Assembly (NCBI GenBank): GCA_022361215.1
Contig: JAKSBI010000190.1
Location: forward strand, 1-61,864
Direction of reading: 5' to 3'
From: Hyphomicrobiales bacterium
GTDB lineage: Bacteria > Pseudomonadota > Alphaproteobacteria > Rhizobiales > Methyloligellaceae
DNA length: 61,864 nucleotides
Part shown: positions 1 to 61,864 of the stretch, in pieces
Position numbering within the stretch: the stretch's first letter is position 1
Layout: the number at the start of each line of letters is the position of its first letter
Translations under genes and position numbers: made by a program
The notes under the pieces: generated by a model
Database searches by the model: none
What the model was told of the DNA's origin: nothing
The model's input: the letters and a program-made list of their open reading frames with translations, nothing else

Positions 1-309
1 CATGTCGGTCTGCTGCAACGCCGCCAGGTGCGTCTTGTGCTCGGCGGCGGCCGCCTCATAGCGGGCGAGCAGGGAGCGGTCGCCGGTGAGAAGAAAGGCG
101 CGCACGGCGCCGGTGGCCGCGTCGATGCTCTTCTTGTAGGCACCAAGCCGCTCCAGCCCCTGGCGAAGCTGGGAGGCCGTGGCCGTGGTCTCGACGGCGG
201 CATTGCTCCGCCACCAGGTGATGCTGGCCGTGAGACCCGCGGTGATGAGCATCACGCCGAAGGCGGCTCCGAGCTTTCCGGTGACCCCGATAGTGGTGAG
301 CTTACGCAT
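1..309 (-). CDS. Methyl-accepting chemotaxis protein or similar sensor, N-terminal part (runs off the left edge)
   Basis: An open minus-strand frame starts at an ATG at 309 and is still open at base 1, giving 103 residues. It begins with a short basic stretch (MRKLTTIGVTGKLG), then a hydrophobic segment at about residues 12-32 that looks like a first transmembrane helix. A helical, Ala/Leu/Gln-rich periplasmic stretch follows (including GAVRAFLLTGDRSLLARYE), as in four-helix-bundle or CHASE3-type sensor domains of chemotaxis receptors and some histidine kinases. A purine-rich GGGGGA lies just upstream of the start. The 41-base gap to the secreted PDC-type protein suggests co-transcription and a shared sensory role. 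The signalling domain is outside the window, so receptor versus kinase cannot be decided. Confidence 0.6.
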   Translation of the reverse strand, partial: MRKLTTIGVTGKLGAAFGVMLITAGLTASITWWRSNAAVETTATASQLRQGLERLGAYKKSIDAATGAVRAFLLTGDRSLLARYEAAAAEHKTHLAALQQTDM

Positions 310-350
310 GGTCCAGATATCCCCCAAATCCAATGTCGGCGGCCCCGCGG

Positions 351-1010
351 TCAGGACCCCAGACGGCGCTTCAATTCGGTCAGGTTGATCTCGAACACGG
401 CGGCGCCGATGGCCTTGCCGTCCTTGGTGTCGGCGATGGTCATGTTGACCTGCGCCCGCCAGGTCTTGGTGCCCTTGTGCCATTCCGCCTCGTCGACGAA
501 CACGGCGTCGGGGCCGACCAGGAACGTCTTCTTGTATTTTGCCTCGTCCCCCTGCCAGTAGTCGGAGGTGATGCTGCTCTGGCCGACGTTCAGCCCCTTG
601 TCGTCCATGATGAAGATCTCGGAGTAGAGGCCGCCGTTCTGAGCCTGCATGCGCAGCAAATAGACCGAGAGCGGGTTGGACAACGTCGCGGAGATCAGCG
701 GCTTGTCGGCGGCCTTGCGCTCGGCGCGCCATTGCTTGTCGATGGCGACGATGCTGGCCTCGTCGAGGTCGGCGTGGCGCTTGTTCTGTGCCCTGACGCT
801 GATCTGGACGATCTCATGCTTCAGGATGTCGCGCAGCTCGCCAATCTGCTGCTGGGCGATGAGGCGCGTCGGCTGCATATCGGCCGGTAGCGACGGTCCT
901 TGGTCGCCGGCAATCGCCGGTTGTGTTGAGATGCACGCGAGTGCGGTCGCGAGCGCGGCAAAAGTTAAGGAACGACTGGAGAGGATACGAGGCACTGCAC
1001 GGACCTCCAT
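351..1010 (-). CDS. Secreted PDC/Cache-like sensor protein
   Basis: This 219-residue protein has a cleavable-looking signal peptide (hydrophobic residues about 13-33, ending near QPAIAG) and no further membrane segment, so it should be periplasmic. The remainder resembles a single PDC/Cache sensor fold: an N-terminal helix with LRDILKHEIVQISVRAQN, then the pattern LSVYLLRMQAQNGGLYSEIFIMDDKGLNVGQS spread over about residues 113-144, and a late stretch with IGAAVFEINLTEL. The phrase IFIMDDKGLNVG resembles the beta-strand and turn typical of PDC domains. It lies directly upstream of the receptor gene on the same strand, which suggests a ligand-sensing partner. The ligand is not predictable from sequence. 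The family assignment is by motif impression. Confidence 0.62.
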   Translation of the reverse strand: MEVRAVPRILSSRSLTFAALATALACISTQPAIAGDQGPSLPADMQPTRLIAQQQIGELRDILKHEIVQISVRAQNKRHADLDEASIVAIDKQWRAERKAADKPLISATLSNPLSVYLLRMQAQNGGLYSEIFIMDDKGLNVGQSSITSDYWQGDEAKYKKTFLVGPDAVFVDEAEWHKGTKTWRAQVNMTIADTKDGKAIGAAVFEINLTELKRRLGS

Positions 1011-1113
1011 TTGAATGGGCCAGAATATGGTATCGATTGTTGGCGTCTAATCTTAATAGGCCGTGAAAAGAAGATGTAACCAGAGATAGAAATTATGGGA
1101 AAACGATCCTGTG

Positions 1114-1132
1114 CTACACGCTATGCGTGTAG
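1114..1132. repeat. Perfect 8-bp inverted repeat between divergent genes
   Basis: CTACACGC, then TAT, then GCGTGTAG, in the region between the divergent PDC-type gene (minus) and the nuclease gene (plus). It could be an operator or a small hairpin. It is followed by no T-run, so it is not an obvious terminator. Confidence 0.4.
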
Positions 1133-1298
1133 AAATGAGCGATTTGCCGCAAGGCCGGGCGAGCCGGCCCTTGCGTTTCGCTGCTTGGCGTCGACGGGGC
1201 TGTGGATCTCCAAACCGGCCTGAATGGCGAATTGGACGGTCCTCTCTCGGATGAGACTTGCATGGCAGGGCCTTGGGCGCCCAGCTAAGCTTCGGCCC

Positions 1299-2198
1299 AT
1301 GAGACCTCCGAGGCTTTCGAACCTGGTTGGAGGCCGGCGTGGGAGACCGGCTCTCGCGCTTGCCGTGGCACTCGGCGCTGCGATGGCGGGCCGTCCTGCC
1401 GCTGCCTGCGACCTCAGCGACGGCCCGACGGCGAAGGTGACCCGCGCCGTCGATGGCGCGACGCTCCTGCTGGAAGACGGGCGCACGGTGCGGCTGGCCG
1501 GGGTGCTGGCGCCGAGCGCGCCGCGCTGGTGGCGGAAGGCGGAGCCCTGGCCGCCGGCCGAAGCGGCGCGGGCGGGGCTGGCGGCCCTTGCCGAGGGGCA
1601 TCGGGTGGAGCTGAAGTTCGGCGGTGCGCGGGAGGACCGGCGGGCGCGGCTGCTCGCCCATGTGTTCGTCGCGCGTGGGGAGGAGCGGGTCTGGGCGCAG
1701 GCCCATCTGGTTTCGCTGGGGCTGGCGCGGGCCGTGTCCTTCAAGGACAACCGGGCCTGCCTCAGGACGCTGCAGGCGCGCGAGGCCGAGGCACGGAGGG
1801 CGGGCCGCGGGCTCTGGCGCCGGCGGCTCTACGCCGTGCGCAAGGCGGACGACACGGCGGGGCTGCTCAAGCGCCTGCAGAGCTATCAGCTGGTCGAGGG
1901 GCGGGTCAGGGCCGTGGCCAAGCGGCGGCGCTGGACCTTTGTCAATTTCGGTGCGGACTGGAAGAGCGACTTCACCGTGGCTATCGCCGCGGGCGACCGA
2001 CGCCGGTTCGCGGGCTCCGACGTGGACCTGGCGGCGCTCGAAGGGCGGCGCATACGCGTGCGCGGCTGGATCGAGCGCTGGAACGGGCCGGCCGTCAAGG
2101 CCACCCATCCGGAGCAGATCGAGCTTTTGGAGGACGCCGCCGAGACGACGGCTCCACCGGCCTTGGCCGGCCCGCAAAAGAAGAACCCGACGCCTTAA
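1299..2198 (+). CDS. Secreted thermonuclease (SNase-like) family protein
   Basis: The frame gives 299 residues from the ATG at 1299; upstream in-frame ATGs exist at 1224 and 1254, but 1299 places a signal peptide directly at the N-terminus (hydrophobic ALALAVALGAAMAG, then AAACDL). After it comes an SNase-like barrel: VTRAVDGATLLLEDGRTVRLAGV matches the nuclease opening strands, and the end of the domain has the characteristic helix EAEARRAGRGLW. The catalytic Arg-Glu-Arg of staphylococcal nuclease is not clearly visible, so activity is uncertain. The C-terminal ~110 residues (from about KRLQSYQLVEGRV) form a second OB-like segment found in alphaproteobacterial homologues. It ends convergently with carD across a shared hairpin. 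Confidence 0.75.
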   Translation: MRPPRLSNLVGGRRGRPALALAVALGAAMAGRPAAACDLSDGPTAKVTRAVDGATLLLEDGRTVRLAGVLAPSAPRWWRKAEPWPPAEAARAGLAALAEGHRVELKFGGAREDRRARLLAHVFVARGEERVWAQAHLVSLGLARAVSFKDNRACLRTLQAREAEARRAGRGLWRRRLYAVRKADDTAGLLKRLQSYQLVEGRVRAVAKRRRWTFVNFGADWKSDFTVAIAAGDRRRFAGSDVDLAALEGRRIRVRGWIERWNGPAVKATHPEQIELLEDAAETTAPPALAGPQKKNPTP

Positions 2199-2209
2199 GC
2201 GCCGGGTTC
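2183..2209 (-). terminator. Hairpin terminator between convergent nuclease gene and carD
   Basis: GAACCCG (2183-2189) pairs with CGGGTTC (2203-2209), extended by CGC/GCG inside. Read on the minus strand it is followed by TTCTTTT, so it fits best as the intrinsic terminator of carD. It overlaps the last codons of the plus-strand nuclease gene. Confidence 0.6.
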
Positions 2210-2250
2210 CTGCTTGCGCATGTTCGTCAGGACTGCGACGGGTCTGCCTT

Positions 2251-2820
2251 TCAAGCGGCGACCTGCGCCTCGTCCGTCGCCGCGGCAGCCGCGCGCGTGC
2301 GTTGCGCGCTTTTCGAGAGCACCTCGTCGATCTTGGCGATGGCGCTGGCCTCGTCGAGCTTCTGCACGGCCGCGACCTCGCGGGCCATCCTGTCCAGCGC
2401 CGCTTCGTAGAGCTGGCGCTCGGAGTAGGACTGCTCCGGCTGGGTCTCGGACCGGTACAGGTCGCGCACGACCTCGGCGATCGACACCAGGTCGCCGGAG
2501 TTGATCTTGGCCTCGTACTCCTGGGCGCGCCGGCTCCACATGGTGCGCTTGATCCGCGCGCGGCCCTTCAGCGTGTCGAGCGCCTTCTTGACGACCTTGT
2601 CCTCGGACAGCTTCCGCATGCCCACGTCGTCCGACTTGGCGGTCGGCACGCGGAGAGTCATCTTGTCCTGCTCGAAATTGATGACGAAGAGCTCCAGAGT
2701 TGCCCCCGCGATCTCCTCTTCGTCGATGCTGACGATCCGGCCCACGCCATGGGCGGGATACACAATGAACTCGTTGGTGCGAAACCCTTTTCTCTGCTGT
2801 GGCTTTTTCTTGGCTGCCAT
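2251..2820 (-). CDS. carD: CarD/CdnL family transcriptional regulator
   Basis: The protein has 189 residues from the ATG at 2820 (MAAKKKPQQRKGF). This start is preferred over upstream in-frame ones because GAGAGTGAG precedes it and homologues start here. The N-terminal CarD RNA-polymerase-interacting domain is clear: FIVYPAHGVGRIVSIDEEE (about residues 17-35), then the second strand set with FVINFEQDKMTLRVP. The C-terminal helical DNA-binding part contains the MWSRRAQEYEAKINSGD stretch typical of the family. In this family the protein binds the RNA polymerase beta subunit and stabilises open complexes at rRNA and other housekeeping promoters. It is the last gene of the minus-strand helicase-S4-fdxA-carD run, although a 568-base gap before it suggests its own promoter. 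Confidence 0.93.
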   Translation of the reverse strand: MAAKKKPQQRKGFRTNEFIVYPAHGVGRIVSIDEEEIAGATLELFVINFEQDKMTLRVPTAKSDDVGMRKLSEDKVVKKALDTLKGRARIKRTMWSRRAQEYEAKINSGDLVSIAEVVRDLYRSETQPEQSYSERQLYEAALDRMAREVAAVQKLDEASAIAKIDEVLSKSAQRTRAAAAATDEAQVAA

Positions 2821-3388
2821 ACGCTGTTTCTCACTCTCTTTCTTTTTTTGTCCCGCCGGCGGACGCTGGCGCCGGGCGGGCGGCTCGGAATAGGCGCGCG
2901 GCTGAGGCCGGCGCGCAGGCAACGGCTGGGACGTCGATCCGCCACCCTGTTGATCCCGGAACATCGGCATGCAAATGCACGCCGCGCCGGCAAAACGGCC
3001 GCGGCCGCAACACATCAAGAGATCTCTACCGATCAGCGAGCTGATCGCCGCATTTCCCTGTCGGGGCGAAAAAAAAGCCTGCCCGAACGAGGGCGGCCCC
3101 TTCTCTCCTAATGTATGGCAGCTGTCGCCATTTCGACCATATTAGTAACACATTTTTAGGACTTTCGAAACCTCCCGCCGAAGACCCCCCTATCACATCT
3201 TGCTTCCGGGCCTCGCAAATCCGCATCAACGTTAACGATTCAATGGTTTCGAAAGCCTAAACGGCGGCAGCATGCCGCATTGCTACCGGCAAGCCCGGAG
3301 ATGGGGATGCCGGGCAGTGAAATCAATATGATTCGAGCGATTTGAGGGGCGCCGGGACATTGTCCGGCGCCCAGCGCGACGTTTGGTC
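2821..3388. other. Intergenic region upstream of carD
   Basis: No convincing gene is seen here. It should hold the carD promoter on the minus strand, but I could not pick a clear -35/-10 pair. Visible structure: an 8-bp inverted repeat CGATCAGC-GA-GCTGATCG at 3030-3047, an A8 run near 3070, a lower-GC stretch at about 3110-3160, one GATTC at about 3238 and another near 3331, and the fdxA hairpin at the right end. Confidence 0.5.
3347..3372 (-). terminator. GC-rich hairpin after fdxA
   Basis: GGGCGCCGGGACA (3347-3359) pairs with TGTCCGGCGCCC (3361-3372) with one bulged G. It lies just past the fdxA stop codon. No T-run follows on the minus strand, so intrinsic termination may be weak. Confidence 0.5.
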
Positions 3389-3727
3389 TCAGTCGCCCTC
3401 GCCGGGCTCGGCCGAGAAGTACTTGTCGAACTTGCCGGTCTCGTCGGCGTGATTGTCGGCGTCGGCCGGGGCGTCCTTCTTGACCGTGATGTTCGGCCAT
3501 TTCTCGGAGTATTCGCGGTTCACCTCGAGCCATTTCTCAAGACCCGGCTCCGTGTCCGGCTTGATCGCCTCCACAGGGCATTCCGGTTCGCAGACGCCGC
3601 AGTCGATGCACTCGTCCGGGTGGATGACGAGCATGTTCTCGCCTTCGTAGAAGCAGTCGACGGGGCAGACCTCGACGCAATCAGTGTACTTACACTTGAT
3701 GCAGTTCTCGTTGACGATGTACGTCAT
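3389..3727 (-). CDS. fdxA: 7Fe ferredoxin FdxA
   Basis: The protein has 112 residues from the ATG at 3727 (MTYIVNENC); the frame extends upstream but homologues start here. It shows both cluster motifs of bacterial 7Fe ferredoxins: C9, C17 and C21-Pro for a [3Fe-4S] cluster (with C12 and C25 also present), and C40-x2-C43-x2-C46-x3-C50-Pro for a [4Fe-4S] cluster. The C-terminal acidic tail (from about residue 60) with [17 protein letters not shown] is typical of the alphaproteobacterial FdxA family. It is a cytoplasmic electron carrier whose redox partner is unknown here. It sits between the S4 protein (174 bases upstream) and carD. Confidence 0.95.
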
Positions 3728-3901
3728 CAAACTTCTCCGCTCGCCAGCGCCGCGGGCATTGCCCACGGATGAGCCCTGGTCTTCTGATTTCGGGGTGCCC
3801 CTCCTCCTTAGACGCACCGGATTGGGCGGGTGCGCCCGGGCTCGATAGCCGGAGTTCCCTATACCAATCCCGGCCCCGGCACAAGGCCGCCGCGTATCGT
3901 C

Positions 3902-4309
3902 CTATGAGCTGGCGTCGGAGGGGCGGGTCCAGGCTTCGATGCGGCGCCGGTCGCGCTTGGTCGGCCGGCCCGCGCCGGGCGTCCGGGCGGCGGCGGGGAA
4001 GGGGCGCAGCGGCCGTACCGGCGCCGGCCCGGGGTCGGGGGTCAGGTCCTCATAGAGCGTGCTCGCCTCGGCGGCCGGCCCCCGGCGCGCGCCCGGCGCC
4101 ACGATCTTCAGAACGCGCACGCGGCCGCGCAGCGCCAGCGTCAGCACGTCGCCCGCGCGCACGGTGCGGCTCGGCTTGGTGGTGCGCTCGCGGTTGATGC
4201 GCACCTTGCCCGCCTCGACCAATCGGCTGGCCAGCGTGCGCGTCTTCACCACGCGCGCGAACCAGAGCCATTTGTCGAGCCGCTGGGCGCCTTCGGTCTC
4301 GACGCTCAT
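3902..4309 (-). CDS. S4-domain RNA-binding protein (Hsp15-like)
   Basis: The protein has 135 residues. The S4 RNA-binding motif occupies about residues 9-70: RLDKWLWFARVVKTRTLA, then LVEAGKVRINRERTTKPSR and the VRAGDVLTLAL strand. The rest is a basic, proline-rich tail ending RPTKRDRRRIEAW. Hsp15 of E. coli, the best-known relative, recycles stalled 50S subunits carrying nascent chains. The start codon overlaps the helicase stop codon (ATGA at 4306-4309), which implies translational coupling. Exact function in this lineage is inferred only from the S4 domain and gene neighbourhood. Confidence 0.88.
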   Translation of the reverse strand: MSVETEGAQRLDKWLWFARVVKTRTLASRLVEAGKVRINRERTTKPSRTVRAGDVLTLALRGRVRVLKIVAPGARRGPAAEASTLYEDLTPDPGPAPVRPLRPFPAAARTPGAGRPTKRDRRRIEAWTRPSDASS

Positions 4310-7191
4310 GCCGGGTCCCGCACGTCGTCCTTCAAGGTCTGTTTGAGCTTGGCCAGCGCGGCGAAGGGCGAATCGGGATCGACCCGGTCGCGCTTGCGCG
4401 CGGGCCGGTCGCCCCGCTTCGACTGCGCTGCCGGTTTCTCCCGGCGTGGCCCCTTGCCGCGGGCCTTGCGCTGGGCCGGTTTCTCGGGCCGTCGGGCTCC
4501 GCGCTGGCGTGGGCGGCTTTCGGCGGGCCTGCGCCGCTTCGGCCGCCAGATCTCGTCGAACTGCGGGGCTGGCTCGGCCTTGGCGGTGTCTGCCTCGCCC
4601 TCGGCTGCGCTCTCGGACGTGGACGGCGCATCGGCTACCTCGGCGACGGCCGTTTCCGTCTCCGATGGCTCCTGCCCAGTGGTGTCCGTGTCGGCCGTCT
4701 GCGCCTCCGGCGCCTCGATCCGCCGGCGCTCGACACGGAAGCCGAGAGCGCGCAGCACGGCGGCGAAGTCCTCGCCGGAGCAGCCGACGATAGACATCAT
4801 GTTGGGCTGCACCCGGAAACCGCCATTCCCGGTGGCGCCCTCCGGCCGCTGCTCGTCGGCCTCGCCGCTCGGCCGCCAGGCGACCAGCGGGCGGATCATG
4901 TCGGCCAGCCGCTCCAGCATGTCGATGCGCACGACCCGGGCGCCGCAATGGTGGAAGCCGGCGGTGCGGTAGAAGGCCGCCGGCAGCGCCTTGTCGGCGG
5001 CCGCAGAGGTCAGGCCCTCCCGCGGCGGCTCGGGCAGGTCGGCGATGCCGACCCCCGCCGCTTCCCCGTGATGCAGCGCCCAGAGCAGCAGCACGAGATC
5101 GGAAGCGGCCGGCTTCAGCAGTGCCGGAATGTAGATGTTGAGGGCGCCGAAGCGCACGCCGTATTTGCGCAGCTGGCCGCGCGCCTCCTGGTCGAGCGAG
5201 CGGATCTCGTCGGCCACGTCCTCGCGCTTCAATATGCCGAGGTTCTCGGTCAGCCGGAAGCCGACGCCGCGGGCCAGGCCGTCGACGTCCTCGGCCTCGC
5301 TCAGCTCCACCAGCGGCGCGATGCGCTCCCTGATCTGGGCCGTGAGCCAGCTTTCGAGCCGTTGCGTGATGCGCTCCCGGTCGGGCCCGCTCAGATGGTC
5401 GTCGGCGAGCAGGCGCAGGCCGGGCTTCAGGATGTGGTCGCCGCGCTCCAGCGACGCGATCGACTGGCCCAGCCATTCGATCGTGCCGGTGCGGGTCAGC
5501 ACGATGGCGCTGGCGTCGGCGGCCAGCAGCCGGTCCGCCCGTCTGGCGAGCTCGGTCGCCAGAACCTTGGCGGCGGCGTTGCGGGCGGCCTTGCCGTGAA
5601 TGCCGTCGGCGCCCGCGTCCGGCGTGAAGCGGAAACCGTCGAGCCGGCCGACGAAATGGCGCTCCACCTCGACCGCGCCGTCGTCGCCGATCTCGGCATA
5701 GAGCGTGTCCTTGTCGCGCAGGCGACGCATCAGGGTGCTGGTGCGCCGGTCTACGAAGCGCCGGGTCAGCCCCTCGTGCAGGGCGTCGGAGAGCTTGTCC
5801 TCGATCTCCCTGGTCCGCTCCTGCCAGTGCTCCGCGTCCGCCAGCCAGTCGGCGCGGTGGGAGACGAAGGTCCAGGTGCGGATATGGGCGATGCGGTTGG
5901 CCAGTGTGTCGATGTCGCCGTCGGTGCGCTCGGCCTGGCCGACCTGCTGGGCGAACCAGTCCTCCGGAATATGGCCGGCATCGCTCATCAGATATTTGTA
6001 GAGCGTGGCGACGAGCTCGGCGTGGGTCGCGGTCGAGATCTTGCGGTAGTCTGGGATCTGGCAGACCTCCCAGAGCCGGCGAAGGGCGGCGGGGCCGCCA
6101 GCCATGGCGCGTACGTCCTCGTCGCGGGAGACGTTCTCCAGCGCGATCACGTCGTCGACCATGCGCGCCCGTGCCAGGCGCCGCTCGCTCGGCGCGACCT
6201 TCAGGCTCTCCCTGAGCGCGGTGAGAGAGGCATAGTCCAGGTTGGTGTTGCGCCATTGCAGCATCTGCACCGGATCGAACTCGTGCGCCTCGAGCCGCGC
6301 GACCAGATCGTTGTCGAAGGGGGCGACGGTGCCCGTGATGCCGAAGGTGCCGTCGTTCATGTGGCGTCCTGCGCGGCCCGCGATCTGGCTGACCTCGGCG
6401 GGCGTCAGCTCGCGATGGCTCTGCCCGTCGAACTTGCGGATGGCGGCGAAGGCGACGTGGTCCACGTCCAGGTTCAGCCCCATGCCGATGGCGTCGGTGG
6501 CGACGAGGAAATCGACGTCGCCGTTCTGGTAGAGCGCCACCTGGGCGTTGCGCGTGCGCGGGCTGAGCGCACCGAGGACGACGGCGGTGCCGCCGCGCTG
6601 GCGGCGGATCAGCTCGGCGATGGCGTAGACGTCCTGGGCCGCGAAGGCGACGACCGCCGAGCGCCGAGGCAGGCGCGAGAGCTTCTTCTGCCCGGCATAG
6701 CTGAGCTTGGAGAGGCGGGGCCGGGAGATGATGTTGGCGCCTGGCAGCAGCTCGCGGATGGTGTCGCGCATCGTCGCAGCGCCCAAGAGCAGCGTCTCCG
6801 AAGCGCCGCGGGCGTGGAACAGCCGATTGGTGAAGACGTGGCCGCGCTCGCCGTCGGCGGCGAGCTGGATCTCGTCCACGGCCAGGAAGTCCACCTCGAT
6901 CTCCCGGGGCATGGCCTCGACGGTGCAGACGTAGTAGCGCGGCGAGGGCGGCTTGATCTTCTCCTCGCCGGTGATCAGCGCCACGTCGCGCGGCGAGGTG
7001 CGGGCCACCATCTTGTCGTAGACCTCGCGGGCGAGCAGCCGGAGCGGCAGGCCGATGAGGCCGCTGTCGTGGCCCAGCATGCGCTCGATCGCCAGATGGG
7101 TCTTGCCCGTATTGGTCGGACCCAGCACCGCCGTGACGTTGCGCGAACGCAGAGCGGCCGTATCGGCGCGATAGGACAGGGGAGCATTCAT
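4306..7191 (-). CDS. Suv3-like superfamily 2 RNA helicase
   Basis: The protein has 961 residues from the ATG at 7191; an in-frame GTG at 7197 is too close to the AGAGGA ribosome-binding site. Motif I is GPTNTGKT (residues 24-31), motif II is DEIQ (106-109), and motif VI appears as QIAGRAGRH, with ATDAIGMGLNLDV for motif V. This layout, with GPTNTGKT and the AxDEIQ, matches the Suv3 branch, whose mitochondrial member is the degradosome helicase. The final ~170 residues are a low-complexity tail, first acidic (EAQTADTDTT region) then strongly Arg/Lys/Pro-rich, which may bind RNA or a partner. It overlaps the S4 gene and lies next to rpmB, so a role in rRNA or mRNA processing is a fair inference. 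Confidence 0.9.
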   Translation of the reverse strand: MNAPLSYRADTAALRSRNVTAVLGPTNTGKTHLAIERMLGHDSGLIGLPLRLLAREVYDKMVARTSPRDVALITGEEKIKPPSPRYYVCTVEAMPREIEVDFLAVDEIQLAADGERGHVFTNRLFHARGASETLLLGAATMRDTIRELLPGANIISRPRLSKLSYAGQKKLSRLPRRSAVVAFAAQDVYAIAELIRRQRGGTAVVLGALSPRTRNAQVALYQNGDVDFLVATDAIGMGLNLDVDHVAFAAIRKFDGQSHRELTPAEVSQIAGRAGRHMNDGTFGITGTVAPFDNDLVARLEAHEFDPVQMLQWRNTNLDYASLTALRESLKVAPSERRLARARMVDDVIALENVSRDEDVRAMAGGPAALRRLWEVCQIPDYRKISTATHAELVATLYKYLMSDAGHIPEDWFAQQVGQAERTDGDIDTLANRIAHIRTWTFVSHRADWLADAEHWQERTREIEDKLSDALHEGLTRRFVDRRTSTLMRRLRDKDTLYAEIGDDGAVEVERHFVGRLDGFRFTPDAGADGIHGKAARNAAAKVLATELARRADRLLAADASAIVLTRTGTIEWLGQSIASLERGDHILKPGLRLLADDHLSGPDRERITQRLESWLTAQIRERIAPLVELSEAEDVDGLARGVGFRLTENLGILKREDVADEIRSLDQEARGQLRKYGVRFGALNIYIPALLKPAASDLVLLLWALHHGEAAGVGIADLPEPPREGLTSAAADKALPAAFYRTAGFHHCGARVVRIDMLERLADMIRPLVAWRPSGEADEQRPEGATGNGGFRVQPNMMSIVGCSGEDFAAVLRALGFRVERRRIEAPEAQTADTDTTGQEPSETETAVAEVADAPSTSESAAEGEADTAKAEPAPQFDEIWRPKRRRPAESRPRQRGARRPEKPAQRKARGKGPRREKPAAQSKRGDRPARKRDRVDPDSPFAALAKLKQTLKDDVRDPA

Positions 7192-7262
7192 GGACACAGT
7201 CCTCTGGCGGCGGCGGGCGGAACGCAGTCCGATCGCCTCGGTCTTAACATCTGGAACGATTC

Positions 7263-7332
7263 CGGAACGAAGCTGGTCCGAATCGCTGACTCGCGCTGAT
7301 TCAAGTTTCGTTCCCTACGACATCTGGTGGTG
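7263..7332 (+). repeat. 70-bp intergenic repeat, copy 1 (divergent copy)
   Basis: It starts CGGAACGAAG and continues to CCCTACGACATC. It aligns without gaps to copies 2 and 3, best at the two ends (by eye about 41 of 70 bases match copy 3). Its arms GGAACGAA (7264-7271) and TTCGTTCC (7307-7314) form a perfect inverted repeat. It contains three GANTC sites within 23 bases. Confidence 0.6.
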
Positions 7333-7487
7333 AGTCGCCGGGCAAGGCCGGAATCGGACGCCGACGCCTTCGAACGGGACGCGGACGTGCACCCGATCGC
7401 TAATGGTCTTGCACATAATGCGTTTCATTTCGAATTGCCATCCCGACCGGGAGCCTTAGCCGGCCCGCTTAACAATGAGAAGAAAGC

Positions 7488-7557
7488 CGGAACGAACAAT
7501 GGACGAATCAGGAGATCGTTAAATTTCATCGTCCGTTCACCACGACATGTTGTGACA
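7488..7557 (+). repeat. 70-bp intergenic repeat, copy 2
   Basis: It starts CGGAACGAACAATGGACGAA and contains GTTAAATTTCAT and CACGACATGTTGTG. It matches copy 3 without gaps at about 55 of 70 bases counted by eye. The start is 225 bases from copy 1. The inverted arms are partly conserved (GAACG / CGTTC). Confidence 0.7.
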
Positions 7558-7774
7558 CGACCCCTCCCCATTAACCTTTGAGCGGGCTAGGGGCCGCTGT
7601 ACGAGGCCGCGCGTTAACGTCTCGTTCCGTCATGGCACGATCTCGGGTCGTGCATGCGTCTTCCGGCCGTGCCAGACCGTCGTCCGGCTGCCGCCGGTGT
7701 GTCGCCACCCAGCATCGCCGGCCGTGACCGAAAGGCTCGGAGACGCCGCACAGGGCTCTCCGGGAGAAGGAATA

Positions 7775-7844
7775 CGGAACGAACGGCGGACGAATCAGGG
7801 GAACGTTAAACTTCATCACCTGTTCCCTACGAGATGTTGTGTTT
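7775..7844 (+). repeat. 70-bp intergenic repeat, copy 3
   Basis: It starts CGGAACGAACGGCGGACGAA and contains GTTAAACTTCATC and CCCTACGAGATGTTGTG. The start is 287 bases from copy 2. The arms GGAAC / GTTCC are conserved. One GAATC sits at the same position as in copies 1 and 2. Confidence 0.7.
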
Positions 7845-7885
7845 CGGGCGTTCCGCGTTAACGCCTGGATCGCAGCCGTGGGGCC

Positions 7886-8776
7886 CTAGCGGACCAGCGC
7901 GATCTTCTCCTTGCCGGCCCGTTCCACCTCGAATGCCTTGGCGGTCACGGTGGCGGTTCCCCATGGCGTGGGAATGACGACGTGGTAGGGCACGTAGAGA
8001 TTGGCCTGGGGCACCGGGATCAGCCAGGCTTCGATCTCGTCGGTCTGGACCATGAACTCGACGGCCTTGTGGTGGGGCCGGTGCCCGGCGATCGGGTGGT
8101 ACTTGGCGCGGCAGACCAGGGCCAGCCCGTTATAGCCTTTCCGGCCCCGCGGCTCGACCTTGACGGTCCGGATATGGGAGAGCTGCACGTCGTAGCGGTG
8201 CTTGCCGTCGAAGATGGGCAGACGCCGGGTACAGACGCTCGGGTCCAGGCCGTTGCGCTCGGTCCTGCCGGCCAGGAAGATGGCGCTCATCGGATCGAAG
8301 ACGGCGCGAACGTGCTTCTTGGTCAGCGGGATGGCCCGCACATGCGGCTTGATGACGGGCTGGCTGGAGACGGCGCTGACGGCGTTGTCCTTGAACGTCA
8401 TGGTCAGATGGCCCTTCTTCTTCCTGGTCTTGAAGGAGAGCCCGTAATCCTCGGGCCGTGGGCCCGTGGCCGCCATCTTTCCCGACGCTCTCATGCCGCC
8501 TTTCAATTCGAACACCAGCCGCCTCAGGAACGACAGCTTCGCCTCGCCCGTGATCTTGTAGGACGTGTCGTTGAGATTGACCCGGACATCGGCGTCGCCG
8601 AGGCGCAGGCCGACGAAGCGGACCTGATAGACGGCCGAGAGATCCACCGGCTCCGCCCCGGCAGCGATCGCCGGCGTGAGCAGCAGGCCGGCGCCGAGCG
8701 CCGCACCGAGGGCCGCGGCAGCGGCGCCGCGCCGACGTCTCTCCTCGAAGGAGGCAGGCGTGCGATCTGGTGTCAC
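7886..8776 (-). CDS. DUF3108 domain protein, secreted
   Basis: The protein has 296 residues, starting from a GTG at 8776 with an AAGG about 10 bases upstream. A basic N-terminus (EERRRRG) is followed by a hydrophobic stretch (about residues 18-40) ending in AIAAGAEP, so it is probably exported. The mature part opens with YQVRFVGLRLGDADVRVNL and holds a lipid-binding-like beta-rich pattern typical of DUF3108 proteins, with VFDPMSAIFLA and CTRRLPIFDGKHRYDV as internal landmarks. The molecular role of DUF3108 is not established; a periplasmic lipid- or envelope-related function is only an inference. The gene is divergent from rpmB, an arrangement that recurs in this class. Confidence 0.82.
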   Translation of the reverse strand: MTPDRTPASFEERRRRGAAAAALGAALGAGLLLTPAIAAGAEPVDLSAVYQVRFVGLRLGDADVRVNLNDTSYKITGEAKLSFLRRLVFELKGGMRASGKMAATGPRPEDYGLSFKTRKKKGHLTMTFKDNAVSAVSSQPVIKPHVRAIPLTKKHVRAVFDPMSAIFLAGRTERNGLDPSVCTRRLPIFDGKHRYDVQLSHIRTVKVEPRGRKGYNGLALVCRAKYHPIAGHRPHHKAVEFMVQTDEIEAWLIPVPQANLYVPYHVVIPTPWGTATVTAKAFEVERAGKEKIALVR

Positions 8777-9185
8777 GCGTCGAGCCTTGTTGGAAGCCGC
8801 GAATCTGACCTCGTGTCTTATTAATGGATTTGGTCGATTCTGTGTTGGTTAACGATCCGTTGCCTTGCGACGCCGAAGGAGGCGGCCATGAGCCGATACG
8901 GCCGCGTCGCGGGGCTGTGCGACGCGCGCGGTTGCATGGTTTCGCCGGAGGATTTGGGACGGCGTTTCGAGCGGTTTTTCGGTGCGACCGGCCTTGCCGT
9001 CCAGCAGGCCCGTGGCAGCGTTTTACCAAACGGCCCGGTCCGGCCGGGCGGCCGGCTTGACGCTGGCGGGCGCTGGGCCTATATCATCCCGCCGTCCGGC
9101 GGACCGAAAGCGCCGAGGCGGATTTCAGACAATCGATGGGCCGGGCATCCATATTCCGGCAGACGTCGTTCGGAGGACCACGACT
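8777..9185. other. Divergent intergenic region between DUF3108 gene and rpmB
   Basis: The 409 bases hold the rpmB promoter (listed separately) and a strong GGAGGA ribosome-binding site at about 9172. A GATTC and GGTTAACGATCC lie near 8836-8857. A long open frame crosses the region but has no protein-like features before the DUF938 start, so no gene is called. Confidence 0.55.
9057..9085 (+). promoter_or_regulatory. Sigma-70-type promoter of rpmB
   Basis: TTGACG (9057-9062), a 17-base spacer, and TATATC (9080-9085). Transcription would begin near 9092, giving a leader of about 95 bases before the rpmB start. Confidence 0.6.
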
Positions 9186-9476
9186 ATGGCGCGCCGCTGC
9201 GAGCTGACCGGAAAGACGGTTCAGAGCGGAAACAATGTAAGCCACGCGCACAACAAGACGCGTCGCCGTTTCCTGCCCAATCTGTGCAATGTGAGCCTGA
9301 TGAGCGACGCGCTCGGCCGCAGTTTCCGCCTGCGCATCAGCGCCCATGCGCTGCGCTCGGTCGAGCATCGCGGCGGGCTGGACGCCTTCCTGATGAAGGC
9401 CAAGGCAGGCGAGCTCTCGCTCAAGGCGCGGCGTCTGCAGCGGGACGTCAAGAAGGCGCAGGCCGCGGCCTCCTGA
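9186..9476 (+). CDS. rpmB: 50S ribosomal protein L28
   Basis: The protein has 96 residues from the ATG at 9186, which has GGAGGA 8 bases upstream. The N-terminus [20 protein letters not shown] is diagnostic of L28, followed by the conserved [12 protein letters not shown] and the C-terminal basic helix [13 protein letters not shown]. The alphaproteobacterial form is longer than the E. coli 78-residue protein, as expected. It is a structural protein of the large ribosomal subunit. A DUF938 methyltransferase gene follows 53 bases downstream and may be read through. Confidence 0.97.
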
Positions 9477-9529
9477 TCGTCACGTATTCCCGCTCCGTTG
9501 CGGCACCGGCCGATCGAGCCGGAGGCCCG

Positions 9530-10150
9530 GTGCCGGATCAGCGCAGATTCGCCCCGGCCGCGGCGCGCAACACCGAGGCCATCGTCGCCGTGCTGGCCGA
9601 GCGGCTGCCGGAGCAGGGGCATGCCCTCGAGATTGCCAGCGGCACGGGCCAGCATGTGGCGGCGTTCGCGCAGGCTTTTCCGGGCATCCACTGGCACCCG
9701 AGCGATCCGAGCCCCGTCTCCCGGCAGAGCGTCGCCGCCTGGACCGAGGCCGCCAGGGTAACGAACGTCGCGGCGCCCGCGGACGTCGATGTCCGATGCC
9801 CCGACTGGCACGCGCCCTGGACCGAGGGCTTCGACGTTCTCTTCACGGCCAATCTCGTTCACATCGCGCCTTGGGAGACCACGCTTGGCCTGATGGCGGG
9901 CGCCGGCGTCCTGCTGAGGCCGGACGGCCTGTTCGCCATCTATGGCTGCTTCAAGCGCGACGGGGCGCATATCTCGCAGAGCAATATCGCGTTCGACGCG
10001 AGCCTGCGCCGCCAAGACCCGAGCTGGGGCGTGCGCGACGTCGGCGAGGTGTCCGACGCGGCGGCGGCCCAGGGCCTCGCGCTCGATGAGGTCGTCGCCA
10101 TGCCCGCCAACAATCTGATGCTGGTGCTGAGGCCCTCGACGAGCTGTTAG
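9530..10150 (+). CDS. DUF938 family class I SAM-dependent methyltransferase
   Basis: The protein has 206 residues from a GTG at 9530, with GGAGG immediately upstream (spacing 4 bases) and homologues that begin with the same (D)xRRFAPAAARN pattern. The SAM-binding motif I is LEIASGTGQHVAAFA (about residues 29-43). Downstream landmarks typical of DUF938 are FDVLFTANLVHIAPWE and the YGCFKRDGAHISQSN region. The substrate of this family is unknown. Its stop codon overlaps the stop of the convergent phytase-like gene by four bases. Confidence 0.85.
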   Translation: MPDQRRFAPAAARNTEAIVAVLAERLPEQGHALEIASGTGQHVAAFAQAFPGIHWHPSDPSPVSRQSVAAWTEAARVTNVAAPADVDVRCPDWHAPWTEGFDVLFTANLVHIAPWETTLGLMAGAGVLLRPDGLFAIYGCFKRDGAHISQSNIAFDASLRRQDPSWGVRDVGEVSDAAAAQGLALDEVVAMPANNLMLVLRPSTSC

Positions 10151-11205
10151 GGGAGCGCGAAGCGCAGCAGCAGTGTCCGCTGCAGCACCCGGTTGAAGTT
10201 GTCGTCGGAGATCAGGGTGACGACGGTCTTGCCGTCGTGGCCGCGGTGCACGGCCATGCCTTCCATGTTGTCGATGGAGAGGCTGTCGCGCGCATGCAGC
10301 AGGACCTCGCCGGTCATAAGGGTATCGGGCCGCACGTCCTTGGCGGTGATGCGCCGGATGCGCATCTGGACGCCCTCGCTGAAGCGGAAGCGTCGCTCCA
10401 GGACCAGGAGCCCGCCATCGGGCAAGGCAGCAAGGTCGGTGACATCGAAGCCGTTCAGGCGCTTCAGCGCCAGCGTCTCGGAGGCGCGCCCGCCGAGGAT
10501 CCAGCCCATATGGTTGCCGTCCTTATCCAGGAGGCGCTCGGTGAAGGCGACGAGCCTGCCCTTGTAGCGCCCTCCTCTAAGGACGGTCAGCGCCTCGAGG
10601 CCCTTGTTCGTCGTCGAGCGCTTCATGGCGGCCGGCAGGCGCAGATAGCGCTTCGGGGCGCCGATGGCCGCCGCCGTCTGCGGGAAGCGCCCGATCCGAT
10701 GGTTGCGCTCGAAGGAGATGTAGAGATCGCCGTCGAGCCGGCCGGGACGGGCCGGCGTCACGGCCTCGGCGTCCATGTTCTGCTTCTTGGTGAGGCGGCG
10801 GCCGTTGCGGGCGAGCAGCGGACCGATGCGCACCTCCGCGAGCCCGGTGGGGCGCTCGCCGGATGTCGTGAGGTGCGCCCTCAGCCAATGCCCGCCGTCG
10901 GAGACGGCCACGAGCCGCGTGCCCGTCTCGTCGAGCGCCAGTCCCGAATAGCCGCCGAAGACCGTTGATTTGGACTGCAGCTCGATACCGCCGAGCCAAG
11001 TCAGCTTGCCGAAAGTCTTCCGGTCGGGCCGCTCCGGATCGAAGTCGATGCGGAACGCCTCGATGGCGATGTCCTGCGGCTTGTCGAGCTCGGGGACGTC
11101 CCATTGCTGAGCCTGAGCCGGGACCGCCAGCACGAGGCTGAGAGCGAAGATCAGGCCGCCGAGGCGCGGGAGGCGTGCCGGCCCTTGGCGCCCCGGCGCC
11201 TGCAT
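10147..11205 (-). CDS. Secreted phytase-like (esterase-like) beta-propeller protein
   Basis: The protein has 352 residues with a signal peptide (LGGLIFALSLVLAVPAQAQQ, cleavage near residue 33). The mature part matches the esterase-like-activity-of-phytase family: GKLTWLGGIELQSKSTVFGGYSGLAL near the start, then NMDAEAVTPARPGRLDGDLY, GLEALTVL and SIDNMEGMAVHRG at the end. These Asn-Asp/Glu-Ala/Gly-Met patterns are the repeated ligand-binding edges of the propeller. It is expected to be periplasmic; its substrate is not known. It follows cobT with a 3-base gap and is likely in the cobS-cobT operon. Confidence 0.82.
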   Translation of the reverse strand: MQAPGRQGPARLPRLGGLIFALSLVLAVPAQAQQWDVPELDKPQDIAIEAFRIDFDPERPDRKTFGKLTWLGGIELQSKSTVFGGYSGLALDETGTRLVAVSDGGHWLRAHLTTSGERPTGLAEVRIGPLLARNGRRLTKKQNMDAEAVTPARPGRLDGDLYISFERNHRIGRFPQTAAAIGAPKRYLRLPAAMKRSTTNKGLEALTVLRGGRYKGRLVAFTERLLDKDGNHMGWILGGRASETLALKRLNGFDVTDLAALPDGGLLVLERRFRFSEGVQMRIRRITAKDVRPDTLMTGEVLLHARDSLSIDNMEGMAVHRGHDGKTVVTLISDDNFNRVLQRTLLLRFALP

Positions 11206-11208
11206 GTC

Positions 11209-13104
11209 TCAGTGCAGCCGTCCGGTGCGGCCGGTGGAGAGCGCTGCGTGATAGGCGAAGCGCGTCGCCACGCTCTCGTCGAACAGCTCGGCGAGCTTGT
11301 CCGTCATGGCGCCGGCAAGCTCCTCGGCGTCGGTGATGGTGACCGCCCGGCGGTAATAGCGGGTGACGTCGTGGCCGATGCCGATGGCGATCAGCTCGAC
11401 CGGCGAGCGCGTCTCGATCTCCTCGATGACTTGGCGCAGATGCCGTTCCAGATAGCAGCCGGTGTTGACCGAGAGTGTCGAATCGTCGACGGGCGCGCCG
11501 TCCGAGATCATCATCAGGATGCGCCGCTGCTCGGGGCGATGCACGATCCGGTTGTGCGCCCAGGAGAGCGCCTCGCCGTCGATGTTCTCCTTCAAGAGCC
11601 CCTCGCGCATCATCAGGCCGAGATTGCGCCGGGCCCGGCGCCAGGGCGCGTCGGCCGACTTGTAGACGATGTGGCGCAGATCGTTGAGCCGGCCCGGCGA
11701 TGCCGGTTTCCCGGCGGCGAGCCAGCGCTCGCGCGAGTGGCCGCCCTTCCAGGCGCGCGTGGTAAAGCCGAGGATCTCGACCTTGACCCCGCAGCGCTCC
11801 AGCGTCCGGGCCAGGATGTCCGCACAGCAGGCCGCCACCATGATCGGACGGCCGCGCATGGAGCCCGAGTTGTCGAGCAGCAGGGTCACCACCGTGTCGC
11901 GGAAGTTGGTGTCGCGCTCGCGCTTGAACGAGAGCGGATGCATCGGGTCGGTGACCACGCGCGAGAGACGCGCCGTGTCGAGAATGCCCTCCTCGAGGTC
12001 GAAGTCCCAGCCGCGGTTCTGCTGCGCCAGCAGGCGGCGCTGCAGCCGGTTGGCCAATCGCGCCACGGCGCCGTGCAGACTCTGTAGCTGCTTGTCCAGG
12101 AAGGTCCTGAGGCGCTCCAGCTCGTCCGAATCGCAGAGGTCCTCGGCCGCGACGATCTCGTCGTAGGTGCGGCTGAAGACGGTGTAGCCGAAGGCCTCGG
12201 GCGAATCGAGGACCGACACGTTCGGCCGCCACGGCTCGGCCGTGCGCGGCTGGTCCTGGCCGTCGACGTCGCCTTCGAGCTGGTCGATGTCGCCGAGGTC
12301 GGAAAGCTCCGCATCGTCGGCGTCGCCCTGCATGTCGGCCATCTCCTCGGCCGACATCTCGCTGGACTGGGTGCCGTCGCCGTCCTCGCTGCTCTCGGCC
12401 TCGCCCTGCAACTGCTCCGGCGCGGTGTCCTCGTCGCCCTCCTCCTGCGGCCCGTCCTGCAGCTCGTCGCTCAGCTCCAGGGCGCTGAGAACGTCGCGCA
12501 GGCCCCGGCCGAAGGCGAGCTGATCTTCCACCATGTCCTCGAGCCGAGTCAGGACGTCGCCGGCGCGCTGCTCGATCCAGGGGCGCCAGAGGTCGACGAT
12601 GGCGCGGGCGCGCTCGGGCGGCGCCTGGCCGGTCAGCCGCTCCCGCACCAGCAGCGACAGCGCCTCGTCCAGCGGCGCGTCGGAGCGGTCCGAGATCTCG
12701 TGGAACTTGGCGCGCGCGTAGTGCTGCTCGATCTTGGCGGTGAGGTTGCTGGCCATGCCGCTCATGCGTTGGGCGCCGATGGCTTCGACACGTGCCCGCT
12801 CGACCGCCTCGAACACCGCGCGTGCCGGCCCGCCCGAAGGGGCCAGCCGCCGGTGCAGCTTGGGGTTGTGGCAGGCCACCATCAGGGCGATGGAGTCGGC
12901 ATGGCCGCGAATCGCGGCGATCTCGTCCTTGCTCGGCACCCGCGAAGGCTCCGGCAGGCGCGCGACCCTACCTTGCAGGCCGGGCGGGTCCGAGCCGTAG
13001 ACGCATTCGAGCGTGCCGTCGCCGGCGATCGAGCGGGTCGCCATGGTCAGCGCCTGCTTGAACGGCTCGGCCGGTCCCTCTTTGCGTTTGGGCGAGACGG
13101 GCAT
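11209..13104 (-). CDS. cobT: Cobaltochelatase subunit CobT
   Basis: The protein has 631 residues, the normal length for alphaproteobacterial CobT. The N-terminal half carries the family region ([20 protein letters not shown]). The middle (about 210-290) is a highly acidic linker rich in Glu, Asp and Ser. The C-terminal von Willebrand A domain has the MIDAS motif DNSGSM (about residue 405) and later [14 protein letters not shown]. With CobS and CobN it forms the ATP-dependent cobaltochelatase that inserts cobalt into hydrogenobyrinic acid a,c-diamide in aerobic cobalamin synthesis. CobN is not in this window. It lies 9 bases downstream of cobS. Confidence 0.95.
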
Positions 13105-13113
13105 GGGCCTGGC

Positions 13114-14103
13114 TCAGCTCAGCGCGATATTGGCGCTCGACTCCGGCAGCTCCTCTCCGAAGCAGCGCTGATAGAACTCGGCGACCAACGGGCGCTCCAG
13201 CTCGTCGCACTTATTCAGGAAGCTCAGCCCGAAGGCGAAGCCGATGTCGTCGAAGATCTCGGCGTTCTCCGCCCAGGTCATGACCGTGCGCGGGCTCATC
13301 ACCGTGGAGAGATCCCCGTTCATGAAGGCGCTGCGCGTCAGGTCCGCGACTCGCACCATGTTGGCCACCGCCTCGCGGCCCGAGTCGGTGTCGTAGCTCT
13401 TGGCCTTGGCCAGCACGATGTTCACCTCATCGTCGTGCGGCAGATAGTTCAGCGTCGCCACGATCGACCAGCGATCCATCTGGCCCTGGTTGATCTGCTG
13501 GGTGCCGTGATAGAGCCCGCTGGTGTCGCCGAGGCCGATGGTGTTCGTCGTGGAGAACAGACGGAAGGCCGGATGCGGCCGGATCACCTTGCTCTGGTCG
13601 AGCAGCGTCAGCCTGCCCTGCACCTCGAGGATGCGCTGGATCACGAACATGACGTCGGGCCGGCCGGCGTCGTACTCGTCGAAGACCAGGGCCGTATTGC
13701 TCTGCAGCGCGTAGGGCAGAATACCTTCCCGGAACTCCGTCACCTGCTTGCCGTCCTTCAGGACGATGGCGTCCTTGCCCACCAGGTCGATGCGGCTGAC
13801 ATGGCTGTCCAGGTTGATGCGGATGCAGGGCCAGTTGAGCCGCGCCGCCACCTGCTCGATATGGGTGGATTTGCCGGTGCCGTGATAGCCCTGAATCATC
13901 ACGCGGCGGTTGTGCTTGAAACCGGCCAGGATGGCCAGGGTCACGTCCCGGTTGAACAGATAGTCCTCGTCGATATCGGGCACGTGCTCGTCCGGCGAGG
14001 TGTAGGCCGGTGCCTCCATGTCCGTGTCGATGCCGAAGACCTGGCGGACCGACACGCTGATGTCGGGCAGTCCGGCGTCGCCAGTATTTGCTTCAGGGGT
14101 CAT
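13114..14103 (-). CDS. cobS: Cobaltochelatase subunit CobS (AAA+ ATPase)
   Basis: The protein has 329 residues from the ATG at 14103 ([19 protein letters not shown]), the length usual for CobS; the frame is open further upstream. Walker A is GYHGTGKS (residues 72-79), Walker B is ALVFDEYDA, and sensor 1 is [10 protein letters not shown]. The N-terminal [12 protein letters not shown] segment is family-specific. It is the AAA+ motor of the aerobic cobalt chelatase, and its partner CobT is encoded next to it. Its own upstream neighbour, 132 bases away on the same strand, is the J-domain gene. Confidence 0.96.
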
Positions 14104-14235
14104 GCTTTTTCGTCGTCCCGTTCGTCTTCTCGAAGTCAGGGGTGATCGCAAGGCCGCGCGCGGAACCGGCTCGGGGTCGCGGAACAGCTCGGGCCTGCTG
14201 CCATCCAGACGGCAAATGCCGCAGGCCCTCAACGG

Positions 14236-14853
14236 CTAACACAGGCCTGCTTGCTTGAGATAGTTATAGGCTTGGATGACTTCGCGCAACTTATCCTCCG
14301 ACCGGCGGTCGCCGCCGTTGCTGTCGGGATGGTGGCGTTTCACCAGCTCCTTGAAGCGCGCCTTGATCTCGTCCCGGGTCGCGGTGGCGCTCAGGTTCAG
14401 CGCTTTCAGGCACTTGCGCTCGGCGTTGCGGATCGTCCTTTGCGGCGTGTAGGTCTGTGGGCCTTCGCTGGCCGTGGCATGGCCGAAGAAGCCGAAGAGA
14501 TCGTCGACGGAGATGCCGTGCGTGAAGCCGCCCGGCTGCGGCTCGTGCGACCCGTTGCCGTCTCCGCTGCCCACCTTCCAGGTCGGGCGATGGCCGGTGA
14601 CGGAACTCTTCAGGTAGCGCGCGACCTGATCGTCGCTCATGCCGTCGAAATAGTTGTAGGACTTGTTGTACTGGCGCACGTGATCGATGCAGAAATGAAA
14701 GAACTGGCCCTCCCGGCCGCGGCCGCGCGGCGCCGGATAGAGGGCCGGCTTGCTGCAGCCCTGCCAGTCGCATTCCGGGTGCTGGTCGCGCAGGAGCCGA
14801 TCCTCGTCGGGCTTGACGCGGATGCTGTCGAAGTATTTGGAGTCCAGCTTCAT
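14236..14853 (-). CDS. DnaJ-type J-domain protein with an N-terminal Cys/His cluster
   Basis: The protein has 205 residues. The C-terminal ~65 residues form a J domain: ALNLSATATRDEIKARFKEL, then KRHHPDSNGGD with the HPD triad that stimulates Hsp70 ATPase, and a final helix EVIQAYNYLKQAGLC. The N-terminal region has C28, C33, C55 and H58 (CDWQGC ... FCIDHVR), possibly a zinc site, followed by NKSYNYFDGMSD. There is no Gly/Phe region or classical DnaJ zinc finger, so it is a specialised co-chaperone rather than DnaJ. Homologues are commonly linked to cobS-cobT in alphaproteobacteria. The client is unknown. Confidence 0.87.
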   Translation of the reverse strand: MKLDSKYFDSIRVKPDEDRLLRDQHPECDWQGCSKPALYPAPRGRGREGQFFHFCIDHVRQYNKSYNYFDGMSDDQVARYLKSSVTGHRPTWKVGSGDGNGSHEPQPGGFTHGISVDDLFGFFGHATASEGPQTYTPQRTIRNAERKCLKALNLSATATRDEIKARFKELVKRHHPDSNGGDRRSEDKLREVIQAYNYLKQAGLC

Positions 14854-14958
14854 TGCCTTGAAGTATGGGATGAAGGTTGAGCCAAAACAAGGTGACCGGC
14901 GGATGCGGCGCCGACGATCCGGACCGAGTCGCCGAACGCACGACTGTAAGGGACGAAT

Positions 14959-15246
14959 ATGTCAGTTGAAGATGCTATCAGAGAGAAATTAGCGGAGGCT
15001 TTCGCGCCTGCGCTTTTGCAGGTGAAGAACGAGTCGCATCTGCATTCCGGCCACGCCGCGTCGCCCGAGAGCGGCGAGAGCCATTTCCGCGTGACGATCG
15101 TCTCGGACCGCTTCGAGGGCGCCTCCCGCCTCGACCGCCACCGGCTGGTGAACGAGGCCCTGGCGACCGAGCTGGCGGGCCCGGTGCATGCGCTGGCGAT
15201 CAAGGCGCTGTCGACCGCCGAGCACGACGCGGCCGAGGCCGGTTAG
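14959..15246 (+). CDS. BolA family protein
   Basis: The protein has 95 residues from the ATG at 14959, with AGGGACG upstream. It opens with SVEDAIREKLAEAFAPALLQV, then the BolA signature HLHSGHAA and ESHFRVTIVSDRFEG, and ends with a helical VHALAIKALS. The HSGH histidines are those that bind Fe-S clusters with monothiol glutaredoxins in this family. The gene is divergent from the J-domain gene. BolA proteins act in iron or Fe-S homeostasis; the specific subtype is not resolved. Confidence 0.93.
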   Translation: MSVEDAIREKLAEAFAPALLQVKNESHLHSGHAASPESGESHFRVTIVSDRFEGASRLDRHRLVNEALATELAGPVHALAIKALSTAEHDAAEAG

Positions 15247-15273
15247 AGCTCTTTAGTTTTGGCGGGACTCATC

Positions 15274-15344
15274 CACCCCTCTCCCCCGGCCCAATCACCC
15301 CAAGGGTACCCTGTATCGGGTGGTTGGGCCGGGGGAGAGGGGTG
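15274..15344. repeat. 27-bp-arm inverted repeat (cruciform element)
   Basis: The left arm 15274-15300 begins CACCCCTCTCCCCC and ends CAATCACCC; the right arm 15318-15344 is its reverse complement except for one T/G position (a wobble in RNA). The 17-base loop holds its own palindrome AGGGTACCCT. It lies between the convergent bolA and CNNM genes. It could end transcription, but there is no T-run, so an intergenic repeat element is equally likely. Confidence 0.75.
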
Positions 15345-15367
15345 GGTGCGATCAACGGCACATAGCC

Positions 15368-15470
15368 CTAGAGCCTGTCGCGATCATTCTGATTCGCGCC
15401 ATTGCTCTAGGTCTTTGTTGAAGCATGTCTTTTGTCCCGAAACCGGTATCCACTTTCGGGAGACATGCTT
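15368..15470. repeat. Composite nested palindromic intergenic element
   Basis: Three nested dyads are visible: CTAGAGC (15368-15374) with GCTCTAG (15404-15410), enclosing CGCGATCA / TGATTCGCG; and AAGCATGTC (15421-15429) with GACATGCTT (15462-15470), enclosing TCCCGAAA / TTTCGGGA around an ACCGGT-like core. The second half resembles a palindrome found many times in Rhizobiales genomes. It reaches the CNNM stop codon by one base. Confidence 0.72.
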
Positions 15471-16762
15471 TAGCCGGCCGCCGGCTCCGCCTCTCTCGGC
15501 ACCGGCGGCTTGATCTTCAGGGCCGAGATCTTGTTGCGCTGGCGGCGCAGCACCTCGAACCGGAAGCCGTGGAAGGTGAAGGCCTGGCCGGGCTCCGGGA
15601 TCGTCTGGGCCTCGTGGATGACGAGGCCGGCGATGGTGGTGGCTTCCTCGTCCGGCAGGTCCCAGTCCAGCAGGCGGTTGAGGTCCCGGATCGGCACCGA
15701 GCCGTCCACATTGACGGTGCCGTCGGGCTGCGGCCGGACGCCGGTGGCGGTGACGTCGTGCTCGTCGGTGATCTCGCCGACGATCTCCTCCAGGATATCC
15801 TCCAGCGTCACCAGCCCCATCACCTCGCCGAACTCGTCCACGACCAGCGCGAAATGCGCCTTGCGCCGCAGGAAGGCGTTGAGCTGATCCTTCACCATGG
15901 TGGTCTCGGGCACGAACCAGGGCGGCGCGCAGAGCGACAGAATGTCGAGCTTGGAGAGATCGCCATTGACCTCGCGCAGCGCCACCAGAAGCGTCTTGGC
16001 GTGCAGGATGCCGACGATGTTCTCCGGCTCGCCCTGCCATAGCGGCAGGCGGGTGTAGGGGCTCTTCAGCGCCTCGTCGACGATCTTGTCCTGGGGATCG
16101 TCGGCGTTGAGCGTGTGCATAGTCGTCCGGTGCACCATGACGTCGGCGATCTCCAGGTCCGCCAGATCCAGGACGCCGCCCAGCATGTCACGGTCGTGCT
16201 TGACCACGCCGCCTTCCTGGTGGTGCAGCTCGATGGCGCCCCTGAGCTCGTCATGGGCCGAGAGCACGGCGGTGTCCTTGTCGATGGTCGAGCCGATCAG
16301 CCGGAAGAGGGCGCGCACCACGATCTGAACGGCTGCGGTGACGGGCGCGAAGAGCGCGACGCAGAGTCGGATCACCGGCGCCACCGCCAGCGCCACCCGT
16401 TCCGGCTTGGAGATGGCGTAGGTCTTCGGCATGACCTCGCCGAAGACCAGGACCAGGGCGGTCATGACCAGGGTGGCATAGGCGACGCCGGCATCGCCGA
16501 AGAGCGACAGGAACAGGCTGGTGGCCAGCACGGAGGCCAGAATGTTGACCAGGTTATTGCCGAGCAGGATGGCGCCGATCAGCCGCTCGCGGGCGTTGAT
16601 CAGGCGGTTCACCAGTCCGGCGCGGCTGCTGCCGTCCTGCTCCATGGCGTGCATCTTGGCGCGCGAAGCGGCGGTCAGCGCCGTCTCCGATCCGGAGAAG
16701 AATGCCGAAAGCACCACGAGGGCGAGTATCGCGAGGAGGGTCAGGGCCAGGCCAAGCGTCAT
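15470..16762 (-). CDS. CNNM/CorC-HlyC family membrane protein
   Basis: The protein has 430 residues. The N-terminal CNNM domain has about four hydrophobic segments in residues 1-160, with SAFFSGSETALTAASRAKM (the conserved SGxETA motif) and GEVMPKTYA. Two CBS domains follow (about 200-330), including TRLPLWQGEPENIVGILH and FALVVDEFGEVMGLVTLEDI. The C-terminal CorC/HlyC domain begins near DGSVPIRDLNRLLDWDLP. Relatives act in magnesium or cobalt efflux; the old name hemolysin is historical. Its start codon overlaps the aroB stop (ATGA, 16759-16762), so it is translationally coupled to aroB. Confidence 0.93.
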   Translation of the reverse strand: MTLGLALTLLAILALVVLSAFFSGSETALTAASRAKMHAMEQDGSSRAGLVNRLINARERLIGAILLGNNLVNILASVLATSLFLSLFGDAGVAYATLVMTALVLVFGEVMPKTYAISKPERVALAVAPVIRLCVALFAPVTAAVQIVVRALFRLIGSTIDKDTAVLSAHDELRGAIELHHQEGGVVKHDRDMLGGVLDLADLEIADVMVHRTTMHTLNADDPQDKIVDEALKSPYTRLPLWQGEPENIVGILHAKTLLVALREVNGDLSKLDILSLCAPPWFVPETTMVKDQLNAFLRRKAHFALVVDEFGEVMGLVTLEDILEEIVGEITDEHDVTATGVRPQPDGTVNVDGSVPIRDLNRLLDWDLPDEEATTIAGLVIHEAQTIPEPGQAFTFHGFRFEVLRRQRNKISALKIKPPVPREAEPAAG

Positions 16763-17913
16763 CGGCCGCTACACTTCCGATCCAGAAAGGCCTCCAGCTT
16801 GTCCATGGGAACGTCGGGCTCGACGAAGGCGTCGCCGATGCCGCGCACCAGGATGAAGGCGGGCTTTCCGGCCTTCACCTTCTTGTCCTGGGCGATCAGG
16901 GGCAGAAGCGTCTCAGGCGTCGGCCAGTCATTGGTGGAGAAGTCCCGCACGCGCGTCGGCAGCCCGACGGCCTTCAGATGAGCCGCCACGCGGGCGCAGT
17001 CCTCGCCCGGGCAGAGATCCAGCTCCTCGGAGAACTGAAAGGCGAGCATCATGCCGATGGCCACGGCCTCGCCGTGCAGCAGGCGGCCGGTATAGCCCGC
17101 GAACGCCTCCAGCGCGTGGCCGAAGGTGTGGCCCAGATTGAGCAGGGCGCGGCGGCCGGTCTCGCGCTCGTCCTCCTCGACGATGTCGGCCTTGGCGCGG
17201 CAGCTGATCTCGACCGCATGGGCGCGGGCCGCGAGATCGCCGCTCACCACGCCCTGCCAGTTCGCCTCGAGCCAGTCGAAGAAGCCGCGGTCGCCCAGCA
17301 GCCCGTATTTCACCACCTCCGCATAGCCCGCCTTGAACTCCCGCTCGGGCAGGGTGTGCAGGCTGTCCAGGTCGGCGATCACCAGGGCCGGCTGATGAAA
17401 CGCGCCGATCAGGTTCTTGCCGTGGGCCGTGTTGATGCCAGTCTTGCCGCCGACCGACGAGTCCACCTGGGCCAGCAGGGTGGTCGGGATCTGAACCAGG
17501 CGCACGCCGCGCCTCAGAACGCTCGCCGCGAAGCCGGCCAGATCGCCGATGACGCCGCCGCCGAGCGCGACGACGCTGTCCGAGCGCTCGATGCCGAGGT
17601 CCAGCAGGCGCGCGCAAAGGGGCTCGAGCTCGGCAAAGCTCTTGCTGGCCTCGCCGGCGGGCAGCGTTATCGAGCCGGCCAGCATGCCGGCCTCGGTGAG
17701 GCTCGCCTCCAGCGTGGCGAGATGCAGCGGCGCGACCGTTGCGTCGGTCACGACCGCGGCGCGGGTGCCGGGCGCCAGTGCCGAGATCAGGTCGCCCGCC
17801 TGCGGCAGCAGGCCGGTCCCGATCAGGATGTCGTACTGGCGCGCGCCAAGGCCGACGCGGACGACCCGCGTGGCAAGGTCCTCGCCCGTTGGTTGCGCAG
17901 TGCTGAGTGCCAT
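16759..17913 (-). CDS. aroB: 3-dehydroquinate synthase
   Basis: The protein has 384 residues. It converts 3-deoxy-D-arabino-heptulosonate 7-phosphate to 3-dehydroquinate in the shikimate pathway, using NAD and a divalent metal. Visible motifs are GGGVIGDLAGFAAS (NAD-binding glycine-rich segment), TTLLAQVDSSVGGKTGIN, the AEVVKYGLL stretch and the metal-binding histidines in NLGHTFGHALE. It is co-oriented with aroK, 16 bases downstream of it, in the usual aroK-aroB order. Confidence 0.96.
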   Translation of the reverse strand: MALSTAQPTGEDLATRVVRVGLGARQYDILIGTGLLPQAGDLISALAPGTRAAVVTDATVAPLHLATLEASLTEAGMLAGSITLPAGEASKSFAELEPLCARLLDLGIERSDSVVALGGGVIGDLAGFAASVLRRGVRLVQIPTTLLAQVDSSVGGKTGINTAHGKNLIGAFHQPALVIADLDSLHTLPEREFKAGYAEVVKYGLLGDRGFFDWLEANWQGVVSGDLAARAHAVEISCRAKADIVEEDERETGRRALLNLGHTFGHALEAFAGYTGRLLHGEAVAIGMMLAFQFSEELDLCPGEDCARVAAHLKAVGLPTRVRDFSTNDWPTPETLLPLIAQDKKVKAGKPAFILVRGIGDAFVEPDVPMDKLEAFLDRKCSGR

Positions 17914-17929
17914 CGTTGTCCCGGGGTGC

Positions 17930-18535
17930 TCAGGATCCCTCGATTTGGAGCAATGGACAGTTGTACAGCGCGGAAACGATCTCGTCGACGATCACCTCGT
18001 GCGGCACGTCACGGCTCTGAATCGCGATGTCCGCCTCGCCGTAGACCGGATAGCGCTGCTCCATCAGGTTCCGCATGACGGCCTTCGGGTCGCCGGTCTT
18101 CAGCAGCGGGCGGTGATTGCGGCGCAGAACGCGCGACAGCAGGACATCGAGATCGGCCTTGAGCCAGACTGAGATGCCGTGCTTGGCGATACAAGTGCGG
18201 GTCTGCTCGTTCATGTAGGCGCCGCCGCCAGTGGCCAGCACCTGCGTGCCCTCGTTGAGCAGCCGCTCGATGACCTTGCGCTCGCCCTCGCGGAAATGGG
18301 CCTCGCCGTGCTCGGCGAAGATATCGCTGATGCTCTTGCCGGCCGCGCACTCGATCTCGGTGTCGGCGTCCGTGAACGGCAGGTCGAGACGGTTCGCCAG
18401 GCGGCGGCCGATGGCCGTCTTGCCGGCGCCCATCAGGCCGATCAGCACGATGTTGCGCGCGTCCAGCGCCTTGCGGACCGCTGCTGCGCGCTCCTTCTTG
18501 CTCTGCCGTTTGCGGGGTGTTGCCTGAGAGTCCAT
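17930..18535 (-). CDS. aroK: Shikimate kinase
   Basis: The protein has 201 residues, longer than the ~175 of E. coli AroK because of a ~25-residue basic N-terminal extension (TPRKRQSKKERAA) that is common in alphaproteobacteria. Walker A is GLMGAGKT (about residues 34-41), the shikimate-binding DADTEIE and FRxGE-type FREGERKVI are present, and GGGAYM is the conserved GGG loop. The lid has RNHRPLL. It phosphorylates shikimate to shikimate 3-phosphate. It heads an aroK-aroB-CNNM operon and is divergent from the small protein and xerD genes. Confidence 0.95.
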   Translation of the reverse strand: MDSQATPRKRQSKKERAAAVRKALDARNIVLIGLMGAGKTAIGRRLANRLDLPFTDADTEIECAAGKSISDIFAEHGEAHFREGERKVIERLLNEGTQVLATGGGAYMNEQTRTCIAKHGISVWLKADLDVLLSRVLRRNHRPLLKTGDPKAVMRNLMEQRYPVYGEADIAIQSRDVPHEVIVDEIVSALYNCPLLQIEGS

Positions 18536-18707
18536 GAGAGCGCCCGGAGTCTCGACGCGTTGCCTGTTGCCTAGTGAGAGGGTGGTCTTTTACCTTGCGG
18601 ATATGGCGGTGCGGATCGAAATTGCAAACGATGCTTACCGCCGGGCGGTGGCGGCCGGGCCGTGACGAGGTCGGTCCGGAGATCGGAAGAGCGGGAAAAA
18701 CGGCATA

Positions 18708-18854
18708 ATGCCTAGTCTGATTCGCTTCGTCATATTCACCGGTTTCATCGTCGGAATGGGCTATGGCGGCCTCTACGTGCTGGCCACCTATTTCGAGCCC
18801 GAGCCGAAAGAGATCACGAAGTCCCTGCGCAACGTCAAGCTGCGCGCCAACTGA
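18708..18854 (+). CDS. Conserved small membrane protein (48 residues) before xerD
   Basis: The frame runs from the ATG at 18708 to a TGA ending at 18854. The protein is MPSLIRFVIFTGFIVGMGYG then GLYVLATYFEPEPKEI and a short basic end (RNVKLRAN). One transmembrane helix (about residues 5-27) is followed by a cytoplasmic or periplasmic tail with a conserved FEPEPKEI. Small proteins of this form recur upstream of xerD in related genomes as far as I recall. The function is unknown. The xerD GTG start is 77 bases downstream. Confidence 0.7.
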   Translation: MPSLIRFVIFTGFIVGMGYGGLYVLATYFEPEPKEITKSLRNVKLRAN

Positions 18855-18930
18855 CTTCGGCGTTCAGGACTTCGCCAGTGCCGCGACGCGTATCCCCCCA
18901 GCCGCCGATCAACCGAGCGAGGACAACAGG

Positions 18931-19899
18931 GTGACGCAGGCCAGCGAAGCGCAAAACGCCCAGGGCGGCGAGCTGGATCTGTTTCTGGAGATGCTGAGCG
19001 CCGAGCGCGGTGCCGCGGCCAATACGCTTGCCGCTTATCGGCGGGACCTGGAAGAGTTCCTCTTGCATCTGCGCGCGCGCCGCGCCACCTGCCGGACGGC
19101 CACTGCCGACCACATTCGCGCCTATCTCGAGGCGGCGGCGCGGCGCGGGCTGGCGGCCTCCTCCAGGGCGCGCAAGCTCTCGGCCGTCCGTCAGTTCTTC
19201 CGCTTCCTCTATGTGGAAGGCCTGCGCGGCGACGACCCCGCGGCGGTGATCGAGGGGCCGAAGCGGCCCCAGCCGCTGCCGAAGATCCTGTCGGTCGAGG
19301 AGGTGGACCGGCTGCTCGAGGTGGCGCGACAGGCAGCGCAGGACGCCTCAGGTGGGGGACGCCTGAAGGCCGCCCGGCTCTACTGCCTGCTGGAGCTGCT
19401 CTATGCCACGGGCCTGCGCGTCTCCGAGCTGGTCGGCCTGCCGCGCGGCATCGTGCAGGCCGGCGAGCCGGTCTTTACCGTCACGGGCAAGGGCGGGCGC
19501 GAGCGCATGGTGCCCCTGACCGACCGGGCGCGCCGGGCGGTGGCGGACTATGTGGCGCTGCTCGCCGAGGGGCCCTGGGCGGGCTCGCCCTGGCTGTTCC
19601 CTTCGCGCGGCAAGACGGGGCATCTGACGCGCCAGCGCTTCGGCCAGGAGCTGAAAGTCATGGCAGGCGCCGCCGGCATCGCGCCGGAGAAGGTCTCGCC
19701 GCATGTGCTCCGGCACGCCTTTGCAAGCCATCTTCTCGAGCGCGGCGCCGATCTCAGATCCGTGCAGAAACTGCTCGGGCATGCCGATATCTCGACCACG
19801 CAGATCTATACGCACGTTCTGGAAGAGCGTCTGCGCCGGCTCGTCCAGGAGCATCATCCCCTGTCGGATCGCAGAGAAACGGCGGTTTCGCGCCGTTGA
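18931..19899 (+). CDS. xerD: Tyrosine recombinase XerD-type
   Basis: The protein has 322 residues from a GTG at 18931, with GAGGACA upstream; the in-frame region before that is not protein-like. The N-terminal SAM-like core-binding domain covers about residues 12-100 (SAERGAAANTLAAYRRDLEEF). The catalytic domain has Arg in YATGLRVSEL, Lys in TGKGGRERMVP, HVLRHAFASHLL (His-x-x-Arg), LGHADISTTQIYTH (second His) and the Tyr nucleophile in that last motif. XerC/XerD resolve chromosome dimers at dif. The subtype (XerD rather than XerC) is inferred from the accA context and overall similarity. Confidence 0.93.
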   Translation: MTQASEAQNAQGGELDLFLEMLSAERGAAANTLAAYRRDLEEFLLHLRARRATCRTATADHIRAYLEAAARRGLAASSRARKLSAVRQFFRFLYVEGLRGDDPAAVIEGPKRPQPLPKILSVEEVDRLLEVARQAAQDASGGGRLKAARLYCLLELLYATGLRVSELVGLPRGIVQAGEPVFTVTGKGGRERMVPLTDRARRAVADYVALLAEGPWAGSPWLFPSRGKTGHLTRQRFGQELKVMAGAAGIAPEKVSPHVLRHAFASHLLERGADLRSVQKLLGHADISTTQIYTHVLEERLRRLVQEHHPLSDRRETAVSRR

Positions 19900-20071
19900 T
19901 CATAGGTTGCGGGCGGTTGCGGCGTAAGGAATTCGTCCACCACCGATTGCGCCCTACCTTGACACGGGGCAGTGGGATGTCCACTTAGAGGGGTTGGAGG
20001 CTGGCGGTTAGACCGAGTGGCGGAGGCCGCCTGGTTTCCGGTGTTAAGCGGGGAACGAGCATCAATCCAGG

Positions 20072-21037
20072 ATGCGTACTTATCTCGACTTCGAAAAACC
20101 GATAGCCGAGCTGGAAAGCAAGGTGGCCGAGTTGCGCGATATGTCGCGCGGCGAGGGCTCGTTGTCGATCCTGGACGAGATCACCACGCTCGAGGCCAAG
20201 ACCCAGGAAGCGCTTGAGGACACCTACGCCAATCTGAGCCCCTGGCAGAAGACGCAGGTCGCCCGGCACCCGGACCGCCCGCACTGCCAGGACTACATCG
20301 ACGCCCTGATAGACGACTTCACGCCGTTGTCCGGTGACCGCTACTTCGCCGAGGACCACGCCATCGTGGGCGGCCTCGGGCGGTTCGACGGCCAGACCAT
20401 TATGCTGATCGGGCACGAGAAGGGCTCGGACACGGAAACCCGGCTCAAGCACAATTTCGGCATGGCGCGGCCGGAAGGCTATCGCAAGGCGATCCGCCTG
20501 ATGCAGATGGCCGAGACCTTCGGCCTGCCGGTGCTGACGCTGGTGGACACGGCGGGCGCCTATCCCGGCGTCGGCGCCGAGGAGCGCGGGCAGGCGGAGG
20601 CCATCGCGCGCTCGATCCAGTGCTGCCTCAGCCTCAGCGTGCCGATCGTCGCCGTGGTGATCGGTGAGGGCGGCTCCGGCGGCGCCGTGGCCATCGCGAC
20701 CGCCAACAGCGTCCTGATGCTCGAGCATTCCATCTACACGGTGGCCTCGCCGGAAGCGGCGGCCTCGATCCTGTGGCACGACTCGAACCGCGCCATCGAC
20801 GCCGCGACCAACATGAAGATCACGGCGCAGGACCTGCTCGGGTTCGGCGTCATCGACGACATCGTGCCGGAGCCGGTGGGCGGTGCCCACAGAGACGTGA
20901 CGCGGACCATCTCCGATACCGGCGATACGATCCGGCGCACCCTTGCCGGCTATCGCGACATGGCCCCGGAAGAGGTCCGCTCCCACCGCCGCGAAAAGTA
21001 CCTCGCGATCGGGCGGCAAAACGCCGAACAGGGTTAA
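20072..21037 (+). CDS. accA: Acetyl-CoA carboxylase carboxyltransferase subunit alpha
   Basis: The protein has 321 residues with the standard opening TYLDFEKPIAELESKVAEL. Landmarks are RHPDRPHCQDYI, then GRFDGQTIMLIGHEKG, DTAGAYPGVGAEERGQAEAIA and GEGGSGGAVAIATAN, all family signature stretches. With AccD it transfers the carboxyl group from carboxybiotin to acetyl-CoA, the first step of fatty acid synthesis, in the cytoplasm. The accD gene is elsewhere. It follows xerD by 172 bases. Confidence 0.97.
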   Translation: MRTYLDFEKPIAELESKVAELRDMSRGEGSLSILDEITTLEAKTQEALEDTYANLSPWQKTQVARHPDRPHCQDYIDALIDDFTPLSGDRYFAEDHAIVGGLGRFDGQTIMLIGHEKGSDTETRLKHNFGMARPEGYRKAIRLMQMAETFGLPVLTLVDTAGAYPGVGAEERGQAEAIARSIQCCLSLSVPIVAVVIGEGGSGGAVAIATANSVLMLEHSIYTVASPEAAASILWHDSNRAIDAATNMKITAQDLLGFGVIDDIVPEPVGGAHRDVTRTISDTGDTIRRTLAGYRDMAPEEVRSHRREKYLAIGRQNAEQG

Positions 21038-21277
21038 CGGGCGCTCCGGGCCGCGGAACGCGGGACAGGGCCGCCGAAACGGGCCGCAAGGCCGTGGGCC
21101 GCTCGCGAAATTGCCTCCATTATGTCTCTTTTTTGCCCCAATCCTCGCCCTTAAGTTGAGAATAATTCGGGAAGCTGGGCACACCGCTCCATTGCAAGAA
21201 GAGCGTCGGGCGCCGCGCTAACAGATTGTTAACCCGTTACGCTTGAATGTGAGCGTCGTGCGCAAGGGGCACTGCGG

Positions 21278-22183
21278 ATGGGTCGTTCCACGACAATGCG
21301 GATTGGCATAGCGGCTGCCGCCGCCCTAGCGCTTGCCGGGTGCAGCCAGGATGTGCCGCCCCATCTCAAGCCCCTGCCGGCCGAGGCCAAGGCTCTGCTC
21401 GCCCAAAAGGGCATGCGCGAGGACGCGCCCATCTTCGTTCGGGTCTTCAAGGAAGAGTCCGAGCTGGAGGTCTGGAAGGCCAAGGACGACGGCCGCTACC
21501 ACCACTTCAAGACCTATCCGATCTGCACGTGGTCCGGAAAGCTGGGCCCGAAGCAGAAGCAGGGCGACAAGCAGGCGCCCGAGGGCTTCTACCGGGTGGC
21601 GCGGCGGCAGATGAACCCGAACAGCGCCTTCCACCTCTCCTTCAATCTCGGCTACCCGAACAGGTTCGATCGTGCCCACAAGCGCACGGGCGCCCACCTG
21701 ATGGTGCATGGCGACTGCAAATCGGCGGGCTGTTATGCCATGACCGACGCGCTGATGGAGGAGATCTACATCCTGGCGCGCGAAGCCTTCAACGGCGGCC
21801 AGGAGAAGTTCGACGTGCACGCCTATCCGTTCCGCATGACCGACGCGAACATGCGCCGTCACCGCTGGAGCAGGTGGCGCGGCTTCTGGAAGAACCTGAA
21901 GCAGGGCTACGACCACTTCGAGGCGACCCGTATTCCGCCGCGCGTCGAGGTCTGCGAGAAGCGCTATCTGGTCAACGCCGCCTTTGTCAACGAGGGTGCC
22001 AGGGTCGATCCGGCCGGCCGCTGTCCGGCCTATCAGCATCTTCCCGTCGAAGCGCTGCCGCCGGCGCCGAAGTTCCAGGAGGCCAAGTCCGGCACCAACC
22101 CGCAGGCGACCATCGGCTACGCGCCGAAGAAGCCTTCGGTCGCGGGCTTCGCTTTCCGTCTCAATTCCATTCTCAGCCGTTGA
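21278..22183 (+). CDS. L,D-transpeptidase family lipoprotein (copy 1)
   Basis: The protein has 301 residues (283-295 if translation starts at a later Met, for instance 21296). It begins with a lipobox (ALALAGC, Cys at about 22), so it should be lipid-anchored. The catalytic YafK/YkuD-like domain follows: VRVFKEESELEVW, then CTWSGKLGPKQKQGDKQAPE and GFYRVARRQMNPNS, ending in the active-site motif VHGDCKSAGCYAMTD with His144 and Cys152. Such enzymes cross-link or modify peptidoglycan or attach lipoproteins to it. A Pro/Lys-rich C-terminal tail is not shared with copies 2 and 3. It is the first of three tandem paralogues. Confidence 0.88.
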   Translation: MGRSTTMRIGIAAAAALALAGCSQDVPPHLKPLPAEAKALLAQKGMREDAPIFVRVFKEESELEVWKAKDDGRYHHFKTYPICTWSGKLGPKQKQGDKQAPEGFYRVARRQMNPNSAFHLSFNLGYPNRFDRAHKRTGAHLMVHGDCKSAGCYAMTDALMEEIYILAREAFNGGQEKFDVHAYPFRMTDANMRRHRWSRWRGFWKNLKQGYDHFEATRIPPRVEVCEKRYLVNAAFVNEGARVDPAGRCPAYQHLPVEALPPAPKFQEAKSGTNPQATIGYAPKKPSVAGFAFRLNSILSR

Positions 22184-22347
22184 GCCCGTCGCCGGCCGGC
22201 GCATCGTGCGATCGGGGCCGTGTTGCGCGCCACCCGTGTTCCTGCGCGTGCGCGGCTGTGATAGCGTCCCCGCGGACCTGACGACTCGGGACGCCCCGGT
22301 CCGCAATCCGGCGGGGCGACAACGGCTTGAACCGGGAGCGAAGCGGT

Positions 22348-23178
22348 ATGATCCGACTGTTTCTCGCTGTCTGCCTTGTCCTCGCCGCCATTTTCAGCTT
22401 CGAGCTTGCGCGCGACAACCGTACCGCCTGGCGTCTCGTCGACGATGCCCGCACGCTGGCGCTGCGGGTCGACCGGTACTTGCACCGTCGGACCGGCCGG
22501 CCGCTGCACGGCACGCCGGACGTCGGACGGCTGAAGGAGCGGCTGGCGGAGCGTGGCCTGGCCCTCGGCGCGCCGGTCTATATGCGCATCTTCAAGAAGG
22601 AGTCGGAGCTGGAGCTGTGGCTCAAGAAGGACGGCCGCTATGTCCGCTTCGCCAGCTATCCGATCTGCCGCTGGTCGGGCCATCTCGGACCCAAGCTGAA
22701 GGAGGGCGACCGGCAGGCGCCGGAAGGCTTCTACACCGTGTCGCGCGGTCAGCTGAACCCGAACAGTCGCTGGCACCGCTCTTTCAATCTGGGCTTCCCG
22801 AACGCCTTCGACCGCGCCCACGGGCGCACCGGATCCTTCCTCATGGTGCATGGCGGCTGCTCCTCGATCGGCTGCTATGCCATGACCGATCCGGTCATCA
22901 CTGAGATCTGGAACCTGGTGACGTCGTCGCTCGGCAACGGCCAGTCGCGCTTCCACGTGCATGTCTTCCCGTTCCGCATGACGGAGCGCAACCTGCGACG
23001 CCATCAGGGCGAGTGGCAGCCGTTCTGGAAGGACCTGAAGATCGGGCACGACCTGTTCGAGAGGTCGGCGCTGCCGCCTGTCGTGAGCGTCTGCCGCGGA
23101 CGCTATGTGTTCGAGCCCGGGACCGGGCGCGACGCCCGGGTCCGCGTGCGCTGCCCCAATGGGGCGCCGACCAGCTAA
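22348..23178 (+). CDS. L,D-transpeptidase family membrane-anchored protein (copy 2)
   Basis: The protein has 276 residues from the ATG at 22348, with GGGAG upstream; an in-frame TTG at 22327 is less likely. A signal-anchor helix covers about residues 3-20, and there is no lipobox. The domain matches copy 1: RIFKKESELELWLKKDGRY, CRWSGHLGPKLKEGDRQAPE, GFYTVSRGQLNPNS and the intact active site VHGGCSSIGCYAMTD with His168 and Cys176. The tail ends in CRGRYVFEPG and a final CPNGAPTS. It is likely a periplasmic peptidoglycan enzyme. Confidence 0.88.
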   Translation: MIRLFLAVCLVLAAIFSFELARDNRTAWRLVDDARTLALRVDRYLHRRTGRPLHGTPDVGRLKERLAERGLALGAPVYMRIFKKESELELWLKKDGRYVRFASYPICRWSGHLGPKLKEGDRQAPEGFYTVSRGQLNPNSRWHRSFNLGFPNAFDRAHGRTGSFLMVHGGCSSIGCYAMTDPVITEIWNLVTSSLGNGQSRFHVHVFPFRMTERNLRRHQGEWQPFWKDLKIGHDLFERSALPPVVSVCRGRYVFEPGTGRDARVRVRCPNGAPTS

Positions 23179-23230
23179 AGCTGTGGATAGTGCCGTTCTT
23201 CGGCCCGAATCACATGCCTCTACTTCGGCC

Positions 23231-24001
23231 ATGCAATACTGGGGAATCGCCGTGCTGTGCTTGGCTGCGGGGCTCACGGCGGCGGGGCTGTTATATCTCG
23301 ACCGCAATGGCTTCTCCGGCCGGGCGATCAGCGCCGAGCCCGATCTGACCGGGCTCGAGCGACAGCTCGAGGCGCGTGGCCTCGCGCTTGGGGCGCCTGT
23401 TTTCCTGCGCCTTTTCAAGTCGGAGTCGAAGCTCGAGCTTTGGCTCCGGAAAGGCCGGCGCTACATCCGGTTCGCCAGCTACCGGATCTGCCGCTGGTCG
23501 GGAGAGCTGGGTCCGAAGCTCCGGGAAGGCGACGGGCAGAGCCCGGAGGGCTTCTACACGGTGGCACTGCGCCAGCTCAATCCGAACAGCCGCTGGCGCC
23601 GCTCCTTCAATCTGGACTTCCCGAACCCGCTGGATCGGGCCCGGGGCCGCACCGGCTCCTTCCTGGCCATCCGCGGCGGCTGCGGATCGCGTGGCAGCTA
23701 TGCCATGAGCGACCGGTCCATGGAGGAGATCTGGCATGTGGCGGCCGCGGCGCTGGCCAACGGTCAGCCGCGCTTTCATGTCCACATCTTCCCGTTCCGG
23801 ATGACGGAGCGGAACCTGCGCCGCTACCCGCGCAGGTGGCGCAAATTTTGGTCCAGCCTGAAGCCGGGGTATGATCTCTTCGAGCGAACGCAGGTGCCGC
23901 CGACCGTGAGCGTGTGCCGGCGCAGCTATGTGCTTCAGCCTGGAGCGGAGGGCGACGCGCCGATCCGCGTGCGCTGTCCGAGGGGCGTTCCGACAAGCTG
24001 A
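23231..24001 (+). CDS. Degenerate L,D-transpeptidase paralogue (copy 3), catalytic Cys and His replaced
   Basis: The protein has 256 residues from the ATG at 23231, anchored by a helix at about residues 5-22. It aligns with copy 2 along its length (RLFKSESKLELWLRKGRRYI, CRWSGELGPKLREGDGQSPE, LNPNSRWRRSFNLDFPN), but the active-site region reads IRGGCGSRGSYAMSD. The residue matching the catalytic His is Arg148 (CGC at 23672) and that matching the catalytic Cys is Ser156 (AGC at 23696). The frame is intact and the fold landmarks are kept, so it reads as an expressed pseudoenzyme rather than a broken gene. It starts 52 bases after copy 2. Confidence 0.85.
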   Translation: MQYWGIAVLCLAAGLTAAGLLYLDRNGFSGRAISAEPDLTGLERQLEARGLALGAPVFLRLFKSESKLELWLRKGRRYIRFASYRICRWSGELGPKLREGDGQSPEGFYTVALRQLNPNSRWRRSFNLDFPNPLDRARGRTGSFLAIRGGCGSRGSYAMSDRSMEEIWHVAAAALANGQPRFHVHIFPFRMTERNLRRYPRRWRKFWSSLKPGYDLFERTQVPPTVSVCRRSYVLQPGAEGDAPIRVRCPRGVPTS

Positions 24002-24085
24002 TACGGGCCCGAGACGTTGCGGCGGGTGGTGCGCCGCCCAAGGGGGTGCGCCGTGTCCCGCCCCGCTCTGCGAGGAGATGAGCCC

Positions 24086-24517
24086 ATGACCGAAACCACC
24101 GACATCACACATACGACAGCGACGACGGGACGGCTGCAGATCGGCCTCCTCGTGCTGCGCATCACGACGGGGCTCTTCTTCCTCGTCTGGTCCGTCGACA
24201 AGCTCGTCAAGTCCGAGCACACCGTGGCGGTTTTCAAGAAGTTCTACATGATGGAGATCTCGACCCAGGTCGCCCTCGGCCTCGGCGTGGTGCAGACGCT
24301 GGTCGTGATCGCCTTCATGCTGGGCCTCTTCAGGACTTGGACCATCGGCCTGCTGCTGGCCATGCACACGGTCTCGGTGGCCTCGACCTGGGCGCAGTTG
24401 ATCAACCCCTACGGCACCACGCTGCTGTTCTGGGCCGGCGTGCCGGTCTGGGCCGGGCTGCTGCTGCTCTGGCTGGTGCGCGACCAGGACACGCTCTGGT
24501 CCCTCGGTAAGGGCTGA
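24086..24517 (+). CDS. DoxX-like membrane protein
   Basis: The protein has 143 residues from the ATG at 24086, with GAGGAG upstream. Four hydrophobic segments are visible (about residues 18-38, 58-80, 85-104, 110-133), and the DoxX-like pattern LRITTGLFFLVWSVDKL lies in the first. The stretch INPYGTTLLFWAGVPVWAGL is in the last two helices. DoxX proteins are inner-membrane proteins of uncertain role, often linked to redox stress or thiosulfate-quinone oxidoreductases. It lies 84 bases after the third L,D-transpeptidase paralogue, and 97 bases before the SDR. Confidence 0.8.
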   Translation: MTETTDITHTTATTGRLQIGLLVLRITTGLFFLVWSVDKLVKSEHTVAVFKKFYMMEISTQVALGLGVVQTLVVIAFMLGLFRTWTIGLLLAMHTVSVASTWAQLINPYGTTLLFWAGVPVWAGLLLLWLVRDQDTLWSLGKG

Positions 24518-24614
24518 TCCCGGCGCTGAAACGGCTCCGTGTTTGCGGTCCATTTCCCTGACGCGTGCGGCGCTGTAGTGTCCCTCCCCGCAACAACCGA
24601 GGGAGGAGACGGGC

Positions 24615-25397
24615 ATGCAGCTCAGCATGGACGGGCGCAAGGCGCTGATCACGGGCGGCAGTCTCGGCATCGGCCGGGCGATCGCGAAACGCTTCGCCGG
24701 AGCCGGCGCCGATGTGGCGATCGTGGCGCGCCGGCAGGAGGGGCTGGACGAGGCCAAGGCCGAGATCGAGGCGGCGGGCGGCGGCAAGGTCGTGACGGTC
24801 GCCGGCGACGTCAGCACGGGCGAAGGCTGCAGCGCCGTCTTCGCGGCGGCTGAGGTGGCGCTCGGCCGGGTCGACGTGCTGGTGAACAATGCGGGCTCGT
24901 CCAAGCGCGGTCCCTTCGAGAGCATCACGGACGCCGAATGGCAGGCCGATCTCGACCTCAAGCTGTTCGCCGCCGTGCGTCTGGCCCGCCTCGCATTGCC
25001 TGCAATGAGATCGCGACGCTCGGGCCGGATCGTCAACGTCCTGAACACGGGCGCCAAGGCGCCGCCGGCCGAAGGCGCACCGACCGCCGTGACCCGAGCC
25101 GCGGGCCTCGCCCTGACCAAGGTGCTGGCCGGCGAGGGGGCGGCCCACAACGTGCTGGTCAACGCCCTCCTGGTCGGCCGCATCGAGAGCGACCAGTGGG
25201 TGCGCCGGCATGCGGCCGAGGACAAGGACCGCACGCTCGAAGCCTTCTACGAGGAGATGGGCCGGACGATCCCCATGCGGCGCGTCGGCACGGCGGAGGA
25301 GTTCGCCAACATGGCCTGCTTCCTGGCCTCCGACGCCGGCAGCTATGTCACCGGGACTGCGATCAATGTGGACGGCGGCATGTGCCCGGTCGTCTAG
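24615..25397 (+). CDS. Short-chain dehydrogenase/reductase family protein lacking the Tyr-Lys pair
   Basis: The protein has 260 residues, starting at the ATG at 24615 with GGGAGGAG upstream. The NAD(P)-binding TGGSLGIGRAIA (about residues 13-24) and NNAG (91-94) are typical of classical SDRs. At the place of the catalytic YxxxK the sequence is APTAVTRAAG: Thr157 and Arg161 occupy the Tyr and Lys positions by alignment of the following AAG helix. The Ser position reads LNTGAKAP. The C-terminal GTAINVDGGMCPVV is standard. Classical reductase activity is therefore doubtful. It begins a co-directional run with the hydrolase 12 bases downstream. Confidence 0.85.
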   Translation: MQLSMDGRKALITGGSLGIGRAIAKRFAGAGADVAIVARRQEGLDEAKAEIEAAGGGKVVTVAGDVSTGEGCSAVFAAAEVALGRVDVLVNNAGSSKRGPFESITDAEWQADLDLKLFAAVRLARLALPAMRSRRSGRIVNVLNTGAKAPPAEGAPTAVTRAAGLALTKVLAGEGAAHNVLVNALLVGRIESDQWVRRHAAEDKDRTLEAFYEEMGRTIPMRRVGTAEEFANMACFLASDAGSYVTGTAINVDGGMCPVV

Positions 25398-25409
25398 AGG
25401 CCGAACCGG

Positions 25410-26267
25410 ATGAACGGGATCGGCGACGGGTCTGGCTGCTTCATTTACGAAGACCCACAGGAGGCGACCCATAAGCACCTGACCGTCTGGTACCATCGGC
25501 CTCGGTGCTTCGGTCCTGAAACGCCCATCGTCATGCTTCTGCATGGACAGGACCGCGCGGCATCCTATTTCCGCGATTGCTGGCGCGAGCATGCCGAGCG
25601 CATCGGCTTCCTCGCGGTTGCGCCGGAGTTCGACAGTGCGTCGTTTCCCGGCAGCGAAGCCTACAACCGCGGAAATGTGATTGCCGCGAAAGGTGGCGCC
25701 GACGCCGTCAATCCACGGCGTCTGTGGACTTATGGGATCGTCGACCGGGTGTTCGAGCGCGTCCGCTCGATGACCGGCTCGCAGCGGACCGCCTTCAGCC
25801 TGTTCGGCCATTCGGCAGGCGCCCAGTTCGCGCATCGCTATCTCGCATTGACGGACGGCGCCTGCGTCGATCTCGCCATCGCGGCGAACGCGGGGTGGTA
25901 CATGGTGCCCCGCCGCGATCTTCCGTTTCCGGCGGGCCTCGGTGGACTGGAGGTCGACGACGGCGCTGTCGCGCGGTTTTTTGGCCGGCCTCTCGTTCTG
26001 CTGCTTGGAGACGCGGACACCGATACGCACGCAGACGGCTTGATGCAGAGCCCCGAGGCGGTCGCCCAGGGCCCGAACCGCTTCGCGCGGGGCCAATACT
26101 ACTTCGCGCTCTGCCGCCAGGAGGCCGCGTCGATGGGCACGGAGTTCGGCTGGCGGGTCGTCGTCGCGCCGGATGTCGGCCATAAAGACAACGAGGTCGC
26201 CGGGCCGGCCGCCGAACTGATCGCGGCGCATCTGGCGGGCTTGGCAAGCCCGGAGCCCGATCGTTGA
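25410..26267 (+). CDS. Alpha/beta hydrolase
   Basis: The protein has 285 residues, with a start only 12 bases after the SDR stop. The fold is shown by PIVMLLHGQDRAASYF (oxyanion-hole HG), the nucleophile elbow FGHSAGAQFA and a late GDADTDTHAD and DVGHKDNEVA, giving Ser, Asp and His of a catalytic triad. No secretion signal is seen, so it should be cytoplasmic. The substrate is unknown; the placement suggests co-transcription with the SDR. Confidence 0.8.
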   Translation: MNGIGDGSGCFIYEDPQEATHKHLTVWYHRPRCFGPETPIVMLLHGQDRAASYFRDCWREHAERIGFLAVAPEFDSASFPGSEAYNRGNVIAAKGGADAVNPRRLWTYGIVDRVFERVRSMTGSQRTAFSLFGHSAGAQFAHRYLALTDGACVDLAIAANAGWYMVPRRDLPFPAGLGGLEVDDGAVARFFGRPLVLLLGDADTDTHADGLMQSPEAVAQGPNRFARGQYYFALCRQEAASMGTEFGWRVVVAPDVGHKDNEVAGPAAELIAAHLAGLASPEPDR

Positions 26268-26412
26268 GCGAGGCGGGAGCTTTGTGGGGGCGATGATCGT
26301 CTGCAAGCTTGAGCCTGCCGGCAGATGACCTATTAAGATCGACGCTCATGTCCGGATCGGCACGCATCGTGCGGATCGCTTTTCCCTCAACATTTCGGAG
26401 CTTGCGTTTGCC

Positions 26413-27048
26413 ATGGAACACCTGACGCTCTACGGCCGGCAGGGCTGGGGCTCGGTCCTCGCCGAGACCCAGCTGGTCTGGTACGGCATGCCCTATGAGC
26501 TGCGCAGCGTCGGCGACCTGTTCGCCGACGAGGAGGCGCAGCGGGAGCTGGAGAAGATCAATCCCGCCGTCCAGGTGCCGACGCTCGTGCTGCCGGACGG
26601 CGGCGTGATGACGGAAAGCGGCGCCATCACCTTGTGGCTCGCCGAGGAGGCGGAAAGCAGCGAGCTCGTGCCCGAGCCCGGCGCGGCGGAGCGCACCCAG
26701 TTCCTTAGATGGCTCTTCTTCGTCACGAGCAATATCTACCCCGTCTACACCTATGCGGACGATCCGTCGCGCTTCGTCCCGCAGGAATCGGCGCAGCCGG
26801 CCTTCGCCGAGCGCATGGGCGACCGTGCCAAGAAGCTCTACGGCGTCCTGAACGATGAAGCTGCGGCACCCTGGTTTCTCGGCGACCGCTTCTCCGCGCT
26901 CGACATCTACATCTGCGCGATGACCCATTGGCGGCCCGGCCGGCCCTGGTTCGAGGAGAACACCCCGAACCTCGTCGCCATCGCGGCTGCGGCGAAGGCC
27001 CTGCCGAAGCTCGCCGAGGTCTGGGCCAGGAACTATCCGGACGACTAA
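26413..27048 (+). CDS. Glutathione S-transferase family protein
   Basis: The protein has 211 residues. The N-terminal thioredoxin-like domain shows LTLYGRQGWGSVLAETQLVW, the cis-Pro in NPAVQVPTLVLPDGG and the glutathione-contact ESGAITLWLAEE. The C-terminal helical domain has FLGDRFSALDIYICAMTHW, the GST N-capping box and hydrophobic staple. The catalytic Ser/Cys/Tyr position reads GRQGWGS, so the class is uncertain. It lies on the plus strand and converges with the GlxA regulator gene with a 28-base gap. Confidence 0.88.
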   Translation: MEHLTLYGRQGWGSVLAETQLVWYGMPYELRSVGDLFADEEAQRELEKINPAVQVPTLVLPDGGVMTESGAITLWLAEEAESSELVPEPGAAERTQFLRWLFFVTSNIYPVYTYADDPSRFVPQESAQPAFAERMGDRAKKLYGVLNDEAAAPWFLGDRFSALDIYICAMTHWRPGRPWFEENTPNLVAIAAAAKALPKLAEVWARNYPDD

Positions 27049-27076
27049 GGCGCTCTTCCTTCCACCTTTGGCGACG

Positions 27077-28171
27077 CTATCCGGCCGAAGGCCTGCTTTC
27101 GGCCAGAAGGTTGCCCTCCCGATGCCGGCCCCCGCCGTCCTGCGTCGTCCCGGCGGCCGGTTTGCTCTGTCTGGCCTGCGCGCGATAATGCGTTGGAGAC
27201 ATGGCGAAACGCTCCCGGAAATCGCGGGCCAGATGCGCGCTGTCGACAAAGCCGCAGTCGATGGCGATCTCGAAGACCGGCAGGTCCGTGCGCTGGAGCA
27301 GGGAGGCGGCATAGTCGAGCCGCAGCTTGCGGAACAGGGCCGCGGGCGACAGTCCGAGCTCGCGCTTGAACCGGCGTTCGAGCTGGCGCACCGAGACGCC
27401 GACCCGCTCGGCGAACCAGGAGACCGGCCGGAACTCGTTCATGGACTGCTCCATGAGCAGCGCGGCGCGGCGCACCACGGGCTCCGTCACGTCCGCCAGC
27501 TCCTCGAGGAAATGCGGCTGCGGATAGTCGCCCGGGCGGCCGCCATGCAGCATCATGTGGCGCGCGGCCTGGCGCGCTCTCTCGGGGCCGCAATGACGCC
27601 TGACCAGAAACATGGCCAGGTCCGCGCTGCCCACCGAGCCGGCGCAGGTGATGCGTGGCCCCGAGTCGATGAAAAGCCGGTCGGAACAGGCGCCGATCCA
27701 GGGATAGGCCTGCTGGAAGGCGTCGAGCACGTTCCAGTGCACGCACACAAGGTGCCCGTCGAGAAGGCCGGCCTCGGCGAGGTTGAAGGTGCCGGTGCAG
27801 ACGCCGATCAGACGCACACCCTTGGCATCGGCCTTGTGGAGGAACCGGGCATAGTCGGCCGGAAGCCGCGGATCGAGATAGCCGTTGCCGCCGCAAACGG
27901 CGATGTAGTCGAAACGCTCCGGCCGTCCCAGCCGTTCCTCGGGCAAGACCGTCAGGCCGCAGCTCGAGCGCACGGGCCGGCTGCCCATGATCGACCAGGC
28001 ACAATGGATCTGGCGGCTGCGCCCGCCCCGGTCGGCGGCCAGGCGTATGGCGTCGACGAAGGCGGAGAAGGCGGTCAGCGTGAACCGGTCGAGGAGCAGG
28101 AAGCCGATCTTCAGAGGCACGTGGCCGTTGTCGGCGGCTGGCGGAGCTGTGTCGTACTTATCCCGTGACAT
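27077..28171 (-). CDS. GlxA-type transcriptional regulator (DJ-1/PfpI fused to AraC HTH)
   Basis: The protein has 364 residues. Residues about 20-200 form a DJ-1/PfpI-like glutamine-amidotransferase fold (LKIGFLLLDRFTLTAFSAFV, then GVCTGTFNLAEAGLLDGH with the nucleophile-elbow Cys). Residues about 235-335 form an AraC-type double HTH (WFAERVGVSVRQLERRFKRE and IAIDCGFVDSAHLARDFRERF). GlxA regulators in alphaproteobacteria commonly control betaine, arginine or hydroxyproline catabolic genes. It is divergent from the TRAP transporter and proline-racemase-family operon, which it most probably regulates through the dyad at 28204-28223. Confidence 0.92.
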   Translation of the reverse strand: MSRDKYDTAPPAADNGHVPLKIGFLLLDRFTLTAFSAFVDAIRLAADRGGRSRQIHCAWSIMGSRPVRSSCGLTVLPEERLGRPERFDYIAVCGGNGYLDPRLPADYARFLHKADAKGVRLIGVCTGTFNLAEAGLLDGHLVCVHWNVLDAFQQAYPWIGACSDRLFIDSGPRITCAGSVGSADLAMFLVRRHCGPERARQAARHMMLHGGRPGDYPQPHFLEELADVTEPVVRRAALLMEQSMNEFRPVSWFAERVGVSVRQLERRFKRELGLSPAALFRKLRLDYAASLLQRTDLPVFEIAIDCGFVDSAHLARDFRERFAMSPTHYRAQARQSKPAAGTTQDGGGRHREGNLLAESRPSAG

Positions 28172-28203
28172 GACGCAAATCTACCGATCTCGAGAGACAA
28201 TCC

Positions 28204-28223
28204 CTGCTCTAACTATAGAGCAG
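28204..28223. promoter_or_regulatory. Perfect dyad in the regulator/TRAP divergent promoter region
   Basis: CTGCTCTA, spacer ACTA, TAGAGCAG. It lies 33 bases from the regulator start and 44 bases from the dctP start. It is a candidate operator for the GlxA-type regulator; the TATAGA inside could serve as a weak -10 for the plus strand. Confidence 0.5.
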
Positions 28224-28266
28224 AACGTGCGGCGTTGTGATCTTTGGGATGGATTGAGAGGTGGTT

Positions 28267-29262
28267 ATGAGGTTCCTATCCAAGACGGGATTTGCCCTGT
28301 GCCTTGCCGTCGTCGGTGCGATCGGTCTGGCAGCTCAACCCGGCGCCGCCGCCGATATGAAGCTTCGCGCCAACGTCCCGGGCAACCAGGATGCGATTGC
28401 CTATCTGGGCGCGAAGCGGTTCGCCGACATCGTGAAGGAGCGGTCGGGCGGTAAGGTCGAGATCAAGGTGTTCCATTCCAGCGCGCTCGGCGACCAGATG
28501 AGCTCCATCGAGTCCATGCAGGCCGGGACCCTCGATATCGCCACGGTCGAGACGCCCATCACGACCGTGGACCCGGTTCTGGGCGCCACGGCGCTGCCCT
28601 ACGTCTTCCGAGGGCGCGATCATATTGCGGCCGCCTTGAACGGCGCGGCCGGCCAGTGGATCGAGACGCGGCTCGCCGCGAAGGGGCTGCGGGTACTGGG
28701 CTTTCTGGAGGGCGGTTTTCGGCAGATCACCAACAATGTCCGCCCGATCGTGACGCCGTCCGATCTGAAGGGCGTCAAGATGCGCACCCCGTCGAGCAAG
28801 CTGCGCATCAAGGTCTTCAACAGCTATGGCGCCAACGCCTCGCCTCTGCCCTTCAAGGAGCTTTACACGGCCTTGCAGACCGGCGTCTTCGACGGGCAGG
28901 AGAACCCGGTGATCTGGGCCAAGGCCACCAAGTTCTACGAGGTGCAGAAATACCTCTCGATCACCAATCATCTCTACACCGTGACCTATCTCCTGATGAG
29001 CGAGCGGGCGTTCCAGAAGCTCTCCGTCGAGATGCAGACGGTCTTCAAGGAGGCCGGCCGCGCCGCTGCCGCCCATACCGTCGACGTCGGAACCAAGGCT
29101 GACGGCGAGATCGTCGATTTCCTGAAATCCAAGGGCATGACGGTCAACGCCGCCGACATCCCGGCCTTCGTGGCCGCGTCCAAGCCGATTTGGTCGGACT
29201 GGGCCAAGGAGGTGGGCGGCGACGCGCAGAAGCTGATCGACATGATCGCGGGCACGAAATAG
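28267..29262 (+). CDS. dctP: TRAP transporter solute-binding protein (DctP family)
   Basis: The protein has 331 residues from the ATG at 28267 with GAGAGG 5 bases upstream; an in-frame GTG at 28261 overlaps that site. It has a signal peptide (to about residue 28, ending GAAA). The DctP fold is shown by ADIVKERSGGKVEIKVF, the FRGRDHIAAAL hinge, GVKMRTPSSKLRIKVFNSYG with the conserved ligand-binding Arg, and VFDGQENPVIWAK. It binds an organic anion or related solute in the periplasm for the DctQM permease encoded next. The adjacent proline-racemase-family gene suggests a proline-like ligand, but this is only inference. Confidence 0.93.
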   Translation: MRFLSKTGFALCLAVVGAIGLAAQPGAAADMKLRANVPGNQDAIAYLGAKRFADIVKERSGGKVEIKVFHSSALGDQMSSIESMQAGTLDIATVETPITTVDPVLGATALPYVFRGRDHIAAALNGAAGQWIETRLAAKGLRVLGFLEGGFRQITNNVRPIVTPSDLKGVKMRTPSSKLRIKVFNSYGANASPLPFKELYTALQTGVFDGQENPVIWAKATKFYEVQKYLSITNHLYTVTYLLMSERAFQKLSVEMQTVFKEAGRAAAAHTVDVGTKADGEIVDFLKSKGMTVNAADIPAFVAASKPIWSDWAKEVGGDAQKLIDMIAGTK

Positions 29263-29285
29263 GCCCGCGGCCTTTGGAGCGGTCC

Positions 29286-29783
29286 GTGGTCGACCGAGCG
29301 CTGGAGGCGATCTGTGCGGCCTTGCTGGCCGCGACGGTGCTGGTCGCGTTCGTGGCCGTCATATTCCGCTATGTGCTCGGCTCCGCGCTCTCATGGAGCT
29401 TCGAGGCCTCGCTGATGCTGCTCACCTATCTGACATTTATCGGCAGCTATCTCGCCATGCGCAGGAACGCGCATCTCAAGGTGGAGGTGCTGGCGGCGAA
29501 GCTGCCGCGGGTCGGTCAACTGCTGGTGTTCTCTCTCAATCAGCTCGTGATCGTGGGCGTCGCCTCGATCATGGTTATCTATGGCATTCGCCAGGTCGCC
29601 CTGTTTCACAGTCAGACGAGCCTGGTGATCGAGCTGCCGCTGAGCCTGCTCTACGCCGTCATTCCCGTGGGCGGGCTGCTGATGGGCCTGCAGGGGCTGG
29701 TGGAGCTGCGCTCCGGTCTCCGGCGCTGGCGGCACGGGGCGGCTCTGTTCGAGGCCGGCGCCGGCGCGAAGGCGGAACTCTAG
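29286..29783 (+). CDS. dctQ: TRAP transporter small permease (DctQ family)
   Basis: The protein has 165 residues from the GTG at 29286, with GGAG 6 bases upstream; a TTG at 29274 is a possible alternative. Four transmembrane helices are visible (about 10-32, 40-62, 75-98, 118-140), with the WSFEASLMLLTYLTFIGSYL and HLKVEVL segments typical of DctQ. It anchors the large permease and the binding protein in the inner membrane. It lies between dctP and dctM, with gaps of 23 and 10 bases. Confidence 0.9.
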   Translation: MVDRALEAICAALLAATVLVAFVAVIFRYVLGSALSWSFEASLMLLTYLTFIGSYLAMRRNAHLKVEVLAAKLPRVGQLLVFSLNQLVIVGVASIMVIYGIRQVALFHSQTSLVIELPLSLLYAVIPVGGLLMGLQGLVELRSGLRRWRHGAALFEAGAGAKAEL

Positions 29784-29793
29784 CAGGGCTGTC

Positions 29794-31074
29794 ATGGAAC
29801 TGCTGCTCGTTCTCTGCTTTCTCGTGGGACTGATCGGTCTCGGCCTGCCCATCGCCTTTGCGCTGGTGGCGGTCTCCATCGGTGTTCTGGCGCTGGCCGG
29901 CGTCGACCTGCTGATCGTGGCGCAGCGCCTCTACCGCGGCGTGCAGAGCTTCCCGCTGCTGGCCGTGCCGCTCTACATCCTGGCCGGCCAGATCATGGGG
30001 CGCGGCGGCATCTCGGGGCATCTGGTCGACTTCGCGAAGACGCTGGTCGGGCAGCTTCGCGGCGGCCTTGCCGCCGTCAACGTGGTCACCAGCATGTTTT
30101 TCGCCGGCATGAGCGGCACCTCCATGTCCGACACGGCTGCCGTCGGCGGCATTCTGATCCGCCCCATGATCAAGCGCGGATACAGCCGCGCCTTCACCGG
30201 CGCCGTGACGGCCGCCTCCTCCACCATCGGCATCATCATCCCGCCGAGCGTTCCGATGGTCATTCTCGGAGCCTTCATCGGCATCTCCACCGGGGCGCTG
30301 TTCGCTGCCGGCCTGCTGGCGGGCCTTCTGCTCGGTCTCGGCCTCATCTGCGTCGCCTGGTTGATATCGCGGCGCGAGGGATATCCCGCCGAGGCGCCCT
30401 TCTCGCCGGGCCGGCTGTTCGCCGCCTTCATCCGGGCGCTGCCGGCGCTGACCATGCCTGTAATCATTCTCGGCGGCATACTGGGCGGTATCTTCACGCC
30501 GACCGAGGCTTCGGCCGTCGCCGTGGTCTACGGCATCGGCGTCAGCCTGTTCTACTATCGCTCGGTCACGATGCGGGACCTCTACCAGACTTTCGTGGAG
30601 GCCGCGGTCCTGAGCGGCGCCGTGATGCTGGTCACCGCCACCGCCCATGTCCTGGGCTACACCTTCACCTATCAATCGCTGGCCGACGCCCTGCTCGAAC
30701 CCTTGGCGGCGGCGGAGATGTCGCCAACGGCGTTTCTGCTCGCCGTCAGCCTCGTGTTCATCGTGGCCGGGACGTTTCTCGACGGCATCGCCATGATGTT
30801 CATCATCGTCCCGCTCTTCTTCCCGGCCGTGCAACTGCTCGGCATCGATCCCATCCATTTCGGCATGGTGGTCGTCATCTGCTGGGGCATCGGGCAGCAG
30901 ACGCCGCCGGTCGGAGCGGCCCTGTTCATCACCAGCGTCCTGGCCAAGTCCGACGTCATCGCCATCACCCGGGCCAATCTGCCCTTCATCGCGGTGATGC
31001 TGATCGTTCTCCTGCTCGTGATTCTGTTTCCGGAAACCCTCGTGCTTTCCGTGCCCCGTGCCCTCGGCCTCTAG
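29794..31074 (+). CDS. dctM: TRAP transporter large permease (DctM family)
   Basis: The protein has 426 residues and about 12 hydrophobic segments, the normal size for DctM. Family signature stretches are AVPLYILAGQIMGRGGI, FFAGMSGTSMSDTAAVGGI, IIPPSVPMVILG, the TEASAVAVVYG segment and ICWGIGQQTPPVGAALFI near the C-terminus. It is the sodium-coupled transport subunit. The three TRAP genes and the next gene form one operon by spacing. Confidence 0.95.
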   Translation: MELLLVLCFLVGLIGLGLPIAFALVAVSIGVLALAGVDLLIVAQRLYRGVQSFPLLAVPLYILAGQIMGRGGISGHLVDFAKTLVGQLRGGLAAVNVVTSMFFAGMSGTSMSDTAAVGGILIRPMIKRGYSRAFTGAVTAASSTIGIIIPPSVPMVILGAFIGISTGALFAAGLLAGLLLGLGLICVAWLISRREGYPAEAPFSPGRLFAAFIRALPALTMPVIILGGILGGIFTPTEASAVAVVYGIGVSLFYYRSVTMRDLYQTFVEAAVLSGAVMLVTATAHVLGYTFTYQSLADALLEPLAAAEMSPTAFLLAVSLVFIVAGTFLDGIAMMFIIVPLFFPAVQLLGIDPIHFGMVVVICWGIGQQTPPVGAALFITSVLAKSDVIAITRANLPFIAVMLIVLLLVILFPETLVLSVPRALGL

Positions 31075-31109
31075 GCCTGCCACCGCGTCTCAATGGAACA
31101 CACGTGACC

Positions 31110-32123
31110 ATGATGAAAACGACCAATGTCTACGACGTCATCTACACGCATACCGAAGGCGAGCCGCTGTGCATCGTGCATAGCGGCATCACCTATCCCT
31201 TCGGCAGCGACATTCTGGAGAAGCGCCGCTTCCTGGAGGAGAGCTACGACTGGCTGCGCCGTGCGCTGATGCGCGAGCCGCGAGGGCATCACGACATGTT
31301 CGGTGTGTTCGTCACCCCGCCCTCGAGCGCCGACACCGACGCCGGCCTGATCTGGATCGACGGGGACCGCTTCGTCGACATGTGCGGCCACGGCACGATC
31401 GGGCTGAGCATGGCCATGGTCGCCAACGGGTTGACGCAAGCGGCCGGCGAGCTGACGACCATCCGCTTCGAGACCACCGCCGGCCCGGTCCGCGCCGAGG
31501 TGCGCACCGGCGACCAAGGGGTCGAGTGGTCGTCGTTCGAGAATGTGCCGGCCTTCGTCGCCGCCCCGGACGTGGCGCTCGACCTGCCGGAGATCGGCGC
31601 GGTGAAAGCCGACGTCTCCTTCGGGGGCAACTATTTCTGCCAGATCGACCTGTCGGGCACCGATGTTCGCATCCGCCCCGAGAGCGGCAGGCAGCTCTCC
31701 GAGCTGGGCCTTGCGGCCAAGGCGCAGATCAACGAGCGGCTTCAGGTTGGGCATCCCACGCAGCCCCATATCGACACCATCAACTTCGTGACCTTCTTCC
31801 ACGAGCCCGAGCGGGCGGACTCGCTCTATCGCTGCGTCCACGTCTTCAGCGACGGCAAGCTCGACCGCTCGCCCGGCGGTACGGGCACGAGCGCGATGCT
31901 GGCCAAGTTCGTGCGCAGCGGGGACGTGGCGATCGGGCAGACCATCCGGTCGGAGGGCCTGCTCGGAGGCGGCCAGTTCGAGGGCTGCGCCGTCCGGGAA
32001 ACGCAGATCGCGGACCAGCAGGCCATCGTGCCGACCATCAAGGGAACCGCCAGCATGCTGGGCTACGCGAAATGGACGATCGACCCGGACGATCCCATCG
32101 GCGCGGGTTTCGTGGTGAGCTGA
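31110..32123 (+). CDS. Proline racemase-family protein with one catalytic Cys replaced by Gly
   Basis: The protein has about 337 residues; starts at 31104 (GTG), 31110 and 31113 (ATG) are all possible. The fold landmarks are THTEGEPLCIVHSGI, then DMCGHGTIGLSMAM with the first catalytic Cys (Cys92 from 31110), and DRSPGGTGTSAM where the second catalytic residue should be. In this family the second motif usually reads DRSPCGTG (Cys, racemases/epimerases) or has Thr (trans-3-hydroxyproline dehydratase). Here it is Gly256 (GGC at 31875). The enzyme's reaction is therefore unclear. It ends the TRAP operon, 35 bases after dctM. Confidence 0.88.
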   Translation: MMKTTNVYDVIYTHTEGEPLCIVHSGITYPFGSDILEKRRFLEESYDWLRRALMREPRGHHDMFGVFVTPPSSADTDAGLIWIDGDRFVDMCGHGTIGLSMAMVANGLTQAAGELTTIRFETTAGPVRAEVRTGDQGVEWSSFENVPAFVAAPDVALDLPEIGAVKADVSFGGNYFCQIDLSGTDVRIRPESGRQLSELGLAAKAQINERLQVGHPTQPHIDTINFVTFFHEPERADSLYRCVHVFSDGKLDRSPGGTGTSAMLAKFVRSGDVAIGQTIRSEGLLGGGQFEGCAVRETQIADQQAIVPTIKGTASMLGYAKWTIDPDDPIGAGFVVS

Positions 32124-32141
32124 CGCGGGCTGCGCCGGCGA

Positions 32142-33068
32142 TCAGCGGGCGTCGAGCCAGGCCAGCACATGCTCGGCGACGCATGGGTCCATCGGCGCTT
32201 CGATGAGCTTCCGATAGGCCAGGAAGCCCGCCGGGCCGTGGTCCTTGCGCAGGATGTGGGTGAGATCCGTCTCCACATGCGCCGTGGCCAGGTCGCCAAG
32301 CGCGGCGGCGATCTGGGCCACGTCGGCCGGATCGCACTGCACGTCCTTTTCGGCGCCGAAGAGCAAGGTCGGCACGGTGACCGTGGCGTAGACCTGCCGC
32401 GGGTCGATCGCCATCAGCTCGCGCAGGGCCTTGGCTTCGAACTTGCGCAGCATGAACCGGACCATGGGCGCGTCCGTCGATTTGAAGCGCCGGATCGCCT
32501 TGTCCTGCAGCTTCGGGACGCCGCCCATGAGCTGCACGAACCGGCGAATGAACCAGCCGACAAGGCCCGGCATGTCCCGGTTGGCCTTCTCCATCTCCAC
32601 GGCCTGCTGGCGTAGCAGGTCTTCGACGTTCTGCAGGAAAGGGCAGATCAGAACGAGCCCGGAGACCGCGCCGTTCTTTTGGGCGACCTGCGGCGCGATG
32701 ATCGTGCCCTCGCTGTGGCCGAGCAGATAGAGCGGCCCGAACCGGCCCCAGGTCCCGTTACCGAGATGGGTCGCCCAGGCCAGCGCATCGGAAACGAGAT
32801 CGAAGTGGCCCGCCCGGTAGTAGTCCCCGTCGCTCTCTCCGCAGCCGCGCTTGTCGTAGCGCACCGTGCCATAGCCGGCCTCGGCAAGGCTCTTCGCCAG
32901 GCTGTTGAACACGTCGAGGGTCTGGCCCTTCATGTTCTCGTCGCGGTCCAGGGGGCCGGTTCCGTGGATGCAAAGCACGATGCCTCGCGCCGTGCCGATG
33001 CGGGGCAAGGTGAGGCTGCCTCTCAGCGTCAGGCCATCCGTCTGGATCTCGACGTCCCGTTCCCGCAT
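32142..33068 (-). CDS. Alpha/beta hydrolase
   Basis: The protein has 308 residues. The oxyanion strand is IVLCIHGTGPLDRDENM, a DKRGCGESDG loop follows, and the nucleophile elbow is LLGHSEGTIIA (about residue 116). A late FGAEKDVQCDPAD holds the acid and LTHILRKDHGP the His. This pattern is near the hydrolases annotated as dienelactone-type or bile-acid-CoA-type acyl hydrolases. No signal peptide is seen. It converges with the proline-racemase-family gene (18-base gap) and is divergent from the cytochrome c gene. Confidence 0.83.
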   Translation of the reverse strand: MRERDVEIQTDGLTLRGSLTLPRIGTARGIVLCIHGTGPLDRDENMKGQTLDVFNSLAKSLAEAGYGTVRYDKRGCGESDGDYYRAGHFDLVSDALAWATHLGNGTWGRFGPLYLLGHSEGTIIAPQVAQKNGAVSGLVLICPFLQNVEDLLRQQAVEMEKANRDMPGLVGWFIRRFVQLMGGVPKLQDKAIRRFKSTDAPMVRFMLRKFEAKALRELMAIDPRQVYATVTVPTLLFGAEKDVQCDPADVAQIAAALGDLATAHVETDLTHILRKDHGPAGFLAYRKLIEAPMDPCVAEHVLAWLDAR

Positions 33069-33257
33069 GCCGTCCGCTCCTCGACTGTCTCATGTGGTGG
33101 GGTGAGGGCAGGGGCGCAATACGTCAATCCGTTTCGGGCCGGAAGGGGGCGCCGGCGGTCGACGCCGTCTCCGACATCGGCGATAACCCCGTGCTGCCGG
33201 GGCGATGCGTGGCATGTGCAACGGGCGGAGCGCTGCCCCGCCAAGATGGAGGAACGG

Positions 33258-34004
33258 ATGCTCGGATCGGGTCTCGGTTTGGTTCTCGCCGTTCTCATAG
33301 CGTCGGCGGGTGCGGCCAGGGCGGAGCCGCAGGGCGATGCGACGGAGAGCGTCAAACGGGGCGCGGCCGGCTACAGGGTCTGTTCGTCCTGCCACTCGCT
33401 GCAGCCCGGCGTGCACCTCTCGGGTCCCAGCCTTGCCGGCCTGTGGGGGCAAAAGGCCGGATCGCTCGAGGGCTATGGCAGGTACACGAAGGCCTTGAAG
33501 GCGGCGGACGTGGTCTGGGACGCGGACGGGCTGAACGCCTGGCTGGCGGACCCGCAGGCCCTGGTGCCGGGCACCACCATGACGCTGCGGGGCATCGCCG
33601 ACGACCAGGCGCGAGCCGACCTGATCGCCTTCCTGCGCATGGCCATGGCCGAGGGCGGCGTGGAGACGGTCGTGAAGGCCGGCCTGATCGCCGAGCGCAC
33701 GGCGGCGGGTCAGATCCCGCCCAACCTCTCCACGCTCGGCGCCGACTTCCGCATCAGTGCCATCCGGCATTGCCGCGACGCCTATTACATCGCCATGGAG
33801 AGCGGCACGGAGCTGCCCATTTGGGAGACCAATGTGCGCATCAAGGTCGATACCAGCAGGCGCGGGCCCAAGAAGGGCGCGCCGGTCCTGATGCGCTCGG
33901 GCATGGCCGGCGACCGGGTGTCGGTGGTGTTCTCCAGCCTGTCCGAGCTGAAGGAGACCCTCGTGGAAAGCTGCGGGCCGCGGTCCGGGGCCGAGACGCG
34001 GTAG
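33258..34004 (+). CDS. Secreted c-type cytochrome
   Basis: The protein has 248 residues from the ATG at 33258, with GGAGG 5 bases upstream; an ATG at 33246 is in frame. A signal peptide spans residues 1-22 (ending ARAEP). The haem site is CSSCH (residues 42-46), as in class I cytochromes c, and TTMTLRGIADDQARADLIAF carries the Met ligand and C-terminal helix of a c2-like domain (to about 130). The C-terminal ~110 residues, with RHCRDAYYIAMESGTELPIW, do not belong to the cytochrome fold and were not recognised; two Cys there could form a disulfide. It acts in the periplasm as an electron carrier. Confidence 0.87.
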   Translation: MLGSGLGLVLAVLIASAGAARAEPQGDATESVKRGAAGYRVCSSCHSLQPGVHLSGPSLAGLWGQKAGSLEGYGRYTKALKAADVVWDADGLNAWLADPQALVPGTTMTLRGIADDQARADLIAFLRMAMAEGGVETVVKAGLIAERTAAGQIPPNLSTLGADFRISAIRHCRDAYYIAMESGTELPIWETNVRIKVDTSRRGPKKGAPVLMRSGMAGDRVSVVFSSLSELKETLVESCGPRSGAETR

Positions 34005-34148
34005 CACCGCGCCCGTGTGGTGCGACGCCTGCCGCGCTGTGGATCGCAGGGCTCTCCCGGCTTTCCAGGAAAGGGCCGAGATGCTAGGTGGGGGCCGAGG
34101 GTTGGGGATAGATTCGATTCGGCTTTCACTCGTCCGTGGAGAGAACGG

Positions 34149-34541
34149 ATGCGCTATGTCCTTGCCTGTCTACTCACTCTTGCTTTCGGCGTGTTGACGA
34201 ATGCGAGCAGCGCAAGTGCCGCGTCGCTCGAAGGGTCCTGGCGTGGCGGCGGCAAAGTCAAGCTGGCGGATGGCCAGGTGGAGCCGGTCCGCTGCCGGCT
34301 GCGCTACGAGAAGGGGGACGGCAGAACCTTCGTCCTCTATGCGAACTGCGCCCATGCCAACGGTACGTTCCAGCAGTCCGGCCGCATCGTGAAGCTCGGG
34401 GCGAACCGCTATTCGGGCCGCATGCGCTCGGATCAGTACAGCGTGTCCGGGCAGGTCAGCATCAGGGTGAACGGCAAGCGCCAGACCCTGACGGCGAAGA
34501 GCCCCAGGGGCACGGCGACGGTCGTACTGACGAAGCAGTAG
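34149..34541 (+). CDS. Small secreted protein of unknown function
   Basis: The protein has 130 residues from the ATG at 34149, with GGAGAG upstream. A signal peptide (about residues 1-24, ending SASAA) precedes a mature part of SLEGSWRGGGKVKLADGQVE followed by CRLRYEKGDGRTFVLYANC, with two Cys likely forming a disulfide. The pattern is beta-rich and basic. I believe similar proteins are common in Rhizobiales, but no function is known. A good terminator follows. Confidence 0.75.
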   Translation: MRYVLACLLTLAFGVLTNASSASAASLEGSWRGGGKVKLADGQVEPVRCRLRYEKGDGRTFVLYANCAHANGTFQQSGRIVKLGANRYSGRMRSDQYSVSGQVSIRVNGKRQTLTAKSPRGTATVVLTKQ

Positions 34542-34579
34542 TTTAAGACCAGATCGCGAGCGCTTGGTTGCACGACAAG

Positions 34580-34612
34580 GCCGTCGAGGGGGCTTCTCTC
34601 GACGGCTTGATT
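34580..34612 (+). terminator. Intrinsic terminator after the small secreted protein gene
   Basis: GCCGTCGAG (34580-34588) pairs with CTCGACGGC (34598-34606), followed by TTGATTTC. The loop is GGGGCTTCT. It separates the gene from the convergent SLC13 gene. Confidence 0.65.
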
Positions 34613-34643
34613 TCACTTTGGAGCGCGCCTGAGCTCCTGCGTA

Positions 34644-36419
34644 TCAGAACGGCCAGACCACCAGCAGCATCGGCACCGAGACGGCGATCACCAGGATCTC
34701 CAGCGGCAGCCCCATGCGCCAGTAGTCGCCGAACTGGTAGCCGCCCGGACCCATGATCAGCGTGTTGTTCTTGTGGCCGATAGGCGTCAGGAAGGCGCAG
34801 GAGGCGGCGATGGCCACGGCCATGAGAAAGGGATCCGGGTTGACGTCGAGCCGGTTGGCGACGTCGACGGCGACGGGCGCGGCGATCACGGCGGTCGCCG
34901 TGTTGTTGAGCACGTCCGAGAGCGTCATGGTGACGGCCATCAGCAGGGTCAGCACGATGGCGGGCGAGGCGCCGCTCGCCAGGGCGACGAGGCCTTCGGC
35001 GATCAGCCCTGTGCCGCCGCTCTTCTCCAGCGCCGCGCCGATGGGAATGAGCGAGCCGAGTAGCACGATGACGGGCCATTCGATGGTGTCGTAGATCTGC
35101 TTCAGCGGCACGATATTGAGCAGCGCCATGATCACGCAGGCCGCGGCCAATGCCACCGGCAGGTAGAGCAGGCCGAAGCTGGCCAGCAGGATCGCGGCGG
35201 CGAAGACCGAGACGGCCAGCCACGCCTTCTGGCGTTGCAGGACCTGCAAGCCACGCTCGGCCAGCGGCAGGCAGCCGAGCCGGTCGATGGCATCCGCCAG
35301 GCCGTCGGCCCGGCCGAACAGCAGCAGAACGTCGCCGGCTTCGATGGTGAGCTTGCGCACGCGCTCGCGGAACGGCTTGCCCCGGCGCGAGACGCCCAGA
35401 AGCGTGATGCCGTAGCGATAGAGCAGGCGCATATCCAGCGCCGAGCGGCCCTCGATGCGGGCGCCCTCGGGCACCACCACTTCGACCAGGCCGGTCTCGG
35501 CGGCGACCAGGCCGCCATGCTTCTCGGCGCCGACATATTCGAGACCCAGATTGCCGACCAGCTCCTCGATGGCCGTCGGCGTGGCCTCGACCACCAGCAC
35601 GTCGCCCTTGCGGATGGTCTCGGCGCGGGCCCGGCCCGGCAGGCGCTTGCCGCGGCGCACCAGCCCAAGTATGGCGGCGTCGGCCTCCTCGGCCGCTTCG
35701 TCGAGCTCGCGCACGCGCTTGCCGATCACGCCCGAGCCCTCGCGCACCTGCACCTCGGCGATATAGTCACCCAGCTCGAAGAGCTCCTGGGCCGAGCGGT
35801 GCTCGGCACGGTCGCGCGGGATCAGGCGCCAGCCGATCAGCGCCACGAACAGCACGCCGGCCGCAGCCGCCACCAGGCCCACCGGCGCGAAATCGAACAT
35901 CTTGAAGGATTCGCCCAGCGTCTGCTCGCGGTAGCTGGCGATGATGATGTTGGGCGGCGTCCCGATCAGGGTCACCAGGCCGCCCAGAATGGTCGCGAAG
36001 GAGAGCGGCATCAGCGTCAGTGCCGGGCTGCGCTTGGCCTTGGCCGCCGCCTGCATGTCGACGGGCATGAGCAGCGCCAGCGCGCCCACATTGTTCATCA
36101 CCGCCGAAAGCGCGGCGCCGACCCCCGACATCAGGGCGATATGGGCGGAGACGGAGCGCGATGCGCTGATCACATAGCGCGCGATCAGCTCGATGGCGCC
36201 CGAATTGATCAGGCCTCGGCTGACCACCAGCACCAGCGCGATGATGATCACGGCCGGGTGGCCGAAGCCGGCAAAGGCCTCCTGTTTCGGAACCACGCCG
36301 AGCATCACGGCCACGATCAGCGCCCCGAAGGCCACCAGGTCGTAGCGCACGCGTCCCCAGATCAGCATGGCGAACACCGTCGCCAGAAGGCTGAAGAGGA
36401 TGATCTGATCGGTTGTCAT
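34644..36419 (-). CDS. SLC13-family permease with inserted RCK_C (TrkA-C) domains
   Basis: The protein has 591 residues. The two membrane halves each carry the SLC13/citrate-transporter-type signature: MNNVGALALLMPV with LIGTPPNIIIA in the first, and LNNTATAVIAAPVAVDVA with LTPIGHKNNTLIMGPGGYQF in the second. Between them (about 210-390) lie two cytosolic RCK_C domains (GKRVRELDEAAEEADAAILG, then RSALDMRLLYRYGITLLGV and DVLLLFGRADGL). Such proteins carry divalent anions or related ions with sodium; the substrate cannot be predicted. It is minus-strand and lies 81 bases downstream of secA. Confidence 0.9.
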   Translation of the reverse strand: MTTDQIILFSLLATVFAMLIWGRVRYDLVAFGALIVAVMLGVVPKQEAFAGFGHPAVIIIALVLVVSRGLINSGAIELIARYVISASRSVSAHIALMSGVGAALSAVMNNVGALALLMPVDMQAAAKAKRSPALTLMPLSFATILGGLVTLIGTPPNIIIASYREQTLGESFKMFDFAPVGLVAAAAGVLFVALIGWRLIPRDRAEHRSAQELFELGDYIAEVQVREGSGVIGKRVRELDEAAEEADAAILGLVRRGKRLPGRARAETIRKGDVLVVEATPTAIEELVGNLGLEYVGAEKHGGLVAAETGLVEVVVPEGARIEGRSALDMRLLYRYGITLLGVSRRGKPFRERVRKLTIEAGDVLLLFGRADGLADAIDRLGCLPLAERGLQVLQRQKAWLAVSVFAAAILLASFGLLYLPVALAAACVIMALLNIVPLKQIYDTIEWPVIVLLGSLIPIGAALEKSGGTGLIAEGLVALASGASPAIVLTLLMAVTMTLSDVLNNTATAVIAAPVAVDVANRLDVNPDPFLMAVAIAASCAFLTPIGHKNNTLIMGPGGYQFGDYWRMGLPLEILVIAVSVPMLLVVWPF

Positions 36420-36500
36420 GGATCGCTCGCCGGCCTGCCCCTTATTGGGGACGGCATAGCCGCATTTCGGGCGGCGATCCAGCCCGGCCGTGCGCGTGGC

Positions 36501-39323
<2,823 letters not shown>

Positions 39324-39681
39324 CTGGCGGGCCTCTCCGTATGATCGTGTGGGCCGGCTGGCCGCAGCGCTTCGTTCCGGTTTCGACGCCAAACCTGACC
39401 GGCGAGAACAGTCGCGCGATCCTTGTCGGGAAGGGGTTATAACACGCTCGGCGCCGGAGCCGGACGGTTCGCTTGACAGATAAGTTGGGGGCCTGGCCTT
39501 GTCAACGCGACTGCTGGCCCCCTGGCTGCCTGCAAATTGCCGTGAACATGAGCAAACATTAATTGGCAAGTGCGAGCGGCAGACGGTATGTAGGAGCGAA
39601 CTTCAACGGACGCTCGTGAGCCCCGCGCGACCGGCCAATCGGCCCCGCCCAGCTTGCGGGGACCAACGCGAGGACAAATCA
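39324..39681. other. Divergent intergenic region between secA and the PpiC foldase gene
   Basis: No gene is seen in these 358 bases. The region holds the probable secA promoter (listed separately) and a TTGACA/TGTCAA inverted pair at 39473 and 39500. AT-rich words AACATTAATTGG occur at about 39552-39563. A GAGGAC ribosome-binding site precedes the foldase GTG. Confidence 0.5.
39477..39505 (-). promoter_or_regulatory. Candidate secA promoter
   Basis: On the minus strand: TTGACA (39500-39505), a 17-base spacer, then TATCTG (39477-39482) as a fair -10. The start codon at 39323 would then follow a leader of about 145 bases. The -35 is perfect; the -10 is only moderate. Confidence 0.4.
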
Positions 39682-40533
39682 GTGAAAATCCGGATGCAGC
39701 TGATGGCCGCCGCGGCCGCGCTCATGTGCCTGTCGTCGGTTGCCGCGGCCGCCGACAGCGAGGTGATCGCCACCGTCAACGGCATCAAGATCACGCAAGG
39801 CGATCTGGCCAGCGCGCGCGCCGAGGTCGGCGCCGAGATCGCGAGTATCCCCGTCGAGGCCCGCACCCGCGTCCTGGTCGAGTATCTGGTAGAGAACCAG
39901 CTGATGGCCGAGGCGGCGGAGAAGGACAAGCTGGCGACCGGCCCGGTCTTTGAGGACCGCATCAAGTATTACCGCCGCCGGGCGCTCCGCGATCTCTATT
40001 TCGACAAGCACGTCCGTGGCACGGTGACCGAGGCCGATGCCAAGAAGCTCTATGACACGCAGGTCGCGAGCATCAAGCCCGAGGTCGAGCTCCGGGCGCG
40101 GCACATCCTGGTGAAGACCGAGGCCGAGGCGCGCGACGTGGTCGAGAAGGTGCATCGCGGCGAGGATTTTGCCGAGCTGGCCAAGACGACGTCGACAGGG
40201 CCGAGCAAGACGCAGGGCGGCGATCTGGGCTATTTCACCAAGGGGCAGATGGTGAAGGAGTTCGAGGAGGCGGCCTTTGCGCTGAAGCCGGGCGACGTCT
40301 CCGAGCCGGTGAAGACCCAGTTCGGCTGGCACGTCATCAAGATTGAGGACAAGCGCGAGAAGGGTGCGCCGCCGTTCGATTCGGTCAAGGATCGCATCAT
40401 GGCCGCCCTGGTTCAGCAGAAGACGCAAGAGACGATCAAGAATTTGCGCGACAAGGCCAAGGTCGAGTACGTCGACCCGGACGTCAAGAAGGCCATGGAA
40501 GCGCCTTTGCCGCGCGGCAGCTTCAGCCAGTAG
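39682..40533 (+). CDS. Periplasmic peptidyl-prolyl isomerase, PpiC/parvulin type
   Basis: The protein has 283 residues from the GTG at 39682 with GAGGAC upstream. It has a signal peptide (hydrophobic about 7-22, then AAADSEV), an N-terminal SurA-like helical part (VATVNGIKI-type strand, then LVEYLVENQLMAEAAEKDKL) and a parvulin rotamase domain at about 130-225 (ELRARHILVKTEAEARDVVE, GGDLGYFTKGQMVKEFEEAAF and TQFGWHVIKI). It helps fold or isomerise exported proteins, which fits its divergence from secA. A basic tail follows. Confidence 0.92.
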   Translation: MKIRMQLMAAAAALMCLSSVAAAADSEVIATVNGIKITQGDLASARAEVGAEIASIPVEARTRVLVEYLVENQLMAEAAEKDKLATGPVFEDRIKYYRRRALRDLYFDKHVRGTVTEADAKKLYDTQVASIKPEVELRARHILVKTEAEARDVVEKVHRGEDFAELAKTTSTGPSKTQGGDLGYFTKGQMVKEFEEAAFALKPGDVSEPVKTQFGWHVIKIEDKREKGAPPFDSVKDRIMAALVQQKTQETIKNLRDKAKVEYVDPDVKKAMEAPLPRGSFSQ

Positions 40534-40566
40534 GCCGGCTGCCATGTCTATCGTCTGAGGCCGGCC

Positions 40567-41802
40567 GTGGCCGTCTCCCCGTTCGCGCCGAAAGCGCTGC
40601 CCGTCCTGCCGCCGCTCGACGGCGTTCGCCTGGCGGCATGCGAAGCCGGCATCCGCTATCGCGACCGCAAGGACCTGCTGCTGGTGCTGCTGCCTGCCGG
40701 CACCACGGTCGGCGGCGTTCTGACGCAGTCGAAGACGGCTTCGGCGCCGGTGGAATGGTGCCGGGCGCGGCTGGCCGATGGTGGCGCGCGGGCGCTTGTG
40801 GTCAACTCCGGCAATGCCAATGCGTTTACCGGCATGCGCGGCCGGGCAGCGGTCGAAGCGACCGTGGCGTCGGCCGCCGCCGCTGCCGGCTGTAGGCCGG
40901 AAGAGGTGTTCGTAGCCTCTACCGGCGTCATCGGCGAGCCGCTGGAGCCGGACCGCTTCAAGCACCTGCTCGGCGGTCTTGCTGCGGACGCGCAGGCGAC
41001 GGCCTGGGAGGACGCCGCGCATGCGATCATGACCACGGACACCTACCCCAAGCTCGCGACGCGCACGGCGGAGCTCGGCGGCGTGCCGGTCACGATCAGC
41101 GGTATTGCCAAGGGCGCCGGCATGATCGCGCCGGACATGGCCACGATGCTCGCCTTCGTTTTCACCGACGCACCGCTCGCCGCGCCCGTGGTGCAAGGGC
41201 TCTGCGCTACGGCGGCTGCAAACACCTTCAATGCCATCACCGTGGACAGCGACACCTCGACCAGCGATACGGCGCTGCTGTTCGCGACGGGCACGGCCGC
41301 GGCCGGCGGCGCCCCGTCCATCTCGGACGCGACCGATGGCCGTCTGGACGCGTTCGCCGAGGCGCTCGAGGAGCTGATGCGTGATCTGGCGCACCAGGTC
41401 GTCAAGGACGGCGAAGGGGTGCGGAAATTCGTCGGCATCACGGTCACGGGCGCCGAGTCGGATGCTGCGGCACGCCGGATCGCGTTCTCGATCGCCAACT
41501 CGCCGCTGGTGAAAACGGCGTTTGCAGGGGAGGACCCCAACTGGGGCCGGATCGTCATGGCCGTGGGCAAGGCCGGAGAGGCCGCGGATCGCGACCGGCT
41601 CGCGATCTGGTTTGGCGAGATGCGCGTCGCGGTCGACGGCGAGCGAGACTCCGATTACCGGGAGGAAACCGTGGCGGCCTATATGACGGGGGCGGAGCTT
41701 GAGGTGCGTGTCGACGTGGGCGTCGGCGAAGGCCGCTCCAAGGTCTGGACATGCGACCTGACCGCCGATTACGTGTCCATTAACGCTGATTATCGAAGCT
41801 GA
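40567..41802 (+). CDS. argJ: Bifunctional glutamate N-acetyltransferase / ornithine acetyltransferase
   Basis: The protein has 411 residues and starts with a GTG at 40567. The self-cleavage site is in [17 protein letters not shown], where the nucleophile Thr follows Ala; the chain is cut there into alpha and beta subunits. Other landmarks are [23 protein letters not shown] and [14 protein letters not shown]. It transfers acetyl from N-acetylornithine to glutamate in arginine synthesis. It lies 33 bases after the PpiC foldase and 83 bases before mutT. Confidence 0.96.
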
Positions 41803-41885
41803 GCGCCGGCGCGGCGTGACGTCCCTGCAATCCTTATCGCAGCTATCGGATCTTTAACCTTTCGGTGACACAATGGCCCTGTCGA

Positions 41886-42290
41886 ATGAGGCGTGACATC
41901 GTACTGGTCGTAGCCTGCGCGCTGGTTGACGCAGACAGCCGCGTGTTGCTCGCACGACGTCCCGAAGGCCGCTCGATGGCCGGATTGTGGGAGTTCCCCG
42001 GGGGCAAGGTGGAGCCGGGCGAGTTGCCGGAACAGGCGCTCATTCGCGAACTCGCCGAGGAACTCGGCATCGACGTTACGGCAAGCTGTCTCGCGCCGCT
42101 GACATTCGCGAGTCACACTTACGAGGCGTTCCATCTGCTGATGCCTCTTTACGTGTGCCGCACCTGGGCGGGAGAGCTGACGGCTAGAGAAGGCCAGGAG
42201 TTGACCTGGGTGCGGCCCGTTCGCATGAACGATTATCCGATGCCGCCGGCGGACGAACCGCTCAAGGCGATGCTCAGGGATCTCCTCTAA
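41886..42290 (+). CDS. mutT: Nudix hydrolase of the MutT (8-oxo-dGTP) type
   Basis: The protein has 134 residues; the ATG at 41886 is preferred over an upstream GTG at 41865. The Nudix box is complete: GKVEPGE, then REL and AEELGI (about residues 38-60). The N-terminus [20 protein letters not shown] and WEFPGGKVE match MutT. It hydrolyses oxidised purine nucleoside triphosphates to prevent mutation; the substrate is inferred from family resemblance. A Flp pilin gene follows 35 bases downstream. Confidence 0.9.
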
Positions 42291-42325
42291 GGCTGCCGCG
42301 CGTCAGGTGGAGCAGGAGAGGTGGC

Positions 42326-42490
42326 ATGTTGAATCGCTGGGCTACATTCTATGTCGATGAGAGTGGGGCAACGGCCATCGAGTATGGCTTGTTGGTCGCT
42401 GGTATCGGCCTTGCCGTGGCCGCCGCCGGCCAGCAGGTAGGCGTCGATTTCGCCGCGATTTTCACAAAAATCTCGGACGCGCTCAAATAG
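42326..42490 (+). CDS. Flp-family type IVb pilin
   Basis: This gene is 54 codons from the ATG at 42326, with AGGAGAGG upstream. The protein reads MLNRWATFYVDESGATAIEY then GLLVAGIGLAVAAAGQQV, closing with FAAIFTKISDALK. The cleavage and Glu-Tyr motif (SGATAIEYGLL) and the single hydrophobic helix are those of Flp prepilins, cleaved after Gly14 by a TadV-type peptidase. No other tad/cpa genes are in the window, so it is an orphan here. It is in the sense direction between mutT and a convergent methyltransferase gene. Confidence 0.85.
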   Translation: MLNRWATFYVDESGATAIEYGLLVAGIGLAVAAAGQQVGVDFAAIFTKISDALK

Positions 42491-42513
42491 GCCCTCGTCT
42501 TCGATCTTTACCG

Positions 42514-43428
42514 CTACGCCTTGTCCGGTGCCGCTTTCTCGCCGGCCGACTGCTCGCGGGTGCCGAGAGCGTCCGCCAGACGGGTGCGTGCCGAGCCGGG
42601 CCGCAGCGGCTTCGGCTGGCTCTCGTCGGGCGCCCAGCCCGTCAGATAGACGATCTCGAACGTCGCCAGGACACGGCCCGAGGGGGCGGTAAACCGCTCG
42701 CCATAGATCTCCAGCATGCGCTGCAGCGTGGCGCGGCGCAGGGGCCTGCGTGTGCGTGCGTGCAGTACGTTGCCGGCGCCCATGGCGCGCAACTCGTGCA
42801 TCAGCGTCAGCGGATCCGCATAGGTCGCGGACACGAGATCGGCATCGGCGACGGGCAGCGCGAAGCCGGCTCGTTGCAGCAGGGCGCCATAGTCGCGCAC
42901 GTCCGCGAACGGTGCCACCCGGGGGCTTGCGCCCTGCAGCGTCTCGCTCTCGGCCTGCATGAAGCTCTCGCGCAGCTCCGTCAGCGTGCGTGGCCCAAGC
43001 GCGGCGGCCAGAAACAAACCGTCGGGCTTCAGGGCGCGCCGGATCTGAACGAGGCTTCCCGGCAGGTCGTTGATCTGATGGAGCGAGAGGCCGGCGACGC
43101 AAAGGTCGATCGACGCGTCCTTGAAGGGCAGCCACTCCTCGTCGCAGAGCACGCGCGCGCCGCGGCTGCGGTCGAGCATCGGCCCGCAGGCGTCGGCCCC
43201 GATCACCAGATCGATGGTGTCGCGGCGTCTGAGTCGCTCGGTGAGGAGGCCGTGATGCGCCCCGAGGTCGAGTGCCACCGGAAAGGCGCGCAGCATGGCG
43301 TCCAGGCGCGACTCGATCTCGTCGGCGACGCGGCGCAGGAGGAAATCGTGATCCGCGATGCAGCCTGACGCGCGCGCCCGGCGGCGGGTCAGGAGGGCCC
43401 GGTCGAAAAGCGCGTTGTCCGATGTCAT
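42514..43428 (-). CDS. BioC/NDUFAF5-like SAM-dependent methyltransferase
   Basis: The protein has 304 residues. SAM motif I is VALDLGAHHGLLTERL (about residues 51-66), and motif IV/post is DASIDLCVAGLSLHQINDLPGS. The LVQIRRALKPDGLFLAAALG, TLTELRESFMQAE and VDLV-like SATYADPLTLMHELRAMG stretches match the BioC/NDUFAF5 family of alphaproteobacteria. Relatives hydroxylate or methylate a complex I subunit or make pimeloyl precursors; the substrate here is not resolved. It is divergent from comF. Confidence 0.87.
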   Translation of the reverse strand: MTSDNALFDRALLTRRRARASGCIADHDFLLRRVADEIESRLDAMLRAFPVALDLGAHHGLLTERLRRRDTIDLVIGADACGPMLDRSRGARVLCDEEWLPFKDASIDLCVAGLSLHQINDLPGSLVQIRRALKPDGLFLAAALGPRTLTELRESFMQAESETLQGASPRVAPFADVRDYGALLQRAGFALPVADADLVSATYADPLTLMHELRAMGAGNVLHARTRRPLRRATLQRMLEIYGERFTAPSGRVLATFEIVYLTGWAPDESQPKPLRPGSARTRLADALGTREQSAGEKAAPDKA

Positions 43429-43486
43429 CCGGCTCCTTTCGGCGAGAGACCAGGATCGGGTCTGCGCTCAGCATAGGCGGCTTGCG

Positions 43487-43516
43487 CCACGTGACAATGT
43501 GCTCCACGTGACAATG
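43487..43516. repeat. Tandem direct repeat of a CACGTG-containing 13-mer between divergent genes
   Basis: CCACGTGACAATG occurs at 43487-43499 and 43504-43516, a 17-base period. It lies between the divergent methyltransferase and comF genes, 59 and 41 bases from their starts. It may be a regulatory site for a dimer binding twice on nearly the same helix face. Confidence 0.55.
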
Positions 43517-43556
43517 GCGGCTCGCCTTCGCCCCAAAGCGGGCTTAGGCTCGGCCT

Positions 43557-44327
43557 ATGAGCTGGTCTGCCGCGTCCGTGTCCGACATCGCCCGAGTCTC
43601 CCTGGCACGGATCTCGGACGTATTGCTGCCGCCGCTCTGCCTGTCCTGCCGTGCGGCGGTGGAGGGGCACGGCGGTCTTTGCCCGACATGCTGGTCGCGC
43701 ATCGACTTCATCCAGGCGCCCCTGTGCGATCGCTTGGGCATCCCCTTGCCCTACGCCGCCGGGGACCGGATGGTCTCGGCCGGCGCGCTGGCCGACCCAC
43801 CAGTCTACGACCGCGCGCGCGCGGCGGCCCGATACGATGGAGAGATGCGCAAGCTGGTGCATGGGCTCAAATACCGCGACAGCCACGAGGGGGCTGCGCT
43901 CTTCGCTCGCTGGATGGCGCAAGCGGCGGGCGAGCTTCTGGCCGATGCCGACCTGCTCGTTCCGGTTCCGCTCGCCCGGCTGCGGCTCTGGCGCCGCCGG
44001 TTCAACCAGTCCGCGTTGCTGGCAGACCGCATAGCGCGGCAGAGCGGCGTTCGCGTGGATGCCTTCCTGCTCCAGCGGGTCCGTCGCACCGCCAGTCAAG
44101 TCGGGCTCAGCGCAGAGCAGCGCCGCCGCAATGTGGCGGGGGCCTTCGCCGTGCCCGAGGCCCGCCGGCCGGAGCTTGCGGGACGTAACGTCGTGCTCGT
44201 CGACGACGTCATTACCACAGGCGCAACGGCGAATGCCTGCGCCCGCACGCTCAAGCGGGCCGGCGCCGCCCGGGTCGATGTTGCGGCGCTGGCGCGGGTC
44301 GTCAATCCGCTGGCCCCCAATATCTGA
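43557..44327 (+). CDS. comF: ComF family phosphoribosyltransferase-like protein
   Basis: The protein has 256 residues. An N-terminal zinc-ribbon-like pair is seen in CLSCRAAVEGHGGLCPTCWSR (CxxC and CxxC), as in ComF proteins. The C-terminal PRTase domain has VVLVDDVITTGATANACA, the PRPP-binding loop. In Gram-positives ComF works in DNA uptake; in proteobacteria the role is less clear. It is followed 95 bases later by a glutaredoxin. Confidence 0.9.
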   Translation: MSWSAASVSDIARVSLARISDVLLPPLCLSCRAAVEGHGGLCPTCWSRIDFIQAPLCDRLGIPLPYAAGDRMVSAGALADPPVYDRARAAARYDGEMRKLVHGLKYRDSHEGAALFARWMAQAAGELLADADLLVPVPLARLRLWRRRFNQSALLADRIARQSGVRVDAFLLQRVRRTASQVGLSAEQRRRNVAGAFAVPEARRPELAGRNVVLVDDVITTGATANACARTLKRAGAARVDVAALARVVNPLAPNI

Positions 44328-44422
44328 CATGTGATCGGGCTTGACTTGGCAATTCGTATTGTTTTTCAGGCAGACTAAACGGGCCGCCGTGCGGCTGAAC
44401 ATGGAGTGAACGCGAACCGCAT

Positions 44423-44680
44423 ATGGCTGAAGTTACGATTTATACGAAGTTCCTGTGCCCCTATTGTCATGCGGCCAAACGGCTCCTGGCCGAAAAGGGC
44501 GTAGACGTGAACGAGATCGACATTACATTCAGTCCGACGCGCCGCGACGAGATGCTGGAGCGCGCGGCCGGCGGACGCACCGTGCCGCAGATCTTCGTCG
44601 GCGATGTCCATGTGGGCGGGTGCGACGAGCTCTATGCCCTCGACGAGCAAGGCAAGCTCGATGCCCTCCTGACGACCTGA
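44423..44680 (+). CDS. grxC: Glutaredoxin 3
   Basis: The protein has 85 residues. The dithiol active site is CPYC (residues 11-14; FLCPYCHAAKRLL), with the cis-Pro in TVPQIF and the GG in VHVGGCDELYAL, all for glutathione binding. It reduces disulfides and ribonucleotide reductase in the cytoplasm. It precedes the nitrilase-like gene by 31 bases in the same direction. Confidence 0.95.
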   Translation: MAEVTIYTKFLCPYCHAAKRLLAEKGVDVNEIDITFSPTRRDEMLERAAGGRTVPQIFVGDVHVGGCDELYALDEQGKLDALLTT

Positions 44681-44711
44681 GATCCTGTGTCGCCCCCAAG
44701 GCGAGGAGACC

Positions 44712-45581
44712 ATGAGCCAAAGCGCTGAGACATTTCGTGCCGCCGTCATTCAGTTGCGGTCGGGCCGCGACGTCGAGGCCAATCTGGATGCCGTCGAGAC
44801 GCTGCTGCGCCGTGCAGCGGCGGAGGGCGCTGCGCTCGCTCTCACGCCGGAGACGACGACGTTGCTGGAGCTGAGCACCAAGCGGCTGTTCGCCAGTATC
44901 GAGCCCGAGGACGGCAATGCCGCGCTCGGCCGTCTGACCGGTCTCGCAGGCGAGCTCGGGATCTGGCTCAATGTCGGCTCCATGGCCGTGCAGGTCTCGG
45001 ACGACAAGGTCGCCAACCGCTCCTATCTGATCGCGCCGGACGGCACCGTCGCCGCACGCTACGACAAGATCCACATGTTCGACGTCGATCTTCCGGGGGG
45101 CGAGTCCTATCGGGAGTCGAAGAACTACGCGGCGGGCGGCGGCGCCGTCGTCGCGGATCTGCCCTGGGGCCGCATCGGCCTCACGATCTGCTACGATCTG
45201 CGCTTTCCGGCGCTCTATCGGGCGCTCGCCAAGGCCGGTGCCGATTTCATCACCGTGCCGTCCGCTTTCACGGTGCAGACGGGCCTCGCCCATTGGCGCA
45301 CCTTGTTGCGCGCTCGGGCCATCGAGACCGGCGCCTACGTCTTTGCCGCCGCCCAGGGCGGCGCCCATGAGGCCGGCCGGGAGACCTACGGCCATTCGCT
45401 CATCGTCTCGCCCTGGGGCGAGGTCGTGGCCGAGGCCGGCGTCGACCCCTGCATCCTGCTCGCAGATATCGATCCGGCTAAGGTGGCCGAGGCGCGTCGG
45501 AAGATGCCGTCCCTGCAGCACGATCGCGCGTTTTCCGTTGCCGGCCCCGAGCCGGCCGCCGAGATAAGAGAGGCCTCATGA
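44712..45581 (+). CDS. Carbon-nitrogen hydrolase (Nit/omega-amidase-like)
   Basis: The protein has 289 residues from the ATG at 44712 with AGGAG upstream. The Glu-Lys-Cys triad is visible: Glu47 in LALTPETTTLLE, Lys in RYDKIHMFDVDL and the nucleophile Cys in GLTICYDLRFPALYRAL. The KIHMFDVDLPGGESYRESKN stretch is that of the Nit1/Nit2 branch that hydrolyses deaminated glutathione or omega-amides. It is translationally coupled by ATGA (45578-45581) to the DUF1178 gene, a usual pairing in alphaproteobacteria. Confidence 0.93.
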   Translation: MSQSAETFRAAVIQLRSGRDVEANLDAVETLLRRAAAEGAALALTPETTTLLELSTKRLFASIEPEDGNAALGRLTGLAGELGIWLNVGSMAVQVSDDKVANRSYLIAPDGTVAARYDKIHMFDVDLPGGESYRESKNYAAGGGAVVADLPWGRIGLTICYDLRFPALYRALAKAGADFITVPSAFTVQTGLAHWRTLLRARAIETGAYVFAAAQGGAHEAGRETYGHSLIVSPWGEVVAEAGVDPCILLADIDPAKVAEARRKMPSLQHDRAFSVAGPEPAAEIREAS

Positions 45582-45991
45582 TCCGCTACAGCCTGGTCTG
45601 TGCCGGCGGTCATGAGTTCGATGGCTGGTTCAGCAGCAGCGATGCCTTCGAGGCGCAGTCCCGCGATGGCGACGTGATCTGCCCCCATTGCGGTTCCGCG
45701 GAGGTGAGCAAGGCACTGATGGCACCGAACGTGGCGACGTCCAAGGCGGCCGCGGATGCGGACCCGGCGTCGCCGGAGATGCGCGAGGTCGCGCGCAAGG
45801 TGCGGGAGCATGTGGAGCAGACCGCCGACTATGTCGGCGACCGTTTCGCGGAGGAGGCACGGAAGATCCACTACGAGGAGGTGGAGCCGCGCGGCATCTA
45901 TGGCGAGGCGACGCCGAGCGAGGCGGTGGAGCTGAAGGAGGAAGGCGTGGCGTTTCACCCGCTTCCCCCGAGCCCCAAGGACCAGAACTAG
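45578..45991 (+). CDS. DUF1178 family protein
   Basis: The protein has 137 residues. The N-terminus MIRYSLVCAGGHEFDGWFSS and a CPHCGSAEVSKALMAP stretch give three Cys plus a His for a probable zinc ribbon. A helical C-terminus follows (VREHVEQTADYVGDRFAEEA). The family function is unknown; its coupling to the nitrilase-like amidase is the best clue. Its stop overlaps the stop of the convergent ubiG by a few bases. Confidence 0.92.
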   Translation: MIRYSLVCAGGHEFDGWFSSSDAFEAQSRDGDVICPHCGSAEVSKALMAPNVATSKAAADADPASPEMREVARKVREHVEQTADYVGDRFAEEARKIHYEEVEPRGIYGEATPSEAVELKEEGVAFHPLPPSPKDQN

Positions 45992-46743
45992 GGCCTTTCG
46001 GCCGCCATCAGGTAGTTCACATCCGTATCGGCGGCGAGCCGCCAGTCCCCGAGAAGCGGGTTGTAGACCATGCCGGCGCTGTCCAGAACGCCGAGCCCGG
46101 CCGCCTGCAGCCCGGCCGTGAGCTCCCCCGGGGTGACGAAACGGTCCCATTGATGGGTGCCGACCGGCAGCCAGCGCAGGATGTACTCGGCCCCCACGAT
46201 CGCCAGGGCATAGGATTTGAGCGTGCGGTTGATGGTGGAGAGCAGCAACAGGCCGCCCGGGCGCACGAGCTTGGCGCAGAGCGCCAGAAAGGCGGGCACA
46301 TCCGGCACATGCTCCACCACCTCCATGGTGAGCACCGCGTCGAAGGTGGCGCCGTCAGCGGCGACGTCCTCGGCCCGGCTGGCGAGATAGGCGATGTCGA
46401 GCGCTTCGCGGCTTGCGTGCTGGCGCGCCGCCGCGATGCTCTCCTCGGCCGGATCGATGCCGGTGACCTGGGCGCCCAGCCGGGCCAGCGGCTCGCAAAG
46501 CAGGCCGCCGCCGCAACCGATGTCCAGAACCGTCAATCCCTCCAGGCTCGCCGCCGCGCGCGGGTCGCGCCCGAAATGGCGGCAGAGGTGATCCCGGATA
46601 TAGGCGAGGCGCACCGGATTGAGCTCATGCAGGGGCTTGAACTTTCCGTTCGGGTCCCACCAGTCCGCCGCCAGGGCGGCGAAGCGCTCGACCTCCTTGG
46701 GGTCGAGGGTCTGCCCGGATGCCGTTTCGCCGTCGATGGTCAT
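45988..46743 (-). CDS. ubiG: Ubiquinone biosynthesis O-methyltransferase
   Basis: The protein has 251 residues from the ATG at 46743 (MTIDGETASGQTLDPKEVER). Landmarks are FAALAADWWDPNGKFKPLHE, the UbiG-typical WWDPNGKFKPLH, SAM motif I LDIGCGGGLLCEPLARL and HVPDVPAFLALCAKLV. It performs both O-methylations of ubiquinone synthesis. It is divergent from lysC and convergent with the DUF1178 gene. Confidence 0.95.
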   Translation of the reverse strand: MTIDGETASGQTLDPKEVERFAALAADWWDPNGKFKPLHELNPVRLAYIRDHLCRHFGRDPRAAASLEGLTVLDIGCGGGLLCEPLARLGAQVTGIDPAEESIAAARQHASREALDIAYLASRAEDVAADGATFDAVLTMEVVEHVPDVPAFLALCAKLVRPGGLLLLSTINRTLKSYALAIVGAEYILRWLPVGTHQWDRFVTPGELTAGLQAAGLGVLDSAGMVYNPLLGDWRLAADTDVNYLMAAERP

Positions 46744-46960
46744 GTGCTGAATTGGCTCTGTCGGCGCCTCGCTTGTCAAGACCGGAGCGCCGATCCTGGC
46801 GAAGGCCGCCGGGTGGCGCCGCATCGGCGGTCCGCCCGATAGTGGTCGACAGCTTCCGGGCTTGTCGCTATGACTGCCGGGCGACTCAAGCGACAAACCT
46901 GCGTTCTCCGACAACTCCAGACCAGCCACGGCGTAAGAGACTTCCGCGCGCGACACTCTC

Positions 46961-48220
46961 ATGGCCCTTCTCGTGATGAAATTCGGTGGCACGTCGGTTG
47001 CCGATCTCGAAAGGATCCGCAATGTGGCCGGCCATGTGAAGCGCGAGACCGACGCGGGCAACGCCTGCGCCGTGGTGGTCTCGGCCATGGCGGGCCACAC
47101 CAATCAGCTGATCGAATGGACGCGGGAAGCCGCCACGCTGCATGACGCGCGCGAGTACGACGCCGTGGTCTCCGCGGGCGAGCAGATCACGTCCGGCCTC
47201 CTGGCGATCATCCTGCAGTCCATGGGCGTGCAGGCACGGTCGTGGCAGGGCTGGCAGATACCCGTCCACACCAATGAAGCGCATGGCGCGGCGCGGATCG
47301 TCGAGATTGTGCCCGAGGAGCTGAAGCGGCGGCTCGGCCGCGGCGAGGTCGCGGTGATCGCGGGCTTTCAGGGCATCGGCCCCGACAACCGCATCACCAC
47401 GCTCGGCCGCGGCGGCTCCGACACCAGCGCCGTGGCCGTGGCCGCCGCGCTTGGCGCCGACCGCTGCGACATCTATACCGATGTGGACGGCATCTATACC
47501 GCCGACCCGCGCGTCGTGCCGCGGGCCCAGCGCCTTGACAAAATCTCTTACGAAGAGATGTTGGAGATGGCATCCCTGGGCGCCAAGGTCCTGCAGACCC
47601 GCTCCGTCGAGCTTGCCATGGTGCATCGCGTCAGGCTGCAGGTCCGCTCGAGCTTCGATCCTCCAGATGCCGGCCTGCCGGCGGGCGCGGACGTTGCCGC
47701 GAGCTCGGGGACCCTCGTTTGCGATGAGGACGAGATTTTGGAACAGCAGATCGTCAGCGGAATTGCCTATGCCAAGGACGAGGCAAAGGTCACGCTGCTC
47801 AATGTCCAGGACAAGCCCGGCGTCGCCGCGAGCGTGTTCGGCCCTCTGTCTGAGGCCAACATCAACGTGGACATGATCGTGCAGAGCGTGTCGGAGGACG
47901 GAAAGTACACCGACATGACCTTCACGGTTCAGGACACCGATCTCGACAATGCGCTGGCCGTCCTCGAACAGGCGAAGGACAGGATCGGCTACGGGGAAGT
48001 GCGCGGATCGACGGACATCGTGAAGGTCTCGGTCATCGGTATCGGCATGCGCAGTCATGCCGGTGTTGCAGCGCAAATGTTCCATGCGCTTTCGGAGAAG
48101 GGCATCAATATCGAGGCGATCTCGACGTCCGAGATCAAGATCAGCGTCCTGATCGATGCCGCCTATGCGGAGCTCGCCGTCCGCACGCTCCATTCGCTTT
48201 ATGAACTGGACGGACATTAG
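46961..48220 (+). CDS. lysC: Aspartate kinase
   Basis: The protein has 419 residues. The kinase domain opens with LLVMKFGGTSVADLERI and carries TLGRGGSDTSAVAVAAAL, followed by an internal YTDVDGIYTADPRVV, and two ACT domains near the C-terminus (SVSEDGKYTDMTFTVQ and IEAISTSEIKISVLID) for feedback control by lysine or threonine. It makes aspartyl phosphate, the entry to Lys, Met, Thr and diaminopimelate synthesis. It is followed by ptsP, as in many alphaproteobacteria. Confidence 0.96.
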   Translation: MALLVMKFGGTSVADLERIRNVAGHVKRETDAGNACAVVVSAMAGHTNQLIEWTREAATLHDAREYDAVVSAGEQITSGLLAIILQSMGVQARSWQGWQIPVHTNEAHGAARIVEIVPEELKRRLGRGEVAVIAGFQGIGPDNRITTLGRGGSDTSAVAVAAALGADRCDIYTDVDGIYTADPRVVPRAQRLDKISYEEMLEMASLGAKVLQTRSVELAMVHRVRLQVRSSFDPPDAGLPAGADVAASSGTLVCDEDEILEQQIVSGIAYAKDEAKVTLLNVQDKPGVAASVFGPLSEANINVDMIVQSVSEDGKYTDMTFTVQDTDLDNALAVLEQAKDRIGYGEVRGSTDIVKVSVIGIGMRSHAGVAAQMFHALSEKGINIEAISTSEIKISVLIDAAYAELAVRTLHSLYELDGH

Positions 48221-48311
48221 CGCGTTGCCGCGGAGGCCCTGTCAGGTCAGGGCGCGTCTGTCCACTTGAGGCCACCGGCGCGGGACCGCCGGCGGCGAGG
48301 AACCTTATCTT

Positions 48312-50573
48312 ATGGCTGTATCGCTCGGCGCTCCCCGGGTACTGCTCCGACGCCTTCGGGAGATCATGGCGAAGCCCGAGAGCGCGCAGGCGCGGCTCGA
48401 CAGGATCGTGGTGCAGATCGCGGCCAACATGGTCGCGGAGGTGTGCTCGGTCTATGTGAGCCGGCGCGACGGGTCGCTGGAGCTGTTCGCCACCGAGGGG
48501 CTTAACCCGGAAGCGGTGCACAAGACGCACCTGAAGCGCGGCGAGGGCCTCGTCGGCCTGATCGTGGAGCAGGCCGAGCCGCTCAATCTGCCCGAGGCCC
48601 AGGACCACCCCGCCTTCTCCTATCGGCCGGAGACCGGCGAGGAGATCTATCACTCGTTCCTCGGCGTGCCGATCCTGCGCGGCGGACATGCGCTCGGCGT
48701 GCTGACGGTTCAGAACCAGGCCCAGCGTCACTATTCCGAGGAGGAGGTCGAGGCGCTGCAGACCACGGCGATGGTGCTGGCCGAGCTGATCGCATCCGGC
48801 GAGCTGACCGTGGCGGGAGATCTGGGCGGACGGGCGTCGCGCGACGGCACGCGTCGCATTGCCTGCGAAAGCCTGTCGGAGGGGCTGGCTCTGGGACATG
48901 CCGTGCTGCACGAGCCCCGCGTGGTCGTGACCAAGCTGATCGCCGAGGACACGGGCCGGGAGCGGGTCAGGCTCGGAGAGTCCATCGAGCAGCTCAGAAC
49001 CACGATAGACGACATGCTGGCGCGGGTGGACATGGCGCGCGCCGGCGAGCATCGCGATGTGCTGGAAGCCTATCGCATGTTCGCGCACGATCGCGGCTGG
49101 ATCCGGCGCATGGAGGAGGCCGTCTCGACCGGCCTGACCGCGGAGGCCGCCGTCGAGCGGGTGCAGAACGACACCAGGGCGCGCATGCTGCGGCAGACGG
49201 ATCCCTTTCTGCGCGAGCGCCTGCACGACATCGACGACTTGTCGAACCGGCTGCTGCGGCTGCTGGCCGGCCGTACCATGACGGCCGCCCAGGAGGATCT
49301 GCCCGAAGACGCCATCCTGATCGCGCGCACCATGGGGCCGGCGGAGCTGCTGGATTACGACCGGCAGCGCCTGCGCGGCCTGGTCCTGGAGGAGAGCGGC
49401 AGCGCGAGCCACGTCGCCATCGTCGCCCGCGCGCTGGACCTGGCCGCCGTCGGCCAGGCCACGGGCATCGTGGAGCGCGTCGATACCGGCGATGCGGTCG
49501 TCCTCGACGCCGAGGTGGGCGAGGTCTATGTGCGCCCGACCCCGGATGTGGTCGATGCCTATGCGGACAAGGTCCGCTTTCGGGCCAAGCGGCAGGAGCA
49601 GTACGACAAGCTGCACGATACGCCGGCTGTCACGACCGATGGCGTCGAGATCGAGATGCAGATCAATTCGGGTCTGCTCGTGGACTTGCCCCATCTCGAG
49701 GAATCGGGAGCGTCAGGGATCGGCCTGTTTCGCACCGAGCTGCAGTTCATGATCTCCTCGACCTTTCCCCGCCTGGATCAGCAGACCGAGACCTACAGGG
49801 CCATTCTCGATGCCGCAGGCGAACGGCCGGTAGTGTTTCGCTCGCTCGACATCGGCGGCGACAAGGTCCTGCCCTACATCCGGCGTACCCAGGAGGAGAA
49901 CCCGGCGCTCGGCTGGCGTGCCATCAGAATGGCGCTGGACCGGCCGGGGCTGCTGCGCACGCAGGTCCGGGCCCTGATGCGCGCGGCCGCGGGGCGCGAG
50001 CTCAGGCTCATGCTGCCCATGGTCTCGGAGGTGTCCGAGTACGACGCGGCGCGAGACGTGATCGACAAGGAGCGGGCGCATTTACGCCAGCACGGACGCG
50101 AAGAGCCGGAGCGCATCCTGATCGGTGCCATGATCGAGGTTCCGGCCCTGTTGTGGCAGCTCGACCGGCTGTTGCCACGGGTCGATTTCGTCTCGGTCGG
50201 GAGCAACGATCTCCTTCAGTTCCTGTTTGCCGCCGACCGCTCGAACCGGCGCGTTGCCGACCGCTTCGACGTGCTGTCGCGCCCGGTGCTGCGGGTGCTG
50301 CGTGATATCGTGGTCGCCGCCGGGCGGGCGAATACGCCGCTCACGCTGTGCGGCGAGATGGCCGGCCGGCCGTTGGAGGCCATGGCCTTGATCGGTCTGG
50401 GATTTCGCTGCATCTCCATGGCGCCCGCCTCGATCGGCCCGGTCAAGGCCATGATTCTGTCCCTGGATGCAGCCAAGCTCACGGAGAAGGTCGAAGGCCT
50501 CCTGGAGGCGGACGAGGCGGATATCCGCGGTGCGTTGACGTCCTACGCAGAGGCGACCGGTGTTCAACTTTGA
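48312..50573 (+). CDS. ptsP: PEP-protein phosphotransferase PtsP (enzyme I-Ntr)
   Basis: The protein has 753 residues. An N-terminal GAF domain (about 20-165, GLVGLIVEQAEPLNLPEAQDHPAF-type pattern, then VEALQTTAMVLAELIA) precedes the enzyme I part. The phosphohistidine site is in ESGSASHVAIVARAL, PEP binding residues lie in FRTELQFMI and VFRSLDIGGDKVLPYI, and the catalytic C-terminal barrel in VGSNDLLQFLFAADRSNRRV and LTLCGEMAGRPLEAMAL. It begins the nitrogen phosphotransferase relay to NPr and IIA-Ntr, which senses nitrogen or glutamine and regulates metabolism. Confidence 0.96.
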   Translation: MAVSLGAPRVLLRRLREIMAKPESAQARLDRIVVQIAANMVAEVCSVYVSRRDGSLELFATEGLNPEAVHKTHLKRGEGLVGLIVEQAEPLNLPEAQDHPAFSYRPETGEEIYHSFLGVPILRGGHALGVLTVQNQAQRHYSEEEVEALQTTAMVLAELIASGELTVAGDLGGRASRDGTRRIACESLSEGLALGHAVLHEPRVVVTKLIAEDTGRERVRLGESIEQLRTTIDDMLARVDMARAGEHRDVLEAYRMFAHDRGWIRRMEEAVSTGLTAEAAVERVQNDTRARMLRQTDPFLRERLHDIDDLSNRLLRLLAGRTMTAAQEDLPEDAILIARTMGPAELLDYDRQRLRGLVLEESGSASHVAIVARALDLAAVGQATGIVERVDTGDAVVLDAEVGEVYVRPTPDVVDAYADKVRFRAKRQEQYDKLHDTPAVTTDGVEIEMQINSGLLVDLPHLEESGASGIGLFRTELQFMISSTFPRLDQQTETYRAILDAAGERPVVFRSLDIGGDKVLPYIRRTQEENPALGWRAIRMALDRPGLLRTQVRALMRAAAGRELRLMLPMVSEVSEYDAARDVIDKERAHLRQHGREEPERILIGAMIEVPALLWQLDRLLPRVDFVSVGSNDLLQFLFAADRSNRRVADRFDVLSRPVLRVLRDIVVAAGRANTPLTLCGEMAGRPLEAMALIGLGFRCISMAPASIGPVKAMILSLDAAKLTEKVEGLLEADEADIRGALTSYAEATGVQL

Positions 50574-50762
50574 CGGGAGAATTACGTTCCGCGTTGCAGC
50601 CCGGTTCCGGATTGGCTTTAATCGCCGTCTGAGTGGCGCTGGGGCTGGTCGCGACCGGGAAAATGTCATCGCAGTTGCGAAGGACGCGACGGCAGGCGAG
50701 ACCCGTTGTGTCTTGCCTGGCCGCGGCCCAAATGGTTAGCAGTCGGAAGGAATTGGTGTTCG

Positions 50763-51536
50763 ATGTCCTCTCAGGCCAGCTCGGCGGCGTCGTTGCCCGC
50801 GCAGGACGGGACGGACGGACCGGACGAGCAGATGCAGCGTGGCAACGAAACGGTGGAAGGGTCTGACGAGGACCTCGCCGTCATATTCTGCGAGATGCGT
50901 CGTGCCGTTCAGCTGACGCGCGAGCAGTTGGCAGAGCGCCTGCTGACAGACGTCGACACCGTGGCGGCGCTGGAGCAGGGCGTGGTGCAGCGCCTGCCCG
51001 ACCCGGGCGAGACCAGCCGGGTGGTCGCGACCTATACCAATCTCCTCGGACTGGATGCGCGGCCGATCCTGCGCCGCATCGAGGCCCGGCGCGCGGAGCT
51101 GAACGAGATCAAGGTGCCGCCGGCTCCGCCGCCGCCGCAACCGGGGCCGCTGCCCGACTTTCAGCCGCCGATCTTGCCCGGTGGCGGCAGCCTGGCGCTG
51201 GAGGATGCCGACTACGACGCCGACGATCTGACGGAGCACTATTTCGAGCCCGAGCCGAAGCGGCCGCGCTTCGACGGTGGCCGGCTGGTCAGGTGGCTGG
51301 TTCTTTTCTGCGTTCTGGGCGGAATGGGTTTAGGGGTCTGGCATATGGCCCAGCAGCCCGAGCGTTTCTGGTCGGTCGTCAATGCGTTGCCCGAGCCGAT
51401 CCCGCACTATGTGCGAAGCGCCTGGAACCTCGTCAGGCCGCTCGAGCCGGCGGTGGCCCCGGCCAGCCCGACAGCCGATCCACGCAGCCGCAAGTCGGAC
51501 AGGCTCCCGGTCGGCAGCCCGCCCTCCGGCAACTGA
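50763..51536 (+). CDS. HTH-domain membrane protein (RodZ-like architecture)
   Basis: The protein has 257 residues from the ATG at 50763, with GGAAGGA upstream. An XRE-like HTH lies at about residues 40-98 ([20 protein letters not shown] and [17 protein letters not shown]). A proline-rich linker ([18 protein letters not shown]) and an acidic region lead to one transmembrane helix at about 182-201 ([20 protein letters not shown]). The C-terminal part is short and low in complexity. This cytoplasmic-HTH/TM layout recalls RodZ, but the periplasmic beta domain is absent, so it is not called rodZ. It lies 19 bases before prfA. Confidence 0.75.
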
Positions 51537-51555
51537 CGTCGAGCCGGTTTGCGCC

Positions 51556-52647
51556 ATGTCCTCCGTGCCGGAGCAGAAACTCGACCAGGTGGTGACGCGT
51601 TGGGAGGCGGTCCAGGCGGAGCTGGCGGCCGGACCGGATCAGGACGTCTATGTCAAGCTCGCCCGCGAGTTCGCCGATCTCGACCCGGTGGTCGCCGCAA
51701 TCAACGAGCTCCGTGCGGCGCGCGACGAGCTTACCGGTCTGGAGGAGATGATCTCCGATCCAAGCGGCGACACCGAGATGGTCTCCCTGGCCAAGGCCGA
51801 GCTGGAAGAGCTGACGCCGAAGCTGGAGAGCCTTGAGCAGAAGATCAAGGTTCTGCTGCTACCAAAGGACGCCGCGGACCAGATGAATGTGATTCTCGAG
51901 GTGCGCGCGGGCACCGGCGGCGACGAGGCCGCGCTCTTCGCCGGCGATCTCTTCCGCATGTACCAGCGCTATGCCGACTTGCAGGGCTGGCGCGTCCAGA
52001 TCCTCTCGGCCAGCGAGGCGGCGGTTGGCGGCTACAAGGAGATCATCGCCAATATCAGCGGCAAGGGCCCGTTCGCCCGCCTGAAGTTCGAATCGGGCGT
52101 GCACCGCGTGCAGCGCGTTCCGGAGACCGAGTCGAGCGGCCGCATCCATACCTCCGCGGCGACAGTGGCGGTGCTGCCGGAGGCCGAGGAGGTGGATGTG
52201 GAGATCGAGGAGAAGGATCTTCGCATCGACGTCTTCCGGGCGAGCGGACCGGGCGGGCAGTCGGTCAACACCACCGACAGCGCCGTGCGCATCACCCATA
52301 TCCCGACGGGCATCGTCGTCAGCCAGCAGGACGAGAAGTCCCAGCACAAGAACAGGGCCAAGGCCCTGAAGGTCCTGCGCGCGCGTCTCTTCGAGCTGGA
52401 GCGCCAGAAGCAACAGGCGGAGCGGGCCGCCAACCGACGGGATCAGGTCGGTTCGGGCGACCGGTCCCAGCGGATCCGCACCTACAACTTTCCCCAGGGC
52501 CGCGTCACCGACCACCGCATCGGCCTCACCCTGCACAAGCTCAACGAGGTCCTCGAGGGCGGCGCGCTCGACGAGATCATCGATGCCCTCGGCACCGAGC
52601 ACCAGGCCAGCCAGTTGGCCGCGCTGGATGAGCAGCCCACCGCTTGA
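51556..52647 (+). CDS. prfA: Peptide chain release factor 1
   Basis: The protein has 363 residues from the ATG at 51556. Landmarks are the GGQ motif (about residue 233, [18 protein letters not shown]) that catalyses peptide release, [20 protein letters not shown] of the anticodon domain, and [14 protein letters not shown]. The C-terminal [19 protein letters not shown] is diagnostic of RF1. It reads UAA and UAG stop codons. prmC overlaps its 3' end by 20 bases. Confidence 0.97.
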
Positions 52648-53536
52648 CGCACCGCGCCGCGATGGCCGGGCGCCGTCTTCGGCGACCGTTGCGACAGCCT
52701 TCCGCGATCTTGCCGGACGGCTGCGCGGCGCTGAGCTGCCGACGCCCGAGCTCGATGCGCGGCTGCTGGTCTGCGAGGCTTGCGGCCTCGACCTGGAGAC
52801 CTTCATGGCCGATCCGGACCGACGCCTCGATGCGGGCGAGATCCGGCGTCTTTCGGTGCTGACGGACCGCCGGCTGGCGCGCGAGCCGGTGTCGCGAATT
52901 CTGGCCAGACGGGCGTTTTGGCAAGCGGAGTTTCACCTGTCGGACGAGACGCTCGACCCGCGTCCGGACACGGAAACGGTGGTGGAATGCGCTCTCGAGG
53001 CGGCGAGCGCCTGGCCCGCGCCGACGATCCTGGATCTGGGCACAGGGACGGGCTGCATTCTACTGAGCCTGCTGGCGGAGCTGCCCGATGCGACGGGCAT
53101 CGGCACCGACCTGAGCCCCGGCGCCCTTGCCGTGGCACGCCGGAACGCCATGCGATTGGGCCTCGGCGGGCGCGCGGGTTTCGTCTGTGTCGATTGGTTC
53201 GCAGGACTTGCGGGAACATTCGATCTGGTGGTGGCGAACCCGCCCTACATCCCCAGCGCCGAGATCGGCGATCTGGCGCCCGAGGTGGCGCTCTACGAGC
53301 CGCGTGCGGCGCTCGATGGCGGTGCCGATGGGCTCGATGCGTTCCGTGCGATTGGCCGGGATATCCGCCGGGTGCTCCGTCCCGGTGGCTGGCTGATAGT
53401 GGAGGTCGGCGCGGGGCAGGCAGACGCCGTGGTCGGCCTCATGGCCCGGCACGGGCTTGGCTCGGAACCGGACGGACGGCGCCGTCGCAGGGACCTCTCG
53501 GGCGTCGTCAGATGCGTTGCCGCCCGCCGAATTTGA
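52628..53536 (+). CDS. prmC: RF1/RF2 glutamine methyltransferase PrmC
   Basis: The protein has 302 residues from the ATG at 52628 ([13 protein letters not shown]), inside prfA. SAM motif I is [20 protein letters not shown], and the [16 protein letters not shown] stretch holds the NPPY motif (about residue 204) that binds the substrate glutamine. The end is [10 protein letters not shown]. It methylates the glutamine of the GGQ motif in release factors, so it acts on the product of the preceding gene. Confidence 0.95.
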
Positions 53537-54022
53537 AGTCCGGCAACCATCATTGAAAATTTCTGGGACGTCAGGTCACGTTGTTTCAAAAAGGGGTTGG
53601 AAATTGGGTTTGATCACGCTAGGGTCAACTGCGCTTTAAAGCTGATCGCCGCATGAATCCGGGGTGGCACGAAAGAGCCAGTCATAACTATAATCTGCGC
53701 GCGACGGCGTGGCCTCGACAAGAGACCGGCACAGAACGAAGCAAGGTAGGTTGGCCTTCACATCTGCCGCATAGACGATGATCGTCTTGGCAGAGATGGA
53801 AGATTTGGCGTGTCGTTCATCGCTAAGATGTTTGGACATCGGCAATGTTCCGGACTGGCCTCCACACTTGTCTCGCGGGTCGTTGAGGAAAGCGTGTCGA
53901 GATAACGAGGCAAATTGGGGGCACACAATCCAAGGTCGACAACGCTAGCCGGGAGCGCGTGTTCTTGGCCGCGGGCGTTGGACGGGTTTGACTCCGATAT
54001 GACGAACGGGAAGCGTAAACCC
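53537..54022. other. Intergenic region with lower GC and no assigned gene
   Basis: This 486-base gap between prmC and the DUF4167 gene has visibly lower GC than its neighbours. It holds a minus-strand open frame (53636-53926, 96 codons) with no recognised match and no clear start signal. It should hold the DUF4167 gene promoter unless that is read from prmC. I see no RNA gene. Confidence 0.4.
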
Positions 54023-54574
54023 ATGAGGCAGGGACAACAGGGTCGCAGAGGCCGTGGGCGTGGCCGAAAGGTCCAGAACCCATTATCGCGAAATTACGAG
54101 TCCAACGGTCCGGATGTGAAGATCCGTGGCACCGCGACTCATATTGCCGAGAAGTACAGCGCGCTCGCACGCGATGCACAGGCCTCCGGGGATGTGATCA
54201 CCGCCGAGAACTATCTTCAGCACGCCGAGCACTACAACCGCATCATCATGGCGGCACAGGCGCAGATGACGCCGGCCGGCGGGCCGCAACCTTCCGAAGG
54301 CGCGAATGGCGCCGGCGGCCAGCGGTCGCGCCGTGGAGGCGATGCGGCGAACCAGCCGGCGGTTGCGATCGTGCCGGAGGCGGAGGATGCGGCCGCGCCG
54401 GCGGAAGAAGCCGGTGCCGCGGCAAGCAGCGAGACGAGCACGCGCAAGAAACGCAGCAATGGCGCCGATGCCTCCGAGGACGCGGCCGCCGGGACCAACG
54501 GCAGCGGCTCTTCGAAGGAAGCGGATGCGGCCAAGTCGAGCGACGAGGCGCCGCCCGACAACGCCGTCGCCTGA
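54023..54574 (+). CDS. DUF4167 family protein
   Basis: The protein has 183 residues from the ATG at 54023 (MRQGQQGRRGRGRGRK); an in-frame ATG at 53999 would add eight residues. The conserved core is NPLSRNYESNGPDVKIRGTA and HIAEKYSALARDAQASGD with NYLQHAEHYNRI. The rest is a low-complexity Ala/Gly/Glu/Ser tail. The family is specific to alphaproteobacteria and often follows prmC. The basic N-terminus suggests nucleic acid binding; function is not known. Confidence 0.92.
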   Translation: MRQGQQGRRGRGRGRKVQNPLSRNYESNGPDVKIRGTATHIAEKYSALARDAQASGDVITAENYLQHAEHYNRIIMAAQAQMTPAGGPQPSEGANGAGGQRSRRGGDAANQPAVAIVPEAEDAAAPAEEAGAAASSETSTRKKRSNGADASEDAAAGTNGSGSSKEADAAKSSDEAPPDNAVA

Positions 54575-54659
54575 GCCGGCGCAGCGCCCCGATACGGGAT
54601 TTTGCCTGCTTGAAGACCGGGAGAACGGATGCCGGCGGCCGGCGATCCGATCCGCTCAC

Positions 54660-55508
54660 TCAACCCGACGCAGCCACGGCCGTCAGAACCCGGTCGCCCA
54701 TCTTGACGATGCCGTCGGAGACGACGGTGGCATAGACCCCAAATTCGGTATTGCCGTGACTCCGCGCCAGCGTGGCGGGGATGGCCATGTCGCGGGCGCC
54801 GTTTGCCGGGTCCACGTTGGTGGCCTCGCAGCGGTCCGTGCGCGCGAACACCTTCAGGCGCGCCTCGCCGATCGCGATCTCCTCGTCGACCCATTGAAAC
54901 TCGGACCACGGCGCCTGGCCGTCGATATAGAGGTTGGCGCGAAAGCGGAGCGGATCGACTGGGCGATCGAGGCTGCGTTCCAGCTCGCGGACCGAGGCGA
55001 GGTTGACGATATGCAGGCACTTTTCGGCCACGTCCGAGAAGCTGTGCCCTTCCGCCTGGACGATGCGCGGCGGACCGCGCAGCTCGCTGGCCATGTATCC
55101 GGCCAGGAACTGCTCGATCATCTGGCGGCCGAGCCGCGTGCTGAGGTCGCCGCGCGCGACCTGCCTGCCGTCTCTGCAAATTGTCAGGGTCCGCGTGGCC
55201 TCGTCGAAGGTCGTCTCCAGACCCGCAAGGCGGCCGTTGCGCATGAGCATGAGGAAGCTGATCTTGGGCAGATGCCGCGGCGCATCCGGATCGAAGCGCC
55301 CGGGACCGTTCTCGATCGCATAGGCGCGATCGAACGGAATGGTGTCGCCGGCGACCAGGGTGACGGCGTCCAGCGCTTCGGCGCTGAGCCCTTTCACGGG
55401 ATAGCGGTAAATGGACGTCAGGACGGCCTGGTCGGAAGCGGACATGGTGACGGGCTTTGGCCTTTGCGGTTGGTCGTGAGGCGTGGCGTTGACCTGCATC
55501 AGCGTCAT
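54660..55508 (-). CDS. MOSC domain-containing protein
   Basis: The protein has 282 residues from the ATG at 55508, or 261 from an ATG at 55445 (MSASDQAVLTSIYRYPVKGL); the latter is closer to the usual start. The MOSC N-terminal beta barrel has SIYRYPVKGLSAEALDAVTL. The MOSC domain carries LRFRANLYIDG and FARTDRCEATNVDPANG with the conserved Cys. Such proteins bind molybdenum cofactor sulfurase-like sites. The substrate is unknown. It is divergent from clpB. Confidence 0.88.
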   Translation of the reverse strand: MTLMQVNATPHDQPQRPKPVTMSASDQAVLTSIYRYPVKGLSAEALDAVTLVAGDTIPFDRAYAIENGPGRFDPDAPRHLPKISFLMLMRNGRLAGLETTFDEATRTLTICRDGRQVARGDLSTRLGRQMIEQFLAGYMASELRGPPRIVQAEGHSFSDVAEKCLHIVNLASVRELERSLDRPVDPLRFRANLYIDGQAPWSEFQWVDEEIAIGEARLKVFARTDRCEATNVDPANGARDMAIPATLARSHGNTEFGVYATVVSDGIVKMGDRVLTAVAASG

Positions 55509-55596
55509 GCAGGGGCGGTGGTGGCAGGAGCGGTGGGCAGGGATTCCGTTCGCCCTAAGAGAGCGTTAACCCTCGCCGCCGCGTGCGATCATGCCC

Positions 55597-55625
55597 CTTT
55601 TTGCTGCATTGCGGCAACACTATAT
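55597..55625 (+). promoter_or_regulatory. Candidate heat-shock (RpoH-like) promoter of clpB
   Basis: CTTTTT (55597-55602), a 17-base spacer, and CTATAT (55620-55625). This is near the alphaproteobacterial RpoH pattern CTTGAA-N17-CTATAT, though the -35 is a weak match. A 115-base leader would precede clpB. Confidence 0.35.
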
Positions 55626-55739
55626 GTTGGTATGGAACGCCGATACGGGTTCCAGGTGCCGCAGCGGCGGCGGATGTCAAATCGGGCGTGGATGCCAGGC
55701 TGAAGTCAGGTGGTCTCCGCGTGCTAGAGAGAGGACGTT

Positions 55740-58343
55740 ATGAACTTCGAAAAATACACCGACCGTGCGCGGGGCTTCGTGCAGTCGGCCCAGAGCCTTG
55801 CGCTCCGTGAGGGCCATCAGCAGTTTACGCCTGAACACGTTCTGAAGGTTCTCCTCGACGACGAGGAAGGACTGGCGGCGGGGCTGATCATGCGGTCCGG
55901 CGGCCGCGCGGATGAGGTACTGCGGCAGACCGAGGCGGCACTTGCGAAGCTGCCGGCGGTCTCGGGCGACGGCGCGGGCCAGCTCTATCTGGTGCCGGCC
56001 ACGGCGCGCCTCTTCGACCAGGCCGAGACGCTGGCGAGCAAGGCCGGCGACAACTACGTCACGGTCGAGCGGCTGCTGCTGGCGCTGGCCATGGAGAAGG
56101 ACTGCGAGGCCGCGCGTATCCTGTCGGACGCGGGCGTGACGCCGGCGGGCCTCAACACGGCGATCAACGATATCCGCAAGGGGCGCACCGCGGACAGCGC
56201 CTCGGCCGAGCAGGCCTATGACGCGCTCAAGCGCTATGCCCGCGACCTGACCGAGGCGGCGCGCGACGGCAAGCTCGATCCCGTCATCGGCCGGGACGAG
56301 GAGATCCGGCGCACCGTCCAGGTGCTCTCCCGGCGCACCAAGAACAATCCCGTGCTGATCGGCGAGCCCGGCGTGGGCAAGACCGCCATCGCGGAAGGGC
56401 TGGCGCTTAGGATCGTCAACGGCGACGTGCCGGAGAGCCTGCGCGACAAGCAGCTCCTGGCGCTCGACATGGGCGCGCTGATCGCCGGCGCCAAGTACCG
56501 CGGCGAGTTCGAGGAGCGGCTGAAGTCCGTGCTCTCCGAGATCCAGGCGGCCGAGGGCGGCATCGTTCTCTTTATCGACGAGATGCACACCATCGTCGGC
56601 GCCGGCAAGGCCGATGGCGCCATGGACGCCTCGAACCTGCTGAAGCCGGCGCTGGCGCGGGGCGAGCTGCACTGCATCGGGGCCACCACGCTGGACGAGT
56701 TTCGCAAGCATGTGGAGAAGGACGCGGCGCTGGCGCGGCGCTTCCAGCCGGTCTTCATCTCGGAGCCGAGCGTGGAGGACTCTGTCTCCATTCTGCGCGG
56801 CCTGAAGGAGAAGTACGAGCTGCACCACGGCGTGCGCATCACCGACAACGCGCTGGTGGCGGCGGCGACGCTCTCCAACCGCTATATCACCGACCGTTTT
56901 CTGCCCGACAAGGCGATTGACCTGGTCGACGAGGCTGCGAGCCGCCTGCGCATGCAGGTCGACTCCAAGCCCGAGGAGCTGGACGAGCTCGATCGCCGCA
57001 TCATCCAGCTGAAGATCGAGCGCGAGGCGCTGAAGAAGGAGGACGACGCGGCCTCCAAGGACCGCCTCGAGAAGCTCGAAAAGGAGCTCGCGGATCTGGA
57101 GGAAAGCGCCGCGGCGCTGACCCGCCGCTGGCAGGAGGAGAAGGAGAAGCTCTCCTCCGCCCAGAAGCTCAAGGAGGAGCTGGAGGCGGCGCGCATCGAG
57201 CTGGAGCAGGTGCAGCGCAGCGGCGATCTCGGCCGCGCGGGCGAGCTCTCCTATGGCGTGATCCCCGAGCTCGAGGCGAAGCTTGCGCAAACGGAAGGCG
57301 CGGAAGGCACGTCCGGCGGCGCCATGCTCGAGGAGTCCGTCACCGCCGACCATGTCGCCGGCGTGGTCTCGCGCTGGACCGGCATCCCCGTCGACCGCAT
57401 GCTCGAGGGCGAGAAGGAGAAGCTCCTGCGCATGGAGGAGGCCATCGCCAAGCGGGTTATCGGCCAGGAGGAGGCGGTCGCCGCCGTCTCCACGGCCGTG
57501 CGCCGGGCGCGGGCCGGGCTGCAGGATCCCAACCGGCCGATCGGCTCCTTCATGTTCCTGGGCCCCACGGGCGTGGGCAAGACGGAGCTGACGAAGGCGC
57601 TGGCGGCGTTCCTGTTCGATGACGAGCAGGCCATGGTGCGGCTCGACATGTCCGAATACATGGAGAAACACTCGGTGGCCCGTCTGATCGGCGCGCCGCC
57701 CGGCTATGTGGGCTACGAGGAGGGCGGCGCCCTCACCGAGGCGGTGCGGCGCCGGCCCTATCAGGTCGTGCTGTTCGACGAGATCGAGAAGGCCCATGCC
57801 GACGTCTTCAACGTTCTGCTGCAGGTGCTCGACGACGGTCGGCTGACGGACGGACAGGGGCGTACGGTCGACTTCCGCAACGTCCTGATCATCATGACCT
57901 CCAATCTCGGGGCCGAGTTCCTGGTGGCCCAGGCGGAGGGCGAGGAGACCGAGACCCTGCGCGAGCAGGTGATGAGCATCGTGCGCGCCAACTTCCGTCC
58001 GGAGTTCCTGAACCGGCTCGACGAGACCATCCTGTTCCACCGTCTGAAGCGGGAGCAGATGACGGCGATCGTGGACATTCAGGCCGAGCGGCTGCGCGCT
58101 CTATTGGCGGACCGCAAGATCACGCTCGAGCTGGACGCCGCCGCGCGCGACTGGTTGGCCGACAAGGGCTACGACCCGGCCTACGGCGCGCGCCCCCTGA
58201 AGCGCGTCATGCAGAAGAACCTGCAGGACCCGCTGGCCGAGCGGTTGCTGGAGGGCACGGTCAGTGACGGCGACAGGGTTCAGGTGAGCGCGGACGCAAG
58301 CGGCCTGATCATCAACGGCACCGCGGTGCGACAAGCCGCCTGA
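55740..58343 (+). CDS. clpB: ATP-dependent disaggregase ClpB
   Basis: The protein has 867 residues from the ATG at 55740 with GAGAGGA upstream. The N-domain opens with [23 protein letters not shown]-1 has [15 protein letters not shown] and the long coiled-coil middle domain follows (about 400-530, with [20 protein letters not shown]). AAA-2 has [15 protein letters not shown] and the C-terminal domain ends with [17 protein letters not shown]. With DnaK it rescues aggregated proteins. A strong terminator follows. Confidence 0.97.
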
Positions 58344-58388
58344 GCGTCCTCAGCTTCGCGGTCGGGCCTGAAAGGGCCCGGATACAAC

Positions 58389-58417
58389 AAGGGCGCGTCC
58401 TCGGGACGCGCCCTTTT
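58389..58417 (+). terminator. Intrinsic terminator of clpB
   Basis: A 12-bp perfect hairpin: AAGGGCGCGTCC (58389-58400), loop TCG, GGACGCGCCCTT (58404-58415), with the T4 tail at 58414-58417. It also separates clpB from the convergent peptidase gene, whose stop is at 58441. Confidence 0.85.
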
Positions 58418-58440
58418 GGATTGTAGCTTGCGCGCCTGTC

Positions 58441-60489
58441 TTACTGTTGCACAGCCGCGACGCGCGTCGTCACCGGCGAGCGCTGCATCAGCGTGTCGAT
58501 GCGGGCGCGCTCGTTCTGGAACTTGGCGAGCAGCGTGCCCGTAAGCTGCCGACCGCGCGGCACATTGATGGTCATCGGATTGACGAACCGATTGTTCACC
58601 AGAACCTCGAAGTGCAAATGCGGGCCGGACGAGAGACCGGTCGAACCGACGAAGCCGATCACCTGACCTTGCCGCACCTTGACGCCGGGGCGCAGGCCGC
58701 GGGCGAAGCGCGCCATATGGCTGTAAGTGGTCTTGAAGCCGTTGCCGTGGCGGATGCGCACGTGATTGCCGTAACCACCCTTACGGCCGACCGCCTCCAC
58801 GGTGCCGTTGCCGGCAGCGAGGATCGGCGTACCGGTGGGCGCAGCCCAATCGGTGCCCGTGTGCATGCGGCGATACTTCAGCAGCGGATGCCGGCGCATG
58901 CCGAAGCCGGAGGTGAAGCGCGCGCCCTTGACCGGCTTGCGCATCAGGAACTTCTTGGCGCTGTTGCCGTCCTGATCGTAGTAGTCGACGATGCCGTCCG
59001 GCGTGCGGAAACGATAGAAGCGCCGCATCTCGCCCTCGACCTTCAAGGCGGTGTAGAGCATCTCGCCCGGGCGGGTGTCGGTGCCGTCCTGGTTCTCTCT
59101 CAGATCGAAGAACACCTCGAAGGAGTCGCCGGCGCGGACGCGCTGTTTGTAGTCGGTGTCGTAGGAGTGGATCTTCAGCAGCCGCTTGATCATGTCGGCC
59201 GGGATGTTCTGGCTCAGGGCGGCGTGATAGAGGCTGGTGTAGAGGGTCGCCCGCTGGGGATACTGCGCCGGACGCAGCGCCGCCGCCGCCGACAGCTCGA
59301 TGGGTTCGTCGCTGGCCACATAGTCGCCCGCCTCGTTGCGCGCCACCGTCACCTTGTGCCTGCTGCCTTCGAACACGCTGACCTTGATCGGGTCCATCTG
59401 GCCGGTGTCGCTCGGTGCCGGCGTCAGCGTGAAGCGTATGTCCTGGCCCGCCTTGAGCTGCTTGGCCTTGAACACCGGTGCCATGGCCTCGGCGATGGCC
59501 TTGGCCTGCCACTTCTCGGCTCCGGCATCGTCCAGGATGCTCATCAGGGTGTTGCCGCGGCGGACCTTGACCGACTTGACCACGCTGCCTTCCAGGATCT
59601 CGTCCTCGCCCTCGAGCTCGCTCTTGGCGACCACGGTGGTGTTCGGCGGCACCTCGCTCTCGGCTAGCTCCGACAGGCCCAGATCGTCCGGCCGGTAGGC
59701 GGCCTTCTGAACCAGTCCGCCAAGGCCGCCCGGAACGATGCTCGAGCGCATGGCGAACGGCCCGGATACCAGGTGGCCCTGGGACTCGGAAACCAGCTCG
59801 GCCACCTTGTCGGACCTGAGCTCGATGCCGTCCTCGCTCGGCAGGATGCCGCCATGCAGCTCCACCACCTTCACCGCCACCTCGCGGCTGGCGCTCTGGG
59901 TGGCGGTGGATCCGTCTTTGCTGGCGATCGGCGCCTGGTTGACGTAGAGCTTGTAGGGGTTGAACGCCGGGATCTCATGATCGTCGTCCGGTTGCGCCGT
60001 GGCCAGGCTGGCGACGATGCGGGCGTAGGGCTTGATCCGGATGTATTCGCGGCCGCCGCGCTGCTGCACCAGTGAATCGTGAATGATGTGCCGGGTCGAA
60101 AGCCCGAGCGCAGTGGTCTGAATGCGATCGGACTTCTGTCCGGCGACCGTTTGCTTCTCGGTGGCGGCGCGGTTGAGGCGGACCGGAGACATAGCCGCAA
60201 GGCCCGCACGCTTGATCGAGTCGACCACGCCGCTGCCGTCGTCGACCTCCATGGAGGCGTAGAGGGTGATGCCGATCACGCCGATACCGACCACCCCGGC
60301 CAGGCAGGTGCTGGCCAGCCACTTCAGGCGCGCGCCGGCGCCGGAGTCGCCCGGGTCGGAGCGGTAGACGTCGGCAAGGGATGTGGTCGAGTCCGAGAGA
60401 ACGATCTGCGGGAGAGCCGCATCGTCCGCAACCGGAACAAGTGCGCGCTCACGAGTCACACCGGCATTGCCGCGACGTCGAATGGTCAA
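58441..60489 (-). CDS. M23-family metalloendopeptidase (peptidoglycan)
   Basis: The protein has 682 residues starting from a TTG at 60489 with GGGGGG upstream. An N-terminal cytoplasmic stretch of about 55 residues is followed by a transmembrane helix (about 58-80, LAGVVGIGVIGITLYA). The periplasmic part includes a beta-rich segment and ends in a LytM/M23 zinc domain with MHTGTDWAAPTGTPILA (His and Asp ligands), and SSGPHLHFEVLVNNRFV with the HxH. Metal-binding residues are intact, so it is likely an active DD-endopeptidase. It converges with clpB. Confidence 0.94.
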   Translation of the reverse strand: MTIRRRGNAGVTRERALVPVADDAALPQIVLSDSTTSLADVYRSDPGDSGAGARLKWLASTCLAGVVGIGVIGITLYASMEVDDGSGVVDSIKRAGLAAMSPVRLNRAATEKQTVAGQKSDRIQTTALGLSTRHIIHDSLVQQRGGREYIRIKPYARIVASLATAQPDDDHEIPAFNPYKLYVNQAPIASKDGSTATQSASREVAVKVVELHGGILPSEDGIELRSDKVAELVSESQGHLVSGPFAMRSSIVPGGLGGLVQKAAYRPDDLGLSELAESEVPPNTTVVAKSELEGEDEILEGSVVKSVKVRRGNTLMSILDDAGAEKWQAKAIAEAMAPVFKAKQLKAGQDIRFTLTPAPSDTGQMDPIKVSVFEGSRHKVTVARNEAGDYVASDEPIELSAAAALRPAQYPQRATLYTSLYHAALSQNIPADMIKRLLKIHSYDTDYKQRVRAGDSFEVFFDLRENQDGTDTRPGEMLYTALKVEGEMRRFYRFRTPDGIVDYYDQDGNSAKKFLMRKPVKGARFTSGFGMRRHPLLKYRRMHTGTDWAAPTGTPILAAGNGTVEAVGRKGGYGNHVRIRHGNGFKTTYSHMARFARGLRPGVKVRQGQVIGFVGSTGLSSGPHLHFEVLVNNRFVNPMTINVPRGRQLTGTLLAKFQNERARIDTLMQRSPVTTRVAAVQQ

Positions 60490-60886
60490 TTCGAATTTCC
60501 CCCCGTCTCCGAGCTGTCGCGTCTTGACCGTCTCAGCGGATTGCTCAAAACAGCGGACAGAGCCGAATTCGGTTACCTAGATCCCTGGTTCAATGACCCG
60601 CTTGCGCCGGCCGCTCGATGTACTCTTTCGCGTCGGATCCGCCACTTGCGGCACCGGCTCCATCGATCCCTGGCGGCGGTCCGCCGACGACATCGATGTC
60701 TCGAAGAGGCTCCCTCGTTTAAACCGCATTAACCATAATGGTCGGGAATTGGTTGCCCGATTCTTAAGAGCGAGAATGGCGGCGCAATCGGGCAGCAATG
60801 TGACGGCAAAGTCGCTTGTGGCAAAGGAGGTTAACGGCCCATTACCGGCGCTGTTGTGATATGTTTGAAAAGCTCGCAAAGAAGCC

Positions 60887-60915
60887 TTGACAAGCGATCC
60901 GCGGAGGCGTAGATA
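60887..60915 (+). promoter_or_regulatory. rRNA operon promoter
   Basis: A consensus TTGACA (60887-60892), a 17-base spacer and TAGATA (60910-60915). It is 408 bases before the 16S 5' end, and is the strongest promoter in the window. Confidence 0.75.
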
Positions 60916-61099
60916 ACGGCTTCTGCGCGGGCAAGACGTCTTGCCTGACGTCGTTTTATGCCTACGCGCAACTTTCGATAAGCGAAGCGGGGCCGTCCTC
61001 GGGGTTCTTCCGGGATTTCGCTCCACTTGCGTTTGACTCCGGTAGAAGCATTTGCTTCCATTGGAGGGTGTGGATGCAGCTCCGTCTGTGACCGCGCCG

Positions 61100-61112
61100 G
61101 CTCTTTGACAAT
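61100..61112 (+). promoter_or_regulatory. boxA-like antitermination element
   Basis: GCTCTTTGACAAT resembles the boxA sequence GCTCTTTAACA that Nus factors recognise in rRNA leaders. It lies about 210 bases before the 16S gene. Confidence 0.55.
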
Positions 61113-61275
61113 GTGGTTTGAAGAAAGGGAAACGCAGACGGCGGAGTCCTGGCGAGTTCGCGACATTCGCGGACGCACGAGACTCTGGCGGTGCTGCGTT
61201 AACCGACACCCTTGGTGACTGCTTGTCGCAAGACTTGCAGTTCCAAATGTCGGGACTCGTCAAGACGCAGCGACC

Positions 61276-61298
61276 CCCTGGAGTTTTTCCCTCCAGGG
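61276..61298 (+). other. Hairpin in the 16S leader
   Basis: CCCTGGAG (61276-61283) pairs with CTCCAGGG (61291-61298) across a 7-base loop. It is 24 bases before the 16S 5' end and may mark processing or folding of the leader. Confidence 0.5.
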
Positions 61299-61322
61299 AC
61301 GCAAGCCGGAATCGGAAATCTC

Positions 61323-61864
<542 letters not shown>

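Follow-up and report, generated by a model that had tools for sequence, protein, structure and literature searches.

A DpaA/YafK-type tandem duplicate without the catalytic cysteine and histidine in a Hyphomicrobiales genome: retained pseudoenzyme or early decay?

Three tandem paralogues lie downstream of accA in the window (the whole stretch of 61,864 nucleotides analysed here), and the third has neither the cysteine nor the histidine of the active site found in the other two. The locus thus raises the question of whether copy 3 is a pseudoenzyme that has been retained or a redundant duplicate at an early stage of decay.

All three genes encode YafK/DpaA-type proteins and are read from the forward strand, as is their upstream neighbour accA (20072-21037, +). 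Copy 1 (21278-22183, +; 301 aa) carries the catalytic residues H144 and C152 and showed, by eye, a LAGC lipobox of the lipoprotein type. Copy 2 (22348-23178, +; 276 aa) is signal-anchored and carries H168 and C176, while copy 3 (23231-24001, +; 256 aa) has R148 and S156 at the corresponding positions. The closest relative of copy 3 is copy 2 (64% identity); its identity to copy 1 is 53%. The source assembly is MAG-like and fragmented (903 contigs, 99.7% complete, contamination 6.19), and the nearest named relatives of the tandem genes are Hyphomicrobium-like. The contig ends within a 16S rRNA gene (window positions 61323-61864, corresponding to model positions 1-577 of 1533).

Family assignment of the tandem genes

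The original prediction described the three copies as L,D-transpeptidases, a label that had to be abandoned as all of them were best matched by the DpaA profile and structure. An Arg two residues after the catalytic Cys marks L,D-transpeptidases as opposed to DpaA-like proteins (PMC8263019). In copy 3 Ser156 is followed by Y157-A158, which ruled out a transpeptidase identity, and copies 1 and 2 also carry Ala at this position. The NCBIfam model LdtF_DpaA_YafK (NF040599) returned 244, 247 and 224 bits for copies 1, 2 and 3 respectively (E 1.2e-66 for copy 3), all below the equivalog cut-off of 365 bits. With the Pfam YkuD model, copies 1 and 2 scored 26.2 and 24.4 bits, above the cut-off of 23.4, whereas copy 3 scored 12.5 bits, below it.

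The nearest solved structure to copy 3 is that of E. coli DpaA (PDB 8IKR; phmmer E 2e-58). The AF2 model of copy 3 had a pLDDT of 88.8 and a pTM of 0.84, compared with 91.8 and 0.87 for copy 2, and its Foldseek comparison with 8IKR returned an E value of 1.2e-23, a TM value by target of 0.92 and an rmsd of 1.8 over 188 columns. Both sequence and predicted fold place copy 3 within the YafK/DpaA-type YkuD family, and this DpaA-like prediction agrees with the earlier claim that the rest of the fold is kept. Since alignment-based AF2 is unreliable for point changes, all that can be taken from the model is that such a sequence could adopt this fold. Copy 3 resembles E. coli DpaA (LdtF, YafK), the amidase that releases Lpp from peptidoglycan (PG-Lpp amidase), in its single-domain fold, in the frame of its motif, in having Ala rather than Arg two residues past the catalytic position, and in 47% identity over the aligned domain.

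The active site of copy 3 and the rarity of its loss

The reading frame of copy 3 is uninterrupted, with coding positions 23231-23998 and the stop codon at 23999-24001, and its 256 codons contain no internal stop, as had been predicted. Translation also bore out the proposed replacement of His and Cys by Arg148 and Ser156: the catalytic motif reads IRGGCGSRGSYAMSD in copy 3, compared with VHGDCKSAGCYAMTD in copy 1 and VHGGCSSIGCYAMTD in copy 2, both of which keep the two residues. The catalytic loop (residues 142-160, GSFLAIRGGCGSRGSYAMS; 23654-23710, +) contains the changes M146A, H148R, C156S and T160S.

The YafK/DpaA amidases are recognised by the Cys of the GCYAM motif, by a His eight residues before it and by the mDAP-binding lysine, Lys83 in DpaA. 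Copy 3 has Ser and Arg at the first two positions and retains the third as Lys96, a residue invariant in the homologues. In the alignment with DpaA, Cys143 and His135 are thus changed to S156 and R148, Met133 to A146 and Gly116 to D129, while Lys83 is kept as K96; Tyr109 corresponds to W122, and a Trp occurs in copy 2 as well. The C143A variant of E. coli DpaA is inactive (PMC8263019), and Lys83, which was docked at mDAP, is essential, as K83A is without activity (PMC10653827). As copy 3 has neither the nucleophile nor the His, amidase activity is very unlikely, and its sequence indicates that copy 3 is almost certainly dead as an amidase.

The description of the start signals as intact held for the start codon, an ATG being present at 23231, but not for the ribosome-binding site, as no Shine-Dalgarno sequence precedes this ATG. 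A candidate alternative start was read from the sequence at 23242-23254 (+), where GGGGA lies about 6 nt upstream of an in-frame GTG at 23252; with its better spacing, this GTG may be the true start in place of ATG 23231. A promoter and terminator scan was uninformative. The domain of copy 3 contains 3 His residues compared with 10 in copy 2, several having become Arg, and both its Arg content and its second-position GC are the highest of the clade.

The occurrence of this active site was then examined in 135 homologues drawn from other genomes (family genomes and GTDB contigs), and the catalytic His and Cys were each kept in 135/135. Over the order, a non-Cys motif occurred in one of 397 genomes, copy 3 being the only match, and the intact motif in 262; the pattern accepted every codon at the Cys position except those with an initial T, and Tyr, Phe, Trp, Leu and variants without YAM fall outside it. 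A narrower pattern, starting with GGNTGY, likewise matched copy 3 alone, and the version of the motif with Ser encoded by TCN was found in 0 of 249 genomes. A motif invariant in the homologues and lost in one genome of the order is far beyond chance variation. A Ser/Arg clade, sought in the family genomes, the GTDB contigs and the order-wide motif patterns, had no member besides copy 3, and at the sequence level the active-site loss is unique in the examined material. The suggestion of a pseudoenzyme conserved across species therefore found no support among homologues from outside the genus, as the nearest of them (56-60% identical) keep Cys and His together with the whole set of 135. This is the outcome that the original prediction had named as pointing to decay, and the loss may be a recent one in a single lineage. 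In the source genome the Ser/Arg form does lie beside two intact paralogues, copies 1 and 2.

Of the 42 columns conserved in at least 93% of the sequences, copy 3 departs at five (G129D, M146A, H148R, C156S and T160S), copy 2 at one and copy 1 at none. Copy 3 breaks 8 of the 63 invariant columns of the copy-2 clade, compared with 0-3 in the other members, two of which have comparably long branches. Four of these eight breaks fall within residues 142-160; outside this loop copy 3 breaks four invariant columns and the two intact orthologues with comparable branches three each.

Origin of copy 3 and selection on its branch

The xerD-accA-copy 1-copy 2 block is conserved in relatives, and copy 3 is probably a lineage-specific addition that arose by duplication of copy 2, a grouping weakly supported in the trees (47/76 in one and 77/56 in another). 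The placement uniting copy 3 with the third copies of Hyphomicrobium-type loci was neither favoured nor rejected (p-AU 0.174). Under either placement, the sequences confine the active-site loss to the copy-3 branch, whose length is about twofold that of copy 2 (0.60 vs 0.27).

An intact third tandem copy follows copies 1 and 2 in the Hyphomicrobium-type loci (L040 4830-5855, L042 4700-5812, L043 4787-5710 and L044 4875-5888). These genes occupy the same position as copy 3 but keep His and Cys, their motif being mostly MHGGCSSVGCFAM and, in L043, VHGGCTSTGCFAM. Another genome (G021) carries three tandem copies at L122 2101-5394, two of them of the copy-1 type, indicating that the array expanded more than once. 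In a further genome a copy-2 orthologue is split over two frames (G020:C3:2680-3353), owing to either decay or an assembly error.

Selection was evaluated by a custom codon branch model, in which omega is an average over the copy-3 branch before and after the loss. The model returned background values of 0.082-0.088 and values of 0.122-0.133 for the copy-3 branch (profile range about 0.07-0.25), a difference that was not significant (2dlnL 1.1-2.2). The dN/dS check suggested by the original prediction therefore yielded an omega of about 0.13, well below 1, as a branch average from a single genome. Omega = 1 was rejected for the whole branch with 2dlnL values of about 34 and 29, showing that most of the history of copy 3 passed under selection. 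Such an average cannot date the active-site loss. A model allowing a neutral tail fitted slightly better than one without, the optimum lying at about 8% of the copy-3 branch (2dlnL 3.9, a lnL gain of 1.94), and the gain persisted when the catalytic loop was left out (2dlnL 3.1, lnL gain 1.55), pointing to a mild relaxation that is not confined to the loop.

That the best-fitting split of the branch includes such a tail is in keeping with the main alternative, which we rate somewhat below an even chance, namely that copy 3 is a pseudogene at an early stage, a redundant duplicate freed from constraint only recently, in which active-site changes were tolerated and stops and frameshifts have yet to arise. 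The loss in one genome with the other relatives all intact, the clade maximum of invariant-site changes, a second-position GC of 0.548 compared with 0.43-0.52 in relatives, the shifted amino-acid make-up and the missing Shine-Dalgarno sequence at ATG 23231 all fit the same course of events. However, neutral evolution over a dS of about 0.06 predicts 1.5 nonsense changes and 2 frameshifts (assuming indels at 5% of substitutions), none of which is present, and the probability of an intact frame goes from about 0.22, when stops alone are counted, to 0.03. The changes moreover cluster in the catalytic loop, affecting 4 of 10 conserved columns there and 1 of 32 elsewhere (Fisher p 0.008, for a region picked post hoc). 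Judged by its intact frame and by the rejection of neutrality over the branch, copy 3 is not an established pseudogene, though it may be at an early stage of becoming one, and between early decay and a retained pseudoenzyme we lean slightly towards retention.

Possible role of a retained copy 3

The reading that we put first, at only just less than an even chance, is that copy 3 is an amidase-dead tandem duplicate that is still made, exported and folded, and that most likely acts as a non-catalytic competitor. The duplicate would have arisen next to accA from one member of a pair of DpaA/YafK-type amidases, probably from copy 2. With the equivalents of Cys143 and His135 gone, it would leave the mDAP-protein bond unhydrolysed, as C143A in E. 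coli DpaA shows for the Cys. From its sequence, copy 3 would most likely still be produced and folded, with a hydrophobic segment at the N-terminus directing its export, and it keeps K96, the equivalent of the lysine that binds the mDAP carboxylate. By occupying peptidoglycan-protein linkages, or by pairing with copies 1 and 2, it could slow detachment; the regulatory or partner role put forward in the original prediction is likewise speculative. In Agrobacterium and its relatives, which have no Lpp, it is outer-membrane proteins that are tethered to peptidoglycan (PMC11527210), so that the substrate here would be the link between peptidoglycan and an outer-membrane protein.

Degenerate LytM factors offer a precedent in concept only. 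EnvC, NlpD and ActS are related to hydrolases but, without catalytic activity of their own, serve as activators of amidases (PMC8360153, PMC8416486), and copy 3 may likewise be an inactive relative acting on active hydrolases; however, these factors have an unrelated fold, occur in many species and were experimentally tested, whereas copy 3 comes from one genome. When DpaA C143A was expressed in an E. coli dpaA deletion, Tri-LysArg was above the parent, which the authors attribute to the absent activity (PMC8263019), and this result does not show shielding.

The more specific proposal that copy 3 is a working pseudo-amidase, which binds the links between peptidoglycan and outer-membrane proteins without cutting them and thereby protects or tunes them, is in our judgement unlikely. 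Counting also against the competitor reading, substrate binding may be lost too, since the bulky and charged H148R and the smaller M146A occupy pocket positions and the invariant G129 is changed to D. To our knowledge, a pseudo-amidase protecting peptidoglycan-protein links has not been described for the DpaA family.

A changed chemistry, by which copy 3 would be active through Ser156 or another serine, for instance in a weak beta-lactam reaction such as that of Legionella Lpg1514, appears distinctly improbable, as a serine without a base in the site of a Cys enzyme, which would be the situation of Ser156, is usually inert. Lpg1514 and copy 3 have the YafK scaffold in common, and S120, a candidate for the equivalent serine on the basis of spacing only, is kept in copy 3. 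YafK proteins can slowly turn over beta-lactams by a conserved serine when the Cys is mutated (PMC13400389), so that a Cys-independent reaction is possible in Lpg1514. However, Lpg1514 keeps His and Cys, and its helper His166, eight residues before the Cys, whose mutation cut activity strongly (PMC13400389), is replaced by R148 in copy 3. An assembly or sequencing artefact, which a contaminated and fragmented MAG-like genome might suggest, is hardly credible, since 36% of residues differ between copies 2 and 3, the frame of copy 3 is open and the divergence is rich in synonymous changes; nor do the two catalytic replacements stand out as isolated errors.

In the case of decay, copy 3 is a redundant duplicate of the ordinary kind. 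If, instead, it has been retained as a non-catalytic protein, it would be such a member of a family in which the catalytic Cys and His are otherwise without exception in the examined material, and its position beside two intact paralogues would make the regulation of peptidoglycan-outer membrane tethering in Hyphomicrobiales testable.
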